64,000 nucleotides of DNA from Neotamlana sargassicola (GTDB taxonomy: Bacteria > Bacteroidota > Bacteroidia > Flavobacteriales > Flavobacteriaceae). The stretch spans positions 868,001 to 932,000 of the forward strand of contig NZ_JAJAPX010000001.1 in the NCBI RefSeq assembly GCF_020523965.1, read 5' to 3'. This document shows, one piece after another, positions 1 to 64,000 of this stretch (positions within the stretch are counted from its first letter, which is position 1; each line of letters opens with the position of its first letter). Both the position numbers and the translations under genes were made by a program. The notes below the pieces were generated by a model. The model did not search any database and was not told the origin of the DNA. It saw only the letters and a program-made list of their open reading frames with translations.

Positions 1-193
1 TAGGTTGCTTTTTTTTATTAAGTTATATATCAAAAAAAAGGAATTTTTAATTTTAATATTGTTTAAGTTACAAAAAAGGTATATTTAATAAACTAAACAA
101 ATAATGTTATCTTTACGCATTAAAATTAATTACAAACCGTTATTCGTAATAATTTTTTATTATTAGCGAATTCAATATATACAAAATCAATTT

Positions 194-1459
194 ATGGCTT
201 GTACAAGCTGCTCAACAAAAGACGGCCAACCTAAAGGCTGCAAAAATAATGGTACTTGCGGTACCGATAGTTGTAACAAACTAACGGTTTTCGACTGGTT
301 ATCGAATATGTCGCTTCCCAATGGGGAAGAACCATTTAATTGGGTTGAGGTTCGTTATAAAAACGGAAGAAAAGAATATTATTTAAATTCCGAAAACCTA
401 ACACTTAGCATAGGCGATATTGTGGCAACACAAGCAAAAGCTGGTCACGATATAGGTATGGTTACCCTTACGGGGGAATTAGTGCGCGTACAAATGAAGC
501 GTAAAAAAATACCAACCGATACTAAAGAAGCCTTAAAAATTTACCGAAAAGCAAGCCAAAAAGATATTGATATTTGGCAAAAAGCCAGAGATCGCGAAGA
601 GCCCATGAAGGTTAAAGCGAGACAATTTGCAATAGATTTAAAGTTGCAAATGAAAATATCGGATATCGAATTTCAAGGCGACGCCAGTAAAGCCACATTT
701 TATTATACCGCCGAAGAGCGCGTCGATTTTAGAGAGCTTATTAAAGTTTTTGCACGAGAGTTTCGTACTAGAATTGAAATGAAGCAAGTAGGTTTTCGCC
801 AAGAAGCAGCCAGACTTGGAGGTATTGGTTCATGTGGGCGCGAGTTATGTTGTTCTACTTGGTTAACCGATTTTCGTTCGGTAAGCACATCGGCAGCGCG
901 TTATCAACAATTATCTTTAAATCCGCAGAAGTTAGCAGGGCAATGTGGTAAGCTAAAATGCTGTTTAAATTATGAGTTAGATACGTATTTAGATGCTTTA
1001 AAAGATTTTCCTAAGGTCGAAACGAAAATTTATACCGAAAAAGGAACGGCTATTTGCCAAAAAACAGATATTTTTAAAGGGCATATGTGGTACGCTTACG
1101 AAGGCGAATGGATGAATTGGCACAAAATTACCACCGAGCAAGCCAACGAAATTATTGCCCTTAATAAGCAAAATAAAAAAATAGCTAGCCTCGAAGAATA
1201 TGCTAGCGATTTGGTTGAAGATACTAAAACTAATTTCGAGAACGTTGTAGGTCAAGATAGTTTAACACGTTTCGATAGTCCAAAACGTACTAGAAAACGT
1301 AAAAACAATAGAAACAAACAAAACAACGGGAATAAAAATAACGCGAATAACAATAGTAGTAACAATCGTAACCGCAATAACAACCGTAATAATAACAAGA
1401 ATAACAACAACAAGCGAAGAAAACCACAAAGACAAAAATCGAATAATGGCTCGAAGTAA
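194..1459 (+). CDS. ricT: RicT-like PSP1-domain protein
   Basis: 421 aa. The PSP1/RicT family (YaaT in Bacillus) acts in RNA-processing and regulatory complexes and carries cysteines that hold an iron-sulfur cluster. Visible: a Cys-rich N-terminus (CTSC, then C16, C22, C27), a central PSP1 region, and paired cysteine motifs GSCGRELCC and GQCGKLKCC near residues 212-260. The last about 55 residues are a low-complexity Asn/Arg/Lys tail, probably disordered and possibly RNA-binding (inference). The ATG gives the conserved Cys-rich start. The 3' end overlaps gldH by 14 nt, so the genes are probably one operon. No RicA or RicF partner gene is visible. The family call is strong; the role in Bacteroidota is inferred. 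Confidence 0.88.
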   Translation: MACTSCSTKDGQPKGCKNNGTCGTDSCNKLTVFDWLSNMSLPNGEEPFNWVEVRYKNGRKEYYLNSENLTLSIGDIVATQAKAGHDIGMVTLTGELVRVQMKRKKIPTDTKEALKIYRKASQKDIDIWQKARDREEPMKVKARQFAIDLKLQMKISDIEFQGDASKATFYYTAEERVDFRELIKVFAREFRTRIEMKQVGFRQEAARLGGIGSCGRELCCSTWLTDFRSVSTSAARYQQLSLNPQKLAGQCGKLKCCLNYELDTYLDALKDFPKVETKIYTEKGTAICQKTDIFKGHMWYAYEGEWMNWHKITTEQANEIIALNKQNKKIASLEEYASDLVEDTKTNFENVVGQDSLTRFDSPKRTRKRKNNRNKQNNGNKNNANNNSSNNRNRNNNRNNNKNNNNKRRKPQRQKSNNGSK

Positions 1460-1943
1460 TGTTATTTTATTGTTGTTAATTGTTGCAATAAGCGCCGTGT
1501 CTTGCGATTCTAATCGGGTGTTCGATTCTTATAAATCGGTACCCAATAAATGGCATAAGGATTCTATTGTTAGTTTTAATATTACGCCGCCCGATTCTAC
1601 GAATGCATATAATTTATTTGTGAATTTACGAAATACCAGTGCCTATAAATTCAATAATTTATTTTTAATTGTAGAAATGCAATTCCCACATGGAAAAACC
1701 ATAAAGGATACTCTGGAGTACCGAATGGCAGACCCAACTGGTAAACTTTTAGGTGTTGGTTATACCGATGTAAAAGAAAATAAATTATGGTACAAAGAAG
1801 GTGTTTTATTTAACGAAGCGGGTAATTATACAGTAAACATACAACACGCCATGCGCGAAAATGGAAAAGTAAATGGTGTTGAAGAACTAACGGGTATAAC
1901 CGATGTTGGTTTTAGAATAGAGCATTCAGCGAATAGTAATTAA
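1446..1943 (+). CDS. gldH: Gliding motility lipoprotein GldH
   Basis: 165 aa. GldH is one of the lipoproteins required for gliding in Flavobacterium johnsoniae, where it is thought to work with the Gld/T9SS machinery at the cell envelope. Visible: a lipoprotein signal peptide with lipobox AISAVSC (Cys20), followed by a soluble domain whose opening (NRVFDSYKSVPN, KWHKDSIVSF) is typical of GldH. Length fits the family. Its ATG lies inside the last codons of ricT, and the PBP1A gene follows after 33 nt, so ricT-gldH-PBP1A is probably one transcript. Confidence 0.93.
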   Translation: MARSNVILLLLIVAISAVSCDSNRVFDSYKSVPNKWHKDSIVSFNITPPDSTNAYNLFVNLRNTSAYKFNNLFLIVEMQFPHGKTIKDTLEYRMADPTGKLLGVGYTDVKENKLWYKEGVLFNEAGNYTVNIQHAMRENGKVNGVEELTGITDVGFRIEHSANSN

Positions 1944-1976
1944 TTGAACTTGTTAAGGTAATTATTAAAATAAATT

Positions 1977-4322
1977 ATGGCTAAAGCAAAAAAACAAGAA
2001 ACTGAATCGCAAGGATTCTCAAAATACATTCGTTGGTTTTGGTGGTTATTTTTAGGCGGTATTTTTTCGGTTATTTTTATTTTTTTATTAGCGTCATGGG
2101 GCGCTTTTGGCGATATGCCAGACCATACGGTTTTAGAAAATCCTAAAACCAAATTGGCTACCGAAATTATTTCTTCCGATGGTAAAACCCTTGGTAAATT
2201 TTATTTTGACGATAACCGCACACCGGTAGGGTTCGATCAATTGCCTCAAAATTTAGTTGATGCTTTAGTAGCTACCGAAGATGCTCGTTTTTTCAAACAT
2301 TCTGGTATCGATGCTCGTGGTACTTTACGAGCTATAGTAAAGTTAGGCGCTGGAGGTGGTGCAAGTACCATTTCTCAGCAGTTAGCCAAACAATTGTTTC
2401 ATGGCGAAGGTTCAAAAAACATAGTAGAGCGTGTATTACAAAAAGCCAAAGAATGGATTATTGCCATACGTTTAGAGCGCCAATACACCAAAGAAGAAAT
2501 TATAGCACAATATTTTAATATTTACGATTTTGGTAATAATGCCGATGGCATTCGCAGTGCATCCAGGATTTATTTTAATAAAGAACCAAATGAGCTCGAT
2601 TTAAAGGAATCGGCGATGTTGGTTGGAATGTTTAAAAATTCATCATTATACAATCCGCGACGAAATCCTGTTGGTGTAAAAAATCGTCGAAATGTGGTTT
2701 TAGCACAAATGAATAAGTACGATTTTATTGCTGAAACACTTAAAGATTCTTTACAAAATACCGAACTAGATTTAGACTATACGCCAGAAACACACAGCCA
2801 AGGAATCGCCACTTATTTCAGAGAATATCTTCGTGATTTTATGAAGCAGTGGATAAAAGACAATCCGAAACCTGATGGTGAAAACTGGAGTTTCAACGAC
2901 GGACTTAAAATTTACACCACCATCGATTCGCGTATGCAAAAACATGCCGAAGATGCCGTAGCACAACACATGCCAAGGCTACAAGCTGAGTTTTTTCATC
3001 AAAATACGCCAGACAGAAACCCAACCGCACCGTTTTTAGATTTAGAGGAAGATGAGATTACCGATCTAATGAATCGTTCAATGCGCCGATCGGAGCGTTG
3101 GAGACACATGAAATACGATTTAAAAAAATCGAATAAAGAGATAGAAGATTCATTTTACAAACCAACGCAAATGGAAGTTTTTGCTTGGGACAATGGTAAA
3201 CCAACCGAGATTGATACCATTATGAAGCCTATTGATTCTATGCGTTATTACAAATCGTTTTTACGTACAGGTATGATGTCTATGGATCCGCATACGGGTC
3301 ATGTAAAAGCTTGGGTTGGTGGTGTAAATTACAGACATTTTCAGTACGACATGGTAAAGCAAGGGAAACGCCAAATAGGTTCAACCTTTAAGCCTTTGGT
3401 GTATACAGCAGCTATCGATCAGTTACACTATTCACCATGCGATGAGTTTCCAGATGTGCCATATTGTATAGAAGCTAATAAATATGGAAATCCAGAAGAA
3501 TGGTGTCCAAAAAACTCGACGCCAGACTATGGTGGAACCCGATCATTAAAAAACGCCTTAGCAAATTCGGTAAATACAATTACCGCGCAGTTAATAGACA
3601 AAGTTGGTCCGCAAACCGTAGCCGATTTAGCTCAAAGACTTGGTATAGAATCCGATATTCCTGCAGTGCCATCAATTGCTTTAGGTACACCAGATATTAG
3701 TGTTTACGAAATGGTTGGTGCCTATTCTACGTTTGCAAACCAAGGTGTTTACACCAAACCAGTTATGGTAACCACAATTGAAGATAAAAACGGGACTATT
3801 TTATACCAATTTAAACCAGAAACACGCGATGTTTTAAGTGAAGAAACAGCGTATGTTACAGTTAAATTAATGCAAGGTGTTACCGAAGGTGGTTCGGGTA
3901 CACGTTTACGAACCGTAGGTTACGATAAGTGGCGTGCAGAATACAGAGAAGTTATTACAGGATATCCGTACCAATTTACAAACCCAATAGCTGGTAAAAC
4001 AGGTACTACGCAAAACCAAAGTGATGGTTGGTTTATGGGTATGGTTCCAAATTTAGTAACGGGTGTTTGGGTTGGTGCCGATGATAGAGCTGCGCATTTT
4101 AAAAGTATTACCTACGGGCAAGGCGCTACAATGGCTTTACCTATTTGGGGTGTTTATATGAAAAATTGTTACGCCGATACCGATTTAAATATCTCAAAAG
4201 AAGATTTTATTGCTCCAAAAGAGTTAACAATTAACATTGATTGCTCCGTTAAAGATGATAACGATAATGCTTCAGATGATACTCCAAATACCGATGAAAC
4301 TTTAGATGATTTGGATTTTTAA
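1977..4322 (+). CDS. Penicillin-binding protein 1A (bifunctional transglycosylase/transpeptidase)
   Basis: 781 aa. It polymerises and cross-links peptidoglycan at the outer face of the inner membrane. Visible: one N-terminal membrane helix (about residues 18-42); a GT51 transglycosylase domain with ATEDARFFKHSGID and GASTISQQLAKQLF; a transpeptidase domain with SxxK at S469 (GSTFKP), an SVN motif (ANSVNTITA) and KTGT near residue 674. The C-terminus is an acidic Asp/Asn tail. Class A PBP length is normal. The stop codon lies in a TTAA tetranucleotide that also supplies the stop of the convergent acetoacetate-CoA ligase gene. No terminator is visible at the junction. Confidence 0.95.
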   Translation: MAKAKKQETESQGFSKYIRWFWWLFLGGIFSVIFIFLLASWGAFGDMPDHTVLENPKTKLATEIISSDGKTLGKFYFDDNRTPVGFDQLPQNLVDALVATEDARFFKHSGIDARGTLRAIVKLGAGGGASTISQQLAKQLFHGEGSKNIVERVLQKAKEWIIAIRLERQYTKEEIIAQYFNIYDFGNNADGIRSASRIYFNKEPNELDLKESAMLVGMFKNSSLYNPRRNPVGVKNRRNVVLAQMNKYDFIAETLKDSLQNTELDLDYTPETHSQGIATYFREYLRDFMKQWIKDNPKPDGENWSFNDGLKIYTTIDSRMQKHAEDAVAQHMPRLQAEFFHQNTPDRNPTAPFLDLEEDEITDLMNRSMRRSERWRHMKYDLKKSNKEIEDSFYKPTQMEVFAWDNGKPTEIDTIMKPIDSMRYYKSFLRTGMMSMDPHTGHVKAWVGGVNYRHFQYDMVKQGKRQIGSTFKPLVYTAAIDQLHYSPCDEFPDVPYCIEANKYGNPEEWCPKNSTPDYGGTRSLKNALANSVNTITAQLIDKVGPQTVADLAQRLGIESDIPAVPSIALGTPDISVYEMVGAYSTFANQGVYTKPVMVTTIEDKNGTILYQFKPETRDVLSEETAYVTVKLMQGVTEGGSGTRLRTVGYDKWRAEYREVITGYPYQFTNPIAGKTGTTQNQSDGWFMGMVPNLVTGVWVGADDRAAHFKSITYGQGATMALPIWGVYMKNCYADTDLNISKEDFIAPKELTINIDCSVKDDNDNASDDTPNTDETLDDLDF

Positions 4323-6280
4323 CTAATACTTTTAGCAAAATCAATAAAAAACGCCACCGATTCGGGGTTTTTCATAGCGTCAATATTTATGCTTTTTTCT
4401 AAAGGCATTTTAAGTAAAATCTTTTTTACCGGTGCTTCCATTTTTTTTCCGCTAATGGTATACGGTATATCAGGAACTTCAATAATCGCATCGGGCACGT
4501 GGCGAGGTGAATATTCGGTTTTAAGTTCGTGATTTATTTGCGCTTTTAAATCGTTATTTAAAACTTGGTTGGGTTTCATTTTTACAAAAAGTGGCATGTA
4601 ATGGTTACCACCTTCAAGTTCTAAATTAACAATTAAAGCATCTTCAATTTCGGTTATGTTGTTAATGGCTCTATAAATTTCGGCAGTACCAATTCTAATA
4701 CCGTGTCGGTTTAAAGTAGCATCAGAGCGTCCGTAAATTACCAATCCGTGTGTTTCAGAATTAATTTTTATAAAATCGCCGTGGCGCCATTTGCCTGGGT
4801 AATCTTCAAAATAACTGGATTTATAACGTTTGTTTTCGGCATCATTCCAAAAATAAATAGGCATTGAGGGCATAGGTTTATCAATTACCATTTCGCCTAA
4901 TTCATCTTCAACTGTTTCGGCTACATCATTATAAGCAAAAAGCGATACGCCTAAAGCTCTACATTGAATTTCACCGGAATACACAGGGTAGTCTAAACAG
5001 CCTCCAACAAAAGCAGTACAAACATCGGTGCCACCAGCCATAGAGCATAACCAAACATCATCTATAATGTGTTTGTAAACATACTCGAAAGCATCTGGAG
5101 GCAGTGGTGCGCCCGTAGAACTAATAGATCGAATGGACGCCAAATTATGAGTTGTTTTTGGCGATATATTACGCTTCATACTCGCTACTAAAAACGGTGC
5201 GCTAGTGCCAAAATGTGTGATTTTTATCTTTTCGGAAAAATCCCAAAGCGCATTAAAGTTTGGAAAAGTAGGAGAACCATCGAACAATACCATGGTGGCT
5301 CCCATGAGTAATGAAGCTTGCAAGAAATTCCACATCATCCAACCGGTTGTAGAAAACCAAAAGTAGTTTTCCTTAGGTTTCACATCGTTGTGAAAAGCCA
5401 TGTATTTTAAATGTTCTAATAAAATACCACCAGTGCTATGCACAATTGGTTTTGGTAAGCCTGTTGTACCAGAGGAGTACAGAATCCAAATAGGATCGTT
5501 AAATTCAACTGGCGTGAATTCTAAAGTTTCGGTAGTGTTGTTCCAAAGGGTTTCAATACTTGTATAATGTTCTGGAAATGTGTTAGCTTCCTTTATGTAA
5601 TTATGAATAATAACGTTCTCAAGCGATGGTAATGCTTTAACAATACCATTTACAACATCGGTTTTATCGAATGGTTTTCCGTTGTAATAATAGCCGTTTA
5701 CAGCAATTATTACTTTCGGATTTATTTGCAAAAAGCGGTCTATTACACTATCAACGCCAAAATCGGGTGAAGTGCTCGACCAAATTGCGCCTAAACTATT
5801 TGCTGCCAAAAAACAAATGGTGGCTTCGGGTATGTTGGGTAAAAACGCCACCACACGATCGCCTTTTTGTATACCAATACTTTTAAAATATTGTGCCATA
5901 GCGGCAACTTTAAGCTTTAATGCTTTCCAAGTTATATTTTTAATGGTCCCGGATTCGTGACCAAAAATAATGGCTGTTTTATTGGCTTGGTAATTTTTAA
6001 AAATATGTTCGGCATAGTTTAGTTTAGCGCCTTCAAACCATTTTACACCAGGCATGTTGTAATTTGATAGTACGTTTTTGTATGGTGAATGGAAGCTAAC
6101 ATCGAAATATTGGGTAATGCTTTTCCAAAAATCTTCTATATGTGTAATGGACCAAGTCCATAAGTCTTCATATGAATTAAACTGCAGATTGTAATGCGTT
6201 GATAACCAGTTTTTATATTGATTTAAATGGCTTTGTTGCGTAACGCTTCTTGGTGGTGTATAAAGTGGTGCAACTGGCAT
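4319..6280 (-). CDS. Acetoacetate--CoA ligase
   Basis: 653 aa. Activates acetoacetate to acetoacetyl-CoA with ATP, for ketone-body or PHB-type and leucine-derived carbon use, in the cytosol. Visible: an ANL-superfamily adenylation motif (YSSGTTGLPKPIVHS), a long acetoacetyl-CoA-synthetase-type N-terminal cap (RSVTQQSHLNQYKNWL, YEDLWTWS), and the C-terminal catalytic lysine region ISGKKMEAPVKK. Length matches this family, which is somewhat longer than many acyl-CoA synthetases. Transcribed alone from a 354-nt upstream gap carrying three CAAATCTAC repeats. Acetyl-CoA synthetase is the main alternative; the C-terminal GKKMEAPVKK favours acetoacetate. Confidence 0.9.
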   Translation of the reverse strand: MPVAPLYTPPRSVTQQSHLNQYKNWLSTHYNLQFNSYEDLWTWSITHIEDFWKSITQYFDVSFHSPYKNVLSNYNMPGVKWFEGAKLNYAEHIFKNYQANKTAIIFGHESGTIKNITWKALKLKVAAMAQYFKSIGIQKGDRVVAFLPNIPEATICFLAANSLGAIWSSTSPDFGVDSVIDRFLQINPKVIIAVNGYYYNGKPFDKTDVVNGIVKALPSLENVIIHNYIKEANTFPEHYTSIETLWNNTTETLEFTPVEFNDPIWILYSSGTTGLPKPIVHSTGGILLEHLKYMAFHNDVKPKENYFWFSTTGWMMWNFLQASLLMGATMVLFDGSPTFPNFNALWDFSEKIKITHFGTSAPFLVASMKRNISPKTTHNLASIRSISSTGAPLPPDAFEYVYKHIIDDVWLCSMAGGTDVCTAFVGGCLDYPVYSGEIQCRALGVSLFAYNDVAETVEDELGEMVIDKPMPSMPIYFWNDAENKRYKSSYFEDYPGKWRHGDFIKINSETHGLVIYGRSDATLNRHGIRIGTAEIYRAINNITEIEDALIVNLELEGGNHYMPLFVKMKPNQVLNNDLKAQINHELKTEYSPRHVPDAIIEVPDIPYTISGKKMEAPVKKILLKMPLEKSINIDAMKNPESVAFFIDFAKSIS

Positions 6281-6634
6281 AGTTTGTATGTTTTTAGTTT
6301 AGCTGATTTCGGTGAAAAACACTTTAAATGTTAAAAAAAAATGTATTTCAACGAAAAAATATGTTTTTTAGCGATAGTTTTTAAAAACTCTGTTATATTC
6401 GTAACACCCAAAATAACCAAAATATTAATAATAGATTTACCCAAATCTACTAAAAAATTAACCAAACATGTAGACCCAAATCTACCTGAACTTAACCAAA
6501 AACTTTAACCTATGAACTTTGCCTCAAATCTACCTGAACAACCTACTTTAATTGAAAGCAAATTCAAGGAAACTGTTAGAAAAAATATACAGTTTTTGAA
6601 AAGTTTGCTTTATCTAACCAAAAAGATTTTCATG
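6281..6634. other. Intergenic region upstream of acetoacetate-CoA ligase with repeated CAAATCTAC
   Basis: This 354-nt gap has no supported gene. The sequence CAAATCTA occurs at 6442-6449, 6477-6484 and 6525-6532. Two copies are part of an exact 15-nt direct repeat, CAAATCTACCTGAAC, at 6477-6491 and 6525-6539. The first copy also forms the inverted repeat TAGATTT-ACCC-AAATCTA (6432-6449). On the minus strand each copy reads TAGATTTG, which fits the Bacteroidota -7 consensus TAnnTTTG, so these could be tandem promoters or operators for the ligase gene. That reading is inference. Confidence 0.5.
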
Positions 6635-6658
6635 CTATAACCCTTTGGGTATAGCATG
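6631..6658 (-). terminator. Hairpin overlapping the stop of the ABC ATPase gene
   Basis: CATGCTATA-ACCC TTT GGGT-ATAGCATG forms a stem with one bulged base. It spans the last codons and stop codon of the minus-strand ABC gene and is followed on that strand by AAAATCTTTTT. This is consistent with an intrinsic terminator embedded in the 3' end of the coding sequence. Confidence 0.6.
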
Positions 6659-8314
6659 AATTAGCTTTTGGGTGTATGCCTTTTTAGGATTGCTATAAAT
6701 AGCATCGGCATCATCTAATTCTTCAATTTCACCTTTATTCATTACCAATAATTGGTCGCTCATATATTTTACAACCGCTAAATCGTGCGAAATAAATATA
6801 TATGTAAAACCAAAGGTTTCTTTTAATTCGTTTAACAAGTTTAAAACTTGAGCTTGTACCGAAATATCGAGTGCAGAAACCGACTCGTCGCAAACTATTA
6901 ATTTAGGTTGTAATGCAATGGTACGTGCAATACCAATACGCTGACGTTGGCCTCCTGAAAATTCGTGCGGATATCGGTTAAAATAAGTTTCATTTAAACC
7001 CACTCGGTTTAAAATATCGATAGTTTTCTCTTTACGCTCGTTATCTGTTTTATAAAGTTTATGCACTTTCATGGGTTCCATAATAGCCTCGCCAACGGGC
7101 ATGCGCGGATTTAAAGAAGAATATGGATCTTGAAATATAATTTGAATCTCTTTTCTTAAGCGTTTTAAATCGCTATTTTTTAGTTTGGTAATATCGTTGC
7201 CTTTATATAAAATACTTCCTGCTGTAGCCTTGTCTAGTTGTAAAATGGCATTACCTAAGGTGCTTTTACCACAACCTGATTCGCCAACTAAACCTAAGGT
7301 TTCGCCTTCGTAAAGTTTAAAACTTACATTGTTAACGGCCTTAAAACTATCTGGTTTTGTAAACCAACCACCTTTATTTAAATATTCTTTTTCAACATTT
7401 ATGACTTCTAAAAGAGGTGGTTTGCTATATATTTTCTTATGGTTTTTGGCACGTTGTTCGGTTGTAATGATTTCGGTTTTTGGTGTGCCATCTAAAAAAT
7501 CTTGAATGGTTGGTAAAACTTTTAATCGGGTATCTAGCGATGGTCTGGAATTTATTAAAGCTTTGGTGTAAAGGTGTTGCGGTTCTCTAAAAATAGTTTT
7601 TGCATCGCCTTGCTCTACAATATCTCCTTTGTACATTACTAAAATACGGTTGGAAATTTCGGAGATTAGCGATAAATCGTGAGTAATAAAAATAATACTC
7701 ATTTTAGTATCGCTTTGTAACGATTTTAAAAGCTTAACTATGTCTTTTTGTACGGTTACATCGAGCGCTGTTGTTGGCTCGTCTGCAATTAAAATATCGG
7801 GTTTACAGGCAATGGCCATTGCAATCATAACGCGTTGCTTTTGTCCGCCAGAAATTTCATGAGGGTAGGCTTTAAATACACGTTCTGGATTGGGTAATTT
7901 TACTTTTTCAAAAAGTGAAATAACTTCTGGTTTAGCTTCTTTTTTTTCGTAAAAGGTATGTTGTGTTAGTATTTCTAAAACTTGTTCGCCACAGGTTAAG
8001 GATGGATTTAATGAACTCATGGGTTCCTGAAAAATCATGGCAATTTTATTACCGCGAATGTCTTGAAATGCTTTTGATGGTAACGTGGTTAGCTCTTTTT
8101 TATTATAAGAAATGGAGCCTGATGTTATTTTTGAAATTTTTTTAGGAAGCAACCCTAAAATTGCTAACGAAGACACCGATTTTCCAGAACCCGACTCTCC
8201 AACGATTCCTAAAATTTCGTTTTCGAAAACTTGATAAGAAATACCATGAATAACTTCGTTATTACCAAAAGAAATTTTAAGGTTATTTATTGATAAAATA
8301 GGTTCTTTGTTCAT
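6635..8314 (-). CDS. ABC transporter ATP-binding protein with two fused NBDs (peptide/nickel type)
   Basis: 559 aa. Energises import of peptides or related solutes; this is the fused DppD-DppF layout, as in YejF or GsiA. Visible: NBD1 with Walker A GESGSGKS, signature SGGQKQR and Walker B ILIADEPTTALD; a linker at about residues 255-310 typical of the oligopeptide C-terminal region; NBD2 with GESGCGKST, SGGQRQR and LIVCDESVSALD. No permease or binding-protein gene is adjacent, so it serves a transporter encoded elsewhere. A hairpin covers its stop codon. Confidence 0.92.
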   Translation of the reverse strand: MNKEPILSINNLKISFGNNEVIHGISYQVFENEILGIVGESGSGKSVSSLAILGLLPKKISKITSGSISYNKKELTTLPSKAFQDIRGNKIAMIFQEPMSSLNPSLTCGEQVLEILTQHTFYEKKEAKPEVISLFEKVKLPNPERVFKAYPHEISGGQKQRVMIAMAIACKPDILIADEPTTALDVTVQKDIVKLLKSLQSDTKMSIIFITHDLSLISEISNRILVMYKGDIVEQGDAKTIFREPQHLYTKALINSRPSLDTRLKVLPTIQDFLDGTPKTEIITTEQRAKNHKKIYSKPPLLEVINVEKEYLNKGGWFTKPDSFKAVNNVSFKLYEGETLGLVGESGCGKSTLGNAILQLDKATAGSILYKGNDITKLKNSDLKRLRKEIQIIFQDPYSSLNPRMPVGEAIMEPMKVHKLYKTDNERKEKTIDILNRVGLNETYFNRYPHEFSGGQRQRIGIARTIALQPKLIVCDESVSALDISVQAQVLNLLNELKETFGFTYIFISHDLAVVKYMSDQLLVMNKGEIEELDDADAIYSNPKKAYTQKLIHAIPKGL

Positions 8315-8329
8315 TTGTAGTATTCAATT

Positions 8330-9043
8330 TTATACATGCAAAATTTCGTCTTCATTTAAAATGTCGTCACCACGCAGGCGTAGCAAAATTTGTGCTACGG
8401 CAATAGTATCTTTTTCGCAATAAATTATAATTCGGTCTATGTCGTTTTCTTCGTAGAATACACGAGCAACTTCGCTACCGTCAATATCGTCTTTTGGCGA
8501 CGGAATTCCTAACACATTAGTTAGTAATTTTAACGAGGTATAGGTTTTATAATCGCCAAATTTCCAGAGTTCTAGGGTGTCTAAATGTGGTACTTCCCAC
8601 GGTTTTTTACCAAAAAGATTGAGTTTGTATGGTAATTCGATGTTGTTTATTATCATGCGACGTGCAATGTATGGAAAGTCGAATTCCTTACCGTTATGTG
8701 CACAAAGTAAATGATGACCTTGACTAAAATGTGATATTAAAAGATTTTTAAAATCTCGTAATAGTTGGGCTTCTTCACCAAAAAAGGAGGTAACTCTAAA
8801 CTTTCGTAAATCGCCTTGAAAGTTAAAATAACCTACCGAGATACACACTATTTTACCAAATTCGGCCCAAATACCGGCGCGTTCGTAAAATTCTTCGGGC
8901 GTAAAATCGTCTTTTCGTTGGTATTTCGATTTGTGTTCCCAAAGGGTTTGTTTGGTTTCATCTAAATCTGAAAAATGCGCAGTTTCTGGTACTGTTTCGA
9001 TGTCTAAAAATAGTATGTTTTCTAGATTTAACTTTTGTATCAT
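8330..9043 (-). CDS. Predicted 3'-5' exonuclease (PolB-like, DEDD superfamily)
   Basis: 237 aa. This family (DNA_pol_B_exo2) is an RNase H-fold nuclease resembling the proofreading domain of family B DNA polymerases, with no polymerase part. Visible acidic motifs: ExoI FLDIETVPE near residue 13; ExoII AHNGKEFDFPYI near 115; ExoIII YCEKDTIAVAQ near 208. Length is usual for stand-alone members. It ends 15 nt before the ABC ATPase start and may be cotranscribed with it. A copy of the 13-base motif CGCTTTCGCGGAA ends 8 nt before its ATG. Substrate unknown. Confidence 0.87.
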   Translation of the reverse strand: MIQKLNLENILFLDIETVPETAHFSDLDETKQTLWEHKSKYQRKDDFTPEEFYERAGIWAEFGKIVCISVGYFNFQGDLRKFRVTSFFGEEAQLLRDFKNLLISHFSQGHHLLCAHNGKEFDFPYIARRMIINNIELPYKLNLFGKKPWEVPHLDTLELWKFGDYKTYTSLKLLTNVLGIPSPKDDIDGSEVARVFYEENDIDRIIIYCEKDTIAVAQILLRLRGDDILNEDEILHV

Positions 9044-9050
9044 GCCAGTC

Positions 9051-9063
9051 TTCCGCGAAAGCG
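9051..9063 (-). repeat. Interspersed 13-mer CGCTTTCGCGGAA, copy 1
   Basis: Exact copy on the minus strand, in the 25-nt gap between the exonuclease and serine hydrolase genes. Other copies are at 14438-14450, 22985-22997, 33688-33700 (one mismatch) and 60495-60507. Confidence 0.75.
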
Positions 9064-9068
9064 CTATT

Positions 9069-10214
9069 TTAATTATTCATCATTTTATATGCTTCTTCAA
9101 CATAAACAGTAATATCGTTAGTAAACTTACCTACACCTTGATCGGGCGATTTTCTATGGCCTAGGCGCACAATGATGAGGTTATCGTTAGGCTCTACCAA
9201 AACGTATTGCCCCAAGTGGCCACGCATCATAAAAAAGTGTTTGTCGCCAATGTCTTTTATCCACCAGCCATAACCGTACTCTGGACTTCCTTTAAAACGA
9301 GGTGTAATGCTTTTTTTTACAAATGAAGAGTCTAGTAGTTGTTTGCCGTTCCATTTTCCGTGGTCTTTATAAAGCTTGCCAAAACGGGCAAAATCTCGTG
9401 CACTGCTAGAGATACAACAAAAGGTTTTTGCTAATCGGTTTTCGGCATCGTCGAGTTGCCAAAGGGCGTCGTTTGCAGCGCCCATGGGTTGCCAAAAACT
9501 TTCTGAAAGGTAGTTAGACAGGGTTTTACCGGTTGCTTTTTTAATAACCATTCCTAAAAGGGCGGTGCTTCCGCTTAAATATTCGAATGCTTCGCCGGGT
9601 GTTTTTACTACTTTTTGGTTTAAAATGGTTTCGGCTAAATCGTCGTCGTAATTGGCTCTTGCGGTTACCGAAAACGGACTTGTGTAATGCTCGACCCAAT
9701 CTAACCCCGATGCCATGGACGATAAATCGCCTACTGTTGTTTTCGCATAGCTATATTGCGGGTAAAAATCGCTTAAAGGTTGGTCTAAGCTTTTTATGTA
9801 GCCGTCCATAATGGCTTTTCCTAATAGGGCAGAAGTAATGCTTTTTGCCATTGAGAACGAGTTGGTTTTAGAGTTTTTATTATATCCGTCGTAATATTTT
9901 TCGAACCAAATACTATCGTTTTTTATAATTAAATAGGCAATAGTGCCCCAATCTTGGTTTACTTGGCTTAGTTTTTCTGTAGGAGAAACGCTGTTGTAGT
10001 TTTTGTGTATTGCCCAAGCATCAACATGGTTTCCTTTTTTTATAGTATCGTTTTCAAAGTAAGGGTAATCGTCTATAAAAGCCGTTTTATGTCCTGTAAA
10101 ATAAACCGTTTTAGCACCTTTAATTATATAGTCGTAGTCAAATACATAAAGCGATAAAACAAGAATTAAAATGAGTAGCATAAGCCACTTAAAAAGGTTT
10201 TTAATAAATTTCAT
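9069..10214 (-). CDS. Serine hydrolase (beta-lactamase/class C-like)
   Basis: 381 aa. Member of the serine beta-lactamase-like superfamily, which includes esterases, D-aminopeptidases and class C enzymes. Visible: one N-terminal membrane segment (about residues 10-27), then a periplasmic-side domain with catalytic SxxK in SMAKSIT (about residue 122), a YLSGS motif consistent with the YxS element, and HLGQ near the C-terminus in place of the KTG-like element. Probably membrane-anchored in the periplasm. Real substrate unknown; the annotation beta-lactamase should not be taken as antibiotic resistance. Stands between ogt and the exonuclease gene on the same strand. Confidence 0.86.
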   Translation of the reverse strand: MKFIKNLFKWLMLLILILVLSLYVFDYDYIIKGAKTVYFTGHKTAFIDDYPYFENDTIKKGNHVDAWAIHKNYNSVSPTEKLSQVNQDWGTIAYLIIKNDSIWFEKYYDGYNKNSKTNSFSMAKSITSALLGKAIMDGYIKSLDQPLSDFYPQYSYAKTTVGDLSSMASGLDWVEHYTSPFSVTARANYDDDLAETILNQKVVKTPGEAFEYLSGSTALLGMVIKKATGKTLSNYLSESFWQPMGAANDALWQLDDAENRLAKTFCCISSSARDFARFGKLYKDHGKWNGKQLLDSSFVKKSITPRFKGSPEYGYGWWIKDIGDKHFFMMRGHLGQYVLVEPNDNLIIVRLGHRKSPDQGVGKFTNDITVYVEEAYKMMNN

Positions 10215-10299
10215 GTATTTAGAGTTTAGCTGTATTAAATATAGGGATTATTTTGAGTACGATGAATATGTATTGTTAAAATGGCTGAATAAATAGTTA

Positions 10300-10773
10300 T
10301 TAAAATAAGGTTTGTTGTTTAAATGGGCTTTCATGGTTTAAAAGCCATTGTTTTCGGTGTAAGCCACCAGCGTACCCTGTTAAACTACCATCGCTTCCTA
10401 TTACGCGGTGGCAAGGAATAACTATCCATAATGGGTTTTTTCCGTTGGCGTTGGCAACGGCTCGAATAGCTTTTATATCGCCTAATTGTTTAGATAGTTC
10501 TAGGTACGATAACGTTTTGCCGTAGGGAATTTGTTCTAAGAGTTTCCAAATTCGCTTTTGAAAATCGGTGCCTTCTGGATTTAGTTTTAAGCTGAATTGT
10601 TTGCGAGTTCCTTGAAAATATTCGTTTAATTGAATAACACAATCTTGTAAAACTTCTGGAATAATATCGTTTGGTTTTTCTTGAGAATTAAGCACAACAA
10701 TAGATGAAATTCCAGTTACATCACCATTTATTTTGGTGAAACCAAGAGGCGATTTTATTATACAAGTTTCCAC
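10300..10773 (-). CDS. ogt: Methylated-DNA--[protein]-cysteine S-methyltransferase
   Basis: 157 aa. Suicide repair enzyme that transfers the alkyl group from O6-alkylguanine to its own cysteine. Visible: the active-site motif IPCHRVIGSDGSLTGYAGG near residues 122-140, preceded by the winged-helix recognition region (PYGKTLSYLELSKQLG, AVANANGKNP). No Ada N-terminal domain. The start codon is GTG, overlapping the TAG stop of the upstream CNNM gene by one base (TAGTG), which suggests translational coupling. No in-frame ATG lies nearby. Confidence 0.93.
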   Translation of the reverse strand: METCIIKSPLGFTKINGDVTGISSIVVLNSQEKPNDIIPEVLQDCVIQLNEYFQGTRKQFSLKLNPEGTDFQKRIWKLLEQIPYGKTLSYLELSKQLGDIKAIRAVANANGKNPLWIVIPCHRVIGSDGSLTGYAGGLHRKQWLLNHESPFKQQTLF

Positions 10774-11891
10774 TATTTTGTTGGAGTTTCATCTCCTAAA
10801 ATACCTAGTTTTTTGGCTCTCGCTTCCCAACTTTTTCTGGCTTGTAGTTGGAGGTCTAAAACATTGTCGCTTTCGTCCATAATTTCTAAACCAAGTAGTG
10901 TTTCAATAACATCTTCCATGGTTACTAAACCGCTTACGCTTCCGTATTCGTCTACAACTAAAGCCATATGGTTTCGGCTTTCAACAAGTTGCTCGAAAAG
11001 CGTTGGAATGGGTAAATTACGGTCTATTATTATAATATTTCGTTGTAATTCTGATAATAATTTTGAGCCATTACCAAGTGCCATTTCTTTAAAAATTTCA
11101 TCTTTTAAAACCAGTCCTTTAATATTGTCTGGGTTATCTGAATAGATGGGGATTCTAGAAAAGCGAATATTTAGGTTTGTATTAAAAAAATCTTTAACAG
11201 TTGTGTTTTGGTTTTCGGCTTTCATTACGGTTCGCGGAGTCATAATGTCTTTAGCAAACACTTCTTTAAATGTGAGTAAATTTTTAATTATTTTACTTTC
11301 ATTTTCCTGAAAAACACCTTCTTTATGCGCCATATCGGTCATAACCATAAAGCTTTCACGATTTAATACGCTACCATGACCTTTACCGCCAATGAGTTTT
11401 GTGGTTAATTGAAGTAACCATAAAATACCTGTCCATTTTAAAGGAAATATTAAAATATGAAGCGCTTTTGTGGTAAAATTGGCTAAACCTTTCCAGTAGG
11501 TGGCGCCAATGGTTTTAGGAATAATTTCTGAAGCAACAAGGATTAAAATAGTCATAATCGACGAAACAATACCTACCATTAAATCTTCGGTAACAGTAAT
11601 GCCAAGAAAAGATGAGGATTTCGAGCCGTAAATTTCGGCATATGCCACTTTAGCTTGCACACCAACTAAAATAGCGCCAACCGTATGTGCAATTGTGTTA
11701 AGGGTTAAAATTGCAATTAACGGGCGGTCTACATCTTGTTTTAATTGTTCTAAACTTGTTGCAAAAGCTTTGCCTTCCTGTTTTTTAACATTAATAAAGG
11801 TTGGGGTAACACTTAATAAAACGGCTTCTAAAATAGAGCATAAAAACGAAAAGAAAATGGAAATAACGCCGTAAAAAATAAGTAAGGCCAT
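10773..11891 (-). CDS. CNNM/hemolysin-C family membrane protein (DUF21 plus CBS pair)
   Basis: 372 aa. CNNM/CorC-type proteins are linked to Mg2+/Co2+ efflux or divalent-cation homeostasis. Visible: N-terminal DUF21 domain with about four hydrophobic segments (residues 1-170), then two CBS domains (about 205-330; DIMTPRTVMKAENQ and ALVVDEYGSVSGLVTMEDV). It lacks the C-terminal CorC_HlyC domain, and the protein ends about 40 residues after the CBS pair. Inner membrane. Upstream, 370 nt of intergenic sequence separate it from the DM13 lipoprotein gene. The older name hemolysin is historical. Confidence 0.88.
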   Translation of the reverse strand: MALLIFYGVISIFFSFLCSILEAVLLSVTPTFINVKKQEGKAFATSLEQLKQDVDRPLIAILTLNTIAHTVGAILVGVQAKVAYAEIYGSKSSSFLGITVTEDLMVGIVSSIMTILILVASEIIPKTIGATYWKGLANFTTKALHILIFPLKWTGILWLLQLTTKLIGGKGHGSVLNRESFMVMTDMAHKEGVFQENESKIIKNLLTFKEVFAKDIMTPRTVMKAENQNTTVKDFFNTNLNIRFSRIPIYSDNPDNIKGLVLKDEIFKEMALGNGSKLLSELQRNIIIIDRNLPIPTLFEQLVESRNHMALVVDEYGSVSGLVTMEDVIETLLGLEIMDESDNVLDLQLQARKSWEARAKKLGILGDETPTK

Positions 11892-12263
11892 AGGTTGAAT
11901 ATAATTTAATATAGCACTAAGTTACAAAAAGCAATTTACAATTAAAGGCTTTTTTAGCATTGCTTAATTCATTAAGACGATAAGGCACAAGTTATTTTTT
12001 TTGTTGTTTGGTATTTTAATGAAAATCAATTAGTTATCCTGTTGTAGGTATTGTGTTTCCTCCTTAAAAATGTCAATTTAGTATTGTGAAATTCATTTGT
12101 TTTTTATTTAGCATATGGGTGTTTTAACAATGAAAATACTACTAAATGAAATATAATTATTACTCTTGCATTTGGTAAAGGTTTTCCTGAAGACAATAAT
12201 TTAATTACGCTTTTAGGGGTGAATTTGGATTTAGACTTTAAGGAACTTTTTTAAAAGGATAAT
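11892..12263. other. 372-nt intergenic region, mostly featureless
   Basis: No supported gene. It separates the CNNM gene (start 11891) from the stop of the DM13 lipoprotein gene. I see no clear -7 box for the CNNM gene. A plus-strand open stretch at 12150-12254 is listed separately as a possible gene remnant. Confidence 0.5.
12150..12254 (+). pseudogene. Possible decayed gene tail (34 codons)
   Basis: After a TGA at 12147-12149 the plus strand is open for 34 codons to TAA at 12252-12254 and reads like a protein tail (AFGKGFPEDNNLITLLGV, then NLDLDFKELF). There is no start codon in frame, and an ATG at 12131 is in another frame. It could be the 3' remnant of a lost gene or a chance open frame; 34 codons is not statistically unusual in this genome. 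Confidence 0.22.
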
Positions 12264-12674
12264 TTATTCAATATCACCACCGCCAACTTTTACGCTAAAA
12301 GGCTCGCACCAATAGAGTAAATAGGTGTAATCGGTTAAGTTTACATTTTCTATAATGTAGTTGTGTGCGCCACTAAAAACCTCAACTGGGCCAAGAGATA
12401 AAGCATTAGTAACCGAATTGGCATCGTTAGTTAAATACACATACAAACCAGGCAACTCTGTTGAAGCTACATAGTTTTCGTTTAGAGTAAGCAATAAATT
12501 GTTAGTGTTTTCAATGCTAGAAAGTGTAAAACTTCCCATTAATTCGTAGTCGCTAGTTGTGGCAACAAAGCCCGATTTAGAGACGATAAGAGGTGTTTCC
12601 TCTGCACCAATTTCTTCAGTATTACACGAGAAAAAACTAATCAATAAACAAGTGAAAATAAAAATTCTAGACAT
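12264..12674 (-). CDS. DM13-domain lipoprotein
   Basis: 136 aa from the chosen ATG (MSRIFIFTCL), which gives a clean lipoprotein signal with lipobox LISFFSC; an ATG 33 nt upstream would only add a non-signal leader. The rest resembles the DM13 domain: G-F-x repeats, LNENY, LPGLYVYLT, and the ending YLLYWCEPFSVKVG, which matches the WC-x-F-x-V signature of that family. DM13 is proposed to take part in redox or electron-transfer reactions through its conserved cysteine. Probably outer-membrane or periplasmic. No operon partner is obvious. Confidence 0.75.
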   Translation of the reverse strand: MSRIFIFTCLLISFFSCNTEEIGAEETPLIVSKSGFVATTSDYELMGSFTLSSIENTNNLLLTLNENYVASTELPGLYVYLTNDANSVTNALSLGPVEVFSGAHNYIIENVNLTDYTYLLYWCEPFSVKVGGGDIE

Positions 12675-12729
12675 TATAATTGATTTTTTAATATAGTCGG
12701 TTGCCAACCAAAATGCTTACTTTAAAGGT

Positions 12730-14019
12730 TTAATTAGTGAGCGTAGCGCTATAAAAAATTTGCTGCAGTTTAGGGCGAATGTTTAAATTATAAATATTTC
12801 GATGGCTTCGCGATGGGTAAACACGATTAGATAAAAATATAAAAACCAATTCTGCCTTTGGGTCTGCCCAAACAAAAGTGCCTGTAAAACCAGCATGACC
12901 AAAGCTTTCCGGACTAACCTGTGGCGCAGGATAAGCTTTTGTAATGCTTAATGTGTCGTTACCAATTAAGGGTTTATCGAAACCTAAACCGCGGCGGTTA
13001 TTATTTTTTGGATATTGCATTTTTGTAAATTCTCTTACGGTTTCAGGTTTAAAAAAAGTGTTGCCATTAAAAGTTCCGAAATTTGTTAGCATTTGCATGT
13101 ATTTTGCTAAATCGGTTGCAGTGCCAAATAAGCCTGCATTTCCCGAAATACCACCAAGTAAAGCCGCATTTTCGTCGTGAACCCAACCGTGAGTTAGTGT
13201 TTTTCTAAAAACGGAATCGTTTTCGGTAGGAACAATGGTGTTTTTAAAGTTTTTTGTTTTAGGAAGATAACCTAAAGTTTCGCAGCCTAAAGGTTTGTAA
13301 AATTGTTTTTTAAGATAATCGGTGTAATTTTCACCTGTAATATTTTCAATAATTTCGGGATAAATTAATGAGGCTAAGCCCGAGTATTTATAAGTTTTAT
13401 CATTACTAACTTTGGAGCGATTTATGTTTCGAAATACTTTGTTTTTAAAACGATTTTTTACATAAATGCCTTCGTACATTTGGTTAGAAAATCGTTTGCT
13501 AGCTTTAGTTTTAATAAATCGCTTTTTTATTTTACCGTTTTTAAAAACTCGACTTAAAAACACAATATAAGGTTGCATTCCCGATTGATGCGCTAAAAGT
13601 TCGCGCAACGTGATGTGTTTTTTGTCTTTTTTATGTTTCCAAGCGTTCCAGTAATTACTAAAAGGCGCATCTAAATCCAGCTTACCTTCTTCGTAAAGTT
13701 TCATTAAAGCGGGTAGTGGACCCACAATTTTAGTCACCGAAGCTAAATCATAAATATCGTTTAAACTTACTTTATTAATGCTATCGTAAGTGTGATAACC
13801 ATAAGCTTCGTGAAAAATAATTTGCCCTTGTTTAGCAACTAATATTTGAGCGCCAGGAAAAGCCTGCTCTTTAATTGCTAATTGCATAATAGAATCGACT
13901 TGCGTGTTAATGTAATCGCCGTTTAACCCTACCGATTCTGGGTTTGTATAAGGCATTTGCGCGCAAGCAAGTTGGCAAAAAACTAATAATAAAACGAATT
14001 GAATAGCAGGCTTTATCAT
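12730..14019 (-). CDS. Secreted serine hydrolase (class C beta-lactamase-like)
   Basis: About 429 aa from the ATG at 14019 (MIKPAIQFVLLLVFC), chosen because it gives a signal peptide and avoids overlap with the VOC gene; a longer start exists at 14043. Visible: catalytic SxxK in ASVTKIVG, a YSGLAS motif for YxS, and HAGFTGT near the C-terminus. This sequence type matches the hydrolase module that in many Bacteroidota is fused to a glycoside hydrolase family 3 beta-N-acetylglucosaminidase; here it stands alone. Periplasmic. A role in peptidoglycan turnover is inference. Confidence 0.84.
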   Translation of the reverse strand: MIKPAIQFVLLLVFCQLACAQMPYTNPESVGLNGDYINTQVDSIMQLAIKEQAFPGAQILVAKQGQIIFHEAYGYHTYDSINKVSLNDIYDLASVTKIVGPLPALMKLYEEGKLDLDAPFSNYWNAWKHKKDKKHITLRELLAHQSGMQPYIVFLSRVFKNGKIKKRFIKTKASKRFSNQMYEGIYVKNRFKNKVFRNINRSKVSNDKTYKYSGLASLIYPEIIENITGENYTDYLKKQFYKPLGCETLGYLPKTKNFKNTIVPTENDSVFRKTLTHGWVHDENAALLGGISGNAGLFGTATDLAKYMQMLTNFGTFNGNTFFKPETVREFTKMQYPKNNNRRGLGFDKPLIGNDTLSITKAYPAPQVSPESFGHAGFTGTFVWADPKAELVFIFLSNRVYPSRSHRNIYNLNIRPKLQQIFYSATLTN

Positions 14020-14029
14020 TAAACAACAT

Positions 14030-14416
14030 TTACAAAAAAGCACTATCTACAGGTTCCCAAAGTTCAATTTTGTTGCCATCGTTATCTAGAACATAACCAA
14101 ATTTGCCGTATTCGTATTCTTCAACTTCGCCAACAATGGTTACGCCTTCTTCTTTTAAAACCTTTAATAATTCATGTAAATTTTCTACACGATAGTTAAA
14201 CATAAAATCTTTTTTCGATGGTTCGTAGTATTTCGTGTCTTCCGGAAACGGGCTCCATTGCGTCGAGCATTTATTGCCAGCTTCGTCTTTCCACCAAAAG
14301 GTACAGCCATAATCGTCGGTATTAAAACCAAGGTGCTTTTTGTACCAATTTTTAGTGGCATTAGGATCTTTGGTTTTAAAAAATAGTCCGCCTATTCCTG
14401 TTACTCGTTTTTTCAT
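14030..14416 (-). CDS. VOC (glyoxalase/bleomycin-resistance fold) protein
   Basis: 128 aa. Vicinal-oxygen-chelate fold: two beta-alpha-beta-beta-beta units, seen as GIGGLFFKTKDPNATKNWYK and, at the end, YGKFGYVLDNDGNKIELWEP. The terminal Glu of IELWEP fits a metal ligand position. Reaction unknown; members include dioxygenases, isomerases and resistance proteins. Second of two VOC genes in a row on the minus strand, followed by the serine hydrolase. Confidence 0.85.
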   Translation of the reverse strand: MKKRVTGIGGLFFKTKDPNATKNWYKKHLGFNTDDYGCTFWWKDEAGNKCSTQWSPFPEDTKYYEPSKKDFMFNYRVENLHELLKVLKEEGVTIVGEVEEYEYGKFGYVLDNDGNKIELWEPVDSAFL

Positions 14417-14437
14417 GGATTATATTATTTAAAGTTT

Positions 14438-14450
14438 CGCTTTCGCGGAA
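14438..14450 (+). repeat. Interspersed 13-mer CGCTTTCGCGGAA, copy 2
   Basis: Exact copy on the plus strand in the 49-nt gap between the two VOC genes, within the longer near-palindromic TTTCGCTTTCGCGGAAA. Confidence 0.75.
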
Positions 14451-14465
14451 ATGTAACACGGCATG

Positions 14466-14837
14466 TTAAACATGCTGATCGATTAAAATAGTATTCCCGT
14501 CAGGATCTTTAAGTACAATGCTTGCTGGTCCGGTTGAAGCTTCGTCGGCTTCATTAATAAGGGTAACACCGTTGTTTTTTAAATGTTTTTGAATGCTGCG
14601 AACATCATCGAAATCGGGTAGGGTTTGAGCATTTTCGTCCCAACCAGGATTAAAGGTTAAAATATTTTCTTCAAACATGCCTTGAAACAAACCAATTAAA
14701 GCATTGCCGTTTTTCATGATGAGATAATTTTTATCTAAATCGCCAGCAAAAACCGAAAACCCTAAGGTTTCATAAAATTGTTTTGATGCTTTAATGTCTT
14801 TTACACTCAAGCTTGTTGAAAATGCGCCTAGTTTCAT
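14466..14837 (-). CDS. VOC (glyoxalase-like) protein
   Basis: 123 aa. VOC fold recognisable from the opening SLSVKDIKASKQFYETLGF and the closing SIVLKDPDGNTILIDQH. It is not closely similar to the neighbouring VOC gene, so this is a functional grouping more than a recent duplication. Follows the DUF1801 gene after 15 nt on the same strand; the two could be cotranscribed. Substrate unknown. Confidence 0.85.
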   Translation of the reverse strand: MKLGAFSTSLSVKDIKASKQFYETLGFSVFAGDLDKNYLIMKNGNALIGLFQGMFEENILTFNPGWDENAQTLPDFDDVRSIQKHLKNNGVTLINEADEASTGPASIVLKDPDGNTILIDQHV

Positions 14838-14852
14838 AATATTTGCGTTTAG

Positions 14853-15308
14853 TTACTTTTTAATTGCGGTTTCGTAAATGGAAATCCATTTTTCAACAGT
14901 CAGTTTTTGGCAAAGTTCTGCAATAAGTTCAAACGGAATTTGATCTACTTTTTTAAATCGGATACAGCTTTTTCCCATATCGAGTTTTAATTTAGAGTGT
15001 TTGGGGTATTCGTTAACAAACCAATCGTGAATTTCGGGAACAGCATAAATACCGCTGTGATATAAATTTACCGAGTTTTTCTGCGAAGCAAAACTCATAA
15101 AAGGCAAAGGTTCTTCTGGTTTGCAATGGTAACCATCTGGATAAATGCTGTGTGGCACAAAATACCCAATCATACCATATTGCATGCCTTCTTTAAAACC
15201 ATCCGGAAGGTTTTTATTTATAACCTCTCGTAATTTATTTAAGGCTTCGTGCCTGTTTTCTGGCGTTTGTTTTATGTAGTCTTCTGGCGAGTTGGCTTTG
15301 TATTGCAT
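14853..15308 (-). CDS. DUF1801 domain protein
   Basis: 151 aa. Resembles the DUF1801/YdhG group (a fold shared with frataxin-like iron chaperones; function unproven). Visible: an early ETREAL-like motif (TPENRHEALNKLREVI), the GMQYGMIGYFVP segment, and a C-terminal KSCIRFKK strand. Cytosolic, no signal peptide. Lies between a dehydrogenase gene and the VOC gene in a minus-strand run. Confidence 0.78.
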   Translation of the reverse strand: MQYKANSPEDYIKQTPENRHEALNKLREVINKNLPDGFKEGMQYGMIGYFVPHSIYPDGYHCKPEEPLPFMSFASQKNSVNLYHSGIYAVPEIHDWFVNEYPKHSKLKLDMGKSCIRFKKVDQIPFELIAELCQKLTVEKWISIYETAIKK

Positions 15309-15332
15309 AGTGTTGACTTTAGAAACCTAAAG

Positions 15333-16289
15333 TTAACAAAATTTAGCTTTAATTTTATCTACAATGGTTTGGGCTAGTTTTTCTTTACTTTCTACAGTCC
15401 AACCAGCAACATGCGGTGTTAATAACACATTTTTAGCTTTGATTAAATACTGAAACGCTTCTGGCATTTCCACTGCGCCCGATGTATCGTCTTGTTTAAA
15501 TAGGTTCTCGAACGATGTTTTTTCGTATTCTAAAACATCTAAACCTGCGCCTAATATTTTACCAGATTTTAAAGCGGCAACTAAATCTTTTGTTACCACA
15601 CTTTTACCTCGCGCGGTGTTTATTAACCAAAATGGTTTTTTAAAGCCGTTTATAAAATCGGCATTAATCATGTTTAAAGTAAGTGGTGTTTGTGGCGTGT
15701 GTAAACTTACTACATCTACCTTTTCTTGAAATTCTTTAAGCGATACTTGTTTAGCATTTTCGTTACCAACGCCTTCTTTAATATCGTAACACAACACCTC
15801 TACATCGAAACCACGTAGTTTTTTAGAAAAGGCATTTCCCATATTGCCATAACCAATTAGCCCAACGGTTCTGCCATCGAGTTCTATACCTCGGTTGGCC
15901 TCACGAAGCCATTTACCGCTTCTAACTTCGGCATCGGCTTGGTTTAATTTATTAAAAAGCGATAACAGCATGCCTAAGCTATGTTCGCCAACAGCGTTTC
16001 GGTTACCTTCTGGAGCAGATATTAAATGAATGCCTTTGGCTTCGGCATAATCGCAGTCTATGTTTTCTAAACCGGCTCCAACACGACCAATAAATTTTAA
16101 ATTAGTGGCGGCATCTAGAAATTGTTTATCGATAGTAAAACGACTACGGATTACAATACCATCGTAGTTTGAAATTTTTGCTTCAATTGCTTCTTTTGAA
16201 GCTGTAAAATCGGTGTGGTTTGTAAATCCTAAATCGTTTAATTGATTTATTAATAACTCATGGTTGGAATCTAGGTGAAGTATTTTCAT
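15333..16289 (-). CDS. D-2-hydroxyacid dehydrogenase (phosphoglycerate dehydrogenase-like)
   Basis: 318 aa. NAD-dependent oxidoreductase of the SerA/LdhA superfamily. Visible: Rossmann motif VGLIGYGNMGNAF (about residues 145-157), catalytic Arg in INTARGKS, Glu in GLDVLEYE, and His in LTPHVAGWT. There is no ACT or other C-terminal regulatory domain, so it is the short form. The N-terminal substrate domain has VGAGLENIDCDYA. Could be the serine-pathway enzyme or a different 2-hydroxyacid dehydrogenase; no serC or serB is adjacent to decide. Confidence 0.87.
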   Translation of the reverse strand: MKILHLDSNHELLINQLNDLGFTNHTDFTASKEAIEAKISNYDGIVIRSRFTIDKQFLDAATNLKFIGRVGAGLENIDCDYAEAKGIHLISAPEGNRNAVGEHSLGMLLSLFNKLNQADAEVRSGKWLREANRGIELDGRTVGLIGYGNMGNAFSKKLRGFDVEVLCYDIKEGVGNENAKQVSLKEFQEKVDVVSLHTPQTPLTLNMINADFINGFKKPFWLINTARGKSVVTKDLVAALKSGKILGAGLDVLEYEKTSFENLFKQDDTSGAVEMPEAFQYLIKAKNVLLTPHVAGWTVESKEKLAQTIVDKIKAKFC

Positions 16290-16541
16290 GTTGTAAAATT
16301 ACGAAGTTTTTATTCTAATTCTTTTTAACTAACTAAAAGTGTGCATAAAAAATTGCTGTATTTTTTAGATTAATATTTTATTTAACAGCAAAAATTTGAA
16401 ACTCATGCAAATCTCAATTTATTTATTCCTGCAATTTTTTTATCTATGTTGTAGAGCGATTTAAATCAATAATATGCGCTGTATGTATTTCATGAAACGG
16501 CCGACTAAAGATAAAAAAACAGCTAATTATAAATATTAAAT

Positions 16542-16549
16542 TATATTTG
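16542..16549 (+). promoter_or_regulatory. -7 box for the ImmA/IrrE gene, nearly leaderless
   Basis: TATATTTG fits the Bacteroidota -7 consensus TAnnTTTG and ends only 4 nt before the ATG at 16554. If it is used, the mRNA would have almost no 5' leader. No clear TTG at the -33 position. The rest of the 264-nt gap (16290-16553) is AT-rich and shows nothing else. Confidence 0.5.
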
Positions 16550-16553
16550 TCTA

Positions 16554-17693
16554 ATGGCAACAAGGATTGAAAATATAAATTCTGAAATTATAAACTGGGC
16601 AATTACTCGAGCAGGTAATAGTCTGGAGGAATTTTATGCGGATAATCCTGATGTTTTAGATTGGATAGAAGGAAATAAGAAACCTACTTTAAAGCAATTA
16701 GAAAACTTTACTCATAAAGTTCATGTACCTTTTGGATATATGTTTATGAATGAACCACCTAAAGAGGAAATCCCAATACCTTTTTTTAGAACAGGAGGAG
16801 CACCTAGAGATAAAGTTTCTTTAAATGTTTATCATACAATCCAAATTATAAAAGATAGACAAAATTGGTTGACGAACTATCTTAAAGAAAGTGGTTATCC
16901 TGATTTAGATTTTGTTGGAAAATACAATGACAGCTCTGATTATAAAGAAATTGCAAAAGACATTAGAAATACTTTAAAATTACCTGTTAATTGGGCGAGT
17001 AAACTTGGAACTTGGGAACAGGCTTTAGATTATTTGACATTACAAATTGAGGAAATTGGGATAATTATCAATTTTAATGGAATTGTTGGAAACAATACTA
17101 GAAGAAAAATTTCAGTCGAAGAATGTAGAGGTTTTGTTTTAGTAAATAATAAAGCACCTTTTCTATTTGTAAATTCCGCAGATGCTAAAGCTGCTCAAAT
17201 GTTTACTTTAATACACGAAGTTGCTCATATTTGGTTAGGAGAAAGTGCTGGGTTTGATAATAAACAAATGCTTCCTGCTAATGACCCAACTGAATTATTA
17301 TGTGATAAAGTTGCAGCAGAATTTTTAGTGCCGGAAATTTTCTTTAGAGAAAAATGGAATAACAGTCAAGATATAAAATATTTAAGTAGAGTTTTTAAAG
17401 TTAGTCCAATTGTAATTGCAAGAAGAGCGTTAGATTTAAATTTAATTACTAAACCTTCTTTTTTTGAATTTTATAACAATTATATAGCTGAATTTAAAAA
17501 CAAAAAAGAAAATCAAAGTTCTGGTGGTAATTTTTATGCTACTGCTAAAAAGAGAATTAGTTTAAGATTTGCTAGTTATGTTAATAATGCAGTAAACGAA
17601 AACAATCTTTTATATAGAGATGCTTATAAATTAACTAGTTTAAAAGGTAACACGTACGAGAAGTTTATTAACGAATATCTATATCAAGTATGA
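16554..17693 (+). CDS. ImmA/IrrE family metallo-endopeptidase
   Basis: 379 aa. COG2856 zinc protease; relatives cleave repressors or act as the antitoxin-side partner in toxin-antitoxin modules. Visible: an N-terminal helical region resembling an Xre-type helix-turn-helix (about residues 5-60), then the protease domain with zinc motif HEVAH in TLIHEVAHIWLGES (about residue 222) and downstream ELLCDKVAAEFLVP, which supplies the third ligand. Its stop overlaps the DUF4411 start by 4 nt (ATGA). Codon use (frequent AGA for Arg, few GCC) differs from the flanking genes, suggesting transfer. Confidence 0.9.
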   Translation: MATRIENINSEIINWAITRAGNSLEEFYADNPDVLDWIEGNKKPTLKQLENFTHKVHVPFGYMFMNEPPKEEIPIPFFRTGGAPRDKVSLNVYHTIQIIKDRQNWLTNYLKESGYPDLDFVGKYNDSSDYKEIAKDIRNTLKLPVNWASKLGTWEQALDYLTLQIEEIGIIINFNGIVGNNTRRKISVEECRGFVLVNNKAPFLFVNSADAKAAQMFTLIHEVAHIWLGESAGFDNKQMLPANDPTELLCDKVAAEFLVPEIFFREKWNNSQDIKYLSRVFKVSPIVIARRALDLNLITKPSFFEFYNNYIAEFKNKKENQSSGGNFYATAKKRISLRFASYVNNAVNENNLLYRDAYKLTSLKGNTYEKFINEYLYQV

Positions 17694-18193
17694 GTAAATA
17701 CATTGTAGATTCCAACTTCTTTATACAAGCTCATCGTTCAATTTATCCTCTTGATGTTGTTCAAAGTTTTTGGGTAAAAGTCAATGTATTATCTCAAAAT
17801 GGAACTATAGTAAGTATTGATAAAGTAAAGAAAGAAATTTATGATAATTCTTCTCACGAAGATGAACTTAAAATATGGTGTGATTCTAATTTACCAGACG
17901 ATTTTTTTATCAACACAGATACTGTTCTTCAAAATTATATTTCGATTGTAAATTGGGCAAATTCTATGTCCCATCATTTCTCGCCAAATGCGATCCAGGA
18001 ATTTCTTGAAACTGACTTGGCTGACCCTTGGCTTGTTGCTTTCGCTATGAGTAATAATTGGACTATTGTTACTTATGAAAAAAGCCAACCTGAAAGAAAA
18101 AACAGAATAAAAATACCTGAAGTTTGTAATCAATTTAATATAAGACATATTGATACAATACAGATGTTTAGAGAGCTAAAAGAAAGCTTTTAG
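17690..18193 (+). CDS. DUF4411 PIN-domain protein, probable toxin
   Basis: 167 aa. The DUF4411 family has a PIN-like RNase fold. Visible acidic positions: D7 in YIVDSNFFIQ, E in KVKKEIYD, and the pair in TDLADPWLVAFA; VTYEKSQ follows as the fourth element. Translationally coupled (ATGA) to the ImmA/IrrE protease. The pairing, small size and odd codon use suggest a mobile toxin-antitoxin module; which partner is the antitoxin, and whether the protease domain matters for release, is not known from the sequence. Confidence 0.86.
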   Translation: MSKYIVDSNFFIQAHRSIYPLDVVQSFWVKVNVLSQNGTIVSIDKVKKEIYDNSSHEDELKIWCDSNLPDDFFINTDTVLQNYISIVNWANSMSHHFSPNAIQEFLETDLADPWLVAFAMSNNWTIVTYEKSQPERKNRIKIPEVCNQFNIRHIDTIQMFRELKESF

Positions 18194-18216
18194 CATCACA
18201 AATAATAACTTTAATA

Positions 18217-18253
18217 ATTAAAATAATATCTAGTTTATAAAAATTATTTTAAT
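18217..18253. terminator. AT-only inverted repeat between convergent genes
   Basis: ATTAAAATAAT (18217-18227) and ATTATTTTAAT (18243-18253) are perfect complements with a 15-nt loop, placed between the convergent DUF4411 and mgtE genes. With no GC in the stem it would be a weak terminator at best. Confidence 0.3.
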
Positions 18254-18276
18254 GGTTTGGTAATTTCAACAAAAAT

Positions 18277-19653
18277 CTAGATTCCTAGAATAAGTTTGGC
18301 TATTGAAAAGTAAATTAAGATGCCAAAAATATCGTTACTGGTGGTTATAAATGGCCCTGTAGCAATGGCTGGATCGATACCGCGTTTATCTAGAAATAAG
18401 GGTACAAATGTGCCTATTAATCCGGCTACAATTATTACCACAACTAAGGAAATTGATACGGCTAATGCGGTGTTGGCTTCGCCTTGTGCTATCCATACAA
18501 ATACAAATAAAAATAAGGCGAGAATTAGTCCGTTTAGGGCTGCGAGTAGCATTTCTTTTAACAGACGACTGTTTATACTTCCTTTTACATCGTCGTTTGC
18601 CAGACCTTGAACAATTATGGCGCTAGATTGTACACCTACGTTTCCTGCCATGGCGGCAATTAACGGTGTAAAGAAAAATAATACGGCATATTTACTAAAA
18701 GCTTCGTGGAACCCTTCCATAATTAAAAAAGCGCCTACACCACCAACTAAACCAAGAAATAACCATGGTAAACGGGCTTTGGTGAGTTGTATGATGCTAT
18801 CGTCGGCTTCGACATCGCTTGTAATACCTGCGGCCATTTGGTAATCTTTGTCGGCTTCTTCTTTTAAAACATCGACAATATCGTCGATGGTTATGCGGCC
18901 TAAAAGTACCTTATTGTCGTCGCTTTCAATTACTGGAATGGCTTCTAAATCGTACTTTGCCATAATTTTGGCTACTTCTTCGGCATCTTCGTTTACGTTC
19001 ACATAATCGACATTAGATATATAAATATCGGCGATTTTTTGTTCGCTTTTAGCTACGATTAAATCTTTTAACGAAAGGCGCCCAATTAATCGATCTTGCT
19101 TATCGACTACATAAATGGAGTGTACACGTTTTACGTCTTTAGCTTGCCCGCGAATTCGGCGTAAACAACCGGCTACAGTCCAGGTTTCGTAAACTTTTAC
19201 AAGTTCTTTAGCCATGAGTCCTCCGGCAACATCGTCGTCGTAGGTTAATAACTCGGTAATTTCGGCTTTGTGTGCCTCGTCTTCTATTTGGTCTATTACA
19301 GCTTGTTGGCGTTCTTCAGGTAATTCGGCAATAATATCGGCAGCATCATCGGTATCGAGCTCTTCAACTTCTTCGGCAATTTCTTTTGCTGATAGGTTTT
19401 TTAATACTTTTTCTCGATTGTCTTCATCGAGCTCCATTAAAATATCGGCGGTAGTTTCAGAATCTAGAAGTTTTATAACGTACATGGCTTGTTCTAGATT
19501 TAATTCATCTAGAATTTCGGCAATGTCGGCGTAATGAAACTCGTCCATAACACGTTTAAGTTCCTTATCGTTTTGGGTTTCGATAAGTAACTCCACTTGC
19601 TCTAAAAGCGTATCTGTTAACTGAAATTGGCTATTTTCTTTTTCTTCTGACAT
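18277..19653 (-). CDS. mgtE: Magnesium transporter MgtE
   Basis: 458 aa. Homodimeric Mg2+ channel of the inner membrane gated by cytosolic Mg2+. Visible: an acidic helical N-domain (about residues 10-130, with repeats such as ELDTDDAADIIAELPEE), two CBS domains (about 140-260), a plug helix, and a C-terminal pore with about five membrane segments including FFTPLIAAMAGNVGVQSS and DPAIATGPFITTSNDIFG. Full family length. A dyad (ATGCATAA-N10-TTATGCAT) lies 29 nt upstream of the ATG. Confidence 0.95.
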   Translation of the reverse strand: MSEEKENSQFQLTDTLLEQVELLIETQNDKELKRVMDEFHYADIAEILDELNLEQAMYVIKLLDSETTADILMELDEDNREKVLKNLSAKEIAEEVEELDTDDAADIIAELPEERQQAVIDQIEDEAHKAEITELLTYDDDVAGGLMAKELVKVYETWTVAGCLRRIRGQAKDVKRVHSIYVVDKQDRLIGRLSLKDLIVAKSEQKIADIYISNVDYVNVNEDAEEVAKIMAKYDLEAIPVIESDDNKVLLGRITIDDIVDVLKEEADKDYQMAAGITSDVEADDSIIQLTKARLPWLFLGLVGGVGAFLIMEGFHEAFSKYAVLFFFTPLIAAMAGNVGVQSSAIIVQGLANDDVKGSINSRLLKEMLLAALNGLILALFLFVFVWIAQGEANTALAVSISLVVVIIVAGLIGTFVPLFLDKRGIDPAIATGPFITTSNDIFGILIYFSIAKLILGI

Positions 19654-19682
19654 GAGATTTCACCGTGTTTTGAAATTTCCTG

Positions 19683-19708
19683 ATGCATAATTTTTGTAAC
19701 TTATGCAT
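19683..19708. promoter_or_regulatory. Dyad upstream of mgtE
   Basis: ATGCATAA (19683-19690) and TTATGCAT (19701-19708) form a perfect inverted repeat with a 10-nt spacer in the 79-nt gap between rsmA and mgtE. The arm spacing would put the two half-sites on the same face of the helix, as for a dimeric repressor. A transcript hairpin is the alternative. Confidence 0.45.
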
Positions 19709-19732
19709 AATTTGAAATTCTATGAAACTTTA

Positions 19733-20530
19733 TTAATTCTGGTCGTTATCAATAAGTTGCGTAAGTTCTAAAAACTGTTCTACGCTTAATTGTTCTGGCC
19801 GCTGCCCAAAGATAGTATTTGCTTTTAAATTATCGGACAGATTGAATGTTTTTAAACTGTTACGAAGTGTTTTTCGGCGTTGCTGAAATGCGGTTTTTAC
19901 CACCCTAAAAAATAATTTTTCGTCGCAAGGTAATTGGTAGTTTTCTTTGCGCTTTAAAATAAGCACGCCAGAATCGACTTTTGGTGGCGGGTTAAATACG
20001 TTTGGTGGCACAGTAAACAAGTATTCGGCATCGTAAAAAGCTTGTGTTAAAACCGATAAAATACCGTAAACTTTACTGCCTTCTTTTGAGCAAATACGTT
20101 GCGCCACTTCTTTTTGAAACATTCCGGAAAATTCTGGAATTTGATCACGCATTTCTAAAGTTTTAAATACAATTTGGCTAGATATGTTATACGGAAAGTT
20201 ACCTATTATGGCCAAAGGTTCGTTATTAAAAACCTCGTTTAAATTGTACTTTAAAAAGTCTTTTTCTATTATTCGTGGTGCTAAATTTTGGTAGTTGTTC
20301 TGCAAGTATTCTACAGATTCGCTATCTATTTCTATAACGTAAGCGGTACAGTCTTTTTTTAGTAAATACTTTGTGAGCACACCCATTCCTGGCCCTATTT
20401 CTAGCACATTTTTATAGCCTTGTAGTGAAAGTGTATTGGCTATTTTTTCGGCAACCGTTTCATCATTTAAAAAATGTTGTCCTAAATGCTTTTTTGCTTT
20501 TACCTGATGATTGTTGGAGTTTTTTACCAC
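19733..20530 (-). CDS. rsmA: 16S rRNA dimethyladenosine transferase RsmA
   Basis: 265 aa. Dimethylates the two adjacent adenosines in the 3' hairpin loop of 16S rRNA using SAM. Visible: [11 protein letters not shown] at the start, SAM motif [10 protein letters not shown], and catalytic [10 protein letters not shown]; the C-terminal helical domain has [12 protein letters not shown]. The start codon is GTG; no nearby ATG is in frame. A -7 box (TATCTTTG on the minus strand, 20554-20561) ends 24 nt upstream. mgtE follows in the same direction. Confidence 0.95.
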
Positions 20531-20553
20531 GAATAGATGCCTTTTTTAGGGTA

Positions 20554-20561
20554 CAAAGATA
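20554..20561 (-). promoter_or_regulatory. -7 box for rsmA
   Basis: TATCTTTG on the minus strand fits TAnnTTTG and lies 24 nt upstream of the GTG start at 20530. Confidence 0.5.
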
Positions 20562-20604
20562 CAAAACCCTTCAGGATTGCTTTTTACTAAAGGGTTTTAA
20601 AATT

Positions 20605-21594
20605 TTAACCTAATAATTTTACTACATCTTTAGCAAAATAACTTGTTATAATATCGGCTCCAGCACGTTTAAACGCTATAGTGGTTTCTAACATAATTTG
20701 GTCGTGGTTTAACCAACCTTTTTCGGCTGCTGCTTTAATCATGGCGTATTCGCCAGAAACTTGATATACAGCAACAGGCACATCGACTTCGTTTTTAATA
20801 TCTCGAAGAATATCTAAATATGAAATTCCTGGTTTTACCATAACAATATCGGCGCCTTCTTCAATATCAATTAAAGTTTCACGAACCGCTTCTATTCTGT
20901 TACCAAAATCCATTTGGTAGGTTTTTTTATCTTTTGGTACATCAACTAAATCAACAGGAGCAGAATCCAGAGCATCACGAAATGGCCCGTAAAAAGATGA
21001 GGCATATTTAGCGGTGTAAGCCATAATACCTGTATTTATAAAACCTTCTTGCTCTAATAACTCGCGAATTTTTAAAGTGCGCCCATCGTTCATGTCGCTT
21101 GGTGCCACAAAATCGGCTCCAGCTTGAGCGTGGGTTAAGGCCATTTTTGCTAAAACTTCTGCCGATTCGTCGTTAATTATCATGCCGTTTTGTACAATGC
21201 CATCGTGACCAACCGAAGAGTAAGGGTCTAGAGCAATATCGGTCATTACCAACATATCTGGACAGGCATTTTTTACGGTTTTAACCGCGCGTTGCATTAA
21301 GCCATTTGGGTTTAAGGCTTCGGTGCCTTTATTGTCTTTTAAATGGTCTGGAACTTTTGCAAAAAGTAATACAGCTTTTAAGCCTAAACCCCATAATTCT
21401 TTAACTTCTTTTTCTAATAAATCTAAACTATAACGAAAGTAATTGGGCATGGATGCAATTTCGTCTTTTACACCTTTACCTTCAACTACAAAAAGTGGTA
21501 CTAAAAAATCGTTAGGCGTTATAACAGTTTCTCGAACTAAACTGCGAATAGCCTCGTTCGTTCTTAATCTTCTATTTCTTCGTAATGGGTACAT
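20605..21594 (-). CDS. hemB: Delta-aminolevulinic acid dehydratase (porphobilinogen synthase)
   Basis: 329 aa from the ATG at 21594 (MYPLRRNRRLRTN), which matches the usual family start; an earlier non-ATG start would run into the promoter. Condenses two 5-aminolevulinates to porphobilinogen. Visible: the active-site region TAKYASSFYGPFRDA, Schiff-base lysine region IVMVKPGISYLDI, and DIALDPYSSVGHDG near the metal/allosteric site. The zinc-binding cysteine triad seen in human-type enzymes is not apparent, so it is probably the Mg-type. First of seven heme genes spread over 15 kb. Confidence 0.96.
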   Translation of the reverse strand: MYPLRRNRRLRTNEAIRSLVRETVITPNDFLVPLFVVEGKGVKDEIASMPNYFRYSLDLLEKEVKELWGLGLKAVLLFAKVPDHLKDNKGTEALNPNGLMQRAVKTVKNACPDMLVMTDIALDPYSSVGHDGIVQNGMIINDESAEVLAKMALTHAQAGADFVAPSDMNDGRTLKIRELLEQEGFINTGIMAYTAKYASSFYGPFRDALDSAPVDLVDVPKDKKTYQMDFGNRIEAVRETLIDIEEGADIVMVKPGISYLDILRDIKNEVDVPVAVYQVSGEYAMIKAAAEKGWLNHDQIMLETTIAFKRAGADIITSYFAKDVVKLLG

Positions 21595-21618
21595 AGTTTT
21601 TGTTACTTTTATCGAGTA

Positions 21619-21626
21619 CAAAGTTA
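21619..21626 (-). promoter_or_regulatory. -7 box for hemB
   Basis: TAACTTTG on the minus strand, 24 nt upstream of the hemB ATG at 21594. It lies inside the possible 5' end of the divergent helicase gene. Confidence 0.55.
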
Positions 21627-21647
21627 ATCATTAAAACCCATTTTGTA

Positions 21648-24284
21648 TTGTTAGAATCCTTAAGTGTTTTAGAATTTAAGTTTCCTTGGAGGAGTTATCA
21701 AGAATCTTTTTTGCAAAATTTCGATAGTCATGTTTCAGACTATCATTTTCATGTTATTGCACCTCCTGGATCTGGAAAAACCATTTTAGGTATCGAAATT
21801 TTAAGACGATTAGGTAAAAAAACATTGGTTTTAGCACCTACTTTAACCATTCGAAATCAATGGGAAAACAGGCTTCAAGAGTTTTTTGTTAAGAATAATG
21901 ATTTCAAAAACTTTTCATTCGATATAAAATCGCCCAAAGACGTTACGTTTTCAACTTACCAATCGCTTCATGCCTTTTATAAATCGTTTGAAGATAAAGA
22001 AGACTATTTCAAATTCTTTAAATATCATAACGTTGAAACCGTTGTTTTAGATGAAGCTCATCATTTAAAAAGTGCTTGGTGGAAATGCCTTATGGCTTTA
22101 AAAAACAGAAATTCATTTTTTACGGTTGCTTTAACTGCAACACCACCTTACGATAGTAGCCGAAGTGAACTCACCAAATATTTTACACTTTGTGGCGAAG
22201 TAGACGATGAGATTGCGGTGCCCGATTTGGTGAAAGAAAACGATTTAAGTCCGCATCAAGATTTCGTATATTTTTCTAAACCCAACGATTTAGAAATTAA
22301 CTTCATTGTTGAATACCGAAAGAAAATTGCTCAGTTTAAAGATGATTTAGGGCAGGACGAAGCGTTTATTCGTTTTTTACAGGAACATCGGTTTTATAAA
22401 AACCCAAAGGTGAATTTAGATGATATTTACACGAATACATCGTATTTCTCATCAATTTTAATCTTTTTAAACAGTTGCGGAATTTCTGTAGAACCCGAAA
22501 AATTAGAAATTTTAGGTTTTAATAAATATGAAAACATAAAATTTCCAGAATTAAACCTAGAATGGTTAGAGATTTTATTTCAAAATTTATTGGTTACCGA
22601 TAGAGAACAACTAATAAATGATGAAGATTACTTGTTAACTCTAGAAAAAAAATTACGAAAACTAAATGTTTTCGAAAGAAAGCAAGTCAATTTTGTTGGC
22701 AAACAATTGCTATATAAATCTTTAGCTTACAGCCCGAGTAAATTAAAAAGTATTGTAGATATTGTTTCGGCAGAAAGTGCAGCGTTAGGAACCAATTTAA
22801 GTTGCGTTATTTTAACCGATTATATTCGAAAAGAGTTTTTAAACACCACGTTTTCAAGTATTGAAACCATAAATAAAATTGGCGTTTTACCCATTTTTAA
22901 ATATGTAAAAAACTATTGTTCGCATCATGAAGATTTAGCCGTATTAACCGGAAGCGTTGTAATTATTAATAAAGCTATTTTTAACGCTTTCGCGGAAATT
23001 GAGCCACTCCATAATTTTTCCTTTATTCCATTAGAAAGTGATAATTCGTTTGTGCAGGTTGAGCAAAAAAACAGGTCTAAAAATTCCATTGTTGAAATAC
23101 TAACCAAACTTTTTGAAAACGGAACCATTAAGGTTTTAATTGGTACAAAATCGTTGTTAGGCGAAGGTTGGGATGCGCCTTCAATTAACAGTTTAATTTT
23201 GGCATCGTTTGTAGGTTCTTTTGTGTCTTCAAACCAAATGCGAGGTCGCGCTATCCGAAAGGATGCCGAGAAACCAAATAAAACAGGAAATGTTTGGCAT
23301 TTAGCCTGTATAGATCCAACGGTGACTAACGGTGGGCGTGAAGTTGATATTTTAAAACGTCGTTTTGAAGCTTTTGTTGGAATAACAAATACCACAATAC
23401 CGTTTATATCCAATGGTTTCGATCGACTTAACTTTCCTGAAGCTATTTCGGTTAGCGATATCGAGCATCTTAATAATCAAACATTAGAAAAAGCAAAACA
23501 ACGACCATTAATATCAAAACAATGGCAAACATCTATTGGTAAAGGCAGTAAATTAACCAAGCAAGTTAGTTTGTTACATACTGGAGAGAAACCTTTTAAA
23601 GCCCAAAAACAGGTTTATTTTTTCGATGTGGTTCGTTTTTTTGTAGTGGAATTAATGATAACCATGTTGTGGTTTTATTTTGAGTTTATTTTAAAAGGTA
23701 TACAACTTGTAATTAGTCGCGGCCTTTCTTATTTTATTTATGCATTTTTTGCTGCCTTTGTTTTTAGATTTGGTTATAAACTGTACAAAGCGGTTATTTT
23801 GTATTTGCGTTATGGATATTTGCATAAAAAAATTAAAAAAATAGGTTTAGCCATACTTTACACTTTTAAGGACTTAAAGATTTTAAACACCGATATTCGC
23901 AATATTGAAGTGGTTGCAGAACGCATAAATAAAGGTGATGTAGTTTGTAGTTTGGTTGGTGCTAATAATTATGAAAATGCCTTATTTACAAAAGCATTAA
24001 CCGAAGTTTTAGATCCGGTAGATTCGCCGCGCTACCTTATTATAAAAACTAGTTTATTTAGAAAACGATTTAAAACCGAAAATTTTTATCCGGTTCCGGA
24101 ACTATTTGGAAACAAGAAAAATAATGCCTTGGTTTTTAAAAAGTATTGGACAAAATTTTTAGGAAGAAATAAACTGGTGTTTACCAGGCAAGTTGAAGGT
24201 AGAAAGTTACTTCTAAAAGCAAGGTTATTTCATGTTTATAATGCTTTTAAAGAAGTATCGAAAGAAGTTACTGTTTGGAAGTAA
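21648..24284 (+). CDS. SF2 DEAH-box helicase with two C-terminal membrane segments
   Basis: 878 aa from a TTG at 21648; the frame is open from a TTG at 21600 and has no ATG before the Walker A motif. Visible (numbering from 21600): motif I APPGSGKT at 54-61, DEAHH at 151, TATPP (motif III), GEGWDAPS near 521 and QMRGRAIR (motif VI) near 546. Two strongly hydrophobic helices follow, about 676-700 and 712-732, then a basic soluble domain of about 160 residues that I do not recognise. An SF2 helicase tied to the membrane is unusual; a role in defence, DNA uptake or RNA handling is open. It is divergent from hemB and convergent with ychJ, with no partner gene. Confidence 0.82.
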   Translation: MLESLSVLEFKFPWRSYQESFLQNFDSHVSDYHFHVIAPPGSGKTILGIEILRRLGKKTLVLAPTLTIRNQWENRLQEFFVKNNDFKNFSFDIKSPKDVTFSTYQSLHAFYKSFEDKEDYFKFFKYHNVETVVLDEAHHLKSAWWKCLMALKNRNSFFTVALTATPPYDSSRSELTKYFTLCGEVDDEIAVPDLVKENDLSPHQDFVYFSKPNDLEINFIVEYRKKIAQFKDDLGQDEAFIRFLQEHRFYKNPKVNLDDIYTNTSYFSSILIFLNSCGISVEPEKLEILGFNKYENIKFPELNLEWLEILFQNLLVTDREQLINDEDYLLTLEKKLRKLNVFERKQVNFVGKQLLYKSLAYSPSKLKSIVDIVSAESAALGTNLSCVILTDYIRKEFLNTTFSSIETINKIGVLPIFKYVKNYCSHHEDLAVLTGSVVIINKAIFNAFAEIEPLHNFSFIPLESDNSFVQVEQKNRSKNSIVEILTKLFENGTIKVLIGTKSLLGEGWDAPSINSLILASFVGSFVSSNQMRGRAIRKDAEKPNKTGNVWHLACIDPTVTNGGREVDILKRRFEAFVGITNTTIPFISNGFDRLNFPEAISVSDIEHLNNQTLEKAKQRPLISKQWQTSIGKGSKLTKQVSLLHTGEKPFKAQKQVYFFDVVRFFVVELMITMLWFYFEFILKGIQLVISRGLSYFIYAFFAAFVFRFGYKLYKAVILYLRYGYLHKKIKKIGLAILYTFKDLKILNTDIRNIEVVAERINKGDVVCSLVGANNYENALFTKALTEVLDPVDSPRYLIIKTSLFRKRFKTENFYPVPELFGNKKNNALVFKKYWTKFLGRNKLVFTRQVEGRKLLLKARLFHVYNAFKEVSKEVTVWK
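22985..22997 (+). repeat. Interspersed 13-mer CGCTTTCGCGGAA, copy 3 (inside helicase CDS)
   Basis: Exact copy inside the helicase gene, where it encodes part of AFAEI. It lies in the poorly conserved segment between the helicase core motifs. Confidence 0.7.
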
Positions 24285-24285
24285 A

Positions 24286-24672
24286 TTATTTACTCAAGCC
24301 TAAATAATACCATTTGTTATTTTCTTTTACAAAAGCCGATTTTTCGTGAATAACAGCTACTTTTCCGTTTTCGTAAAAATAAGCTTTAAAAGTTACGGTG
24401 CCTTCGGTGTCGTTTTCTGTTCCTTTTGTTGTTTCTAGAACATCTAGTTTAATCCATTCTACAGATTTTGCCCATTTTACAATGGCTTTTTTCTCTTTAA
24501 TTGGTCTGGTTGAGGAGTGATGACTTTGCATTAAATATTCGCCATTAGCAGTAACAAAAGCTGAATATCTAGAACGCATAAGCTGTTCGGCCGTTTTTGC
24601 TTTCTCTATGTTTTTATGTACTTGTTCGCAGCAGTTGGCGTAAGTTTTTGGTTGTCCGCAGTAGCAATTCAT
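24286..24672 (-). CDS. ychJ: YchJ family protein (SEC-C motif)
   Basis: 128 aa. Visible: N-terminal zinc-type motif CYCGQPKTYANCC (SEC-C-like), then the YchJ signature LMRSRYSAFVTANGEYL and HHSSTRP; the C-terminal half is an NTF2-like fold (VTFKAYFYENG, HEKSAFVKENNKWYYL). Function is not established; SEC-C motifs bind zinc and often mediate protein contacts. The gene ends two bases from the stop of the convergent helicase gene and starts 10 nt after hemF. Confidence 0.9.
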   Translation of the reverse strand: MNCYCGQPKTYANCCEQVHKNIEKAKTAEQLMRSRYSAFVTANGEYLMQSHHSSTRPIKEKKAIVKWAKSVEWIKLDVLETTKGTENDTEGTVTFKAYFYENGKVAVIHEKSAFVKENNKWYYLGLSK

Positions 24673-24681
24673 ATTTAATAA

Positions 24682-25584
24682 TTAAACCCAGTTTACAGGA
24701 TTTTGTAATACTTTAATTAATTTTTCTTCTTCGCTGCCTGATTCTGGTTGATGATTGTAAACCCATTGTACATGTGGTGGCAAACTCATTAAAATACTTT
24801 CTATTCGTCCGTTTGTTTTTAGCCCAAAAAGGGTGCCTTTATCGTGCACTAAATTAAATTCTACATAACGACCACGACGAATTTCTTGCCAATTTCTATT
24901 GGCTTCGGTATATGGTAAATCTTTGCGGTTTTCAACAATAGGCACGTAAGCTTCTAAGAAACTGTTGCCAACTTCGGTTACAAAATTATACCAATCTTGC
25001 ATATTCATAGTTTCGGTTGCTTTACAATAATCGAAAAACAAGCCGCCAATACCACGACCTTCATTGCGGTGTGCATTATAAAAATATTCGTCGCAGCGCG
25101 CTTTATATTTCGGGTAAAACTCAGGATTATGTTTGTCGCAAGCCGTTTTACAAGTTTGGTGAAAGTGTTTCGCGTCTTCTTCAAATAAATAATAGGGCGT
25201 TAAATCTTGTCCGCCACCAAACCATTGGTCTACAATTTTTCCGTCTTTATCATACATTTCGAAATAACGCCAATTGGCATGAACGGTTGGCACCATTGGG
25301 TTTTTAGGGTGCAAAACCAAACTTAATCCGCAGGCAAAAAAATCGGCATCTTCTACACCAAAATATTTTTGCATTGAGTCGGGAAGTTTACCATGTACAC
25401 CAGAAATGTTTACACCGCCTTTTTCAAAAACATTTCCGTTTTCTATAACTCGGGTGCGACCGCCGCCACCTTCTGGTCGTTTCCAAAGGTCTTCTTGAAA
25501 TTTGGCTTTACCGTCTAAGGCTTCTAAGGTTGAGGTAATTTTATCTTGTAATTCGTGTATATATTTAAAAAAGGTATCTTTCAT
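24682..25584 (-). CDS. hemF: Oxygen-dependent coproporphyrinogen III oxidase
   Basis: 300 aa. Oxidatively decarboxylates coproporphyrinogen III to protoporphyrinogen IX using O2, so this step is aerobic here. Visible: RPEGGGGRTRVIENG, GVNISGVHGKLP, WFGGGQDLTPYYL, HRNEGRGIGGLFFDY and RYVEFNLVHDKGTLFGL, all conserved blocks of HemF. Length is normal. Followed by ychJ; preceded by a membrane protein gene 13 nt upstream, so the run 27.5-24.3 kb may be cotranscribed. Confidence 0.97.
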   Translation of the reverse strand: MKDTFFKYIHELQDKITSTLEALDGKAKFQEDLWKRPEGGGGRTRVIENGNVFEKGGVNISGVHGKLPDSMQKYFGVEDADFFACGLSLVLHPKNPMVPTVHANWRYFEMYDKDGKIVDQWFGGGQDLTPYYLFEEDAKHFHQTCKTACDKHNPEFYPKYKARCDEYFYNAHRNEGRGIGGLFFDYCKATETMNMQDWYNFVTEVGNSFLEAYVPIVENRKDLPYTEANRNWQEIRRGRYVEFNLVHDKGTLFGLKTNGRIESILMSLPPHVQWVYNHQPESGSEEEKLIKVLQNPVNWV

Positions 25585-25597
25585 TTCGAATGTTTTT

Positions 25598-26242
25598 TTA
25601 AAAATTTTTAATTTTTGGGGTCGATTGACTTTTTTTAGGTGCTGGTTGCCAACTTAAAAAATAAGCTTCTACCATAGTTAATCCTAAATAATAAACTAGA
25701 CCAAAACACATGGTAATATGCGGTTTTTCAATAAATTCTCCAGTAGCAGTTGTGTGATCAAAATACTTCGATTGTTTTAAAAACTCTGGTGTTAAGCCTA
25801 AGTAAGGTATATATGAGCTACATATTAAAATAACAAAAACAAACACAAAATAAACTCCCATAGAAGAAAAAGCAATTGCTGCAACTCTAGTTTTTAGGGC
25901 TTTACTTACATCTGAAAAAGCAAAACGCATGCGGTTAAAAACCACTACGCAATATAGAATTAGAATTGTGTTGTCATCAGTCATTTTATTAAATGCATAA
26001 GCAAAAACACCATAAAAGGGAACCATTAAAAATAACGAGATGTGTTTAGGCATTACAGACATAAAAATTCCTGAATGCACCATTACAAACTCGAATGCAA
26101 TTAAGCTTATAAAAGACAGTAATTTATCGACATCTAAAATCGTAGGTTCGAACCAAAGCATACAGAAATGGTAAGCCATTATAATGTTTAATGCTATTCC
26201 TGCGTACTGAAACGGTTTGTCGTATTTTTCAATAATATTCAT
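25598..26242 (-). CDS. Polytopic membrane protein, unknown
   Basis: 214 aa. I do not recognise the family. About six hydrophobic segments are visible (near residues 15-32, 36-62, 68-85, 90-105, 120-145 and 180-198), so it is an inner-membrane protein. The C-terminus is short and basic (QPAPKKSQSTPKIKNF). It stands between a GNAT gene (8 nt upstream) and hemF (13 nt downstream) on the same strand, suggesting cotranscription; any link to heme synthesis is only by position. Confidence 0.72.
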   Translation of the reverse strand: MNIIEKYDKPFQYAGIALNIIMAYHFCMLWFEPTILDVDKLLSFISLIAFEFVMVHSGIFMSVMPKHISLFLMVPFYGVFAYAFNKMTDDNTILILYCVVVFNRMRFAFSDVSKALKTRVAAIAFSSMGVYFVFVFVILICSSYIPYLGLTPEFLKQSKYFDHTTATGEFIEKPHITMCFGLVYYLGLTMVEAYFLSWQPAPKKSQSTPKIKNF

Positions 26243-26249
26243 TAATACA

Positions 26250-26786
26250 TTATGGCTTATAAAATTCGTAAAGCTCCATGTCTAATGGGTTTTCGCCGGG
26301 AGGCGTGTGTTCTTTTTCAAGGGTTTTTATCCAAGTAAATTTACAATTTTCTGCAACTTTAATACTTGCAATATTGGTGTGGTGAACAATAATTTGAAGG
26401 GTTTCTAACTTAAATTCTTGAAAAGCATATTGAGACAAGAATTTTATAGCTTTTGAAATCATGCCTTTGCCTTCAAAATTATAATCGATAGCATAAGCAA
26501 ATTCGCCTTGTTTTGTATTCCAGTTTAGGGCTTTTAAATAGATGAGACCTATTATTTTTTTAGAATTATTGGGTTTTAATGTGAATAGGAATTCTTTTTT
26601 TGCATTGAACTCTTTTACTTTTTTTGCTACAAAAAGTTGCGCTAAATCTGGTGTTAAATTTTGTGCTAATGTTAATGGGAAATAGCGTTTTAATCTATCT
26701 TCGTTGGCTGATACAAAATCGCAAATGCTCCAAGCATCTTTTTCTGAAATGGTATGTATTTCAAATAGCGTTGAATTATACAGCAT
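26250..26786 (-). CDS. GNAT family N-acetyltransferase (RimJ/RimL type)
   Basis: 178 aa. Transfers acetyl from acetyl-CoA to an unknown amine. Visible: the opening STLFEIHTISEKDAWSICDF, then FAYAIDYNFEGKGMISKAI, whose GKGMI is the acetyl-CoA binding loop, and ETLQIIVHHTNIASIKVAE with CKFTWI in motif B of RimJ/RimL-like enzymes. The start overlaps the end of the upstream EI24 gene by 11 nt. Ribosomal-protein acetylation is possible but unproven. Confidence 0.86.
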   Translation of the reverse strand: MLYNSTLFEIHTISEKDAWSICDFVSANEDRLKRYFPLTLAQNLTPDLAQLFVAKKVKEFNAKKEFLFTLKPNNSKKIIGLIYLKALNWNTKQGEFAYAIDYNFEGKGMISKAIKFLSQYAFQEFKLETLQIIVHHTNIASIKVAENCKFTWIKTLEKEHTPPGENPLDMELYEFYKP

Positions 26787-27534
26787 GTTGCGGTTTGTTG
26801 TTCGATTTTAAAGCATTTATAGTTGTAACCGATGCTGCAGTTACAGAAAGCGGTAGTACTAATACAAAACCAATTATAGGAATTAGTAAAATGAGTAGGA
26901 ATACAATACCGTTGCCGATGGCTATTCCGCGATTTTTTTTAACAAACTGAATGCTTTCTTGGTATTTAAAATGGCGTTCTAAAGTGTAATCCATATTACC
27001 AAAACCGGCATAGTAGGCTTGCATTAAAAATAGTAAAACGGATGAAAAGATGTTTATTACTGGAATGAATTTTAAAAGCAAAATAGGAATTGTGTAAAGT
27101 AGTTCCATGCCTAAATTTCTAACATTTACTCGAATACCACGCCACAGTTGTTCTTTAAAAGTGGTGTTACGATGGTAATGAATGGTTTTACCTGTTATAT
27201 GCGCTTCAATTTTTTCGGAAACAGGACTCATAAATGGTGCAGAAAGCGCCATTATGATGTGTTTAAACAGAATTAAACCAATTACTAATATAACTAAACC
27301 GCCAATAAACGCGCTTATGGTTGTGAAGGTTTCGTGACCCCAATCCCAGATCCAGATTTTGGCTATAAAATGCCCGATGTTATCTGAAAGCGCATAAGCA
27401 GAACCAAAAATAATTATGGCTGTAATAACACTAATTAACATAGGTATAGCAAAGTATTTCCAGAGTTTTAGTTTTGTTATTAAACCGAAAGCACCAAAGT
27501 ATGCTTTAATTCCTGAAATGATGTTTTTTAGCAT
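26776..27534 (-). CDS. EI24/CysZ-like membrane protein
   Basis: 252 aa. Four long hydrophobic segments (near residues 28-52, 72-95, 140-172 and 203-235) and the opening ISGIKAYFGAFGLITKLKLW fit the EI24 domain family that includes the sulfate transporter CysZ. No cysteine-biosynthesis gene is adjacent, so sulfate transport is not supported by context. Overlaps the GNAT gene by 11 nt, probably one operon with the next three genes. Confidence 0.82.
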   Translation of the reverse strand: MLKNIISGIKAYFGAFGLITKLKLWKYFAIPMLISVITAIIIFGSAYALSDNIGHFIAKIWIWDWGHETFTTISAFIGGLVILVIGLILFKHIIMALSAPFMSPVSEKIEAHITGKTIHYHRNTTFKEQLWRGIRVNVRNLGMELLYTIPILLLKFIPVINIFSSVLLFLMQAYYAGFGNMDYTLERHFKYQESIQFVKKNRGIAIGNGIVFLLILLIPIIGFVLVLPLSVTAASVTTINALKSNNKPQHAV

Positions 27535-27540
27535 GCGTTC

Positions 27541-27668
27541 TTCGTTTTGCGTTAGCGATTGAACGGTCTGTTTGAGCTCCTCGCAGAGAGCGAGTAGTGA
27601 AAGCGCGACCTACTTTTTTATTTCTATTAGTTGAAATTTATGACTAATTGTTACTTAAAAAAGTAGGT
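27541..27668. repeat. GC-rich palindromic intergenic element upstream of the EI24 gene
   Basis: The gap between hemE and the EI24 gene holds a stretch richer in GC than its surroundings (GCGTTAGCGATTG, GAGCTCCTCGCAGAGAGCGA, GAAAGCGCGACC), followed by a 13-bp inverted repeat: ACCTACTTTTTTA (27608-27620) and TAAAAAAGTAGGT (27656-27668). No coding frame is convincing. It looks like an interspersed or decayed mobile repeat rather than a promoter; genome-wide copies cannot be checked here. Confidence 0.45.
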
Positions 27669-27683
27669 AACGCCCAATTTATT

Positions 27684-28709
27684 TTAGGCTTTATAGCTTT
27701 TTACAGCATCGATAAAGGCTTTTGCGTTTTCTAAAGGTATGTCTGGTAAAATACCGTGCCCTAGATTTACGATGTATTTGTCTTTACCAAATTGGTTAAT
27801 CATTTCTGTAACCATTTCTTTTATTTTTTCTGGTGAAGAATACAATCGTGTTGGATCGAAATTACCTTGAAGGGTAATATTACCACCGGTTAAATAACGG
27901 GCGTTTTTTGGAGAGCAAGTCCAGTCTACACCAAGGGCAGAAGCTCCAGATTTTGCCATAACATCTAGGGCAAACCAACAGCCTTTACCAAAGGCAATTA
28001 CTGGTGTTTCATCTTTTAAAGCATCGATTATTTGCTGTATGTATTGCCAAGAAAATTCTTGATAATCGGTTGGTGACAGCATACCACCCCAAGAATCGAA
28101 TACTTGTATGGCGTTACAACCTGCTTTTACTTTTTGTTTTAAGTAGGCAATAGTTGTGTCGGTAATTTTTTGCAGCATTTGGTGTGCCGCAACAGGGTTT
28201 GTAAAGCAGAATTTTTTGGCTTTATCGTAAGTTTTACTGCCTTGACCTTGCACGCAATAACAAAGTATTGTCCAAGGTGAACCTGCGAAACCTATTAATG
28301 GTATTTCGTTGTTTAGCTTTTCTTTAGTGGCTTTTATGGCTTTGTAAACGTAGTCTAACTCTACTGTAACATCTGGTACAACTACATTGTCTACATCTTT
28401 TTGTGTACGAATTGGGTTTGGTAAATACGGGCCAAAATTGGGTTTCATTTGCACCTCAATATTCATGGCTTGCGGAATTACTAAAATATCGCTGAATAAA
28501 ATAGCGGCATCCATACCGTAACGACGAATAGGTTGAACGGTAATTTCGCTAGCAAGTTCTGGAGTTTGGCAACGTGTAAAGAAATCGTATTTTTCTTTAA
28601 TTTCCATGAACTCTGGTAGATAGCGACCTGCTTGACGCATCATCCATACGGGTGGACGTTCTACGGTTTCTCCTTTTAATGCTCTTAAAAATAAATCGTT
28701 TTTTATCAT
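27684..28709 (-). CDS. hemE: Uroporphyrinogen decarboxylase
   Basis: 341 aa from the ATG at 28709 ([20 protein letters not shown]), the conserved family start; the 18-residue extension from 28763 is Gln/Thr/Asn-rich and encoded by repeat DNA, so it is rejected. Decarboxylates the four acetate side chains of uroporphyrinogen III to give coproporphyrinogen III. Visible: [29 protein letters not shown] and GFAGSPWTI. The final conserved block [16 protein letters not shown] is intact. Downstream of the hemC-hemD fusion on the same strand. Confidence 0.96.
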
Positions 28710-28725
28710 GTTAGCTTTTGGTTGT

Positions 28726-28791
28726 TGGTTGTTAGTTGTTAGTTGGGTTTTGTTTAATGACAAATAACCGGAAACTATTAACTAGCAACCA
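28726..28791. repeat. Imperfect inverted repeat between hemCD and hemE
   Basis: A run of TTGTTAGTTGTTAG-type repeats (28726-28743) faces a complementary arm (28774-28791): 15 of 18 positions pair exactly and two more are G-U wobbles. It lies just after the hemCD stop at 28792 and before the hemE start, so it could attenuate or stabilise the message. Similar low-complexity hairpins are seen between genes in many flavobacteria (from memory, not checked). Confidence 0.45.
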
Positions 28792-30366
28792 TTATACAAG
28801 GTGTTTATTAACCAACTCGATAACGCTTTCTACGGTTGGTACTTTTGCTATTTTTACTTCTTTAAAATGTTTTCGAGCTTCTTTGGCAGTGGTTTCACCT
28901 ATGCAAAATGCTGTAATATCGTTGTCGTTTTTTTGCTTGTAACTTTGTACGGTACTTGGGCTAAAAAACAGCACACTCTTTACTGATTTTGGAAGCTCTA
29001 CAGCATCGAATTTGGTTTGGTAAGCTTCAACTTCGTTTACTTTAATATTATTGTTTTCTAAAATATTTGGTAACTCGTCTAGCCTTAAATTGCTACAAAA
29101 GTAAGTGACTTCGGTGCCTTCAATATATTCAACTAAATGTTCGGCTAAAGCTTTTGCGTTTTTTTCGGAGTGCTTTACTTTGCCAATTTTGTTTTCAATT
29201 AAACGTTTTGTACGACGGCCAACACAGTAAATATTTTTAAATTGTAACTCGGGTGCCGAAAAGTTGGTTAGTAAAGCATCAACAGCGTTTTTACTTGTAA
29301 TAATAACGTTTTCAATTTCGTTTTTTATTATATGTTTTAAAATGCGGTTGGGGTTAGTTTTTATAAAATCTGAACTTTCGGCTTTTATAGCACCGCTAAA
29401 AAGTAAACGTTGGTCTTCGGTTAAGGATTTTGTTGAATACACGTTGGTTTGCTTGCCTTCGTTTTTAATATCGTCCATTAAACGTTTACCACCACGTTCT
29501 ATAATATAATTTGAAGCGTAGGTTGCAATATCGTGGTGTTTGCCAAGTTTTTCAACGCGTGTTACTTCTATTTTTTTGCTTCCATCTTTGCTTAAAAGAA
29601 TGCCTTTAAATGAAACTTCTTCATCTTTAATTTTAGCTAAAGCGCCTATTGGTGCGGTACAACCGCCTTCAAGTTTGTTTAAAAATTCGCGTTCTATGGT
29701 TGTGCAAATTTCGGTTTCTTCGTGGTTAAGGAGTTCGCAAGCTTCAACTGCAAAGTCGTTTTCGGCCAGAGCAGCAATCATTATGGCGCCTTGTGCGGGA
29801 GCAGGAATCATCCAATCTAAATTTATGGACTCGGTTGGTCTTATTCCAATTCTACCAATACCTGCAGCGGCAAAAATAGCACCATTCCAATCGTTGTTTT
29901 GTAGTTTTTCTAAACGCGAGTTTACGTTTCCGCGTAAATCTACAACGTTGTGGGTTGGATAGCGGTTTAGCCATTGTGCACGCCTGCGTAAACTTCCGGT
30001 GGCAATAGTTGCATTTTTAGCTCCTAAAAACTCTTCGTTATCTTTAAAAACCAACGTATCGTTAACATTGCCACGTTTTAAAACAGCCACTTGTTTTACG
30101 CCTTTTGGTAAAATGGTTGGCACATCTTTTAACGAATGCACAGCAATATCTATATCTTTATTTAGTAAAGCAATATCTAGAGTTTTGGTAAAAATACCAG
30201 TAATTCCAAGCTCGTAAAGCGGCTTGTCGAGTACAATATCGCCTGTAGATTTTACAGGAACTAGCTCGCTTTTATATCCTAAATGTTCGAGTTGTTGTTG
30301 TACAGTTTTGGCCTGCCATAACGCTAATTCGCTATCGCGGGTACCTATTTTTATGATTTTAGACAT
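28792..30366 (-). CDS. hemC: Fused hydroxymethylbilane synthase and uroporphyrinogen-III synthase (HemC-HemD)
   Basis: 524 aa. Residues 1 to about 305 are porphobilinogen deaminase: IKIGTRDSELALWQA, HSLKDVPTILP, GNVNSRLEKL, and the dipyrromethane cofactor cysteine in LEGGCTAPIGA. Residues about 320-524 match HemD-type synthase: IITSKNAVDALL, IYCVGRRTKR, LPKSVKSVLFFSPSTVQSY and FCIGETTAKEA. The frame is unbroken across the join, so one protein would make uroporphyrinogen III from porphobilinogen, channelling the unstable hydroxymethylbilane (inference). Its start overlaps the hemA stop by 8 nt. Confidence 0.93.
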   Translation of the reverse strand: MSKIIKIGTRDSELALWQAKTVQQQLEHLGYKSELVPVKSTGDIVLDKPLYELGITGIFTKTLDIALLNKDIDIAVHSLKDVPTILPKGVKQVAVLKRGNVNDTLVFKDNEEFLGAKNATIATGSLRRRAQWLNRYPTHNVVDLRGNVNSRLEKLQNNDWNGAIFAAAGIGRIGIRPTESINLDWMIPAPAQGAIMIAALAENDFAVEACELLNHEETEICTTIEREFLNKLEGGCTAPIGALAKIKDEEVSFKGILLSKDGSKKIEVTRVEKLGKHHDIATYASNYIIERGGKRLMDDIKNEGKQTNVYSTKSLTEDQRLLFSGAIKAESSDFIKTNPNRILKHIIKNEIENVIITSKNAVDALLTNFSAPELQFKNIYCVGRRTKRLIENKIGKVKHSEKNAKALAEHLVEYIEGTEVTYFCSNLRLDELPNILENNNIKVNEVEAYQTKFDAVELPKSVKSVLFFSPSTVQSYKQKNDNDITAFCIGETTAKEARKHFKEVKIAKVPTVESVIELVNKHLV

Positions 30367-31621
30367 TTTTTGTGGAAGGCTCTAATTGAAACACTTTTTT
30401 AATTAGTTCTAAACTATCGTCGGTAGAAATATTATCATCTTTTAAATGATGCGCAAAGTGATTTGTTATTTTTTGTATAATGTTATTACTAATTAATTCC
30501 GCTTGTGCTTCGTTAAAATCGGATAGTTTTTTACGTTGCACATCGAGTTCGGCAACGGCAAAATCGTTTAACTTGTGTTTTAAAGCTTTTATTGTTGGTG
30601 CAAATTTTCTAGTTTCTAACCATGCGTTAAAATCTGCTTTAACATCTTCAATAATGGTTTCTGCAACAGGAATGTATTTTTTTCTAGCTTCTAAGGTTTC
30701 ATCTGTAATTTTTGATAGATGATCTAAATGTACCAGAGTAACGTTATCTAGTTCTTTTACGTTTTCATCTACATTTTTAGGTATAGATAAATCGAGAATT
30801 AATAAGGGTTTTTTATTCTGAATTAAATATTTATCGATAGTTGGGCGTTGTGCTCCTGTGGCGACAATTAAAATGTCCGATTTGCTTAATTCTTCTTGTA
30901 AATTGGCATAATCTTTAACCACTAAATTAAACTTGCCAGCAATTTCTTCAGCTTTAGTTTTGGTACGATTTATTAAAGTAATATGCTCGTTTTTTGTGTG
31001 TTTTACAAGGTTTTCACAGGTGTTTCTTCCTATTTTTCCGGTTCCAAAAAGCAAAATATTTTTACTAGGAATATCTTTAACAGTATTAAAAATATATTGA
31101 ACCGAAGCAAATGAAACTGATGTTGCGCCAGACGAAATCCCTGTTTCAGTTTTTATACGTTTACTCGCTTGAATTATAGCATTTAGTAAACGCTCTGAAA
31201 ACGGGTTGAGTAAGTCGTGTTTTTTAGAAATACGTGCGCTAATTTTTAACTGACTAATAATTTCGAAATCGCCAAGAATTTGGCTATCTAAACCAGAACC
31301 TACACGAAACATGTGCGAAATGGCTTCTTGGTTTTTGTAAATGTATGCTACTTCTCTAAAGGCTTCAACAGTACCGCGTGTGTTATCGCAAAGTAATTGT
31401 ATAAGTTGATAAGGGTGTTGTGCAAATCCGTAGATTTCGGTGCGGTTGCAGGTAGAAATAACAATAAGACTATCAATACCGTTGCCTTTTGCTTGTATTA
31501 ATAGCTTTTGTTTTGCTTCATCATCTAAACTAAAATATCCTCTTACTTCGGCATCGGCTTTTTTATAACTTAAACCAATGGCGTAAAAGGAGCTACTTTT
31601 CGAAATGTTGTACTGCTGCAT
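30359..31621 (-). CDS. hemA: Glutamyl-tRNA reductase
   Basis: 420 aa from the ATG at 31621 (MQQYNISKSSSFYAIG). The longer start at 31645 is rejected because a -7 box lies at 31643-31650. Reduces glutamyl-tRNA to glutamate-1-semialdehyde, the committed step of the C5 heme pathway. Visible: catalytic Cys in STCNRTEIYG, GSGLDSQILGD, NADPH-binding LLFGTGKIGR, and a C-terminal dimerisation helix region. hemL (the aminotransferase) is not in the window. Overlaps hemCD and is divergent from an AraC regulator. Confidence 0.95.
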   Translation of the reverse strand: MQQYNISKSSSFYAIGLSYKKADAEVRGYFSLDDEAKQKLLIQAKGNGIDSLIVISTCNRTEIYGFAQHPYQLIQLLCDNTRGTVEAFREVAYIYKNQEAISHMFRVGSGLDSQILGDFEIISQLKISARISKKHDLLNPFSERLLNAIIQASKRIKTETGISSGATSVSFASVQYIFNTVKDIPSKNILLFGTGKIGRNTCENLVKHTKNEHITLINRTKTKAEEIAGKFNLVVKDYANLQEELSKSDILIVATGAQRPTIDKYLIQNKKPLLILDLSIPKNVDENVKELDNVTLVHLDHLSKITDETLEARKKYIPVAETIIEDVKADFNAWLETRKFAPTIKALKHKLNDFAVAELDVQRKKLSDFNEAQAELISNNIIQKITNHFAHHLKDDNISTDDSLELIKKVFQLEPSTKNV

Positions 31622-31642
31622 ATTCAAACCTGAAATCTGAAA

Positions 31643-31650
31643 CAAAAATA
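31643..31650 (-). promoter_or_regulatory. -7 box for hemA
   Basis: TATTTTTG on the minus strand fits TAnnTTTG and lies 21 nt upstream of the hemA ATG at 31621. It supports the shorter start. Confidence 0.55.
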
Positions 31651-31667
31651 TGTGGTTGGTTTAAATA

Positions 31668-31721
31668 AAAATAACGCTCAAAGAACTTTTAGTGTCGTTA
31701 AGGGTTTTTTAGCGTTATTTT
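31668..31721. promoter_or_regulatory. Inverted repeat AAAATAACGCT between divergent hemA and AraC genes
   Basis: AAAATAACGCT (31668-31678) and AGCGTTATTTT (31711-31721) are perfect 11-bp complements 32 nt apart, centred between the two divergent promoters. The motif AATAACGCTCA recurs exactly at 31813-31823, over the first codons of the AraC gene. The set looks like an operator for a dimeric AraC-type regulator controlling both hemA and itself. Confidence 0.6.
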
Positions 31722-31744
31722 CGATTAATAACAACAAATTATGT

Positions 31745-31752
31745 TATTTTTG
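31745..31752 (+). promoter_or_regulatory. -7 box for the AraC gene
   Basis: TATTTTTG fits TAnnTTTG, 57 nt upstream of the ATG at 31810. Confidence 0.5.
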
Positions 31753-31809
31753 TAGTAAAATCAATGGTTTTGAATAGTTCTATTTAGAACAAATCTAAAT
31801 AAAATAAGA

Positions 31810-32709
31810 ATGAATAACGCTCAGAATTTTAAAGAAAATGTCGCTATAAGTACTTTTGAAGAAACAAAAATAGACGATGGCTTTTTTATTTTAATGTATA
31901 AAAACGATCGTAACGAAACGCAAAACATTGTAAAAGATATAGATAGCGATTATATTCAGTTTCACTTTTGTTTAAAAGGCAGTAGTAAGTTTGTATTTAA
32001 CCAAGGTCGTTATGCCTTAAATATTTTAGCAGAAAATGCGCTATTGCTTTACAATCCGCAGCGCGAATTACCAATAAATTTAGAAGCCGACCCTAATTCT
32101 TGGATTGTTTCGGTATTAATTTCAATTAAAAAATTTCACGGTTTATTCTCTCAAGAGGCGGGTTATATTACGTTTTTAAGTGAAGAAAATAAGGATAAAA
32201 AATATTATAAAGATGGTGTTATTTCGCCGTCTATGGCCATAGTTTTAAATCAGTTAATCAACTATAACTTAAATCAGAGCATTAAAAATTTGTATTTTAA
32301 AGCCAAGGCATACGAATTATTAAGTTTATATTTTAATAGAAGTGAAGATGCCAATGTAGAACAATGTCCGTTTTTAGTTGATGAAACCAACGTTATTAAA
32401 ATTCGAAAAGCCAAAGATATTATCATCTCCAGAATGGCCGAACCACCAAGTTTGCAAGAGCTTGCCGACGAAATTGGTTTAACACTAAAAAAGTTAAAAG
32501 AAGGCTTTAAACAAATTTATGGCGATTCGGTTTTTAGTTTTTTGTTTGATTACAAAATGGAAGTGGCGCGTAAATTGCTTGAAGCTGGTAACGATAATGT
32601 TAACGAAGTTGGCCTAAAAGTTGGATACAGTACAGCAAGTCATTTTATTGCGGCTTTTAAGAAGAAATATGGAACAACCCCCAAAAAATATGTAACCTCT
32701 TTAAATTAA
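31810..32709 (+). CDS. AraC family transcriptional regulator
   Basis: 299 aa. The N-terminal about 190 residues form a cupin-like sensor region (FHFCLKGSSKFVFNQGRY); the C-terminus is a double helix-turn-helix with the AraC signatures PSLQELADEIGLTLKKLKEG and VGLKVGYSTASHFIAAFKKK, then GTTPKKYV. It is divergent from hemA and upstream of a short peptide gene, ThuA-like, hemH and hemJ genes on its strand, so it is a good candidate regulator of heme synthesis (inference). Its first codons contain one copy of the AATAACGCTCA motif, consistent with autoregulation. Confidence 0.93.
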   Translation: MNNAQNFKENVAISTFEETKIDDGFFILMYKNDRNETQNIVKDIDSDYIQFHFCLKGSSKFVFNQGRYALNILAENALLLYNPQRELPINLEADPNSWIVSVLISIKKFHGLFSQEAGYITFLSEENKDKKYYKDGVISPSMAIVLNQLINYNLNQSIKNLYFKAKAYELLSLYFNRSEDANVEQCPFLVDETNVIKIRKAKDIIISRMAEPPSLQELADEIGLTLKKLKEGFKQIYGDSVFSFLFDYKMEVARKLLEAGNDNVNEVGLKVGYSTASHFIAAFKKKYGTTPKKYVTSLN

Positions 32710-32715
32710 TATGTT

Positions 32716-32877
32716 ATGAAATTTTTAACCCCAGAAATTGAAGCATTAGCCAACGAAGCAAACAGAAAATCGTTAGTAAAACAAGGTGTGTCTTGCGGTA
32801 TTTTTCAGGATACCGAAAACAAAAACGAACGCCAAAAATATTACTACGAGCAAAAAATAGAACAACAAAATAAATAA
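32716..32877 (+). CDS. Small unknown protein, 53 aa
   Basis: ATG at 32716, stop at 32875-32877. The peptide starts MKFLTPEIEALANEANRKSL, has VSCGIF with a single cysteine near residue 27, and ends in a charged helix rich in Lys, Glu and Gln. No signal peptide. It begins 6 nt after the AraC stop and ends 3 nt before the ThuA-like start, so it sits tightly inside a plus-strand operon. Codon use matches the neighbours. I do not recognise a family. Confidence 0.7.
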   Translation: MKFLTPEIEALANEANRKSLVKQGVSCGIFQDTENKNERQKYYYEQKIEQQNK

Positions 32878-32880
32878 AAC

Positions 32881-33588
32881 ATGAAACAATTTTGGTTATT
32901 AATCTTATTAGGTTTTACCGCGTTATCTTATGCCGGCGATAAGGTTCTGGTATTTAGCAAAACCGATGGTTACAGGCATAAATCTATAGAAGTAGGCGCA
33001 GAAGCTATTAAAAAACTTGGTAACGAAAACCAGTTTGAAGTTTTCCATAGCGAAGATGCTAGTTTGTTTACCTATAAAAATTTAAAGGAATACCAACTTG
33101 TTATATTTTTAAACACTACCAAAAATGTTTTAAATGAAAGCCAAGAACAAGCGTTTAAAAAATACATTAATAAAGGTGGAAGCTTTCTAGGTGTACACGC
33201 TGCAACCGATACCGAGTTTAATTGGCCTTGGTATAATAAACTGGTTGGCGCTTACTTTTTAAGCCACCCAAAACAATGCGAAGCTACTATGCATGTTGAA
33301 AATGGTGAACATGAGGCAACCAAACATTTAAAAGAAACTTGGGTAAAGCACGACGAATGGTATAATTTTAAAAACATTAGCGATGCAATTAACGTGGTTT
33401 TAACAGTCGATGAAGGTTCTTACGAAGGTGGAGAAAACGGAGATTTTCATCCTATAGCGTGGTATCAAGAGTTCGATGGTGGTCGCATGTTTTACACAGC
33501 TTTAGGGCATACAAAAGCATCTTACACCGATCCTACATTTCTTCAGCATTTATTAGGTGGGATATTTTATTGCTTAAACAGAAAATAG
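32881..33588 (+). CDS. ThuA-domain secreted protein
   Basis: 235 aa with a signal peptide (MKQFWLLILLGFTALSYAG). ThuA is a glutamine-amidotransferase-like fold linked to trehalose or other sugar use. Visible: VLVFSKTDGYRHKSIEVGAE, VIFLNTTKN, GSFLGVHAATDTEFNWPWY, and HPIAWYQEFDGGRMFYTALGHT, all typical blocks. Periplasmic or extracellular. Many Bacteroidota ThuA genes accompany glycan genes; none is nearby, and the substrate is unknown. Confidence 0.88.
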   Translation: MKQFWLLILLGFTALSYAGDKVLVFSKTDGYRHKSIEVGAEAIKKLGNENQFEVFHSEDASLFTYKNLKEYQLVIFLNTTKNVLNESQEQAFKKYINKGGSFLGVHAATDTEFNWPWYNKLVGAYFLSHPKQCEATMHVENGEHEATKHLKETWVKHDEWYNFKNISDAINVVLTVDEGSYEGGENGDFHPIAWYQEFDGGRMFYTALGHTKASYTDPTFLQHLLGGIFYCLNRK

Positions 33589-33598
33589 TATTATCGTA

Positions 33599-34111
33599 TT
33601 GCTGTCGTTTTTTAAATTAAAAATAATTGTGGCGCTAAGTGTTTGTTTTTCTTTTAATGAGTTAAAGGCACAGGAGGTTCATGTTTTCGCTTACGCGGAA
33701 GGTAGTAATGCAGTATTTGAAACCGATGGCTTTGATGGTTATTCACAGAAGCTTCAGAACCAAAATAAAACCATACAAAATACACTCGAAAAATCTCATA
33801 CTAAAGCCCAATATAAAGCGCATAATGGGTTTAGCGAAAGCTTTTTCAACTTAGTAAAATCAGAAAAAAAAGAAAATATTTTTAAAGCCGAAAAAGAAAT
33901 TCATTTTAGCTTAGATTATATTTTAAACGAACAAGGCGAGGCACTGGCTTGTGCTATAATTATGCCAAAAGAACAAGTGTTTTTAAGTGCTTCAGAAATT
34001 CAAGCAGTTTTACAGGAGGCCATGTCTCATAAATTTAAATACATAAATAAACCAATTAGCATAAGTAATTTTTATTTTACGGTAACATATTCGTATAACA
34101 ATATGCTTTAA
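33599..34111 (+). CDS. Secreted unknown protein
   Basis: 170 aa. The frame has no ATG before the signal peptide, so the likely start is TTG at 33599; it then reads as a signal peptide ending SFNELKAQ. No recognised domain; the mature part is mixed alpha/beta with a run HFSLDYILNEQGEALACAII near residue 110. It starts 10 nt after the ThuA-like stop and ends 37 nt before hemH. Codons 30-34 coincide with a near-copy of the 13-mer CGCTTTCGCGGAA. Confidence 0.68.
   Translation: MLSFFKLKIIVALSVCFSFNELKAQEVHVFAYAEGSNAVFETDGFDGYSQKLQNQNKTIQNTLEKSHTKAQYKAHNGFSESFFNLVKSEKKENIFKAEKEIHFSLDYILNEQGEALACAIIMPKEQVFLSASEIQAVLQEAMSHKFKYINKPISISNFYFTVTYSYNNML
33688..33700 (+). repeat. Near-copy of the 13-mer CGCTTTCGCGGAA (one mismatch), inside CDS
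   Basis: CGCTTACGCGGAA, within the coding sequence of the secreted unknown protein, encoding part of FAYAEG. Confidence 0.55.
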
Positions 34112-34148
34112 AGTTTTAAAAAACGTAAGATATTCGTAAAAAAATAGA

Positions 34149-35165
34149 ATGAAAAAAGGAGTTTTACTTGTAAATTTAGGTTCGCCAGATAGTCCTACAC
34201 CAAAAGATGTTAAAAAGTATTTAGGTGAATTTTTAATGGACGAGCGCGTTATCGATATTCCAACCATAGCTCGAGCGGCATTGGTAAAAGGAATAATATT
34301 AAAAACCAGACCAAAGCAATCTGCGGCAGCATATCAAAAAATATGGTGGGACGAAGGGTCGCCACTTATTGTTATTTCAGAGCGAGTTCAAGCAAAAATG
34401 CAAGAACAACTCGATATACCTGTAGGTTTGGCTATGCGATATGGTAGTATGACTATTAAAAAAGGATTACAAGCTTTAGTAGATCAAGGAGTAGATGAGG
34501 TGTTGTTGTTCCCGTTGTATCCGCAATTTGCTATGGCAACTACCGAAACCATTACCGTTTTAACCGAACAATTGCGTCAAGAGCATTTTCCTAGTTTAAA
34601 AATAGAATCGTTTCCTGCTTTTTATAACAAACCAGATTACATCGATGTACTTTCTAACGCTATAAAATCTCATGTAAAAGATAAAAATTACGATTACATG
34701 TTGTTTTCATATCATGGGGTTCCAGAACGCCATATTCGTAAAAGCGACGTTACAAAATCGCATTGTAAAATAGATGGTAGTTGTTGTGCAACACCAAGTA
34801 AAGCACACGAGTTTTGTTACAGGCACCAATGTTTAGAAGTAACCCGATTAGTAGCCGAAAAATTAGGTTTAAAAGCCGGAAGCTTTTCAACATCGTTTCA
34901 ATCGCGTTTAGGCTTCGATCCTTGGTTACAACCATATACCGACAGAACAATTGAACGTTTAGGAAAACAAGGCATAAAAAATATGGCCATTGTAACACCA
35001 GCCTTTGTAAGCGATTGTTTAGAAACCCTAGAAGAAATTGCAATGGAAGGGCAAGAACTGTTTCATGAAGTGGGTGGACAAGATTTTACAACTATTCCTT
35101 GTTTAAACGACGATCAAGAATGGGTTGATTTACTCGTAAAATGGGTAAATAATTGGGCTAATTAG
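34149..35165 (+). CDS. hemH: Ferrochelatase
   Basis: 338 aa. Inserts Fe2+ into the porphyrin ring in the last part of heme synthesis. Visible: GVLLVNLGSPDSPTPKDV at the start, active-site His in SYHGVPERHIRKSD, and SFQSRLGFDPWLQPYTD followed by GIKNMAIVTPAFVSDCLET. A cysteine-rich insertion, SHCKIDGSCC and RHQC, sits after the active site. The small membrane protein HemJ follows after 5 nt. Confidence 0.96.
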   Translation: MKKGVLLVNLGSPDSPTPKDVKKYLGEFLMDERVIDIPTIARAALVKGIILKTRPKQSAAAYQKIWWDEGSPLIVISERVQAKMQEQLDIPVGLAMRYGSMTIKKGLQALVDQGVDEVLLFPLYPQFAMATTETITVLTEQLRQEHFPSLKIESFPAFYNKPDYIDVLSNAIKSHVKDKNYDYMLFSYHGVPERHIRKSDVTKSHCKIDGSCCATPSKAHEFCYRHQCLEVTRLVAEKLGLKAGSFSTSFQSRLGFDPWLQPYTDRTIERLGKQGIKNMAIVTPAFVSDCLETLEEIAMEGQELFHEVGGQDFTTIPCLNDDQEWVDLLVKWVNNWAN

Positions 35166-35170
35166 TTGTC

Positions 35171-35713
35171 ATGGAATATTATAATTACATAAAATCTTTT
35201 CATTTAATATTTGTAATTACTTGGTTCGCAGGGTTGTTTTATATCCCAAGATTATTTGTGTACCAAATTGAAGCCAACCAAAAACCATCGCCCGCAAAAG
35301 AAATATTAAGCAAGCAACTTAAAATTATGGCCAATCGTTTATGGTTTATTATAACGTGGCCATCGGCTATTTTAGCAACGTTTTTTGCAATTTGGTTGTT
35401 AATTATTATGCCACATTGGCTGCAACAACCATGGATGCATGTAAAGCTAGCTTTTGTAGTTTTACTTTATATTTATCACTTAAAAACCCATCAATTTTAC
35501 AAACAATTACAAAACGACACTTGCAAAAAAACATCAAATTTTATGCGCATCTGGAACGAAGGAGCCACCTTTATACTATTTGCAGTCGTGTTTTTGGTTA
35601 TTTTAAAAAGTGCTATAAATTGGGTTTGGGGTGTAGTTGGTATATTAGTTTTAGGAGTGTTAATTATGTTAGGCTTTAAGCTGTATAAAAACATTCGCGA
35701 AAAAAATAAGTAG
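35171..35713 (+). CDS. hemJ: HemJ-like protoporphyrinogen oxidase (CopD-family membrane protein)
   Basis: 180 aa with four membrane segments (near residues 8-25, 55-82, 93-112 and 138-172). Matches the HemJ family, heme-binding integral-membrane protoporphyrinogen IX oxidases: FHLIFVITWFAGLFYIPRLF, WPSAILATFFAIWL, HVKLAFVVLLYIYH. Coupled to hemH by a 5-nt gap, which fits its step just before ferrochelatase. No hemG or hemY is in the window, so HemJ would be the enzyme here. Confidence 0.9.
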   Translation: MEYYNYIKSFHLIFVITWFAGLFYIPRLFVYQIEANQKPSPAKEILSKQLKIMANRLWFIITWPSAILATFFAIWLLIIMPHWLQQPWMHVKLAFVVLLYIYHLKTHQFYKQLQNDTCKKTSNFMRIWNEGATFILFAVVFLVILKSAINWVWGVVGILVLGVLIMLGFKLYKNIREKNK

Positions 35714-35737
35714 TACTAATTTTAAAATTTTCAGGTC

Positions 35738-35825
35738 GTTACCGCGCTTTGGGCGCGGTCGGGCTTTACATTTTATCTTTTTCTCGTAACCTCAAAAAAG
35801 GATGCCATTTCAATCCCTAACGCAG
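35738..35825. repeat. GC-rich hairpin and decayed repeat after hemJ
   Basis: The stem CCGCGC-TTTGG-GCGCGG (35742-35758) is followed by TCGGGCTTTACATTTTATC and then, further on, by CAATCCCTAACGC. The GC-rich patch stands out in this AT-rich genome, and GTTAC/GTAAC at its ends form an outer inverted pair. It may double as the terminator of the heme operon, but its shape and the ending resemble an interspersed flavobacterial repeat (from memory, unchecked). The rest of the gap to 35933 holds the promoter of the kinase gene. Confidence 0.5.
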
Positions 35826-35890
35826 CAAACAACAGTGCATAAAACCAAATAATTATTAAAATAGCCAATAGGGTTTAAATAAGCTTTAAC

Positions 35891-35898
35891 TAATTTTG
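35891..35898 (+). promoter_or_regulatory. -7 box for the histidine kinase gene
   Basis: TAATTTTG fits TAnnTTTG and lies 35 nt upstream of the TTG start at 35934. Confidence 0.45.
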
Positions 35899-35933
35899 GT
35901 GTAATTATTGCTATATTTAAACCAGCAAATACC

Positions 35934-37397
35934 TTGTTGTTGAAACTAAAAAAATTATCCCTTCGTACTCGAATATTTATAGCCATGATACTATTGGTAT
36001 TATTGGCATCTATACTTATTTCGGTTGTTGTAGTGTATCAATATAAAGAGCAAAGTGAAGATTACCACAACGGTCGGCTAGAACGTAAAGAAGAAAATAT
36101 TCGCACCCATATAATTAGCGTTTTAAACGGCAGGCAAAATACTTGGGAAGTCATTACCGAGAATATTCCATTCATATTTAAAGAAGAGATTTATAACATT
36201 GCTCATGTGCATAAGCTTCAAATAAATTTGTACGATTTAGATGGGAGTTTACTTATTTCATCAAAAGCAAATTTAAAACCCACAGCAGAAGACAAATGTA
36301 TAGATGCCGAAATTTTAAACGCCATTTCGCATGGGGTGGAACACCGTTTTGTAGATAAAAATGTAGAAAATGGCGAAACATTTTTGTCGTCGTACACTTA
36401 TATAAAAGATAAAAAATCGAATTCGCTAGCCATTTTAAACTTGCCATATTTAGAAAGCGACGATTTTTTAGATATGGAGCTCAACGAGTTTTTAGAGCGT
36501 TTACGCTACGCCTTTTTTTTAATATTGTTAATGGCCATTGGTATTGCCTTTTTGCTTTCTAAATTTATTACCAAATCGTTAAAAACGATTAGCGATAAAA
36601 TAAATGCCACACGTTTAGAAAAGCGCAACCAAAAAATAGAAGTAAGCGATACAAGCGAAGAAATTTCAACTTTAGTAACATCGTACAATAGTATGATTGA
36701 TGAACTTGAAGAAAGTGCCATTCAACTAGCAAAAAGTGAGCGTGAACAAGCCTGGAGAGAAATGGCAAAACAAGTGGCACACGAAATAAAAAACCCGTTA
36801 ACACCAATGCGACTAACGGTGCAAAATTTTCAGCGTAAGTTTAACCCACAAGACCCTGAAATTCAAACTAAAGTTAACGAGTACAGTAAAACACTCATAC
36901 AACAAATCGATACCATGAGTTCTATAGCGTCGGCATTTTCTAACTTTGCAAAAATGCCAGCGCAACAAAACGAAACACTTAATGTGGTTAATATCGTAAA
37001 ATTAGCCTTGGATATTTTTAACGAAAATTACATCGATTTTTCTGCCGAAGAAGACGAAATTATTGCCAAAGTAGACCGAACACAACTTATACGTGTTGTC
37101 ACTAATTTAGTTAAAAATGCCATTCAAGCCATTCCAAATGAGGTTTCCGGACGCATAGAAGTCAATGTTTCTAAAAACGAGAGCCAGGTATTAATTACTG
37201 TGGCCGATAATGGCTCGGGAATTTCCGACGAGAATATCGATAAAGTGTTCGAGCCTAAGTTTACAACTAAAACCAGCGGAATGGGACTTGGTTTAGCGAT
37301 GGTAAAAAATATTGTAGAAAACCACAACGGAACTATAAACTTTACAACCCAAAAAAATATAGGGACAACCTTTACAGTCACTTTTCCTAAAGAATAA
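35934..37397 (+). CDS. Sensor histidine kinase (NtrY-like)
   Basis: 487 aa, starting at TTG. Visible: membrane segment near residues 12-32, an extracytoplasmic sensor (about 33-190), a second membrane segment near 192-212, a HAMP-type linker, then HisKA with phosphoacceptor His in AKQVAHEIKNPLTPMRL, and HATPase with VTNLVKNAIQAIP and DNGSGISDENIDKVF plus GMGLGLAMVK. The HEIKNPLTPM box is typical of NtrY-type kinases. No response regulator gene is adjacent, so its partner is elsewhere. The signal is unknown. Confidence 0.92.
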   Translation: MLLKLKKLSLRTRIFIAMILLVLLASILISVVVVYQYKEQSEDYHNGRLERKEENIRTHIISVLNGRQNTWEVITENIPFIFKEEIYNIAHVHKLQINLYDLDGSLLISSKANLKPTAEDKCIDAEILNAISHGVEHRFVDKNVENGETFLSSYTYIKDKKSNSLAILNLPYLESDDFLDMELNEFLERLRYAFFLILLMAIGIAFLLSKFITKSLKTISDKINATRLEKRNQKIEVSDTSEEISTLVTSYNSMIDELEESAIQLAKSEREQAWREMAKQVAHEIKNPLTPMRLTVQNFQRKFNPQDPEIQTKVNEYSKTLIQQIDTMSSIASAFSNFAKMPAQQNETLNVVNIVKLALDIFNENYIDFSAEEDEIIAKVDRTQLIRVVTNLVKNAIQAIPNEVSGRIEVNVSKNESQVLITVADNGSGISDENIDKVFEPKFTTKTSGMGLGLAMVKNIVENHNGTINFTTQKNIGTTFTVTFPKE

Positions 37398-37401
37398 AAT
37401 T

Positions 37402-38184
37402 ATGAGTTATAATAATATATTGTCGAGTTTTAAAAATGGAATAACAACCATAACTATAAACCGTCCAAAAAAACTAAACGCGCTAAATAAAGCAACTATA
37501 AACGAGCTTCATGAGGCGTTTAACGCTGCTAATATTCATAAAGAAACCCAAGTAATTATTGTTACGGGTAGTGGTGAAAAGGCTTTTGTTGCCGGTGCCG
37601 ATATTAGCGAGTTTGCTAATTTTTCGGGAGAAGAAGGTGCCGAATTAGCCCAAAAAGGACAAGATTTACTTTTTAATTTTATTGAAAACCTAAACACGCC
37701 TGTAATTGCTGCAGTAAATGGTTTTGCACTTGGTGGCGGGCTAGAATTGGCTATGGCTTGCCATTTTAGAGTAGCAAGTAACAATGCTAAAATGGGCTTG
37801 CCAGAAGTTAGTTTAGGTGTTATTCCAGGTTACGGTGGTACGCAACGATTACCACAATTAATTGGTAAAGGTCGTGCTATGGAAATGATTATGACTGCTG
37901 GTATGATTGATGCCAACACCGCTTTAAATAACGGGTTGGTAAACCATATTACTACACAAGCCGAATTGCTAAACCTTTGCGAAAGTATTGCCGAAAAAAT
38001 TAAACGTAACTCACCTGTTGCCATTGGTAAGGCCATTAAGGCTGTTAATGCTGGTTTTAAAACAGGTGTAAATGGTTTTACTACAGAAATAGCGGCTTTT
38101 GGTGCTTGTTTTGATAGCGATGATTTTAAAGAAGGTACCACGGCATTTTTAGAAAAACGAAAAGCTAATTTTCCAGGCGCATAG
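37402..38184 (+). CDS. Enoyl-CoA hydratase/isomerase (crotonase) family
   Basis: 260 aa. Hydrates 2-enoyl-CoA in beta-oxidation or related pathways. Visible: AFVAGADISEFANF (oxyanion loop), AAVNGFALGGGLELAMACHF, and PEVSLGVIPGYGGTQRLP with the second catalytic Glu. Full family length. It begins 4 nt after the kinase stop and ends 3 nt before a secreted unknown. Substrate chain length cannot be read from sequence. Confidence 0.93.
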   Translation: MSYNNILSSFKNGITTITINRPKKLNALNKATINELHEAFNAANIHKETQVIIVTGSGEKAFVAGADISEFANFSGEEGAELAQKGQDLLFNFIENLNTPVIAAVNGFALGGGLELAMACHFRVASNNAKMGLPEVSLGVIPGYGGTQRLPQLIGKGRAMEMIMTAGMIDANTALNNGLVNHITTQAELLNLCESIAEKIKRNSPVAIGKAIKAVNAGFKTGVNGFTTEIAAFGACFDSDDFKEGTTAFLEKRKANFPGA

Positions 38185-38187
38185 CAT

Positions 38188-38787
38188 ATGAGGTGTTTTT
38201 TTAGTATAATATTGGTTTTAGTTTTTACGCTTCAAAGTTTTGCGCAGCGTATTAAAACAGAAAGTGGTGATATTTCTATTTTAATAGGAGAAAAAGAACT
38301 CTCGGTTACTTTTGGCTACGATAACATTAAAGTACATGGCTACGATACCGAAGCCGAATTTGTTAAAGATAAAGCTCAAATAAGAGAAAATCATGAACCA
38401 GGTTCTGGAGCTGTTTTCGAGAAAGCTTGGTTTGCAGATAGAGAAACTGTTTACGAACCTTTATTTGTCAAAGATATTAACAAGGCAATACCCAAAAAAC
38501 GGCGAATTAATTTGGTTAAAAATAATCCTAAAGCCAAGTATAATTTACATATTGAAACACTATGGGTATTTCCTGGTTATAATGTAGGTTGGTCTCATCC
38601 TGCAAAAATTGATGTCGCTCTTAAAGTTTACGAAATTAATAATCCTGAAAACGTGGTTTGGCAATCACAAGCTCCCATTAGGATACAGGCTAAAGTAGCT
38701 CCTTATGAAAGAGAGTTGCGTATTGGTGCCGCTTACAACGATTTAGGGATTTTATTGTCATGGTATTTTAAGAAGAAGTTGAAGTAA
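38188..38787 (+). CDS. Secreted protein, unknown
   Basis: 199 aa with a signal peptide ending LQSFAQ. No recognised family. The mature part has a tyrosine/aspartate-rich strand (FGYDNIKVHGYDTEAEF), a basic middle and a final YNDLGILLSWYFKKKLK. It follows the crotonase gene after 3 nt, which suggests cotranscription. It is convergent with the gp19-like gene, whose stop is only 6 nt away. Confidence 0.65.
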   Translation: MRCFFSIILVLVFTLQSFAQRIKTESGDISILIGEKELSVTFGYDNIKVHGYDTEAEFVKDKAQIRENHEPGSGAVFEKAWFADRETVYEPLFVKDINKAIPKKRRINLVKNNPKAKYNLHIETLWVFPGYNVGWSHPAKIDVALKVYEINNPENVVWQSQAPIRIQAKVAPYERELRIGAAYNDLGILLSWYFKKKLK

Positions 38788-38792
38788 GTGTA

Positions 38793-39221
38793 TTAATTTA
38801 CCAAATGTATATTTTCGTATACAATTTCTAGTATTTCCATGGCAGGTTCGTTGGTATTTGCTTTAAGGTCGCTCCATTGTAACTTTATAGGAAAAGCGTT
38901 TAACAATTTCCAAGTTATTTCGGGTTCTTTATTTTCATTTAGTAGCGAAATGGTAATATCTCGACGCTCAATAGTGTTGCCTTTTGCAGAATTTATCCAA
39001 TTGTAATAGTCGTTGTCGTTTTTAATAAGACCTCGTTTTAAAATGATAGTATTCTTTTTTTGTTGTCCAGGCATTAAAATAGGGCCATTTGTAACAAAGC
39101 TTCCTTCGGTATATTTAATAGGTTCAATTTCTAATGAAAGTCCTATTACTTCCGAAACGCCAATACGATTGCCTCCCCAACTAACAGTAAATCTATTTGT
39201 ACTTAAAGGATAATTAGACAT
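38793..39221 (-). CDS. Solitary contractile-tail tube protein (T4 gp19-like)
   Basis: 142 aa. Matches the T4 gp19 tail-tube family, which also supplies the inner tube of extracellular contractile injection systems (eCIS): RFTVSWGGNRIGVSEVIGL, EYTEG-like region IKYTEGSFVTNGP, IILKRGLIKNDNDYYNWI, RRDITISLLNENKEP, WKLLNAFPIKLQWSDLKA. It is full length and in frame. No sheath, baseplate, spike or ATPase gene is near it, so it is either a relic of a lost injection system, a single-copy component of a system encoded elsewhere, or a domesticated tube-fold protein. Confidence 0.85.
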   Translation of the reverse strand: MSNYPLSTNRFTVSWGGNRIGVSEVIGLSLEIEPIKYTEGSFVTNGPILMPGQQKKNTIILKRGLIKNDNDYYNWINSAKGNTIERRDITISLLNENKEPEITWKLLNAFPIKLQWSDLKANTNEPAMEILEIVYENIHLVN

Positions 39222-39243
39222 AAAAATTACGCTATTAAAAAGA

Positions 39244-39262
39244 TAATTAATTCGATTAATTA
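39244..39262. promoter_or_regulatory. AT-rich dyad upstream of the gp19-like gene
   Basis: TAATTAAT (39244-39251) and ATTAATTA (39255-39262) are complementary around TCG, 22 nt upstream of the minus-strand ATG. All-A/T arms make it low-information; it may only reflect base composition. Confidence 0.3.
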
Positions 39263-39424
39263 AAATTAAGTTTTTAATTATCAGTAGTTTAATTCTTAAA
39301 ATTAAAATATTTTATTCAATTTGCCAATTTGTTAATAACCAACGCTTGCTTTAACAATTACCAGCGATTTTAATACTTAACTTTAAACTGAATTTTTCCA
39401 CAAAACTCTCAAACCCTCAAAATA

Positions 39425-40498
39425 TTGAACCCAAAATCTGCCATAAAAGGTCGCGGAGCGCAACAAAACACGCCTAATCGGTTTTTCGAGTTAAGCCACG
39501 AAATGCGTAACGATTTCTTAGAATATTGCCATAAAGAAGGCGAAAAAGCCGATAAAAACAAGACGCTTTACTTACCAGTATTTCCTAAAACAATAGTAAA
39601 TAAAGTACAAAGTCCCGACGTTGGTATGGCATATTCTATGAACATGTATCAAGGTTGTGAACACGGTTGTATTTACTGTTATGCGCGAAACACGCACGAA
39701 TATTGGGGTTACAGTGCTGGGTTAGATTTTGAGAGGCGTATTTTGGTAAAAAAAGATGCGCCTAAACTGTTAGAAGCCCATTTAAAAAAGAAATCCTGGA
39801 AAGCGCAAACTATAGTCATGTCCGGTAACACCGATTGTTACCAACCTGCCGAAAAAGAATTTGAAATTACAAGGCAGTGTTTACAGGTGTTTTTAAAATA
39901 TAAACACCCGGTAGGCATAATTACTAAAAACGCTTTAATTTTGCGTGATTTAGAGGTTTTAAAAGCACTTGCAAAAGATAATTTAGTGGCTGTAAATATT
40001 TCAATTACATCTCAGTTTGAAGACACACGACGTATTTTAGAACCACGAACAGCTAGTATTAAAAAACGTTTAGAGACTGTAAAAGTTTTAAGCGAAAATA
40101 ATATTCCTGTTAATGTTATGCTTGCACCAATTATTCCAGGAATAAATAATCATGAAATTTTGCCTTTGGCCAAATTGGTTTCAGAAAACGGAGCACTGTC
40201 TATTAGCCATACTATTGTGAGATTAAATGGAGCGATTGGAGACATTTTTACCGATTGGATTTATAAAACTATGCCCGATAAGGCAGAAAAAGTATTGCAT
40301 CAAATAGCCGATTGCCACGGTGGGAGTTTAAACGATTCGCGTTTTGGTGACCGCATGCGTGGTGAAGGTAAAATAGCAGAACAAATAAATAGCCTAATAG
40401 CTTTAGCTAAACGCAAGTATTTTGCGAATAAAAAAATGCCTAATCTTAATACTGCTTTGTTTGAGCAGCATAAAAACGGACAACTAAAATTGTTTTAA
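39425..40498 (+). CDS. PA0069-family radical SAM protein
   Basis: 357 aa. Cluster-binding motif CEHGCIYCYAR (CxxxCxxC) near residue 79; further blocks include VMSGNTDCYQPAEKEFEITR and VNVMLAPIIPGINN, as in the SPL-related PA0069/Rv2578c family. Function of this family is not firmly known. Start: no ATG is in frame upstream of the conserved IKGRGAQ block, so a TTG at 39425 is chosen. Ends just before a strong bidirectional terminator. Confidence 0.87.
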   Translation: MNPKSAIKGRGAQQNTPNRFFELSHEMRNDFLEYCHKEGEKADKNKTLYLPVFPKTIVNKVQSPDVGMAYSMNMYQGCEHGCIYCYARNTHEYWGYSAGLDFERRILVKKDAPKLLEAHLKKKSWKAQTIVMSGNTDCYQPAEKEFEITRQCLQVFLKYKHPVGIITKNALILRDLEVLKALAKDNLVAVNISITSQFEDTRRILEPRTASIKKRLETVKVLSENNIPVNVMLAPIIPGINNHEILPLAKLVSENGALSISHTIVRLNGAIGDIFTDWIYKTMPDKAEKVLHQIADCHGGSLNDSRFGDRMRGEGKIAEQINSLIALAKRKYFANKKMPNLNTALFEQHKNGQLKLF

Positions 40499-40501
40499 AA
40501 T

Positions 40502-40531
40502 AAAAAGGTTGCCTATTTTGGCAACCTTTTT
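40502..40531. terminator. Bidirectional terminator
   Basis: AAAAAGGTTGCC (40502-40513) and GGCAACCTTTTT (40520-40531) form a perfect 12-bp stem with a 6-nt loop between the radical SAM gene (plus) and paralogue 1 (minus). T-runs are present on both strands. Confidence 0.88.
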
Positions 40532-40556
40532 ATATATCGAAATGTGATTAGAGATA

Positions 40557-41147
40557 TTAAATATTTTGAGTAAATATTTTACCTTCAGATTTAAAAACTA
40601 ACTTGTAGTGTTTGTTTCCTAATCCTTCTAACTTATAAGCTTTTTGAATGTTTCTTTTGTGGTCAATATTATCAGAGTAAACTAAGTCTGAATTTACATC
40701 GTAAATATTTACTTCTAAAGGAGCTTCGTTTAAAGATAATTTTGAAACGTAAACTACGCCATTTTCTAATCTTGCGTATGGCTTGTAAGTAATAGTTTTG
40801 TCTTCATTTTTGAAATTAACTTCACTAGAAATTACAGAGAAAGGCATAGTATCAATTTCTAAATCTTTTTCTAATTCTACTGTATAATTTCCATCAGGTA
40901 GCGATGTAAAATCGAATGCTTTTTGGTAGTTACCAGTTTCAGCAATTACTTCTTTATATAAAATAACACCGTTAGCATCAGTAATAGTTAACTTGTTACC
41001 TTGTTTAACACTTTGTAAACTGATTACGGTTTTTTTAGCGTTTTTAGTAAAAGTTACATTAGCAGACTCATTTGCGAAACTTAACAAGGTAGCAAACATT
41101 GTTACCATTAAGAATCCTTTTTTTGTGTTTTTAATTACGTTTTTCAT
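40557..41147 (-). CDS. Secreted tandem-repeat protein, paralogue 1 of 3 (unknown family)
   Basis: 196 aa. Signal peptide MKNVIKNTKKGFLMVTMFAT ending LLSFA. The mature protein has two similar halves: residues about 50-110 (LTITDANGVILYKEVI, YQKAFDFTSLPDGNYTVELE) and about 140-196 (EVNIYDVNSDLVYSDNI, IQKAYKLEGLGNKHYKLVF), each like the beta-sandwich of T9SS C-terminal sorting domains. It shares the same start, length and layout with the two genes to its right. A -7 box ends 28 nt upstream. Function unknown; no cargo domain. Confidence 0.8.
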   Translation of the reverse strand: MKNVIKNTKKGFLMVTMFATLLSFANESANVTFTKNAKKTVISLQSVKQGNKLTITDANGVILYKEVIAETGNYQKAFDFTSLPDGNYTVELEKDLEIDTMPFSVISSEVNFKNEDKTITYKPYARLENGVVYVSKLSLNEAPLEVNIYDVNSDLVYSDNIDHKRNIQKAYKLEGLGNKHYKLVFKSEGKIFTQNI

Positions 41148-41175
41148 AATATGTTGTTTTTAACTTTCAACATTT

Positions 41176-41183
41176 CAAAGATA
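41176..41183 (-). promoter_or_regulatory. -7 box of paralogue 1
   Basis: TATCTTTG on the minus strand. Blocks GATATTAAT (41211-41219), TATGCT (41227-41232) and GGTGTTAAT (41255-41263) follow at the same offsets (35, 51 and 79 nt) as in paralogues 2 and 3. Confidence 0.65.
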
Positions 41184-41738
41184 AGGCGCTAATAGCTCCT
41201 GGAAAACAATGATATTAATTGATAATTATGCTATTTTAACTAGAAAATTGACTAGGTGTTAATATGGCATAGTTTCGGATTAAATGAGTATAAAATCGAT
41301 GAAATGCATAGTTTTTTTAATGACATTTTTATCAATTAAGAATATAATTTGAGGTTAATTTTAAGACGTTAAATAGTTAAATTATGATTGTTTTTTAAAC
41401 GGAAGAAAGATGCACTAGTTAAAATTAGTTCTGCGGACGATAACTTAATAAAATACCAAAAGGTTTACATTAATTGTGTATTACTTATTGGTAGTAAAAA
41501 AATAAGTGCTAGTTGTATAAACAATAACTGTAAATAATATATCTTAGAATTATTTGATTAAGCTCTGCAGGATTTATAATTTTAAATGAAAAGATAGGAG
41601 GAAGCTGTTGTAGTAATTAACTGTTCTAAAAAAAAACAATTAAAGCTTTTATTATTTTTTAGAATAATTAAAAGCAGTTGTCTGGGAGATGTAAAAGCAG
41701 GGGTGAAGGTGGTATTGGGTAGTTATGGTTAAAACAAA
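41184..41738. other. Long intergenic region between paralogues 1 and 2
   Basis: The first about 120 nt (to about 41310) match the upstream regions of paralogues 2 and 3 and are probably regulatory. The remainder, to the terminator of paralogue 2, has no coding frame I can support. An AT-only inverted repeat (TTCTAAAAAA at 41624-41633, TTTTTTAGAA at 41655-41664) is the only other structure. Confidence 0.5.
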
Positions 41739-41769
41739 AAAGCGAATCATCTATAAAATGATCCGCTTT
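41739..41769 (-). terminator. Terminator of paralogue 2
   Basis: AAAGCG-A-ATCAT (41739-41750) pairs with ATGAT-C-CGCTTT (41758-41769), one mismatch, 7-nt loop. It lies 27 nt past the stop of paralogue 2 and is followed on the minus strand by a T-run. Confidence 0.75.
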
Positions 41770-41796
41770 CTTAATAAAATCAAGAAAATAAAGGGA

Positions 41797-42390
41797 TTAA
41801 ATTTGTTCTGTAAAGGTTTTACCTTCGGTTGTAAAAACAAATTTGTAACTACCTTCACCTAAACCAGAAAGCTTGTATGCTTTTTGTATGTTTTTGGTGT
41901 TTTCAATACTTTCAGAAAAAACTAGGTTAGAATCTTCACCATAATAAATTTCAACTTTTAAAGGTGATTTGTTTAATGAAAGCTTTGAAACAAATACTAC
42001 ACCGTTTTCAACACGTAAAAAAGGTTTGTAAGTTATTTTCTCACTAGCTTTATGAAACACGACTTGGTTGTCTGTTACGGTAAAAGGCATTGTGTCGATT
42101 TCTAAATCTTTTTCTAATTCAAAAACATACTCACCATCAGGAAGTGCAGTTAAATCGAAAGCTTTCTGGTAGTTACCAGTTTTAGCAATAACTTCTTTAT
42201 ATAATACAACACCATTAGCGTCAATAATGGTTAATAGGTTTCCTTCTTTTACACTATCTAAAGTTAAGATAGTTTTCTTAGCATCTTTAACAATAATTAA
42301 ATTTGCAGGCTCTGTTGCGAAACTTAACAAGGTAGCAAACATTGTTACCATTAAGAATCCTTTTTTTGTGTTTTTAATTACGTTTTTCAT
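41797..42390 (-). CDS. Secreted tandem-repeat protein, paralogue 2 of 3 (unknown family)
   Basis: 197 aa. Same signal peptide as paralogue 1 over its first 22 residues and the same two-part mature layout: LTIIDANGVVLYKEVI, YQKAFDLTALPDGEYVFELE, then KVEIYYGEDSNLVFSESI, IQKAYKLSGLGEGSYKFVF. It is much more like paralogue 1 than paralogue 3 in the first half. No hydrophobic anchor besides the signal. Flanked by its own promoter (42419-42426) and terminator, so it is a single-gene unit. Confidence 0.8.
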   Translation of the reverse strand: MKNVIKNTKKGFLMVTMFATLLSFATEPANLIIVKDAKKTILTLDSVKEGNLLTIIDANGVVLYKEVIAKTGNYQKAFDLTALPDGEYVFELEKDLEIDTMPFTVTDNQVVFHKASEKITYKPFLRVENGVVFVSKLSLNKSPLKVEIYYGEDSNLVFSESIENTKNIQKAYKLSGLGEGSYKFVFTTEGKTFTEQI

Positions 42391-42418
42391 GATTTGGTGT
42401 TATTAACGTTCAACACTA

Positions 42419-42426
42419 CAAATTTA
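42419..42426 (-). promoter_or_regulatory. -7 box of paralogue 2
   Basis: TAAATTTG on the minus strand, 28 nt before the ATG. GATATTAAT (42454-42462), TATGCT (42470-42475) and GGTGTTAAT (42498-42506) stand at the shared offsets of 35, 51 and 79 nt. Confidence 0.65.
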
Positions 42427-42703
42427 CAGCAAGAATTAAAGGTGTAAAACATTGATATTAATTTGTTTATATGCTAAATTACCCAATAAATTAGGTAGGT
42501 GTTAATATAGCAACACAACAGGTTAAATGAATACAAAAGCCAGCAAAATGCGTTTTTTTAAATCTATTAAATTAAAGAATTTCTAATTGTGTTTTAGTTT
42601 AAAACTATATATAGATGTATTACATAATAGAATTAAAAAACACAGTTAATTTTATTTTTTAATAAAAGTAGTTTAAGTATGTGCTAATTAATTATAAGCA
42701 ACT
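42427..42703. other. Intergenic region between paralogues 2 and 3
   Basis: About the first 120 nt carry the upstream blocks shared by all three paralogues. From about 42550 to the terminator of paralogue 3 I see no gene, repeat or clear site. Confidence 0.5.
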
Positions 42704-42734
42704 AAAAAAGGGCTGCAATTTGCAGCCCTTTTTT
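42704..42734. terminator. Terminator of paralogue 3
   Basis: AAAAAAGGGCTGCA (42704-42717), loop ATT, TGCAGCCCTTTTTT (42721-42734): a perfect 14-bp stem with T-runs on both strands, 20 nt past the stop of paralogue 3. Confidence 0.9.
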
Positions 42735-42753
42735 AATTTAAATTTATGGAGAG

Positions 42754-43353
42754 TTATATGGTCTTGGTAAATGTTTTACCGTTTGTGGTAAAAACAAATT
42801 TATAGTTAACGTTACTTGAACTTTTTAATTTAAATACGCGCTCAATAAGCTCGGTGTTTTCAATAGTTTCTTTGTGTATAAGCTCGAACGATCCTTCAGA
42901 GCCAGAAAAAACTTCAATTTTTAGTGGAGACTTGTCTAATGATAATTTATTGATAAAAACTAAATCTTTTGAAGTACGAACAATAGGCTTATAAATAACA
43001 GTCTCTAAATTATTATTAAAAACAACTTCTTCATTGTTTACTTTAAAAGGTATGCTAGAAACTTCTACGTCTTTATTCAATTCAAAAACATATTCTCCGT
43101 TTGGAAGTTCGGAAAAATCGAATGCTTTTTGATAATTTCCAGTTTCGGTAATTTCTTCTTTATATAGAACAACACCATTTTTATCTGTAATGGTTAATAT
43201 GTTTCCCTCTTTAACACTTTCGAAAGTTAAGATGGTACTTTTTGCAGTTTTAGTAACAGTTAAGTTAGCAGGCTCGTTAGCGAAACTTATTAAGGTAGTA
43301 AACATGGTTACTATTAATAATGCTTTTTTTGTGTTTTTAATTACGTTTTTCAT
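42754..43353 (-). CDS. Secreted tandem-repeat protein, paralogue 3 of 3 (unknown family)
   Basis: 199 aa. Same signal start (MKNVIKNTKKALLIVTMFTT) and plan as the other two, but the more diverged member: LTITDKNGVVLYKEEI, YQKAFDFSELPNGEYVFELN, then KIEVFSGSEGSFELIHKETI, and a C-terminus ending NYKFVFTTNGKTFTKTI. The short IxTMPF-type segment seen in 1 and 2 is SSIPF here. Own promoter at 43382-43389 and a strong terminator. Function unknown. Confidence 0.8.
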   Translation of the reverse strand: MKNVIKNTKKALLIVTMFTTLISFANEPANLTVTKTAKSTILTFESVKEGNILTITDKNGVVLYKEEITETGNYQKAFDFSELPNGEYVFELNKDVEVSSIPFKVNNEEVVFNNNLETVIYKPIVRTSKDLVFINKLSLDKSPLKIEVFSGSEGSFELIHKETIENTELIERVFKLKSSSNVNYKFVFTTNGKTFTKTI

Positions 43354-43381
43354 GATTTGGTGTTATTAACGTTCAACACTA

Positions 43382-43389
43382 CAAAGTTA
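43382..43389 (-). promoter_or_regulatory. -7 box of paralogue 3
   Basis: TAACTTTG on the minus strand, 28 nt before the ATG. GATATTAAT (43417-43425), TATGCT (43433-43438) and GGTGTTAAT (43461-43469) stand at the shared offsets. Confidence 0.65.
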
Positions 43390-43597
43390 GGGTTCGTGTT
43401 AAAGGTGCAAAACATTGATATTAATGGGTTTGTATGCTAAATTACCAGAGAAATGCTAAGGGTGTTAATTTGGTACAACTACGTGTTAAAAGACTATAAA
43501 ATAGGTTAAAATGTAATTTTGATTAACCATTTTTTCAATTTGTAAAAGAAGTTAGGTTTTAAAATTGATTTAAGTGAAAAATAAATTTTAAATAAAA

Positions 43598-43624
43598 AAA
43601 AGTGAGCCACCACAGCTCACTTTT
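43598..43624 (-). terminator. Terminator of the 28-codon mini-gene
   Basis: AAAAGTGAGC (43598-43607), 7-nt loop, GCTCACTTTT (43615-43624); on the minus strand it is followed by a run of T. No annotated gene except the 28-codon frame at 43672-43758 ends here. Confidence 0.8.
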
Positions 43625-43671
43625 ACCAACTAAACTAAATAAGACATTAAACTAATTATTAATGAATATTG

Positions 43672-43758
43672 TCACTCTGTTAGAGTATATGTTTTATCGC
43701 TTACTATTTTAATTAACTTAAAAAGATCTACCACCAAAATTTTTAAGCTATTTAACAT
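43672..43758 (-). CDS. Possible 28-aa mini-protein (or small RNA) with its own promoter and terminator
   Basis: ATG at 43758, TGA at 43672-43674. The peptide begins MLNSLKILVVDLFKLIKIVS, a hydrophobic/basic helix of the kind seen in small membrane peptides, and ends with TLTE. A -7 box TATATTTG lies at 43800-43807 and the hairpin at 43598-43624 ends the unit, giving a transcript of roughly 190-200 nt. Peptide versus regulatory RNA cannot be decided from sequence alone. Confidence 0.45.
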   Translation of the reverse strand: MLNSLKILVVDLFKLIKIVSDKTYTLTE

Positions 43759-43799
43759 TAAAATGATATCGATAATATATTTAATAATGTTTAACACTT

Positions 43800-43807
43800 C
43801 AAATATA
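43800..43807 (-). promoter_or_regulatory. -7 box of the 28-codon mini-gene
   Basis: TATATTTG on the minus strand; a TTG at the -33 side occurs at 16 or 23 nt spacing (43824-43826, 43831-43833). It cannot belong to any larger gene in this orientation. Confidence 0.5.
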
Positions 43808-43952
43808 CGTTGCTATGGCGTTACAAAAAACAATAAAATTAACGCGATTATATGTTATTTTATCTGGCTTATTAAATTGTGTTAATTTAGTATAGTTTTA
43901 TGCAAATATGCTTTGTTTTGGCTAGGTTTAGTTTTTTTAGTGCGTATAATTA

Positions 43953-43986
43953 AAAAAGAGTTGGTATAAAAATACCAACCCTTTTT
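43953..43986. terminator. Terminator of the carboxymuconolactone-decarboxylase-like gene
   Basis: AAAAAG-A-GTTGGTA (43953-43966) and TACCAAC-C-CTTTTT (43973-43986), one mismatch, 6-nt loop, 23 nt past the gene's stop. Confidence 0.85.
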
Positions 43987-44008
43987 CTCTGGTAATTGCA
44001 TCCCTCAA

Positions 44009-44557
44009 TTATTTTGCCCAGGCAAACTTTTTAAATGCATCGTCTACAGGTGTTTCTGCAATATGATTTGTATAGTTACTGATAACTTTTTGTGCTAAAC
44101 CTAAAATAATATCTAATAAATTTCGCTGCGTATAACCAGCTTCGTAAAATTTGGTAATTTCTGCATCGGTAATATTACCTCGGTTTCTTAATATGCTTAA
44201 AGTAGTATCTTGTAATACTTGTAATTTTTCGGTAGGCATTGGCGACTGGTTTCTTAATGCTTCGGTTAAAGCAGGATCTACTTTCATTGAATGTGCAATT
44301 CCTGTGTGCGCAGGCACGCAGTAATGGCAGCCATGTTCTACGTTTATAGTTTGCCATACTACGGTTAATTCTTCGGCGTTAAACGACGAGCCCGCAAACA
44401 AACCATGTAAAACTTTGTAGGCTTCTAAAATTTGTGGAGATTCTGCTAAAACACCGTGTAGTCCTGGTAACATACCAAAACTTTTTACAGATTCTTCTAA
44501 TAATGGTTTACTTTCTGCTGGTGCAGATTCGATAGTGTGAATTTTTAATGTACTCAT
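44009..44557 (-). CDS. Carboxymuconolactone decarboxylase-family (AhpD-like) protein
   Basis: 182 aa. AhpD-like alpha-helical fold with redox pair in HGCHYCVPAH (CxxC near residue 95) preceded by VWQTINVEHG, matching the peroxidase-related type, and NLLDIILGLAQKVISNYTNH near the end. Such proteins reduce peroxides or act with thiol systems. It is downstream of a TetR gene on the same strand, and a perfect dyad (44581-44606) stands 23 nt upstream of its ATG, so TetR control is likely. Confidence 0.88.
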   Translation of the reverse strand: MSTLKIHTIESAPAESKPLLEESVKSFGMLPGLHGVLAESPQILEAYKVLHGLFAGSSFNAEELTVVWQTINVEHGCHYCVPAHTGIAHSMKVDPALTEALRNQSPMPTEKLQVLQDTTLSILRNRGNITDAEITKFYEAGYTQRNLLDIILGLAQKVISNYTNHIAETPVDDAFKKFAWAK

Positions 44558-44580
44558 AATTTTTCTTTTTCAATATTAAT

Positions 44581-44606
44581 TATTTCTAAACGATTGTTTA
44601 GAAATA
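44581..44606. promoter_or_regulatory. TetR operator-like dyad upstream of the CMD gene
   Basis: TATTTCTAAAC-GATT-GTTTAGAAATA is a perfect 11-bp inverted repeat with a 4-nt spacer. Its core CTAAAC/GTTTAG recurs as a spacer-less palindrome at 45352-45363 beyond the TetR gene. Confidence 0.65.
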
Positions 44607-44623
44607 GGTTAAAAAATTTTTGT

Positions 44624-45181
44624 TTAAAGGTTTTTAAATATATTTTCTATGTAATTATTTAGTTGTGTTTCGTTAAACACGCGACTTGCTGATGATAGTC
44701 CGAACATGGCAACTATTAAATAATCGGCTTGTTGCTCTGCGTTGGCATAATTGCTCTCCTGGGCTAGAATTTTTACAAAAACGCTGCGTACCGAATTGGT
44801 AAAAGCAGATAAGGCATTTTTTATTTGCTCATCGGCATCGTCTCCAATTTCGTTAGCTGTATTAGTTATTAAACAACCTTTACTGCAGTCTTTTTCTTTG
44901 GAGAATGTAATAAAGTCATAAAAATAAGTTTTAATACCGTTTATGCCATTTGTTGAAGCTTCAAGCTTACTAATAAGCATATTTAATTTTAATTTATAAC
45001 ATTTTATACTTTCTAAAAAAACACCATTTTTATTGCCAAAGCTTGCGTATATGGAAAACTTGTTAATGCCCATTTCCTTTTCAAGCATTTGCATAGACGT
45101 AGTTTCGTAACCATTTTTCCAAAACAGGTTCATGGCTTTTTCTATGACTTCGTTTTCGTTATAATTTTTTGTTCTTGGCAT
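44624..45181 (-). CDS. TetR/AcrR family transcriptional regulator
   Basis: 185 aa. N-terminal helix-turn-helix: VIEKAMNLFWKNGYETTSMQ, LEKEMGINKFSIYASFGNK; the C-terminal domain is helical with a ligand-pocket-type composition (KGCLITNTANEIGDDADEQI). Immediately upstream of the CMD gene. A -7 box (TAAATTTG, 45186-45193) ends only 5 nt before its ATG, so its message may be leaderless. Palindromes with CTAAAC half-sites on both sides suggest autoregulation. Confidence 0.93.
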   Translation of the reverse strand: MPRTKNYNENEVIEKAMNLFWKNGYETTSMQMLEKEMGINKFSIYASFGNKNGVFLESIKCYKLKLNMLISKLEASTNGINGIKTYFYDFITFSKEKDCSKGCLITNTANEIGDDADEQIKNALSAFTNSVRSVFVKILAQESNYANAEQQADYLIVAMFGLSSASRVFNETQLNNYIENIFKNL

Positions 45182-45185
45182 ATTA

Positions 45186-45193
45186 CAAATTTA
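45186..45193 (-). promoter_or_regulatory. -7 box of the TetR gene
   Basis: TAAATTTG on the minus strand, with the ATG at 45181 starting 5 nt on. Confidence 0.45.
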
Positions 45194-45351
45194 CATCTTT
45201 TTTCAAAACGTTGTAATGTCGGTTTTTGGCCAAATTACCCAAACCTTTTTTGTGGTTTTATCGGCTTTTTTATTAAAGTTATTTTTGTTAGCGTTTAACG
45301 CTTGAGTTTAAGTTTATATACTTCTTTGTCATAATTACAACACAAAACTAA

Positions 45352-45363
45352 CTAAACGTTTAG
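45352..45363. promoter_or_regulatory. Palindrome CTAAACGTTTAG
   Basis: Perfect 12-bp palindrome 171 nt upstream of the TetR start, with the same half-sites as the dyad at 44581-44606 but no spacer. Candidate second TetR site. Confidence 0.5.
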
Positions 45364-45439
45364 AAACAATATAATGTTTAACAGTTTTTTAGTTAAATAG
45401 CATTAATTATCTGTTGAATTAAAGATAATAAGTTGCCGC

Positions 45440-45793
45440 TTAACCAATAATTTTTGTTTTCGCCGCCTCAATAGTCTTTTTTGAGCTTCCGATAAATATA
45501 TCTTCGTTACTTATAATAACCGGACGACTTAAAAAAGTGTAATGCTCTAAAATGTAGTTTTTGTAATCGCGTTCGGTTAAATCTTGGTTTTTTAAGTCCA
45601 TTTCTTTGTAAAGTTTAGCGCGCTTGCTAAATAAGGCTTCATAGCTACCCGAAAGGGCTTTCATGGCTTCTATTTGATTTACAGTTATTGGCTCGCTTTT
45701 TATGTCTTGTAAAACAAACTCTTTTGGTAAGTTAAGTTCTTTTAAAATTCTGGTGCAAGTATTACAGGTTTTTAGGTAATAGACTTTTTTCAT
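45440..45793 (-). CDS. ArsC/Spx-family protein
   Basis: 117 aa. Thioredoxin-like ArsC fold: KKVYYLKTCNTCTRILKEL with the CNTC (CxxC) pair near residues 10-13, and YTFLSRPVIISNEDIFIG at the end. Spx-type regulators have CxxC; arsenate reductases often have a single Cys, so this looks closer to the Spx/MgsR/YffB group. Role not decided. Located upstream of and divergent from the DinB-like gene. Confidence 0.85.
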   Translation of the reverse strand: MKKVYYLKTCNTCTRILKELNLPKEFVLQDIKSEPITVNQIEAMKALSGSYEALFSKRAKLYKEMDLKNQDLTERDYKNYILEHYTFLSRPVIISNEDIFIGSSKKTIEAAKTKIIG

Positions 45794-45845
45794 GTTTTTT
45801 TAATTTGAAATTAAATAACGGTATCTTTATGCCAAAAATAAACAA

Positions 45846-46310
45846 ATGGATTTCGTATTTAAAGTTTTAAATAACACACGTCAAATTTTTAAAAATATAA
45901 TAGAGGAAAATACTTTAGAAGATTTAAATAAAATACCTGAAGGATTTAACAATAATATTATCTGGAATATTGCTCACGTTGTAGTTACCTTGGAAGTGTT
46001 AGCTTATAAACTATCGGGTTTAGAAGTTTCTCTGGATAGTGAGATGATAAACAAGTACAAAAAAGACTCGAAACCAGAAGGTGCATTATCGCAAAATGAA
46101 GTGGACGAAATTAAAGGCTTGCTTACATCAACTATTAAAAAAGTTGAAACCGATTATAATGCCGGAATTTTTAAAACTTTTAATGAATATACGGTGTCTA
46201 CAACTGGAAATACCTTAACTAAAATTGAAGACGCTTTACAGTTTGTTTTCTTTCATGAAGGATTACATTACGGGTATGTTTTAGCTCTTTTAAAGGTGGT
46301 TAAAAGCTAA
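45846..46310 (+). CDS. DinB family protein
   Basis: 154 aa. Four-helix DinB/YfiT fold with metal-binding His: NNIIWNIAHVVVTLEVLAYKL (helix 2) and FFHEGLHYGYVLALLK near the C-terminus. Members are damage-inducible or thiol-transferase-like; activity here unknown. The 3' end overlaps the convergent DUF3298 gene by 21 nt. Confidence 0.87.
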   Translation: MDFVFKVLNNTRQIFKNIIEENTLEDLNKIPEGFNNNIIWNIAHVVVTLEVLAYKLSGLEVSLDSEMINKYKKDSKPEGALSQNEVDEIKGLLTSTIKKVETDYNAGIFKTFNEYTVSTTGNTLTKIEDALQFVFFHEGLHYGYVLALLKVVKS

Positions 46311-47012
46311 ATATGGCTGAGACTCGTTGTAGGGAATTAAAAACTCTATAATTCCAGTAGAGTAAGGTGCAATTTCGTAAGTGTTGTAAAGCAAAACGAT
46401 ACCTTCATTGGAATAAGCTATGTTTTTTGGCATTTTAAAATTTGATGGCTCGAATAAACTATTTTTATCTTCAATATTTTTATCGAAATACGTTTCCGAT
46501 AGTTTTTTAAAGCTCTTATAATCGGTAAATAGGTCAACGTTATCAATAAGATTACCTGTAGTTAAATCGAAATTTTTAAAAATTATTGTAGTAAGCCCAT
46601 GAGCGCCTCCTTCATAAACATAAGAGGTGATGGCTATTGACGCTAATGCTTCAGATTGATACATGACTTCTACATCAATTTGTGTTTCCCAAGGTGGTGT
46701 AGCTTCCTTTACTTCTTCCGAAAAACTGTTATAAGTACTATTAAATAAAGAAATGCCTTCTTCCACAGTTTCTAGAGCCTTTGTATCTGTATCTCTAACC
46801 TGCAAAGCATTAATTAAAGCAGCATTAATTTGCCTGTTAATTTTAGAAGTTATTTTTTCATTTCCTTTAGCTAATATGGCGTTTATTGCAACTAGGTTGT
46901 TGTTTTCTACATTAAAACTTGTTTCCCTAAATTGAATTGTTTCAGTTTCTTTTTTACAACTAAAAAAGGTGATAAGAATAATAATTAAAGTTGGGAGTAT
47001 GTGTTTTGTCAT
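46290..47012 (-). CDS. DUF3298/DUF4163-domain lipoprotein (RsiV-like)
   Basis: 240 aa. Lipoprotein signal with lipobox ILITFFSC. The mature domain contains EAIASI-type strand SEALASIAITSYVYEGGAHG, then FKNFDLTTGNLIDNVDLF and the typical ending YSTGIIEFLIPYNESQPYL: the DUF4163/DUF3298 pair, which in RsiV binds lysozyme. Periplasmic or outer-membrane. Lysozyme binding is family knowledge and not shown here. No sigma factor gene is adjacent. Confidence 0.85.
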   Translation of the reverse strand: MTKHILPTLIIILITFFSCKKETETIQFRETSFNVENNNLVAINAILAKGNEKITSKINRQINAALINALQVRDTDTKALETVEEGISLFNSTYNSFSEEVKEATPPWETQIDVEVMYQSEALASIAITSYVYEGGAHGLTTIIFKNFDLTTGNLIDNVDLFTDYKSFKKLSETYFDKNIEDKNSLFEPSNFKMPKNIAYSNEGIVLLYNTYEIAPYSTGIIEFLIPYNESQPYLAFNHL

Positions 47013-47102
47013 GAGGCGTTTTTAACTACCACTAAAAATAAAAAATGCAATTAACAAAGCCTATTAATTGCAAAACCTTAACATTATTTTAAAAATTGAA
47101 TT

Positions 47103-47933
47103 TTAATCGAGGTAATAAACATAGCCAAAGTTAAGCCAAACTAACCAGTCGTTATTTCTATTAAACTCTAGCTCATGATTTAGCCCGTCAACCCAATCAC
47201 TAAAGTAGTATTGCCATCTTAAGTCTAAAAGTAAATCAGATAATTTAGTTAATTTATAACGAACTCCAACACTGGCAACTACAGACCATGCAGAAAACGA
47301 TGAGGTGTCTATTGGATAATCACGAGTAGCACCACTGTCTAACGGCGGTAAATTAGTTTCATCTTGATACCATCCCGAATATATATTGTCTTCGTTAAAT
47401 ATGTTACCATCGCCATAAGTTGTTGTGGCTTGCGGAGAACTGTAAGTGTAATGTACGCCCAAACTAACAAAAGGAGCAAAACTGTATGCGAAGCCTTGAA
47501 AATCTCGAATACTTAAAGGGAAATATTCCAGTTGAGTTCCGATATCTAAGTTGCTTGCAATCCCGCTATGAGCTCGAAGTTTATCGGCATCTAACGAAAT
47601 TCGGTCTGCACTAACCCATTTACCAAAATGATTTAATTTGGTTCTGTTATAAGAAAGTTCGTTTCTTAATTTAAAATGATCGTTAAAATAAGTGTCGGTA
47701 GTGTAACAGTTACAATCTGCTCTATATGAAAAGTTTATGTAGTGAATTAAACCAATTCCTATGCCCGAGTTGCCAAAGTTAGTTTCGTTTTCATCTCTTC
47801 CCCCAAAATCCGAACGAAATTGAACAGGACCAGCTATAGCACCAATTTCATGAGAAAATCCTAATTGAGCATTTACGGTTTGTAATGAAACAAACAGTAG
47901 GAAGACAGAAACTAAATGTTTCAAGTTAAGCAT
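47103..47933 (-). CDS. Outer-membrane beta-barrel protein (THC0290_0291 family)
   Basis: 276 aa with signal peptide ending SLQTVNAQ. The pattern of alternating aromatic strands (LIHYINFSYR, YSFAPFVSLGVHYTYSS, VVASVGVRYKLT, LLDLRWQYYFSDWVDG, WLVWLNFGYVYYL) fits the THC0290_0291 barrel family found in Flavobacteriaceae; its function is not known. A promoter at 47971-47978 has a proper TTG-N19-TATATTTG arrangement. Divergent from gdhA. Confidence 0.8.
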   Translation of the reverse strand: MLNLKHLVSVFLLFVSLQTVNAQLGFSHEIGAIAGPVQFRSDFGGRDENETNFGNSGIGIGLIHYINFSYRADCNCYTTDTYFNDHFKLRNELSYNRTKLNHFGKWVSADRISLDADKLRAHSGIASNLDIGTQLEYFPLSIRDFQGFAYSFAPFVSLGVHYTYSSPQATTTYGDGNIFNEDNIYSGWYQDETNLPPLDSGATRDYPIDTSSFSAWSVVASVGVRYKLTKLSDLLLDLRWQYYFSDWVDGLNHELEFNRNNDWLVWLNFGYVYYLD

Positions 47934-47970
47934 AATAGGGTTTGTTTTTCTTGAGGCAAATTACTGTTCA

Positions 47971-48000
47971 CAAATATATAAAAACATCGATAACAAACAA
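47971..48000 (-). promoter_or_regulatory. Bacteroidota promoter of the THC0290_0291 gene
   Basis: On the minus strand: TTG (48000-47998), 19-nt spacer, TATATTTG (47978-47971), 37 nt before the ATG. This is the closest match to the TTG-N19-TAnnTTTG consensus in the window. Confidence 0.65.
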
Positions 48001-48079
48001 ATAATATTAGTTGAGTCGCTAATGGTTAATTTTGTATTGCGAAATTATAAAATTATCAACGTTTAAATTGTAGATATCG

Positions 48080-48087
48080 TATATTTG
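48080..48087 (+). promoter_or_regulatory. -7 box for gdhA
   Basis: TATATTTG, 49 nt upstream of the ATG at 48137. Confidence 0.5.
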
Positions 48088-48136
48088 CTTTAAATTATTA
48101 TCATTTTAATAAATTACTAATACAACACGATTGTAT

Positions 48137-49480
48137 ATGAAAAAAAATATTAAAGAATTTTTAGACCTTGTAAAGCTACGAAATGGTCACGAGCCAGAAT
48201 TTTTACAAGCTGTTGAGGAGGTTGCCGAAACGGTAATTCCTTATATTGTTAAACACGATATATATTATGGTAAAAATATTTTACTACGAATGGTTGAACC
48301 CGAACGTTTAATTTCGTTTAGAGTTTCGTGGGTTGATGATAGTGGTGAAATACAAGTAAATAGAGGATATCGCATACAAATGAATTCGGCCATTGGCCCA
48401 TATAAAGGTGGTTTACGTTTTCACCCAACAGTAAACGCTAGTATTTTAAAGTTTTTAGCTTTCGAGCAGGTATTTAAAAACTCCCTAACAACATTGCCAA
48501 TGGGTGGAGGTAAAGGTGGTAGCGATTTCGACCCTAAAGGAAAAAGCGATAACGAAATTATGCGTTTTTGTCATGCTTTTATGAGTGAATTATTTAGGCA
48601 TATTGGGCCAAATACCGATGTTCCTGCCGGCGATATTGGTGTTGGTGCACGCGAAATTGGTTTCCTTTTTGGTATGTATAAAAAATTACGAAACGAATTT
48701 ACAGGTGTTTTAACTGGTAAAGGATTGTCTTGGGGAGGTTCGTTAATTCGCCCAGAAGCAACGGGTTACGGTACCGTGTATTTTGCAGAAAGTATGCTTA
48801 ATACTAAAAATGAATCTGTAAAAGGTAAAACGGTTGTTATTTCTGGTTCTGGAAACGTGGCGCAATTTGCGGCCGAAAAAGTGCTGCATTTGGGAGGTAA
48901 AGTGGTTACATTATCTGATTCTTCTGGATATATTTATGATGAAGAAGGGATTGATGAAGCTAAGCTTAAGTTTGTTATGGAACTTAAGAATGTAAAACGA
49001 GGGCGCATTAACGAATATGTTAACGCATATCCTAACGCAACGTTTGTGGCTGGAAAAACACCTTGGGAAGTTACTTGCGATATTGCCTTGCCATGTGCAA
49101 CACAAAACGAACTTAATAAAAATAATGCCGAAACCTTGTTAAGTAATGGTTGTATTTGTGTTAGCGAAGGAGCCAATATGCCATCTACCAAAGGAGCTAT
49201 TGCCGCATTTCATGATGCTAAAATATTATTTGCTCCTGGTAAAGCATCTAATGCTGGTGGTGTAGCTACTTCTGGGTTAGAAATGTCTCAAAACTCATTG
49301 AGGATTAGTTGGACTAGAGAAGAAGTAGACGATCGTTTAAAGGGTATAATGAAAAATATACATGACGCTTGTATAGAATACGGAACCGAAGACGATGGTT
49401 ATATTAACTATGTTAAGGGTGCAAATATCGCGGGCTTTGTTAAAGTTGCCGATGCTATGTTAGCGCAAGGTATAGTCTAG
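48137..49480 (+). CDS. gdhA: NADP-specific glutamate dehydrogenase
   Basis: 447 aa from the ATG at 48137 (MKKNIKEFLDLVKLRN); an in-frame TTG two codons upstream is less likely. Interconverts glutamate and 2-oxoglutarate plus ammonia in the cytosol; hexameric short form. Visible: GPYKGGLRFHPTVN, catalytic-site PMGGGKGGSDFDPKGKSD, DVPAGDIGVGAREIG, and Rossmann VISGSGNVAQFA. Length is normal. A hairpin terminator follows at 49501. Confidence 0.97.
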   Translation: MKKNIKEFLDLVKLRNGHEPEFLQAVEEVAETVIPYIVKHDIYYGKNILLRMVEPERLISFRVSWVDDSGEIQVNRGYRIQMNSAIGPYKGGLRFHPTVNASILKFLAFEQVFKNSLTTLPMGGGKGGSDFDPKGKSDNEIMRFCHAFMSELFRHIGPNTDVPAGDIGVGAREIGFLFGMYKKLRNEFTGVLTGKGLSWGGSLIRPEATGYGTVYFAESMLNTKNESVKGKTVVISGSGNVAQFAAEKVLHLGGKVVTLSDSSGYIYDEEGIDEAKLKFVMELKNVKRGRINEYVNAYPNATFVAGKTPWEVTCDIALPCATQNELNKNNAETLLSNGCICVSEGANMPSTKGAIAAFHDAKILFAPGKASNAGGVATSGLEMSQNSLRISWTREEVDDRLKGIMKNIHDACIEYGTEDDGYINYVKGANIAGFVKVADAMLAQGIV

Positions 49481-49500
49481 TAATTTTAAAATTTTATAGT

Positions 49501-49530
49501 AAAAGCTTCACTTTAAAGTGAAGCTTTTTT
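49501..49530. terminator. gdhA terminator
   Basis: AAAAGCTTCACTTT meets AAAGTGAAGCTTTT (49501-49528) with no real loop, followed by further T; a perfect stem 20 nt past the gdhA stop. Confidence 0.85.
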
Positions 49531-49572
49531 GTTTTAGTAGATTATTTTAAACAAAAACTCGTTACTTATAAA

Positions 49573-49580
49573 TATATTTG
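49573..49580 (+). promoter_or_regulatory. -7 box for porZ
   Basis: TATATTTG, 18 nt upstream of the ATG at 49599. Confidence 0.5.
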
Positions 49581-49598
49581 AACACCTAAAACAATAGT

Positions 49599-51947
49599 AT
49601 GCTTAAACACCTTTTTGTTTTAATATTATGTTTATTTACTTCGAGTTTTTTTGCTCAAGATTATTCTGCGCTTTGGGAAGGGCATTTTTCGTACAATGAA
49701 ATTATTGATGTATCGCAAGGTGATAATAAAATTTTTGCGGCTTCAAATAATGCGGTTTTTTCGTTTAACACGCAAACAAACGATATTGAAGAAATTAGTA
49801 CTATTCATGGGCTTTCTGGCGAAACTATTTCAACTATTTATTACAGCGAAAGTTACCAATTATTAGTTGTTGGCTATGAGAGCGGTTTAATTGAAGTTGT
49901 TTTTAACAATGGTGGCGACGTTTTAACTCTTGTAGATATTGTTGATAAGGTTACTATATCGCCAACAAATAAGAGAATAAATCATTTTAATGCTCTAGAA
50001 AACAACTTATATATTGCAACAAATTATGGTATTTCGGTATTTAATTTGGAGCGATTAGAGTTTGGCGACACTTATTTTATTGGTGATAATGGCGGTCAAC
50101 TAACAGTTAACCAAACAACCATTTATAACGGATTTATTTATGCGGCTTGTTCCGACGGAAATGGTATAAAAAAAGGCCTTTTAACCAACCCTAATTTAAT
50201 CGATTATCAAAATTGGGATACCGTTAATTCGGGCAGTTGGTTGGGTGTTCAAGCTGTACAAAATAGTTTGTATGCTATAAACACAAATAGATATATATAT
50301 TCGGGAAATAACGATGTTTTTATTCAATTGCAGCAGATCGAAACAACGCCTATAAAATTTTCCACTACAACAACACATTTAATGGTAACAACCAGCAGTA
50401 ATGTGTTTGTTTTCGATGCTAGTTTTAATTTAGTAACTCAAGCAGAAATAAACCCCTTGTTTGAAACAGAGTTTACGGCAGCTGCGTTATATTCTGATTA
50501 TTTATATATAGGGTCTCAAGATTTTGGTATACTAAAAACAAGTATATCCAATGGTTTTGATTATGAAGAAATTCATCCAGATGGGCCGCTTTTAAATGAA
50601 CCGTTCTCAATTGAAACTTCGCCAGATGGTGTTTGGGTAACCTTTGGGGAGTATGATATTTTTTTTAATCCATATCCGTTAAATAGCCGAGGCATTAGTC
50701 ATTTAAAAAATAACGAATGGAATAATATTAATTACAGCGAAGTTTTTGAAGCAAAAAGTTTAAATAATATTGCGGTAAATCCTAATAATACAAACCAAGT
50801 ATTTGTAAGTTCCTTTTTTAGTGGACTATTAGAAATTAACGATGATTTGCCTACCACACTTTATAACGAAACCAACAGTGGTTTAGAATCGTTGGTTTTG
50901 GCTAATAATCCTAATTATATTGATATTCGAGTAGGGCCAACCGTATTCGATAACGACGGGCTATTATGGTCTTTAACCAGCTTAGTCGACAAACCATTAA
51001 AATCCTTTAATCCAGAAACCAATCAATGGCAAGTTTTTAGTTATACAGATGTTATAGCCGATGGTTTCAATGATGGTAATCTCGGGTTTTCAGATTTAGT
51101 TGTCGATAATAATGGTACAAAATGGAGTTCATGTTACGAATATGGTGTAATTGCTTATAACGAGAATTCTAATCCGGTAATTAAAGCCATTTATACCGAC
51201 GATCAAAACATGCCGCATGAAAGAGCAACGGCTTTAGCCATGGATAATAGAAACCAACTATGGATAGGAACTTACCGCGGTTTAAGAGTACTTTATAATA
51301 CCTCAAATTTTCTTGAGAGTGACGATGTTCAAGTGTATGAAATTATTATTGAAGAAAACGGTGAAGCTCAAGAACTTCTATATCAGCAGTATATTACAGA
51401 TATTAAGGTAGACGGATCGAATAATAAATGGGTTGGTACAGATAGTTCTGGGTTATTTTACTTTTCGTCCGATGGGCAAAATACCATTTATCATTTTACA
51501 ACAGATAATTCGCCATTACCATCAAACAGTATTCGCGATATTGCTTTAAACTACAATAATGGCAAAGTTTATATTGCCACAGATAATGGGTTGGTTTCTT
51601 TCTCTTCGGGAAGTTCGGGTACTTTTAATACTTTAGAAAATGTTTATGCGTACCCTAATCCAGTAAGACCAAATTTTGATATTGTTGAGAAAAAAGTAAC
51701 CATAAAAGATATTTCGGAAAACGTAAATATTAAAATTACAGATATTTCAGGTAATTTAGTGGCAGAAGCACAATCTAACATCAATCAACGATTTAGTGGT
51801 TACAATTTAGAGATTGATGGTGGTACTGCTTACTGGAACGGCAAAAACTTAGCCAATAATGTGGTTGCTTCGGGGGTGTATTTAATTATGCTTTCAGACC
51901 TCGATACGCTCGAAACCAAGGTTGTAAAACTAATGGTAGTACGCTAA
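49599..51947 (+). CDS. porZ: Type IX secretion system protein PorZ
   Basis: 782 aa, signal peptide ending SSFFAQ. PorZ is part of the T9SS attachment complex at the cell surface, delivering anionic LPS for anchoring of cargo. Visible: the family opening YSALWEGHFSYNEIIDVSQG, two beta-propeller-like repeat blocks (regulator-propeller motifs such as NRNQLWIGTYRGLRVLYN and SNNKWVGTDSSGLFYF), and a C-terminal sorting-type domain (NIKITDISGNLVAEAQSN, WNGKNLANNVVASGVYLIML). The stop TAA overlaps the recO ATG by one base. Confidence 0.9.
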   Translation: MLKHLFVLILCLFTSSFFAQDYSALWEGHFSYNEIIDVSQGDNKIFAASNNAVFSFNTQTNDIEEISTIHGLSGETISTIYYSESYQLLVVGYESGLIEVVFNNGGDVLTLVDIVDKVTISPTNKRINHFNALENNLYIATNYGISVFNLERLEFGDTYFIGDNGGQLTVNQTTIYNGFIYAACSDGNGIKKGLLTNPNLIDYQNWDTVNSGSWLGVQAVQNSLYAINTNRYIYSGNNDVFIQLQQIETTPIKFSTTTTHLMVTTSSNVFVFDASFNLVTQAEINPLFETEFTAAALYSDYLYIGSQDFGILKTSISNGFDYEEIHPDGPLLNEPFSIETSPDGVWVTFGEYDIFFNPYPLNSRGISHLKNNEWNNINYSEVFEAKSLNNIAVNPNNTNQVFVSSFFSGLLEINDDLPTTLYNETNSGLESLVLANNPNYIDIRVGPTVFDNDGLLWSLTSLVDKPLKSFNPETNQWQVFSYTDVIADGFNDGNLGFSDLVVDNNGTKWSSCYEYGVIAYNENSNPVIKAIYTDDQNMPHERATALAMDNRNQLWIGTYRGLRVLYNTSNFLESDDVQVYEIIIEENGEAQELLYQQYITDIKVDGSNNKWVGTDSSGLFYFSSDGQNTIYHFTTDNSPLPSNSIRDIALNYNNGKVYIATDNGLVSFSSGSSGTFNTLENVYAYPNPVRPNFDIVEKKVTIKDISENVNIKITDISGNLVAEAQSNINQRFSGYNLEIDGGTAYWNGKNLANNVVASGVYLIMLSDLDTLETKVVKLMVVR

Positions 51948-52666
51948 TGTTAATTACTACAAATGCCATTGTGCTTTCTAAATTGCGTTATAAAGATAAC
52001 GACCTAATTGTTACATGCTATACAGAGGAAAAAGGCGTTTTAAGCTTTTTATTGCGTGGTGTATTAAAAAGTAAAAAAGGCGGATCGAAAGTAGCTTATT
52101 ATCAGCTTTTATCTCAAATTCAAATGGTTGTTAATTACAAAGCCAAAAGTAGCTTGCATAGTGTAAAAGAAACCAAACCAATTCATATTTATTCAAGTTT
52201 ACATACTAATGTTGTAAAAAGTGCTATTGTTATGTTTTTGGCAGAAGTACTTGCAAACACTTTAAAAGAAGAAGAACAAAACAAAACCCTTTATAGTTAT
52301 CTCGAAAATACTTTGCTTTGGTTGGATAGTCAACAAACATTTGCGAACTTTCATTTATTGTTTTTATTAAACCTTACCAAGTATTTGGGTTTTTATCCAG
52401 ATGTTTCATTATTAAAGTATCCTTATTTTAATTTATACGAAGGCGAATTTCAGTTAGAGGCATCAAATAAGTATTGTATTTCTGGTGAAAATTTAGAATT
52501 ATTAAAAACCCTTTTAGGCATAAATTTTGAGGCACTTTCTTCAGTTAAAATTAGTGCAAAACAAAGGCAACAATTTTTAAATACTATTTTGCTTTATTTC
52601 GAGCTACATTTAGGTACCTTTAAAAAACCAAAATCGTTGCAAATTTTTAACCAAGTATTTAGTTAA
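51947..52666 (+). CDS. recO: DNA repair protein RecO
   Basis: 239 aa. RecO anneals ssDNA and loads RecA with RecR. Visible: OB-fold N-terminus TTNAIVLSKLRYKDNDLIVT and GVLSFLLRGVLKSKKGGSK, then a helical C-terminal domain. The zinc cysteines of many RecO proteins are not present, as in other Bacteroidota. Start overlaps the porZ stop (TAATG) and its stop overlaps the TonB receptor start (TAATG): tight translational coupling. Confidence 0.92.
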   Translation: MLITTNAIVLSKLRYKDNDLIVTCYTEEKGVLSFLLRGVLKSKKGGSKVAYYQLLSQIQMVVNYKAKSSLHSVKETKPIHIYSSLHTNVVKSAIVMFLAEVLANTLKEEEQNKTLYSYLENTLLWLDSQQTFANFHLLFLLNLTKYLGFYPDVSLLKYPYFNLYEGEFQLEASNKYCISGENLELLKTLLGINFEALSSVKISAKQRQQFLNTILLYFELHLGTFKKPKSLQIFNQVFS

Positions 52667-55071
52667 TGAAGTATTTCTACTTAGCTTGTAGTATACTATT
52701 TTCGGTAATAACACAGGCGCAACAAATAAAAGTTTTAAACTCTAAAACCAACGAACCGCTTTTTGGAGTGGCTATTTACAATGTAGATAAAACCAAAAGT
52801 GTGGTTACAAATTTTAGAGGTGAAGCTAATATTTCGGAATTTACAAATACCGAAATTATATATTTTAAGCATTTATCGCATTTACTAAAACGCGTGCAAA
52901 AGACAGATATAAAGTTTAACAAGGTGTTTTTAGTTGCTAATACACAAGGTTTGGACGAAATTGTAATTTCGGCTTCAAAATTTGAACAAAACAAACGCGA
53001 CATTCCCCAAAAAATAATAAGCAGTAATGCCGAAGATGTTACTTTAAATAATCCGCAAACAAGTGCCGATTTATTGGAGCAAACAGGGCATGTTTTTGTA
53101 CAGAAAAGCCAATATGGAGGTGGTAGCCCCATGATTCGCGGTTTTTCTACCAACAGGCTTTTAATTACGGTCGATGGTGTACGCATGAATAATGCGATTT
53201 TTAGAAGCGGAAATCTTCAAAATGTAATTTCTATCGATCCGTTTTCGATACAAAATACCGAAGTTACTTTAGGAGCAGGTTCTGTTATTTACGGTAGCGA
53301 TGCCATTGGTGGCGTTATGAGTTTTTATACTCAAAAACCTCAGTTTTCGCACAATAATAAATTGCATTTAAAGGCAAATGCCATAACCAGATACACTAGT
53401 GCGAGTCATGAAAAAACAGGACATTTCGATATTAATTTAGGTTTAAACAAATGGGCATTTGTTACTAATATAAGTTACAATGACTTTGATGATTTAAAAA
53501 TGGGTAGCCATGGGCCAAACGCCTATTTAAGAAACGAGTATGTTGTTACTACTCCAAATGGCGACGAAATTGTTAGTAACAGTAACCCTTTAATACAACG
53601 ATATTCTGGGTACAATCAATTAAACTTAATGCAAAAAATAAAATTTCAACCTAAAAGTAATTTAAGTTTCGATTTAGGTTTGTTTTATACAAAAACATCG
53701 AGTTATTCACGCTACGACCGATTGATACGATACCGAGACGACTTACTAAGATCGGCCGAATGGAATTACGGGCCACAAAAGTGGTTTATGTCTAACCTAC
53801 AAATTACTAAACTAAGCAGTAGTTCTAATTTATACGATAAAATAAAAGCCACGTTAGCGTATCAAAACTTTCAAGAAAGTAGGTTAGATCGCGATTATCA
53901 ATCCGTAGAAAGAAATATTAACGAAGAAGCAGTCGATGCTGTATCGTTTAACTTAGATTTAGAAAAAACCTTAGGACCAAAATTAGAGTTGTTTTATGGT
54001 GGTGAGTATGTGTTTAATCAAGTAAAATCAACTGGAAAAACGGAATTTATCGATACCAATACTTATCAAAATGCGTTGTCACGTTACCCAAATGGGGCTA
54101 CTTGGCAATCGGCAGCTGTGTATAGTAGTATAAAATACAAGCCGCAACCTCATTTTGTGTTTCAGTCGGGTTTACGATATAATTATGTAGCTAGTAAGGC
54201 TAGTTTTGTTGAGAGTAATGTGTTTTTAAATTTACCTTTTTCAAAGGCGCATAACGATTCTGATGCGCTTACTGGAACCGCAGGTATAAGTTGGGCTCCA
54301 AACCCAATTATTCAATGGAAATTAAATGCTTCTTCTGCATTTAGGGCACCCAATATCGACGATGTTGGCAAGGTGTTCGATTCCGAACCTGGCTCGGTGG
54401 TTGTGCCAAATAACAACCTAAAGCCGGAATATGCTTATGGGGGCGAACTTGGTGTTGTTTTAAATTTTAACAATACAGTTGTTTTAGATTTAAATACGTA
54501 TTACACCTATTTAAACAATGCTTTAGTACGTCGCGATTACCAATTAAATGGTGAAACTGAAATTATTTATAACGGCGAACTTAGTAATGTACAGGCTATG
54601 CAAAATGCATCGAAAGCATGGATTTATGGTTTTGAAGTTGGCGGAAAAATAAACTTTACAAACAAACTTAAATTAACCGCGCAGTACAATGTAGTTGGTG
54701 GTACCGAGGTTAACGATGGTATTGAAGTTCCTGTGCGGCACGCGTCGCCTAGTTTTGGAAATGCGCATTTTACATGGCGCGATAATAAGTTTACACTCGA
54801 TGCTTTTACTAATTTTAGTGATAGTTTTTCGTATTTGCAATTAGCACCATCGGAGCAGGAAAAGGATTATATTTATGCTGTCGATGCCAATGGCAATCCG
54901 TACAGCCCGTCGTGGTACACTTTAAATTTACGCACACAATACCAAGTAACACCAGCAGCAAGAGTAACCGCAAGTCTCGAAAATATTACCGACCAGCGCT
55001 ATAAAACCTACTCTTCTGGAATTGCGGCAGCAGGACGAAACTTTATTATAGCCTTACAGTATAGTTTATAA
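52666..55071 (+). CDS. TonB-dependent receptor (heme/hemoglobin-type)
   Basis: 801 aa, signal peptide ending SVITQAQ. Visible: a carboxypeptidase-regulatory-like N-terminal domain (to about residue 95), a plug with TSADLLEQTGHVFVQKSQYG, RGFSTNRLLITVDGVRMNNA and GAGSVIYGSDAIGGVMSFYT, and a 22-strand barrel ending NFIIALQYSL. The NNAIFRSGNLQNVISIDPFS block recalls hemoglobin/heme receptors; with the heme-making genes in the same window, heme uptake is attractive but unproven. Confidence 0.85.
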   Translation: MKYFYLACSILFSVITQAQQIKVLNSKTNEPLFGVAIYNVDKTKSVVTNFRGEANISEFTNTEIIYFKHLSHLLKRVQKTDIKFNKVFLVANTQGLDEIVISASKFEQNKRDIPQKIISSNAEDVTLNNPQTSADLLEQTGHVFVQKSQYGGGSPMIRGFSTNRLLITVDGVRMNNAIFRSGNLQNVISIDPFSIQNTEVTLGAGSVIYGSDAIGGVMSFYTQKPQFSHNNKLHLKANAITRYTSASHEKTGHFDINLGLNKWAFVTNISYNDFDDLKMGSHGPNAYLRNEYVVTTPNGDEIVSNSNPLIQRYSGYNQLNLMQKIKFQPKSNLSFDLGLFYTKTSSYSRYDRLIRYRDDLLRSAEWNYGPQKWFMSNLQITKLSSSSNLYDKIKATLAYQNFQESRLDRDYQSVERNINEEAVDAVSFNLDLEKTLGPKLELFYGGEYVFNQVKSTGKTEFIDTNTYQNALSRYPNGATWQSAAVYSSIKYKPQPHFVFQSGLRYNYVASKASFVESNVFLNLPFSKAHNDSDALTGTAGISWAPNPIIQWKLNASSAFRAPNIDDVGKVFDSEPGSVVVPNNNLKPEYAYGGELGVVLNFNNTVVLDLNTYYTYLNNALVRRDYQLNGETEIIYNGELSNVQAMQNASKAWIYGFEVGGKINFTNKLKLTAQYNVVGGTEVNDGIEVPVRHASPSFGNAHFTWRDNKFTLDAFTNFSDSFSYLQLAPSEQEKDYIYAVDANGNPYSPSWYTLNLRTQYQVTPAARVTASLENITDQRYKTYSSGIAAAGRNFIIALQYSL

Positions 55072-55078
55072 AATTAAA

Positions 55079-55110
55079 AACTCCCATAAAACATTAGTTT
55101 TATGGGAGTT
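55079..55110. terminator. Bidirectional terminator
   Basis: AACTCCCATAAAAC (55079-55092), loop ATTA, GTTTTATGGGAGTT (55097-55110); a perfect 14-bp stem between the TonB receptor gene and the convergent T9SS cargo gene. Confidence 0.85.
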
Positions 55111-55147
55111 AATAAATTAAGTTCAGGGGGAAGATATTTAATTATTA

Positions 55148-57574
55148 TTAGTTTTTAATCGCTTTTTTGTTTAAAACTTGACCGTTTTCAAGCTCAACTT
55201 TTGCTATATAAATTTTATTTTTCAAGTTGTTTAGCTGAAATATTTCGGAGGAACTATTCCCGCTGAAGTTGTAAATTTCGCGACCTACTAAATCTAAAAT
55301 TTTAACCGACTTTATGGTTTCGTTACTTGAAACACTAAACTTTACATAATTGTTTTCTAAATTAATAATAGAGAGTTTGTTAGTATTAGTGTTAAAAGTT
55401 TCTGTATTTAAAACAGTAGCATTAAAAACAATTTCGAAACGATTGTTAAACACACCGGTTTCCGATGTAAAACTATAATCGGTATCACTTAAATTATGTG
55501 TTTTGTTTAACAAGTTGTCTTTTAAAATTACCATATTATTACCTAAAAATTCACCTTCAAAATTGGCTAGGGATATTGTGTAAATGGTAGGTTGATTAAT
55601 GTTTGAACTAAACCCAAGTTTAATAACTTCGTTGGTGGTTAAACTACTCGAGTGTTTTCCTTGAATAGCAAATTTAGTGCTTTCGTTTTCTATTGATGAG
55701 TATAATACAGCTGGTAAACTGCTTATAGAAAGTCGAGGTGCATCGTAAGTTAAACCATCCATTCCGTTAGTTGCGCCATCAACATAGGCTATTAAAATTT
55801 GGTTAAACACCCCATTATCTGAAGTTAAGTTAAGCCAAAGTCTGTTTGCCGTTGAGGTTTCTTCTTTAGTGCTTGTTGTTTTAAAAAACTGTGTATTACT
55901 TGAAACATCTGCCATTCGCATAGCATTAGTAAAAGTTGCGGTGCCACCAGCACCAAGTCCTGCTACAAAAAAGCCTTGACCAGAAGGGATGTATTGATTT
56001 GGAGTTGTTCCGCTACCTCCTGGAGATGTAGTTATACTGCCCGAACCAACAGCGTAAATAGCATAATCGTTTTTACTAAAGTTTAAATTTTGATTACCTG
56101 CATTGGCAGCATCTGGTGGTGTGGCTTGCGACCATAAATAAGCTGCGCCGTCTATAACAGTATTGTTTGCTGCATAAAAGGCATCAAAATCTATCGCCGA
56201 AGGATATGGGTTACCAATAAAATTCCAGTTTTGTGCTGGTGCTATGTTGGCGGCGTTTGTTGAAATGGTAACGGTTTTATCTCCGGTGTTAAATGCGCCT
56301 TCAAAAGTGTAATAACCTTGTGCTCCTAAAGCAGAATGTGAGCGAGGTTCTGTTACAGCATATCCCATTCCAGGTATCATCGTATTTGCTCCGTAGGCAA
56401 TTTGCCAATCGTTGCCATCATCATCAATATCATCGGGGATACCATTTGTAGTTCCTACCGAATGTTCATCAACAAAATTTGCAGCTTCAAACCAAAAGCG
56501 TCTGTCGCCATCTACATCTGGAAAAACGCTTTCTATTGTTTCACCATCAACAGGCGAACTCCAATAGGTGTAATAATACCATTTGTCTTTAAATGGTGTA
56601 GTCTTGTTTACTCGCGCCAAACCTGTTGGGCTTACAGTAAAAGTGGCAGCGTCGTCGTTTTGCTTAAAATTGGCTGTTGTTTGTACAATTATGGTACCAT
56701 CAACCTGCACATCGTTATTTACATCAACATAAGTGCCATCGGAAACATTAAGAATATAACCAGCATTAACGGTTAAACTACAAGTTGTAAAGCTACCGTC
56801 AACCGAAGTGGTGTAATCTCCGTTAATAATGGCATTTAAAGTTGAATCTGGCCCTACACCGTTATTCCAATTGGCACCGTCCCAGGTGATAGTATTAGAA
56901 CAAGGTTCGCAACTATATGAGCAAGTTCCTAAATTACTGTGGCTACCACTTCCATTTGTAAACGACCAATTTGCTGAATTAGACACATCAGCAAACAAAA
57001 GAGCTTGGTTGGTTTCGGTGGTACAATCGTGAGATCCATTATCAAAATCACCAAAATTAATTGCTGAAACTCCATCGGCTAAACCAGGAGGAACGGCGCT
57101 CGTGTTGGTTGTTATTGTGGTATTAGTCCAGCCTGTTGTGCTACCAAAATTTATAGCATATAAAAAATTGGGAGTTGTTGTATTTCCTTGAAATGCCAAA
57201 ATTTGGTCTCCACTATTGTTTAAACCGAAATTAGAATCAGTTTCGACAGCGTTTGCTATGGAGGCATTAACAGGGTCTACATCAATAACAACCTGAGTTC
57301 CACAAGGTAAATAAGATGTAGATGTCCAGGTAATTACACCTTCTCCAAAGGCTCCTGTTCCAGTATATCTAAAATCGTTGGTAGTATTATCCCAGCCATT
57401 ATCCGTAAAATTTATAGATGTCCCAGCATCGATACTAGTTAATAGGATAAAAGAAAATTGATCTGGATTTCTAGAATTAAATCCATTTATAGCTATATCC
57501 CCAACAGATAATATAGTTTGAGATGTACTTATATTTATGGCGAGGAGAATTAGTATTAAGGTAATTTTTTTCAT
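55148..57574 (-). CDS. T9SS cargo protein with lamin-tail-like N-terminal domain and type A sorting domain
   Basis: 808 aa, signal peptide ending INISTSQ. N-terminal about residues 20-220 resemble the lamin-tail-like domain of surface proteins (LSVGDIAINGFNSRNPDQFS, GVITWTSTSYLPCGTQVVID); a cysteine-rich TCSYSCEPC segment follows. The C-terminal sorting domain ends VKILDLVGREIYNFSG, IYIAKVELENGQVLNKKAIK, the T9SS type A signature. Likely exported to the cell surface through the T9SS. No catalytic motif is visible; adhesin-like or structural role possible. Confidence 0.85.
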   Translation of the reverse strand: MKKITLILILLAINISTSQTILSVGDIAINGFNSRNPDQFSFILLTSIDAGTSINFTDNGWDNTTNDFRYTGTGAFGEGVITWTSTSYLPCGTQVVIDVDPVNASIANAVETDSNFGLNNSGDQILAFQGNTTTPNFLYAINFGSTTGWTNTTITTNTSAVPPGLADGVSAINFGDFDNGSHDCTTETNQALLFADVSNSANWSFTNGSGSHSNLGTCSYSCEPCSNTITWDGANWNNGVGPDSTLNAIINGDYTTSVDGSFTTCSLTVNAGYILNVSDGTYVDVNNDVQVDGTIIVQTTANFKQNDDAATFTVSPTGLARVNKTTPFKDKWYYYTYWSSPVDGETIESVFPDVDGDRRFWFEAANFVDEHSVGTTNGIPDDIDDDGNDWQIAYGANTMIPGMGYAVTEPRSHSALGAQGYYTFEGAFNTGDKTVTISTNAANIAPAQNWNFIGNPYPSAIDFDAFYAANNTVIDGAAYLWSQATPPDAANAGNQNLNFSKNDYAIYAVGSGSITTSPGGSGTTPNQYIPSGQGFFVAGLGAGGTATFTNAMRMADVSSNTQFFKTTSTKEETSTANRLWLNLTSDNGVFNQILIAYVDGATNGMDGLTYDAPRLSISSLPAVLYSSIENESTKFAIQGKHSSSLTTNEVIKLGFSSNINQPTIYTISLANFEGEFLGNNMVILKDNLLNKTHNLSDTDYSFTSETGVFNNRFEIVFNATVLNTETFNTNTNKLSIINLENNYVKFSVSSNETIKSVKILDLVGREIYNFSGNSSSEIFQLNNLKNKIYIAKVELENGQVLNKKAIKN

Positions 57575-57640
57575 AGCGTGAGGGATTTTGTTTTGGATAC
57601 GTTTTAAAGTATCAGATTTGGTGTTTTATTTTAATTTATT

Positions 57641-58144
57641 ATGGTTTCAATGTTTATTTTTGAGCGCATGCAGCAACTCAAAAAAACATATACACTACAA
57701 GAGGCTATTAAAAAATTGGAGCATTATTGTGCATATCAAGAACGTTGTCATAAAGAAGTGCGGCAAAAATTAGTGACTATGCATATGATACCCGAAGCTA
57801 TCGATACGGTAATCGTTCACCTGTTACAGCACAACTTTTTAAACGAAGAACGTTTTGCCAAAACCTTTGTTAGAGGCAAGTTTAGAATTAAGAAATGGGG
57901 GCGTCGTCGATTAACTTTAGAACTAAAGAAAAAGGACATAAGCAAAGCTAATATAAATGAGGCTTTCAGAGAAATTAATGATGCGGAATACATCGAGGTT
58001 TTTAATGATTTAGCCGAAAAGAAAGCGAATAGCATGACCGAGCCTAATAAGCTAAAGAAAAAAAAGAAGCTGGTAGATTTTTTGCTTTATCGGGGTTGGG
58101 AATCGCATTTGGTATACGATAAAGCTAACGAATTGTTTAAATAA
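57641..58144 (+). CDS. recX: Regulatory protein RecX
   Basis: 167 aa. RecX limits RecA filament extension. Visible: three-helix repeats including ALEKLEHYCAYQERC-like AIKKLEHYCAYQERC, LLQHNFLNEERFAKTFVRGK and KWGRRRLTLELKKKDI. The start could be the ATG at 57641 or a downstream ATG (codon 4, MFIFERMQQL or MQQLKKTYT); the first gives the fullest family match only weakly. Convergent with the metal-transporter operon. Confidence 0.9.
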   Translation: MVSMFIFERMQQLKKTYTLQEAIKKLEHYCAYQERCHKEVRQKLVTMHMIPEAIDTVIVHLLQHNFLNEERFAKTFVRGKFRIKKWGRRRLTLELKKKDISKANINEAFREINDAEYIEVFNDLAEKKANSMTEPNKLKKKKKLVDFLLYRGWESHLVYDKANELFK

Positions 58145-58205
58145 TTGGTGCTTTGATTTTAGTTTGGCTTATTACTAAATTTTTAAAAAACTGCCCAAAT
58201 TAAGT

Positions 58206-59366
58206 CTACCCACGAAACAAAAAGAAATCATCTTTCATATCTTCAATTTGCGCATCTTCGTTGGTAATGATATAGTCGATGGCTTGCGACGTAAAAGCAT
58301 TGCCTTTTTCGGTTAACGACACAATGTTTTTATTAAACTTAATCATGTTGTTTTTTAAGGCTAAATCTAGCACGGTTTTGCTTCTTATTTTTTGCCAATT
58401 TATATGTTCGTTTAAGTGGTTTACATGGCGTTCTCTTTCATCGGTATGATTTTTTAAATGCAATAAAAACGTTAGTAAAAGTACTTCGGTGCGTTGTTGC
58501 TTTTCGCGATATAAAACAGCAATAACACCTTTGTTTGGAGCAAATAAATACACTAATAAAAAGATGATGCCTAACATGGTGGTTATGGAGCCAGATATGG
58601 AAGCGTCTAAACCATGTGCCAACCAATAGCCAGAAATGGCCGAAAATATGCCAAAACCAACCGAGTAAAAAAGCATCTTTTTTAAATCGGTAGTTAATAA
58701 GTAGGCTGTTGCAGGTGGCGCAATCATTAAAGCAACTACTAAAATGGCTCCAACGGCATCAAAAGCTCCAACGGTTGTAATAGATGAGACCGTCATGAGA
58801 CCGTAATGAATTACAGCCGGCGAAAACCCAAGCGAAGCTGCTAAACCAGCATCAAAAGTGCTTACTTTAAGTTCTTTAAAAAAGGCAAAAAGCAGTGCGA
58901 TGGTAATAAGTAGAATGCTGCCGATAATCCATAAGGATTTTGGACCAACATCTGCTCCAGAAATTACCATTCTATCGAAAGGAGCAAAGGCGAGTTCGCC
59001 AAGTAAAACGGCATCGACATCTAAATGGACATCGTTAGCATTTTTAGCAATTAAAATAACACCAATACTAAATAAGGTTGGAAATACTAAACCTATAGCG
59101 GTATCTTCTTTTACTAAACCCGTTTTTTGAATGTATTCTACTAAAACAACGGTTATAATTCCGGTTAATGCAGCCAATAAAATAAGTAATGGCGAATTTA
59201 AATCTTGGGTAATAAAAAAACCGATGACTATGCCTGGTAAAATAGAATGACTAATAGCATCGCTTATCATGGCCATTTTACGAAGCACCAAAAATGTACC
59301 CGGAATAGCGCAAGCAATTGCAACAATACTTGCAATAAGTTGTATTTCTAATTGTGCGTTACTCAT
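58206..59366 (-). CDS. Metal ABC transporter permease with C-terminal winged-helix domain
   Basis: 386 aa. Mn/Zn-type ABC-3 family permease (MntB/ZnuB-like). Visible: eight to nine hydrophobic segments up to about residue 285, with GAISHSILPGIVIGFFIT and FTVSSITTVGAFDAVGAILV-type blocks (MTVSSITTVGAFDAVGAI). The last about 95 residues are a winged-helix domain, (LKNHTDERERHVNHLNEHIN, LALKNNMIKF, VSLTEKGNAFTSQ), like DtxR regulators. Overlaps the upstream permease by 8 nt; last gene of the operon. Confidence 0.9.
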   Translation of the reverse strand: MSNAQLEIQLIASIVAIACAIPGTFLVLRKMAMISDAISHSILPGIVIGFFITQDLNSPLLILLAALTGIITVVLVEYIQKTGLVKEDTAIGLVFPTLFSIGVILIAKNANDVHLDVDAVLLGELAFAPFDRMVISGADVGPKSLWIIGSILLITIALLFAFFKELKVSTFDAGLAASLGFSPAVIHYGLMTVSSITTVGAFDAVGAILVVALMIAPPATAYLLTTDLKKMLFYSVGFGIFSAISGYWLAHGLDASISGSITTMLGIIFLLVYLFAPNKGVIAVLYREKQQRTEVLLLTFLLHLKNHTDERERHVNHLNEHINWQKIRSKTVLDLALKNNMIKFNKNIVSLTEKGNAFTSQAIDYIITNEDAQIEDMKDDFFLFRG

Positions 59367-60486
59367 TGGTTTTGTTTTGCTGATTGTATAAATTTGATGC
59401 CGTTTTGTAACCTTCTTCGGTTAAGCTCCACATGTTTCCATCTAACTTTACAAAATTCTTTTTTTCTAGTTTTTGAAGTGTTCCGCGAGTGTAACCATGG
59501 AAATTATTTAAAATTTTAATAGCATGCGGATGCGAAATATTATCGTGATCTTCGGCGATATGAAACATAAATGTTAGGGTTTTATGAAGCTGTAAATCGC
59601 GACGGTTTTTTATAAATCGTATTTGTTTAAATAGTAATCCGCGACTTGGTGAGAATACAAACGAAAATAGCACAAAAACACCTGCAATTATAACGATAAC
59701 CGGACCAGTAGATAAATTGTTTTGTGTGGCGCTAATGGCAGTTCCAAATACACCAGAAAACGCACCAAATAGTGCTGCTAAAAACACCATAGTGCTTAGT
59801 TTGTTTGTCCATTGGCGAGCTGCTGCAGCTGGTGCCAGTAACATAGCGCTCATTAAAACTACGCCAACAGTTTGCAAGCCTAAAACAATGGCTAAAACTA
59901 TAAACGAGGTTATTAAAACATCGATAAACTTGGTATTAAAACCGAGTGTTTTGGTGTAATCGGCATCAAATAAAAGTATTTTAAATTCTTTCCAGAAAAA
60001 CAATAACACCAGTAAACATATACCTGAAACTAAAGCCATAAGCCATACATCGCTTTCAACAAGTGTTGCGGCTTGACCAAATAAATATTTATCTAATCCT
60101 GCTTGATTGGCATTGGGTTGTTTTTGAATAAACGTAAGCAATAACATACCGAAACCAAAAAATAAGGATAGAATTAAACCTAAAGCGGTATCGGATTTTA
60201 AATGCGTTTTTTTAACAATGCCTCGAATCCAGAACGTGCCAATTAAGCCGCTAACTAAAGCACCAATTAATAAAATGTTTGAATCTTTTGTTCCGGTTAA
60301 TAAAAAAGCAATGGCAATACCTGGTAATGCAGCATGAGAAATAGCATCGCCCAACAAACTTTGTTTTCGTAATACTGCAAAACTGCCTAACATACCTGTT
60401 ACCGCACCTAAAATAGCTGTGCCCAACGTTATGGTGCGCAGTGTGTAGTCTGTAAAAAGAAGTTCTATGTATTCTTTAATATTCAT
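59359..60486 (-). CDS. Metal ABC transporter permease with C-terminal winged-helix domain
   Basis: 375 aa. Paralogue of the next permease: ABC-3 membrane part (about residues 10-285; LLGDAISHAALPGIAIAFLL, LGLQTVGVVLMSAMLLAPAA), then a DtxR-like winged helix at about 290-370 (HKTLTFMFHIAEDHDNISHP, LEKKNFVKLDGNMWSLTEEG). The two probably make a heterodimeric channel. A 13-mer CGCTTTCGCGGAA stands 9 nt before its ATG. Reported fusions of MntB-like permeases with DtxR-like domains exist in other bacteria (family knowledge). Confidence 0.9.
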   Translation of the reverse strand: MNIKEYIELLFTDYTLRTITLGTAILGAVTGMLGSFAVLRKQSLLGDAISHAALPGIAIAFLLTGTKDSNILLIGALVSGLIGTFWIRGIVKKTHLKSDTALGLILSLFFGFGMLLLTFIQKQPNANQAGLDKYLFGQAATLVESDVWLMALVSGICLLVLLFFWKEFKILLFDADYTKTLGFNTKFIDVLITSFIVLAIVLGLQTVGVVLMSAMLLAPAAAARQWTNKLSTMVFLAALFGAFSGVFGTAISATQNNLSTGPVIVIIAGVFVLFSFVFSPSRGLLFKQIRFIKNRRDLQLHKTLTFMFHIAEDHDNISHPHAIKILNNFHGYTRGTLQKLEKKNFVKLDGNMWSLTEEGYKTASNLYNQQNKTNE

Positions 60487-60494
60487 TGTTATAT

Positions 60495-60507
60495 TTCCGC
60501 GAAAGCG
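60495..60507 (-). repeat. Interspersed 13-mer CGCTTTCGCGGAA, copy 5
   Basis: Exact copy on the minus strand in the 26-nt gap between the GNAT gene and the permease gene. Confidence 0.75.
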
Positions 60508-60512
60508 AAAAA

Positions 60513-60977
60513 TTAATTTTTAGTTAGTTTTTTATGCATTTCAAATTCATCATAATCCACATGGTCTAAAGTTACAATTACGGGTTTTGTAATGCTGTAA
60601 TTTTTAGATTTATAAAAGGCTACAGCCGATGGCGTTGCAATTAAAAATAATTCTTTTTGTTTTTGCTCTAAGGCATAATTTTCAATAAAATGAATTAATT
60701 CTGAACCTAAGCCTTTACCGCGCATGTGATGGCTAACGTAAAATCCAACAATCCAATTATCTTTTAATCCAATAGTACCAACAAGTTTGTTATTTATAAA
60801 GGCGCAAAAAACGGTACGTTCTTGCAATTGCGCTTTTATGCGTGCTGGCGTATTGTATTTTTGCCAAGTTGTGGCTTGAATGGTATTGTAATTATTCGGG
60901 TTATGTGTTGCCGATGTATTAATGACTAAATAGCTAATTTTATTTGCATCTTCGAGTTTTGCTCGTCTTATTTCCAT
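60513..60977 (-). CDS. GNAT acetyltransferase within the metal-transporter operon
   Basis: 154 aa. Visible: GNAT motif A HHMRGKGLGSELIHFIENYA (GKGLG loop) and a final YDEFEMHKKL. No function tied to metals is known for it; it may simply have been captured in the operon. It sits 4 nt from the ATPase gene and 26 nt from the permease, in the same direction, so it is cotranscribed. Codon use is like its neighbours. Confidence 0.88.
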   Translation of the reverse strand: MEIRRAKLEDANKISYLVINTSATHNPNNYNTIQATTWQKYNTPARIKAQLQERTVFCAFINNKLVGTIGLKDNWIVGFYVSHHMRGKGLGSELIHFIENYALEQKQKELFLIATPSAVAFYKSKNYSITKPVIVTLDHVDYDEFEMHKKLTKN

Positions 60978-60981
60978 AATG

Positions 60982-61737
60982 TTACTTATGAATACTTACT
61001 TTGTAATTTATGCCATAGGTTTTTGTTAAATAATCGTCGTTAAATATATCTTTTACTGGGCCTGTGGCTATTTTTTTTACGTTTAAAAAGGTAACCCAAT
61101 CGAAATATTCTGGAACAGTTTGCAAATCGTGATGTACTACAATTACTGTTTTTCCAGCTTTTCGTAAGGCTTTTAAAATGTTTATAATGGCAATTTCGGT
61201 GGTGGCATCTACACCTTGAAATGGCTCATCCATAAAATAAATTGAGGCATTTTGCACCAAGGCTCTGGCTAAAAATATACGTTGTTGCTGGCCGCCAGAT
61301 AACTGACTTATTTGTCGGTTTTTAAAAGGAAGCATGCCTACTTTTTCTAAAGCTTCAAGCGCTTCTTTTTTTTGTTTTTGCCCTGGGCGTTTTATCCAAC
61401 CCAAATTGCCGTAAGTTCCCATCATAACAACATCGAGTGCTGTGGTAGGAAAATCCCAATCTACACTACCTTTTTGTGGCACGTAGGCTACCAGTTTTCG
61501 TTGCTTATCGTATGGCTTTCCGTAAATGGACACACTTCCAGCAATAGGTTTTAAAATACCTAAAATAGATTTTATTAGAGTTGATTTTCCTGCACCATTA
61601 GGCCCAACAATAGCCATAAGAACGCCTTCGGGAATTTCTAAATCGATATCCCAAAGTACCGGTTTGTAATTGTAGGCTACGGTAAGGTCGTCTACTTTTA
61701 CAGCGATTGGTGTTGTTTTATTTTTAATATCAATCAT
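60982..61737 (-). CDS. Metal ABC transporter ATP-binding protein
   Basis: 251 aa. NBD for Mn/Zn uptake: Walker [14 protein letters not shown], signature [15 protein letters not shown], Walker [14 protein letters not shown]. The Q-loop [11 protein letters not shown] is typical of manganese/zinc/iron types (KGSVDWDFP). Followed in the operon by GNAT and two permeases. No metal preference can be read from the ATPase. Confidence 0.93.
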
Positions 61738-61740
61738 AAC

Positions 61741-62018
61741 CTATTGTTCTGTTGACTGTTTGTTTATTTTGTTTCATTCATTTTTTGCTTGTCCAAAAAA
61801 CGAATCAAAAAAGGACATTCAAGTCGAGGAATTTTTTATTTCGATAAAAAAATCGAAATAAAAACCGATTTGAAAACTCCGCGTCGAACTCCGTTCTCCT
61901 GATTTCGGAGCTTTTCTTCATCTATTCTGCGCCTTGACTTTCAATTCAAAAGAATTGATTTGGGACTTTACTTTTTGCTTTTTTTTAGTTTAAACACAAA
62001 GAACAGTTCTAGATTACT
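61741..62018. repeat. Repeat-like noncoding gap with 13-bp hairpin in the metal operon
   Basis: The gap between the binding-protein gene and the ATPase gene contains TTTTTATTTCGAT (61833-61845) and ATCGAAATAAAAA (61852-61864), a perfect inverted repeat, and an unusual string with no convincing coding frame (GCTTGTCCAAAAAACGAATC, AAAAGGACATTCAAG, then CTCCGTTCTCCTGATTTCGG). It has the look of an interspersed repeat of this bacterial family (from memory). It would split the operon into two transcripts if the hairpin terminates. Confidence 0.5.
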
Positions 62019-62936
62019 CTACTTGTTCGAGGCTTTCAATGCTTCAACAATAGTTTTTACATTGTATTGAAACATGCCTATATAAGTGCCTTCTGCTGTT
62101 CCTGCTGTTCCTAATGCATCGGAATATAAAGTTCCGCCAATAGCGACCTCGTGATTTTTCGATTTTACTGCGGCTTGCAAAGCTTCAATGGTACGTTTTG
62201 GTACCGAGCTTTCTACAAAAATGGCTCGTACTTTATGTTCTATAATAAATGCGGCTAATTTTTGTACATCTTGCACGCCTGCTTCTGTTGCTGTTGAAAT
62301 ACCCTGCAAACCAACAACTTCAAAATTAAAAGATTTTCCAAAATAATTAAATGCATCGTGGGCTGTTACTAAAATGCGTTGTTCTTTTGGTAAAGCTTCA
62401 ATGGTTTTAGTTATTTCAGCTTTTAAAGTTATTAATTGCGCTTTGTAATTTTCCCAATTTTTTCTGAAAGTTTCTGCTTGTTCAGGTAATTCTGCTTCAA
62501 GGGTTTTCGATACAAAAGCTCCGGCTTGTAACCAATAATCTATGTTAAACCAAATGTGCGGATCATAATTTGATGCAAAATACTCAGAGCCAATTAAGGT
62601 GTTTTTATCTAAAGCATCGGCAATAGCAATGGTTTTTTTGTTTTTCATTTTTTCGAAAACTTCAACCAACTTACCTTCTAAATGTAAACCGTTATAAAAA
62701 ATTATATCGGCATTGGCTAACTTAGTAACATCACCTTCGCTGGCTTTATAAAGGTGCGGATCGACACCGCTTCCCATTAAACCTTTTACATATACAACAT
62801 CGCCACCAATGTTTTTAACCAAATCGGTTATCATGGTTGTTGTGGTTACTATTTGCAGTTTTCCTGATGCTTTTTTTTCGTTTTTACAGCTTAAAAGAAG
62901 TAAACTTAAAATGAAAATAATGCTGTATTTTTTCAT
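62019..62936 (-). CDS. Metal ABC transporter substrate-binding lipoprotein (TroA/MntA-like)
   Basis: 305 aa, lipoprotein signal with lipobox LSLLLLSC. Metal ligands of the TroA family are visible: His in SGVDPHLYK, His in YDPHIWFNIDYW, His in VTAHDAFNYFGK and Asp in YSDALGTAGT. The His-rich loop typical of ZnuA is absent, which favours Mn or a broad Mn/Zn specificity. Starts the operon that continues with ATPase, GNAT and permeases. Confidence 0.92.
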   Translation of the reverse strand: MKKYSIIFILSLLLLSCKNEKKASGKLQIVTTTTMITDLVKNIGGDVVYVKGLMGSGVDPHLYKASEGDVTKLANADIIFYNGLHLEGKLVEVFEKMKNKKTIAIADALDKNTLIGSEYFASNYDPHIWFNIDYWLQAGAFVSKTLEAELPEQAETFRKNWENYKAQLITLKAEITKTIEALPKEQRILVTAHDAFNYFGKSFNFEVVGLQGISTATEAGVQDVQKLAAFIIEHKVRAIFVESSVPKRTIEALQAAVKSKNHEVAIGGTLYSDALGTAGTAEGTYIGMFQYNVKTIVEALKASNK

Positions 62937-63036
62937 GTGTCTAAAAATTTATTACGAATGTACTAAAATTTGATTTATGCTGTGCGATTTATGTAGTTTG
63001 AAATGCTTTTAAACCGAAGTTGTATAATGATTTAGA

Positions 63037-63522
63037 CTATTTTCTAGATAAAAGGTCTAGTAGTTTTTCACTGTCTAAATATTCAAAAAAGCGTTCAGAT
63101 ATTATAAATTGTTCATTTAAAATTACAGTCGCTGGAAGTGAAAAAGGAATGTTTTTACGAGAAGCTAGTAGTAAAGGAATTTGATGTGTTGGATTTCGTT
63201 TTTTCCCTATTTCCTTATTAATAAAAGTCTCGTTACCAAAGGTTATAGTATCGGTAGTTTCGGCATTCATTTTTACAGCATAATAGTCTTTATTTAATTT
63301 TGAAATTACGCTCTTATCTTTAAAGGCAACCTTATCCTTTTTTTTGCAATAAACACACCAATCTGCATAGAAGTTAATAAATACTTTTTTAGGTTTTATG
63401 GCCAGAGAATCTTCTAATTGACTAAATGATAACCAATTTATGGCATTTGTGTTTTGGGCTATTATGGTTTGTTGAATATACAGCCCTAAAAGCGTAGAAA
63501 GTATAACTAATTTTAATTTCAT
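63037..63522 (-). CDS. Thioredoxin-family secreted protein
   Basis: 161 aa from the ATG at 63522 (MKLKLVILSTLLGLYIQQTI), chosen since it makes a signal peptide; 16 further codons upstream look like noncoding leader. Thioredoxin-like fold with WCVYCKKKDK (CxxC) near residue 55 and a cis-Pro region SLPATVILNEQFI. Probably a periplasmic thiol protein. It lies just downstream of the TonB receptor gene on the same strand, suggesting a metal or copper-handling unit (inference). Confidence 0.85.
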   Translation of the reverse strand: MKLKLVILSTLLGLYIQQTIIAQNTNAINWLSFSQLEDSLAIKPKKVFINFYADWCVYCKKKDKVAFKDKSVISKLNKDYYAVKMNAETTDTITFGNETFINKEIGKKRNPTHQIPLLLASRKNIPFSLPATVILNEQFIISERFFEYLDSEKLLDLLSRK

Positions 63523-63604
63523 ATTAAAAAATAAAGACTGCATTACTAGTGTTTGGCTTTCAAATAACACTAAAAAGGAATACAGCCTTTAAGATAGTTT
63601 GTTA

Positions 63605-64000
63605 TTAATGAAACTTACCAAACTTTAGCCCCAAAAATAGTGTTCTTGGTTGGTTGGGGCCGTAAACATAATCGGAGTCACGACCTGCCCCCGTATCAAA
63701 ATCGTTTTGATAGCTGTTAAAAATGTTTTTAACGCCTCCAGAAATGGTAACCATAAAATCTTCGCTAAAATCGAAGTGACTTTCTAATTTTAAATTAAGA
63801 TCGAAAAACGGATTAACTTCATTTAAAGCTAAAAAGCCAGTGTCGCTAATTACCAATGGTACAGTCATTTTACCAGTGTAAGTACTTGTAAGGTCTACGT
63901 TAAATTTTTTACTAGGCAACCATGAAGTATTTAAATAACCGTAAACATTTGGTACACGAACAAATTCTTCAATAATAATATCGGTTTCTCCTGGAGTGCC
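63605..64000 (-). CDS. TonB-dependent receptor, C-terminal part (cut by window edge)
   Basis: 132 codons to the edge; the frame is open through 64000, so only the last barrel strands are present. Visible: DIIIEEFVRVPNVYGYLN, VDLTSTYTGKMTVPLV, LESHFDFSEDFMVTISGGVK, NIFNSYQNDFDTGAGRDSDY and the terminal strand RTLFLGLKFGKFH, with the aromatic C-terminus expected of outer-membrane barrels. Ligand unknown; its neighbours point to a metal. Confidence 0.85.
   Translation of the reverse strand, partial: GTPGETDIIIEEFVRVPNVYGYLNTSWLPSKKFNVDLTSTYTGKMTVPLVISDTGFLALNEVNPFFDLNLKLESHFDFSEDFMVTISGGVKNIFNSYQNDFDTGAGRDSDYVYGPNQPRTLFLGLKFGKFH

What the first reader, a model, noticed from the sequence alone, without database searches (positions are those of the whole stretch)
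40557..43480. Three tandem secreted paralogues whose upstream blocks are phase-locked
Seen directly: each gene has its own TAnnTTTG box ending exactly 28 nt before the ATG, then GATATTAAT 35 nt, TATGCT 51 nt and GGTGTTAAT 79 nt beyond the start of that box, in all three copies. Exact spacing kept in diverged copies suggests a shared activator or sigma contact surface rather than chance. The genes are separated by strong terminators, so each is a separate unit with a cloned promoter. The proteins are an unrecognised family of about 170 mature residues.
Basis: seen in the sequence. Interest (0 to 1): 0.8.

Follow-up and report, generated by a model that had tools for sequence, protein, structure and literature searches.

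The report
AraC-linked promoters for proteins and sRNAs
Three tandem genes for small secreted proteins share a promoter whose parts keep fixed spacing across a whole bacterial family, next to a control gene of the AraC type, and the same promoter also drives an undescribed family of small RNAs that seem to have started as the tail of these genes' own messages.

Summary
All three genes (41147, 42390 and 43353, minus strand) have TAnnTTTG ending 28 nt before the ATG, and the other blocks at +35, +51 and +79. It is far above chance. Upstream regions of 119 of 120 related genes across Flavobacteriaceae align without gaps, and the core block lies 57 bp before the -7 box in 76 of 76 scorable cases.
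The proteins are not unrecognised. They are two-domain DUF3244 (Ig-like) exported proteins.
The likely controller is an AraC-family regulator. All 108 distinct copies examined have this promoter diverging from them, and it co-occurs with DUF3244 in 156 of 160 genomes. In this genome the AraC gene has moved 36 kb away, outside the window.
The genome has six strong copies of the promoter. Three drive the DUF3244 genes. Three drive ~200-nt transcripts without a convincing ORF, one of them in the window (about 43795-43594). Their 3' end is nearly invariant in a dozen genera and absent from Rfam. In sister genera the same sequence is the CDS end plus 3'UTR of DUF3244 mRNAs.
Most likely: a small AraC regulon producing secreted DUF3244 proteins and sRNAs descended from their mRNA tails. 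Binding, transcripts and function are inferred.

The parts
40557..41147 (-). DUF3244 exported protein, copy 1 (196 aa)
   Evidence: ORF; PF11589 34.6 bits, above cut-off
41797..42390 (-). DUF3244 exported protein, copy 2 (197 aa)
   Evidence: ORF; PF11589 26.0 bits, above cut-off; AF2 model, pLDDT 82
42754..43353 (-). DUF3244 exported protein, copy 3 (199 aa)
   Evidence: ORF; PF11589 23.4 bits, just below cut-off; aligned with the others
41176..41241 (-). Promoter of copy 1: core box, TGTTTT (-33), TATCTTTG (-7)
   Evidence: model R1 E=1e-8
42419..42484 (-). Promoter of copy 2: core GGTAATTTAGCATATAA, TGTTTT (-33), TAAATTTG (-7)
   Evidence: model R1 E=4e-10
43382..43447 (-). Promoter of copy 3
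   Evidence: model R1 E=2e-9
41255..41269 (+). Distal inverted copy of the core box, copy 1 (GGTGTTAATATGGCA)
   Evidence: spacing classes
42498..42512 (+). Distal inverted copy of the core box, copy 2 (GGTGTTAATATAGCA)
43461..43475 (+). Distal inverted copy of the core box, copy 3 (GGTGTTAATTTGGTA)
43800..43865 (-). Fourth copy of the promoter, driving an ORF-less transcript (core GATAAAATAACATATAA, -7 TATATTTG)
   Evidence: model R1 E=7e-7; sequence
43594..43795 (-). Candidate small RNA sR1 (~200 nt; start inferred 5 nt after the -7 box, end at the T-run)
   Evidence: sisters sR2 and sR3 lie outside the window at about G000:C10:948806-949009 and 949196-949393
43593..43668 (-). Conserved 3' module of sR1, with terminator hairpin GTGAGC-TGTGGTG-GCTCAC and T-run

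Best explanation
The phase-locked blocks are the operator and promoter of a small regulon run by an AraC-family regulator. The AraC gene lies outside the window, at G000:C10:947724-948608. The regulator most likely binds the core GWTAAWWTAGCAYATAAATTnGnCAA, just upstream of the -33/-7 region, as a class II activator contacting sigma-A RNA polymerase; this would explain the invariant 57-bp spacing to TAnnTTTG. A second molecule binds the inverted distal copy, which sits whole helical turns away and faces the AraC gene's own promoter. The regulon has two outputs. One is one to seven tandem DUF3244 exported proteins of two Ig-like domains. The other is ORF-less transcripts of about 150-270 nt that keep the DUF3244 promoter and leader and the last codons, 3'UTR and terminator of a DUF3244 mRNA. 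These are most simply read as small regulatory RNAs, derived by loss of the reading frame from DUF3244 gene copies. In this genome the tail sequence is gone from all three DUF3244 genes and is carried by the three RNA units only. Shown here by sequence: the promoter, its spacing, the AraC linkage, the shared 3' module and the terminator covariation. Inferred: AraC binding, activation rather than repression, existence of the transcripts, and regulatory function of the RNA, perhaps through the GUGGU loops.
For: Ungapped alignment of 119 of 120 promoters; core to -7 box 57 nt in 76 of 76. Six sites in the genome, then a gap to E=0.006. AraC gene near 58 of 60 DUF3244 loci. All 108 distinct AraC genes have the divergent promoter, and the AraC gene's own -7 box is 92-94 bp from the core in 97 of 108. 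DUF3244 and AraC co-occur: 156 both, 4 and 25 single, 114 neither, Fisher p=1e-51. The linkage survives where AraC and DUF3244 have separated (this genome, G158, G017) or where typical DUF3244 is absent (G009, G111). Distal box spacing falls in classes 33/44/54/65 bp, and TTAAC recurs every 11 bp. Downstream of 116 AraC-linked promoters: 62 DUF3244, 47 ORF-less with the module, 7 other. The 3' module is near-invariant over a dozen genera, also forms the CDS end plus 3'UTR of 56 DUF3244 genes, and its terminator stem covaries (58 GTGAGC/GCTCAC, 53 GTGGGC/GCCCAC, 4 GCGGGC/GCCCGC, 1 G-U, no mismatch). A decayed DUF3244 frame precedes the module in L086.
Against: No transcript, 5' end or DNA binding was measured. 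AraC linkage is association; another activator could use the core. 25 genomes have an AraC match without DUF3244, many at low scores that may be paralogues. In divergent genera the -33 part changes to GTAGTAGTG while the core stays. The core box in copy 1 is partly degraded (GCATAATTA). Micro-ORFs exist in the Tamlana RNAs, so a peptide product is not excluded. No antisense target for the conserved tail was found in this genome. The model trained on DUF3244 promoters was also used to call the AraC-linked ones, although the 47 ORF-less cases were not in the training set.
Confidence: 0.72

Rival explanations
1. The regulator is a different protein, for example an OmpR/PhoP-type response regulator that binds the TTAACA repeats spaced 11 bp apart. 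The AraC gene is a conserved neighbour, or only modulates the promoter.
For: TTAAC recurs at 6, 17 and 28 bp upstream of the core, the spacing typical of OmpR-family direct repeats.
Against: The repeats are variable and nearly lost in the window copies, while the core is not. The promoter stays with the AraC gene when AraC leaves the DUF3244 cluster. No response-regulator gene was among the conserved neighbours.
Confidence: 0.15
2. The ORF-less units are mRNAs for very short peptides (17-28 aa, e.g. MFSDLKKLVVDFFKSIK), not regulatory RNAs.
For: Tamlana copies have amphipathic micro-ORFs; L268, L075 and L091 carry a longer ORF.
Against: The frame shifts between close copies while the GTGGTAG segment stays, flanked by arms that change in step (AACAC/GTGTT, AATAC/GTATT; read by eye). 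The part that is conserved across genera is the 3' module, after any ORF.
Confidence: 0.15
3. The ORF-less units are non-functional leftovers of tandem duplication: dead DUF3244 copies that keep promoter and terminator by gene conversion.
For: L086 shows an intermediate with a broken DUF3244 frame; copies are tandem in T. nanhaiensis (L246).
Against: The same segment is near-invariant between genera, where conversion cannot act: AATGTCTTATTTAG in 110 of 116 distinct copies. Stem changes are compensated. The unit sits at the AraC-divergent position in 47 of 116 loci.
Confidence: 0.1
4. The three upstream regions match only because the genes duplicated recently.
For: The first 30 codons are almost identical in the three copies.
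Against: The same spacing holds in 119 of 120 genes across the family, with proteins as little as 24-30% identical.
Confidence: 0.02

Closest known systems
DUF3244 (PF11589), e.g. 3d33 (Bacteroides vulgatus BVU_0276) and 4g5a (B. thetaiotaomicron BT_1867)
   Same: Ig-like beta-sandwich; sequence match above cut-off for two copies; VIA Z 9.7 and 8.5 on the second domain
   Different: Two tandem domains instead of one; tandem paralogues under an AraC-linked operator
AraC/XylS family regulators
   Same: HTH_18 and HTH_AraC above cut-off, divergent gene, inverted half-sites, helical-turn spacing
   Different: Ligand-binding domain only weakly recognised; targets include an sRNA family and exported DUF3244 proteins; inducer unknown
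cpxP / CpxQ of enterobacteria (PMC4817254)
   Same: One promoter gives a small exported protein and an sRNA from the 3'UTR
   Different: No homology claimed. Here the 3'UTR module also stands alone behind its own copies of the promoter, and has left the protein genes in this genome
Flavobacterial sigma-A promoters (TAnnTTTG; PMC9723704)
   Same: TAnnTTTG -7 box, short leader without Shine-Dalgarno
   Different: TGTTTT or GTAGTAGTG in the -33 place and a fixed activator core 57 bp upstream
Rfp18 and other Rfp sRNAs of Flavobacterium psychrophilum (PMC9723704)
   Same: Flavobacterial sRNAs of similar length (median 176 bp), some structured and conserved

Membership tests
DUF3244 (PF11589) | Pfam profile score above gathering cut-off (25 bits) | tested here: met
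   34.6 and 26.0 bits for copies 1 and 2; copy 3 at 23.4
DUF3244 (PF11589) | Ig-like beta-sandwich fold of solved members | tested here: met
   3d33 Z 9.7, rmsd 2.5, 79 residues; 4g5a Z 8.5
T9SS type A sorting domain (TIGR04183) | C-terminal sorting domain above cut-off | tested here: not met
   19.3 bits against 23, and it matches residues 40-94, not the C-terminus
AraC/XylS regulators (neighbour gene) | Two-HTH C-terminal domain | tested here: met
   PF12833 78.9 bits, PF00165 55 bits
AraC/XylS regulators (neighbour gene) | AraC-type N-terminal ligand-binding/cupin domain | tested here: inconclusive
   PF02311 17.0 and PF07883 17.0 bits, below cut-offs
AraC/XylS regulators (neighbour gene) | Binds the proposed core | not testable with these tools
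   association only
Bacteroidetes sigma-A promoter | TAnnTTTG -7 box | tested here: met
   TA at 0.99, TTT at 0.99 and G at 0.96 frequency in 119 promoters
Bacteroidetes sigma-A promoter | Transcription start 5 nt downstream of the box | not testable with these tools
   needs 5'-end mapping
Any Rfam 15 RNA family (for sR1-sR3) | Match above a gathering score | tested here: not met
   only Flavo-1 elsewhere in the window
3'UTR-derived sRNA of the CpxQ kind | Shares its 3' end and terminator with an mRNA | tested here: met
   56 DUF3244 genes of sister genera carry the module at or just after the stop codon
3'UTR-derived sRNA of the CpxQ kind | Transcript detected and base-pairs with targets | not testable with these tools
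   one pattern search for antisense sites found only the sRNA genes and a remnant

The most novel reading that the evidence does not exclude
A dual-output mRNA has been split during evolution. A secreted-protein gene carried a functional RNA in its CDS end and 3'UTR; copies then lost the reading frame and became stand-alone, amplified sRNA genes under the same AraC operator, while in some lineages (as here) the protein genes lost the RNA part. Sister genera preserve the intermediate stages.
Probability: 0.5. Interest if true: 0.82.

Novelty: new variant of a known kind. Interest (0 to 1): 0.72.

Why it matters
It gives a candidate regulator, a precise operator and a compact regulon for exported DUF3244 proteins, for which no function was found here. 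It describes a conserved sRNA family that Rfam lacks. The sister genomes show how an mRNA tail can turn into independent sRNA genes, a question usually argued from single cases.

Tried and rejected
OmpR/PhoP 'Pho box' reading of the 11-bp TTAACA repeats: kept as a rival, since the repeats are the less conserved part. T9SS cargo (sorting tail): the match is in the middle of the protein and under cut-off. Antisense target of the conserved tail in this genome: only the sRNA genes and one remnant. PDB sequence search: nothing significant; only the fold comparison found 3d33. The first AF2 model, from three sequences, was poor (pLDDT 64); the 58-sequence model replaced it. Literature: no paper with DUF3244 and Flavobacteri-; the two passages read that name DUF3244 are lines in an iron-response gene table of B. 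thetaiotaomicron; Tamlana with AraC family: none. sRNA CDS-end hairpin: 88 of 112 copies have a stem of 5 or more pairs against a mean of 45 in mononucleotide shuffles, suggestive only, because many of these copies lie in coding sequence.

Full report
OBSERVATION. Copies 2 and 3 are 68% and 52% identical to copy 1. The pattern occurs nowhere else in the genome.

IS IT CHANCE OR RECENT DUPLICATION? Neither. DUF3244 relatives occur in 160 of 299 sampled Flavobacteriaceae genomes, in one to seven copies. Their upstream regions align without a gap in 119 of 120 genes: G-W-TAA-WW-TAGCA-Y-ATAAATTnGnCAA-n-ATYGATGTTTT, 19 nt, TAnnTTTG, then TAGTGTTgAACGTTAA. With core and box defined independently of each other, the distance is 57 nt in 76 of 76 cases, whereas the distance from the start of the box to the ATG ranges over 33-69 nt. 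The core is kept even in genera that replace GATGTTTT by GTAGTAGTG. The distal GGTGTTAAT block belongs to an inverted copy of the core. Its distance to the core falls in classes 33, 44, 54 and 65 bp, i.e. steps of about one helical turn; the window copies are in the shortest of these classes. Between the two, TTAAC recurs at 11-bp steps (6, 17, 28 bp before the core).

WHO READS IT. Clustering of ORFs in 60 flanking regions gave one regulator: an AraC-family protein of 295 aa in 58 loci (PF12833 and PF00165). All 108 distinct AraC genes tested have the same promoter pointing away from them. The AraC gene's own TAnnTTTG lies 92-94 bp from the core in 97 of 108, so the whole divergent control region is rigid. 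Presence of DUF3244 and AraC is strongly linked (156 both, 4 DUF3244 only, 25 AraC only, 114 neither; p=1e-51). In this genome the AraC gene lies 36 kb from the DUF3244 cluster, outside the window, next to two further promoter copies. G158 and G017 show the same split. TAGCA and GnCAA, about 12 bp apart, would suit the two HTH motifs of an AraC-type monomer; this last point is inference.

WHAT ELSE IT DRIVES. A sequence-only model of the promoter finds six sites in this genome, E 4e-10 to 1e-6, the next at 0.006. Three are the genes of the finding. The fourth is in the window (43865-43800), the fifth and sixth are beside the AraC gene. These three drive units of about 200 nt with no convincing ORF that end in the same 70 nt: ATTCATTAATAATTAGTTTAATGTCTTATTTAGTTTAGTTGGTAAAAGTGAGCTGTGGTGGCTCACTTTTTTT. 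The same ORF-less unit with the same promoter occurs in many other loci. A pattern for its end found 76 stretches in named genomes, all Flavobacteriaceae or loosely placed Bacteroidetes bins: Tamlana, Algibacter, Mariniflexile, Seonamhaeicola, Hyunsoonleella, Aestuariibaculum, Aestuariivivens, Confluentibacter, Flaviramulus, Jejuia, Gaetbulibacter, Marixanthotalea. It is not in Rfam. Of 116 AraC-linked promoters, 62 lead into DUF3244, 47 into the ORF-less unit and 7 into other things. At least two of those seven (L099, L272) look ORF-less too, with a related tail.

ORIGIN OF THE RNA. In 56 DUF3244 genes of sister genera the same sequence is the last codons (...KFINN-stop), 3'UTR and terminator. 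L086 shows a broken DUF3244 frame ahead of it. So the RNA units look like DUF3244 genes that kept promoter, leader and tail and lost the middle. In this genome the DUF3244 genes have other terminators and the tail survives only in sR1-sR3. The terminator stem varies by compensated changes with no mismatch in 116 copies, although the pattern allowed mismatches. AATGTCTTATTTAG is intact in 110 of 116. In close relatives a GUGGUAG loop sits on stems that change on both sides (read by eye).

THE PROTEIN. Two DUF3244-type Ig-like domains after a signal-like N-terminus. The AF2 model from 58 sequences has pLDDT 82. The best structural match is 3d33, a DUF3244 protein, Z 9.7 over 79 residues; other rows at Z 8-9 are general Ig/FN3 folds. 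The biochemical role is unknown. An exported, envelope-directed role is inferred from the N-terminus only.

MECHANISM PROPOSED. An unknown signal acts on AraC; AraC bound at the core contacts sigma-A polymerase at a fixed distance and turns on the DUF3244 genes and the sRNA together; the distal inverted site links this to AraC's own promoter. The closest working analogy is cpxP/CpxQ, where one transcript makes an exported protein and a 3'UTR sRNA (PMC4817254). Shown: sequence architecture, conservation, linkage. Not shown: binding, direction of control, transcripts, RNA targets.

LIMITS. Genomes sampled are related, so counts are not independent events. The promoter model was trained on DUF3244 promoters. 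All RNA ends are inferred from the -7 box (rule from PMC9723704) and the T-run.

Noticed in passing
window 35753-35831 (-): Flavo-1 RNA, Rfam RF01705, 49.4 bits.
   Followed up: no
L277 483, L083 2432(+), L085 2443(+), L094 1964(-), L269 1473, L274 37: The same promoter also drives a class of 33-51-aa single-membrane-span proteins (e.g. ..PIITGVLLLWFK..) in sister genera.
   Followed up: partly
L268 1565, L075 4321(+), L091 3379(+): Promoter unit with a conserved short ORF (..YWKYYTLYDVYHVNP..IVYTN..W) that in L075 and L091 precedes the sRNA 3' module; no Pfam hit for the L268 protein.
   Followed up: partly
L246 (Tamlana nanhaiensis contig): Six tandem copies of the sRNA end within 2 kb.
   Followed up: no
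G000:C10:949007-949032: Remnant of the sRNA 3' module directly after sR2, with no promoter of its own.
   Followed up: no
window 43672-43758 (-); L155 about 4233-4286 (+): Micro-ORFs in the sRNAs (MLNSLKILVVDLFKLIK.., MFSDLKKLVVDFFKSIK): amphipathic, frame not kept in all copies.
   Followed up: partly
sR1 and sR3 (window 43795-43594; L155 4197-4394): The 5' leader GUUAAACAUUAUUAA folds onto UUAAUAAUUAGUUUAAUG of the 3' module in the predicted structure, so the RNA ends may close on each other.
   Followed up: no
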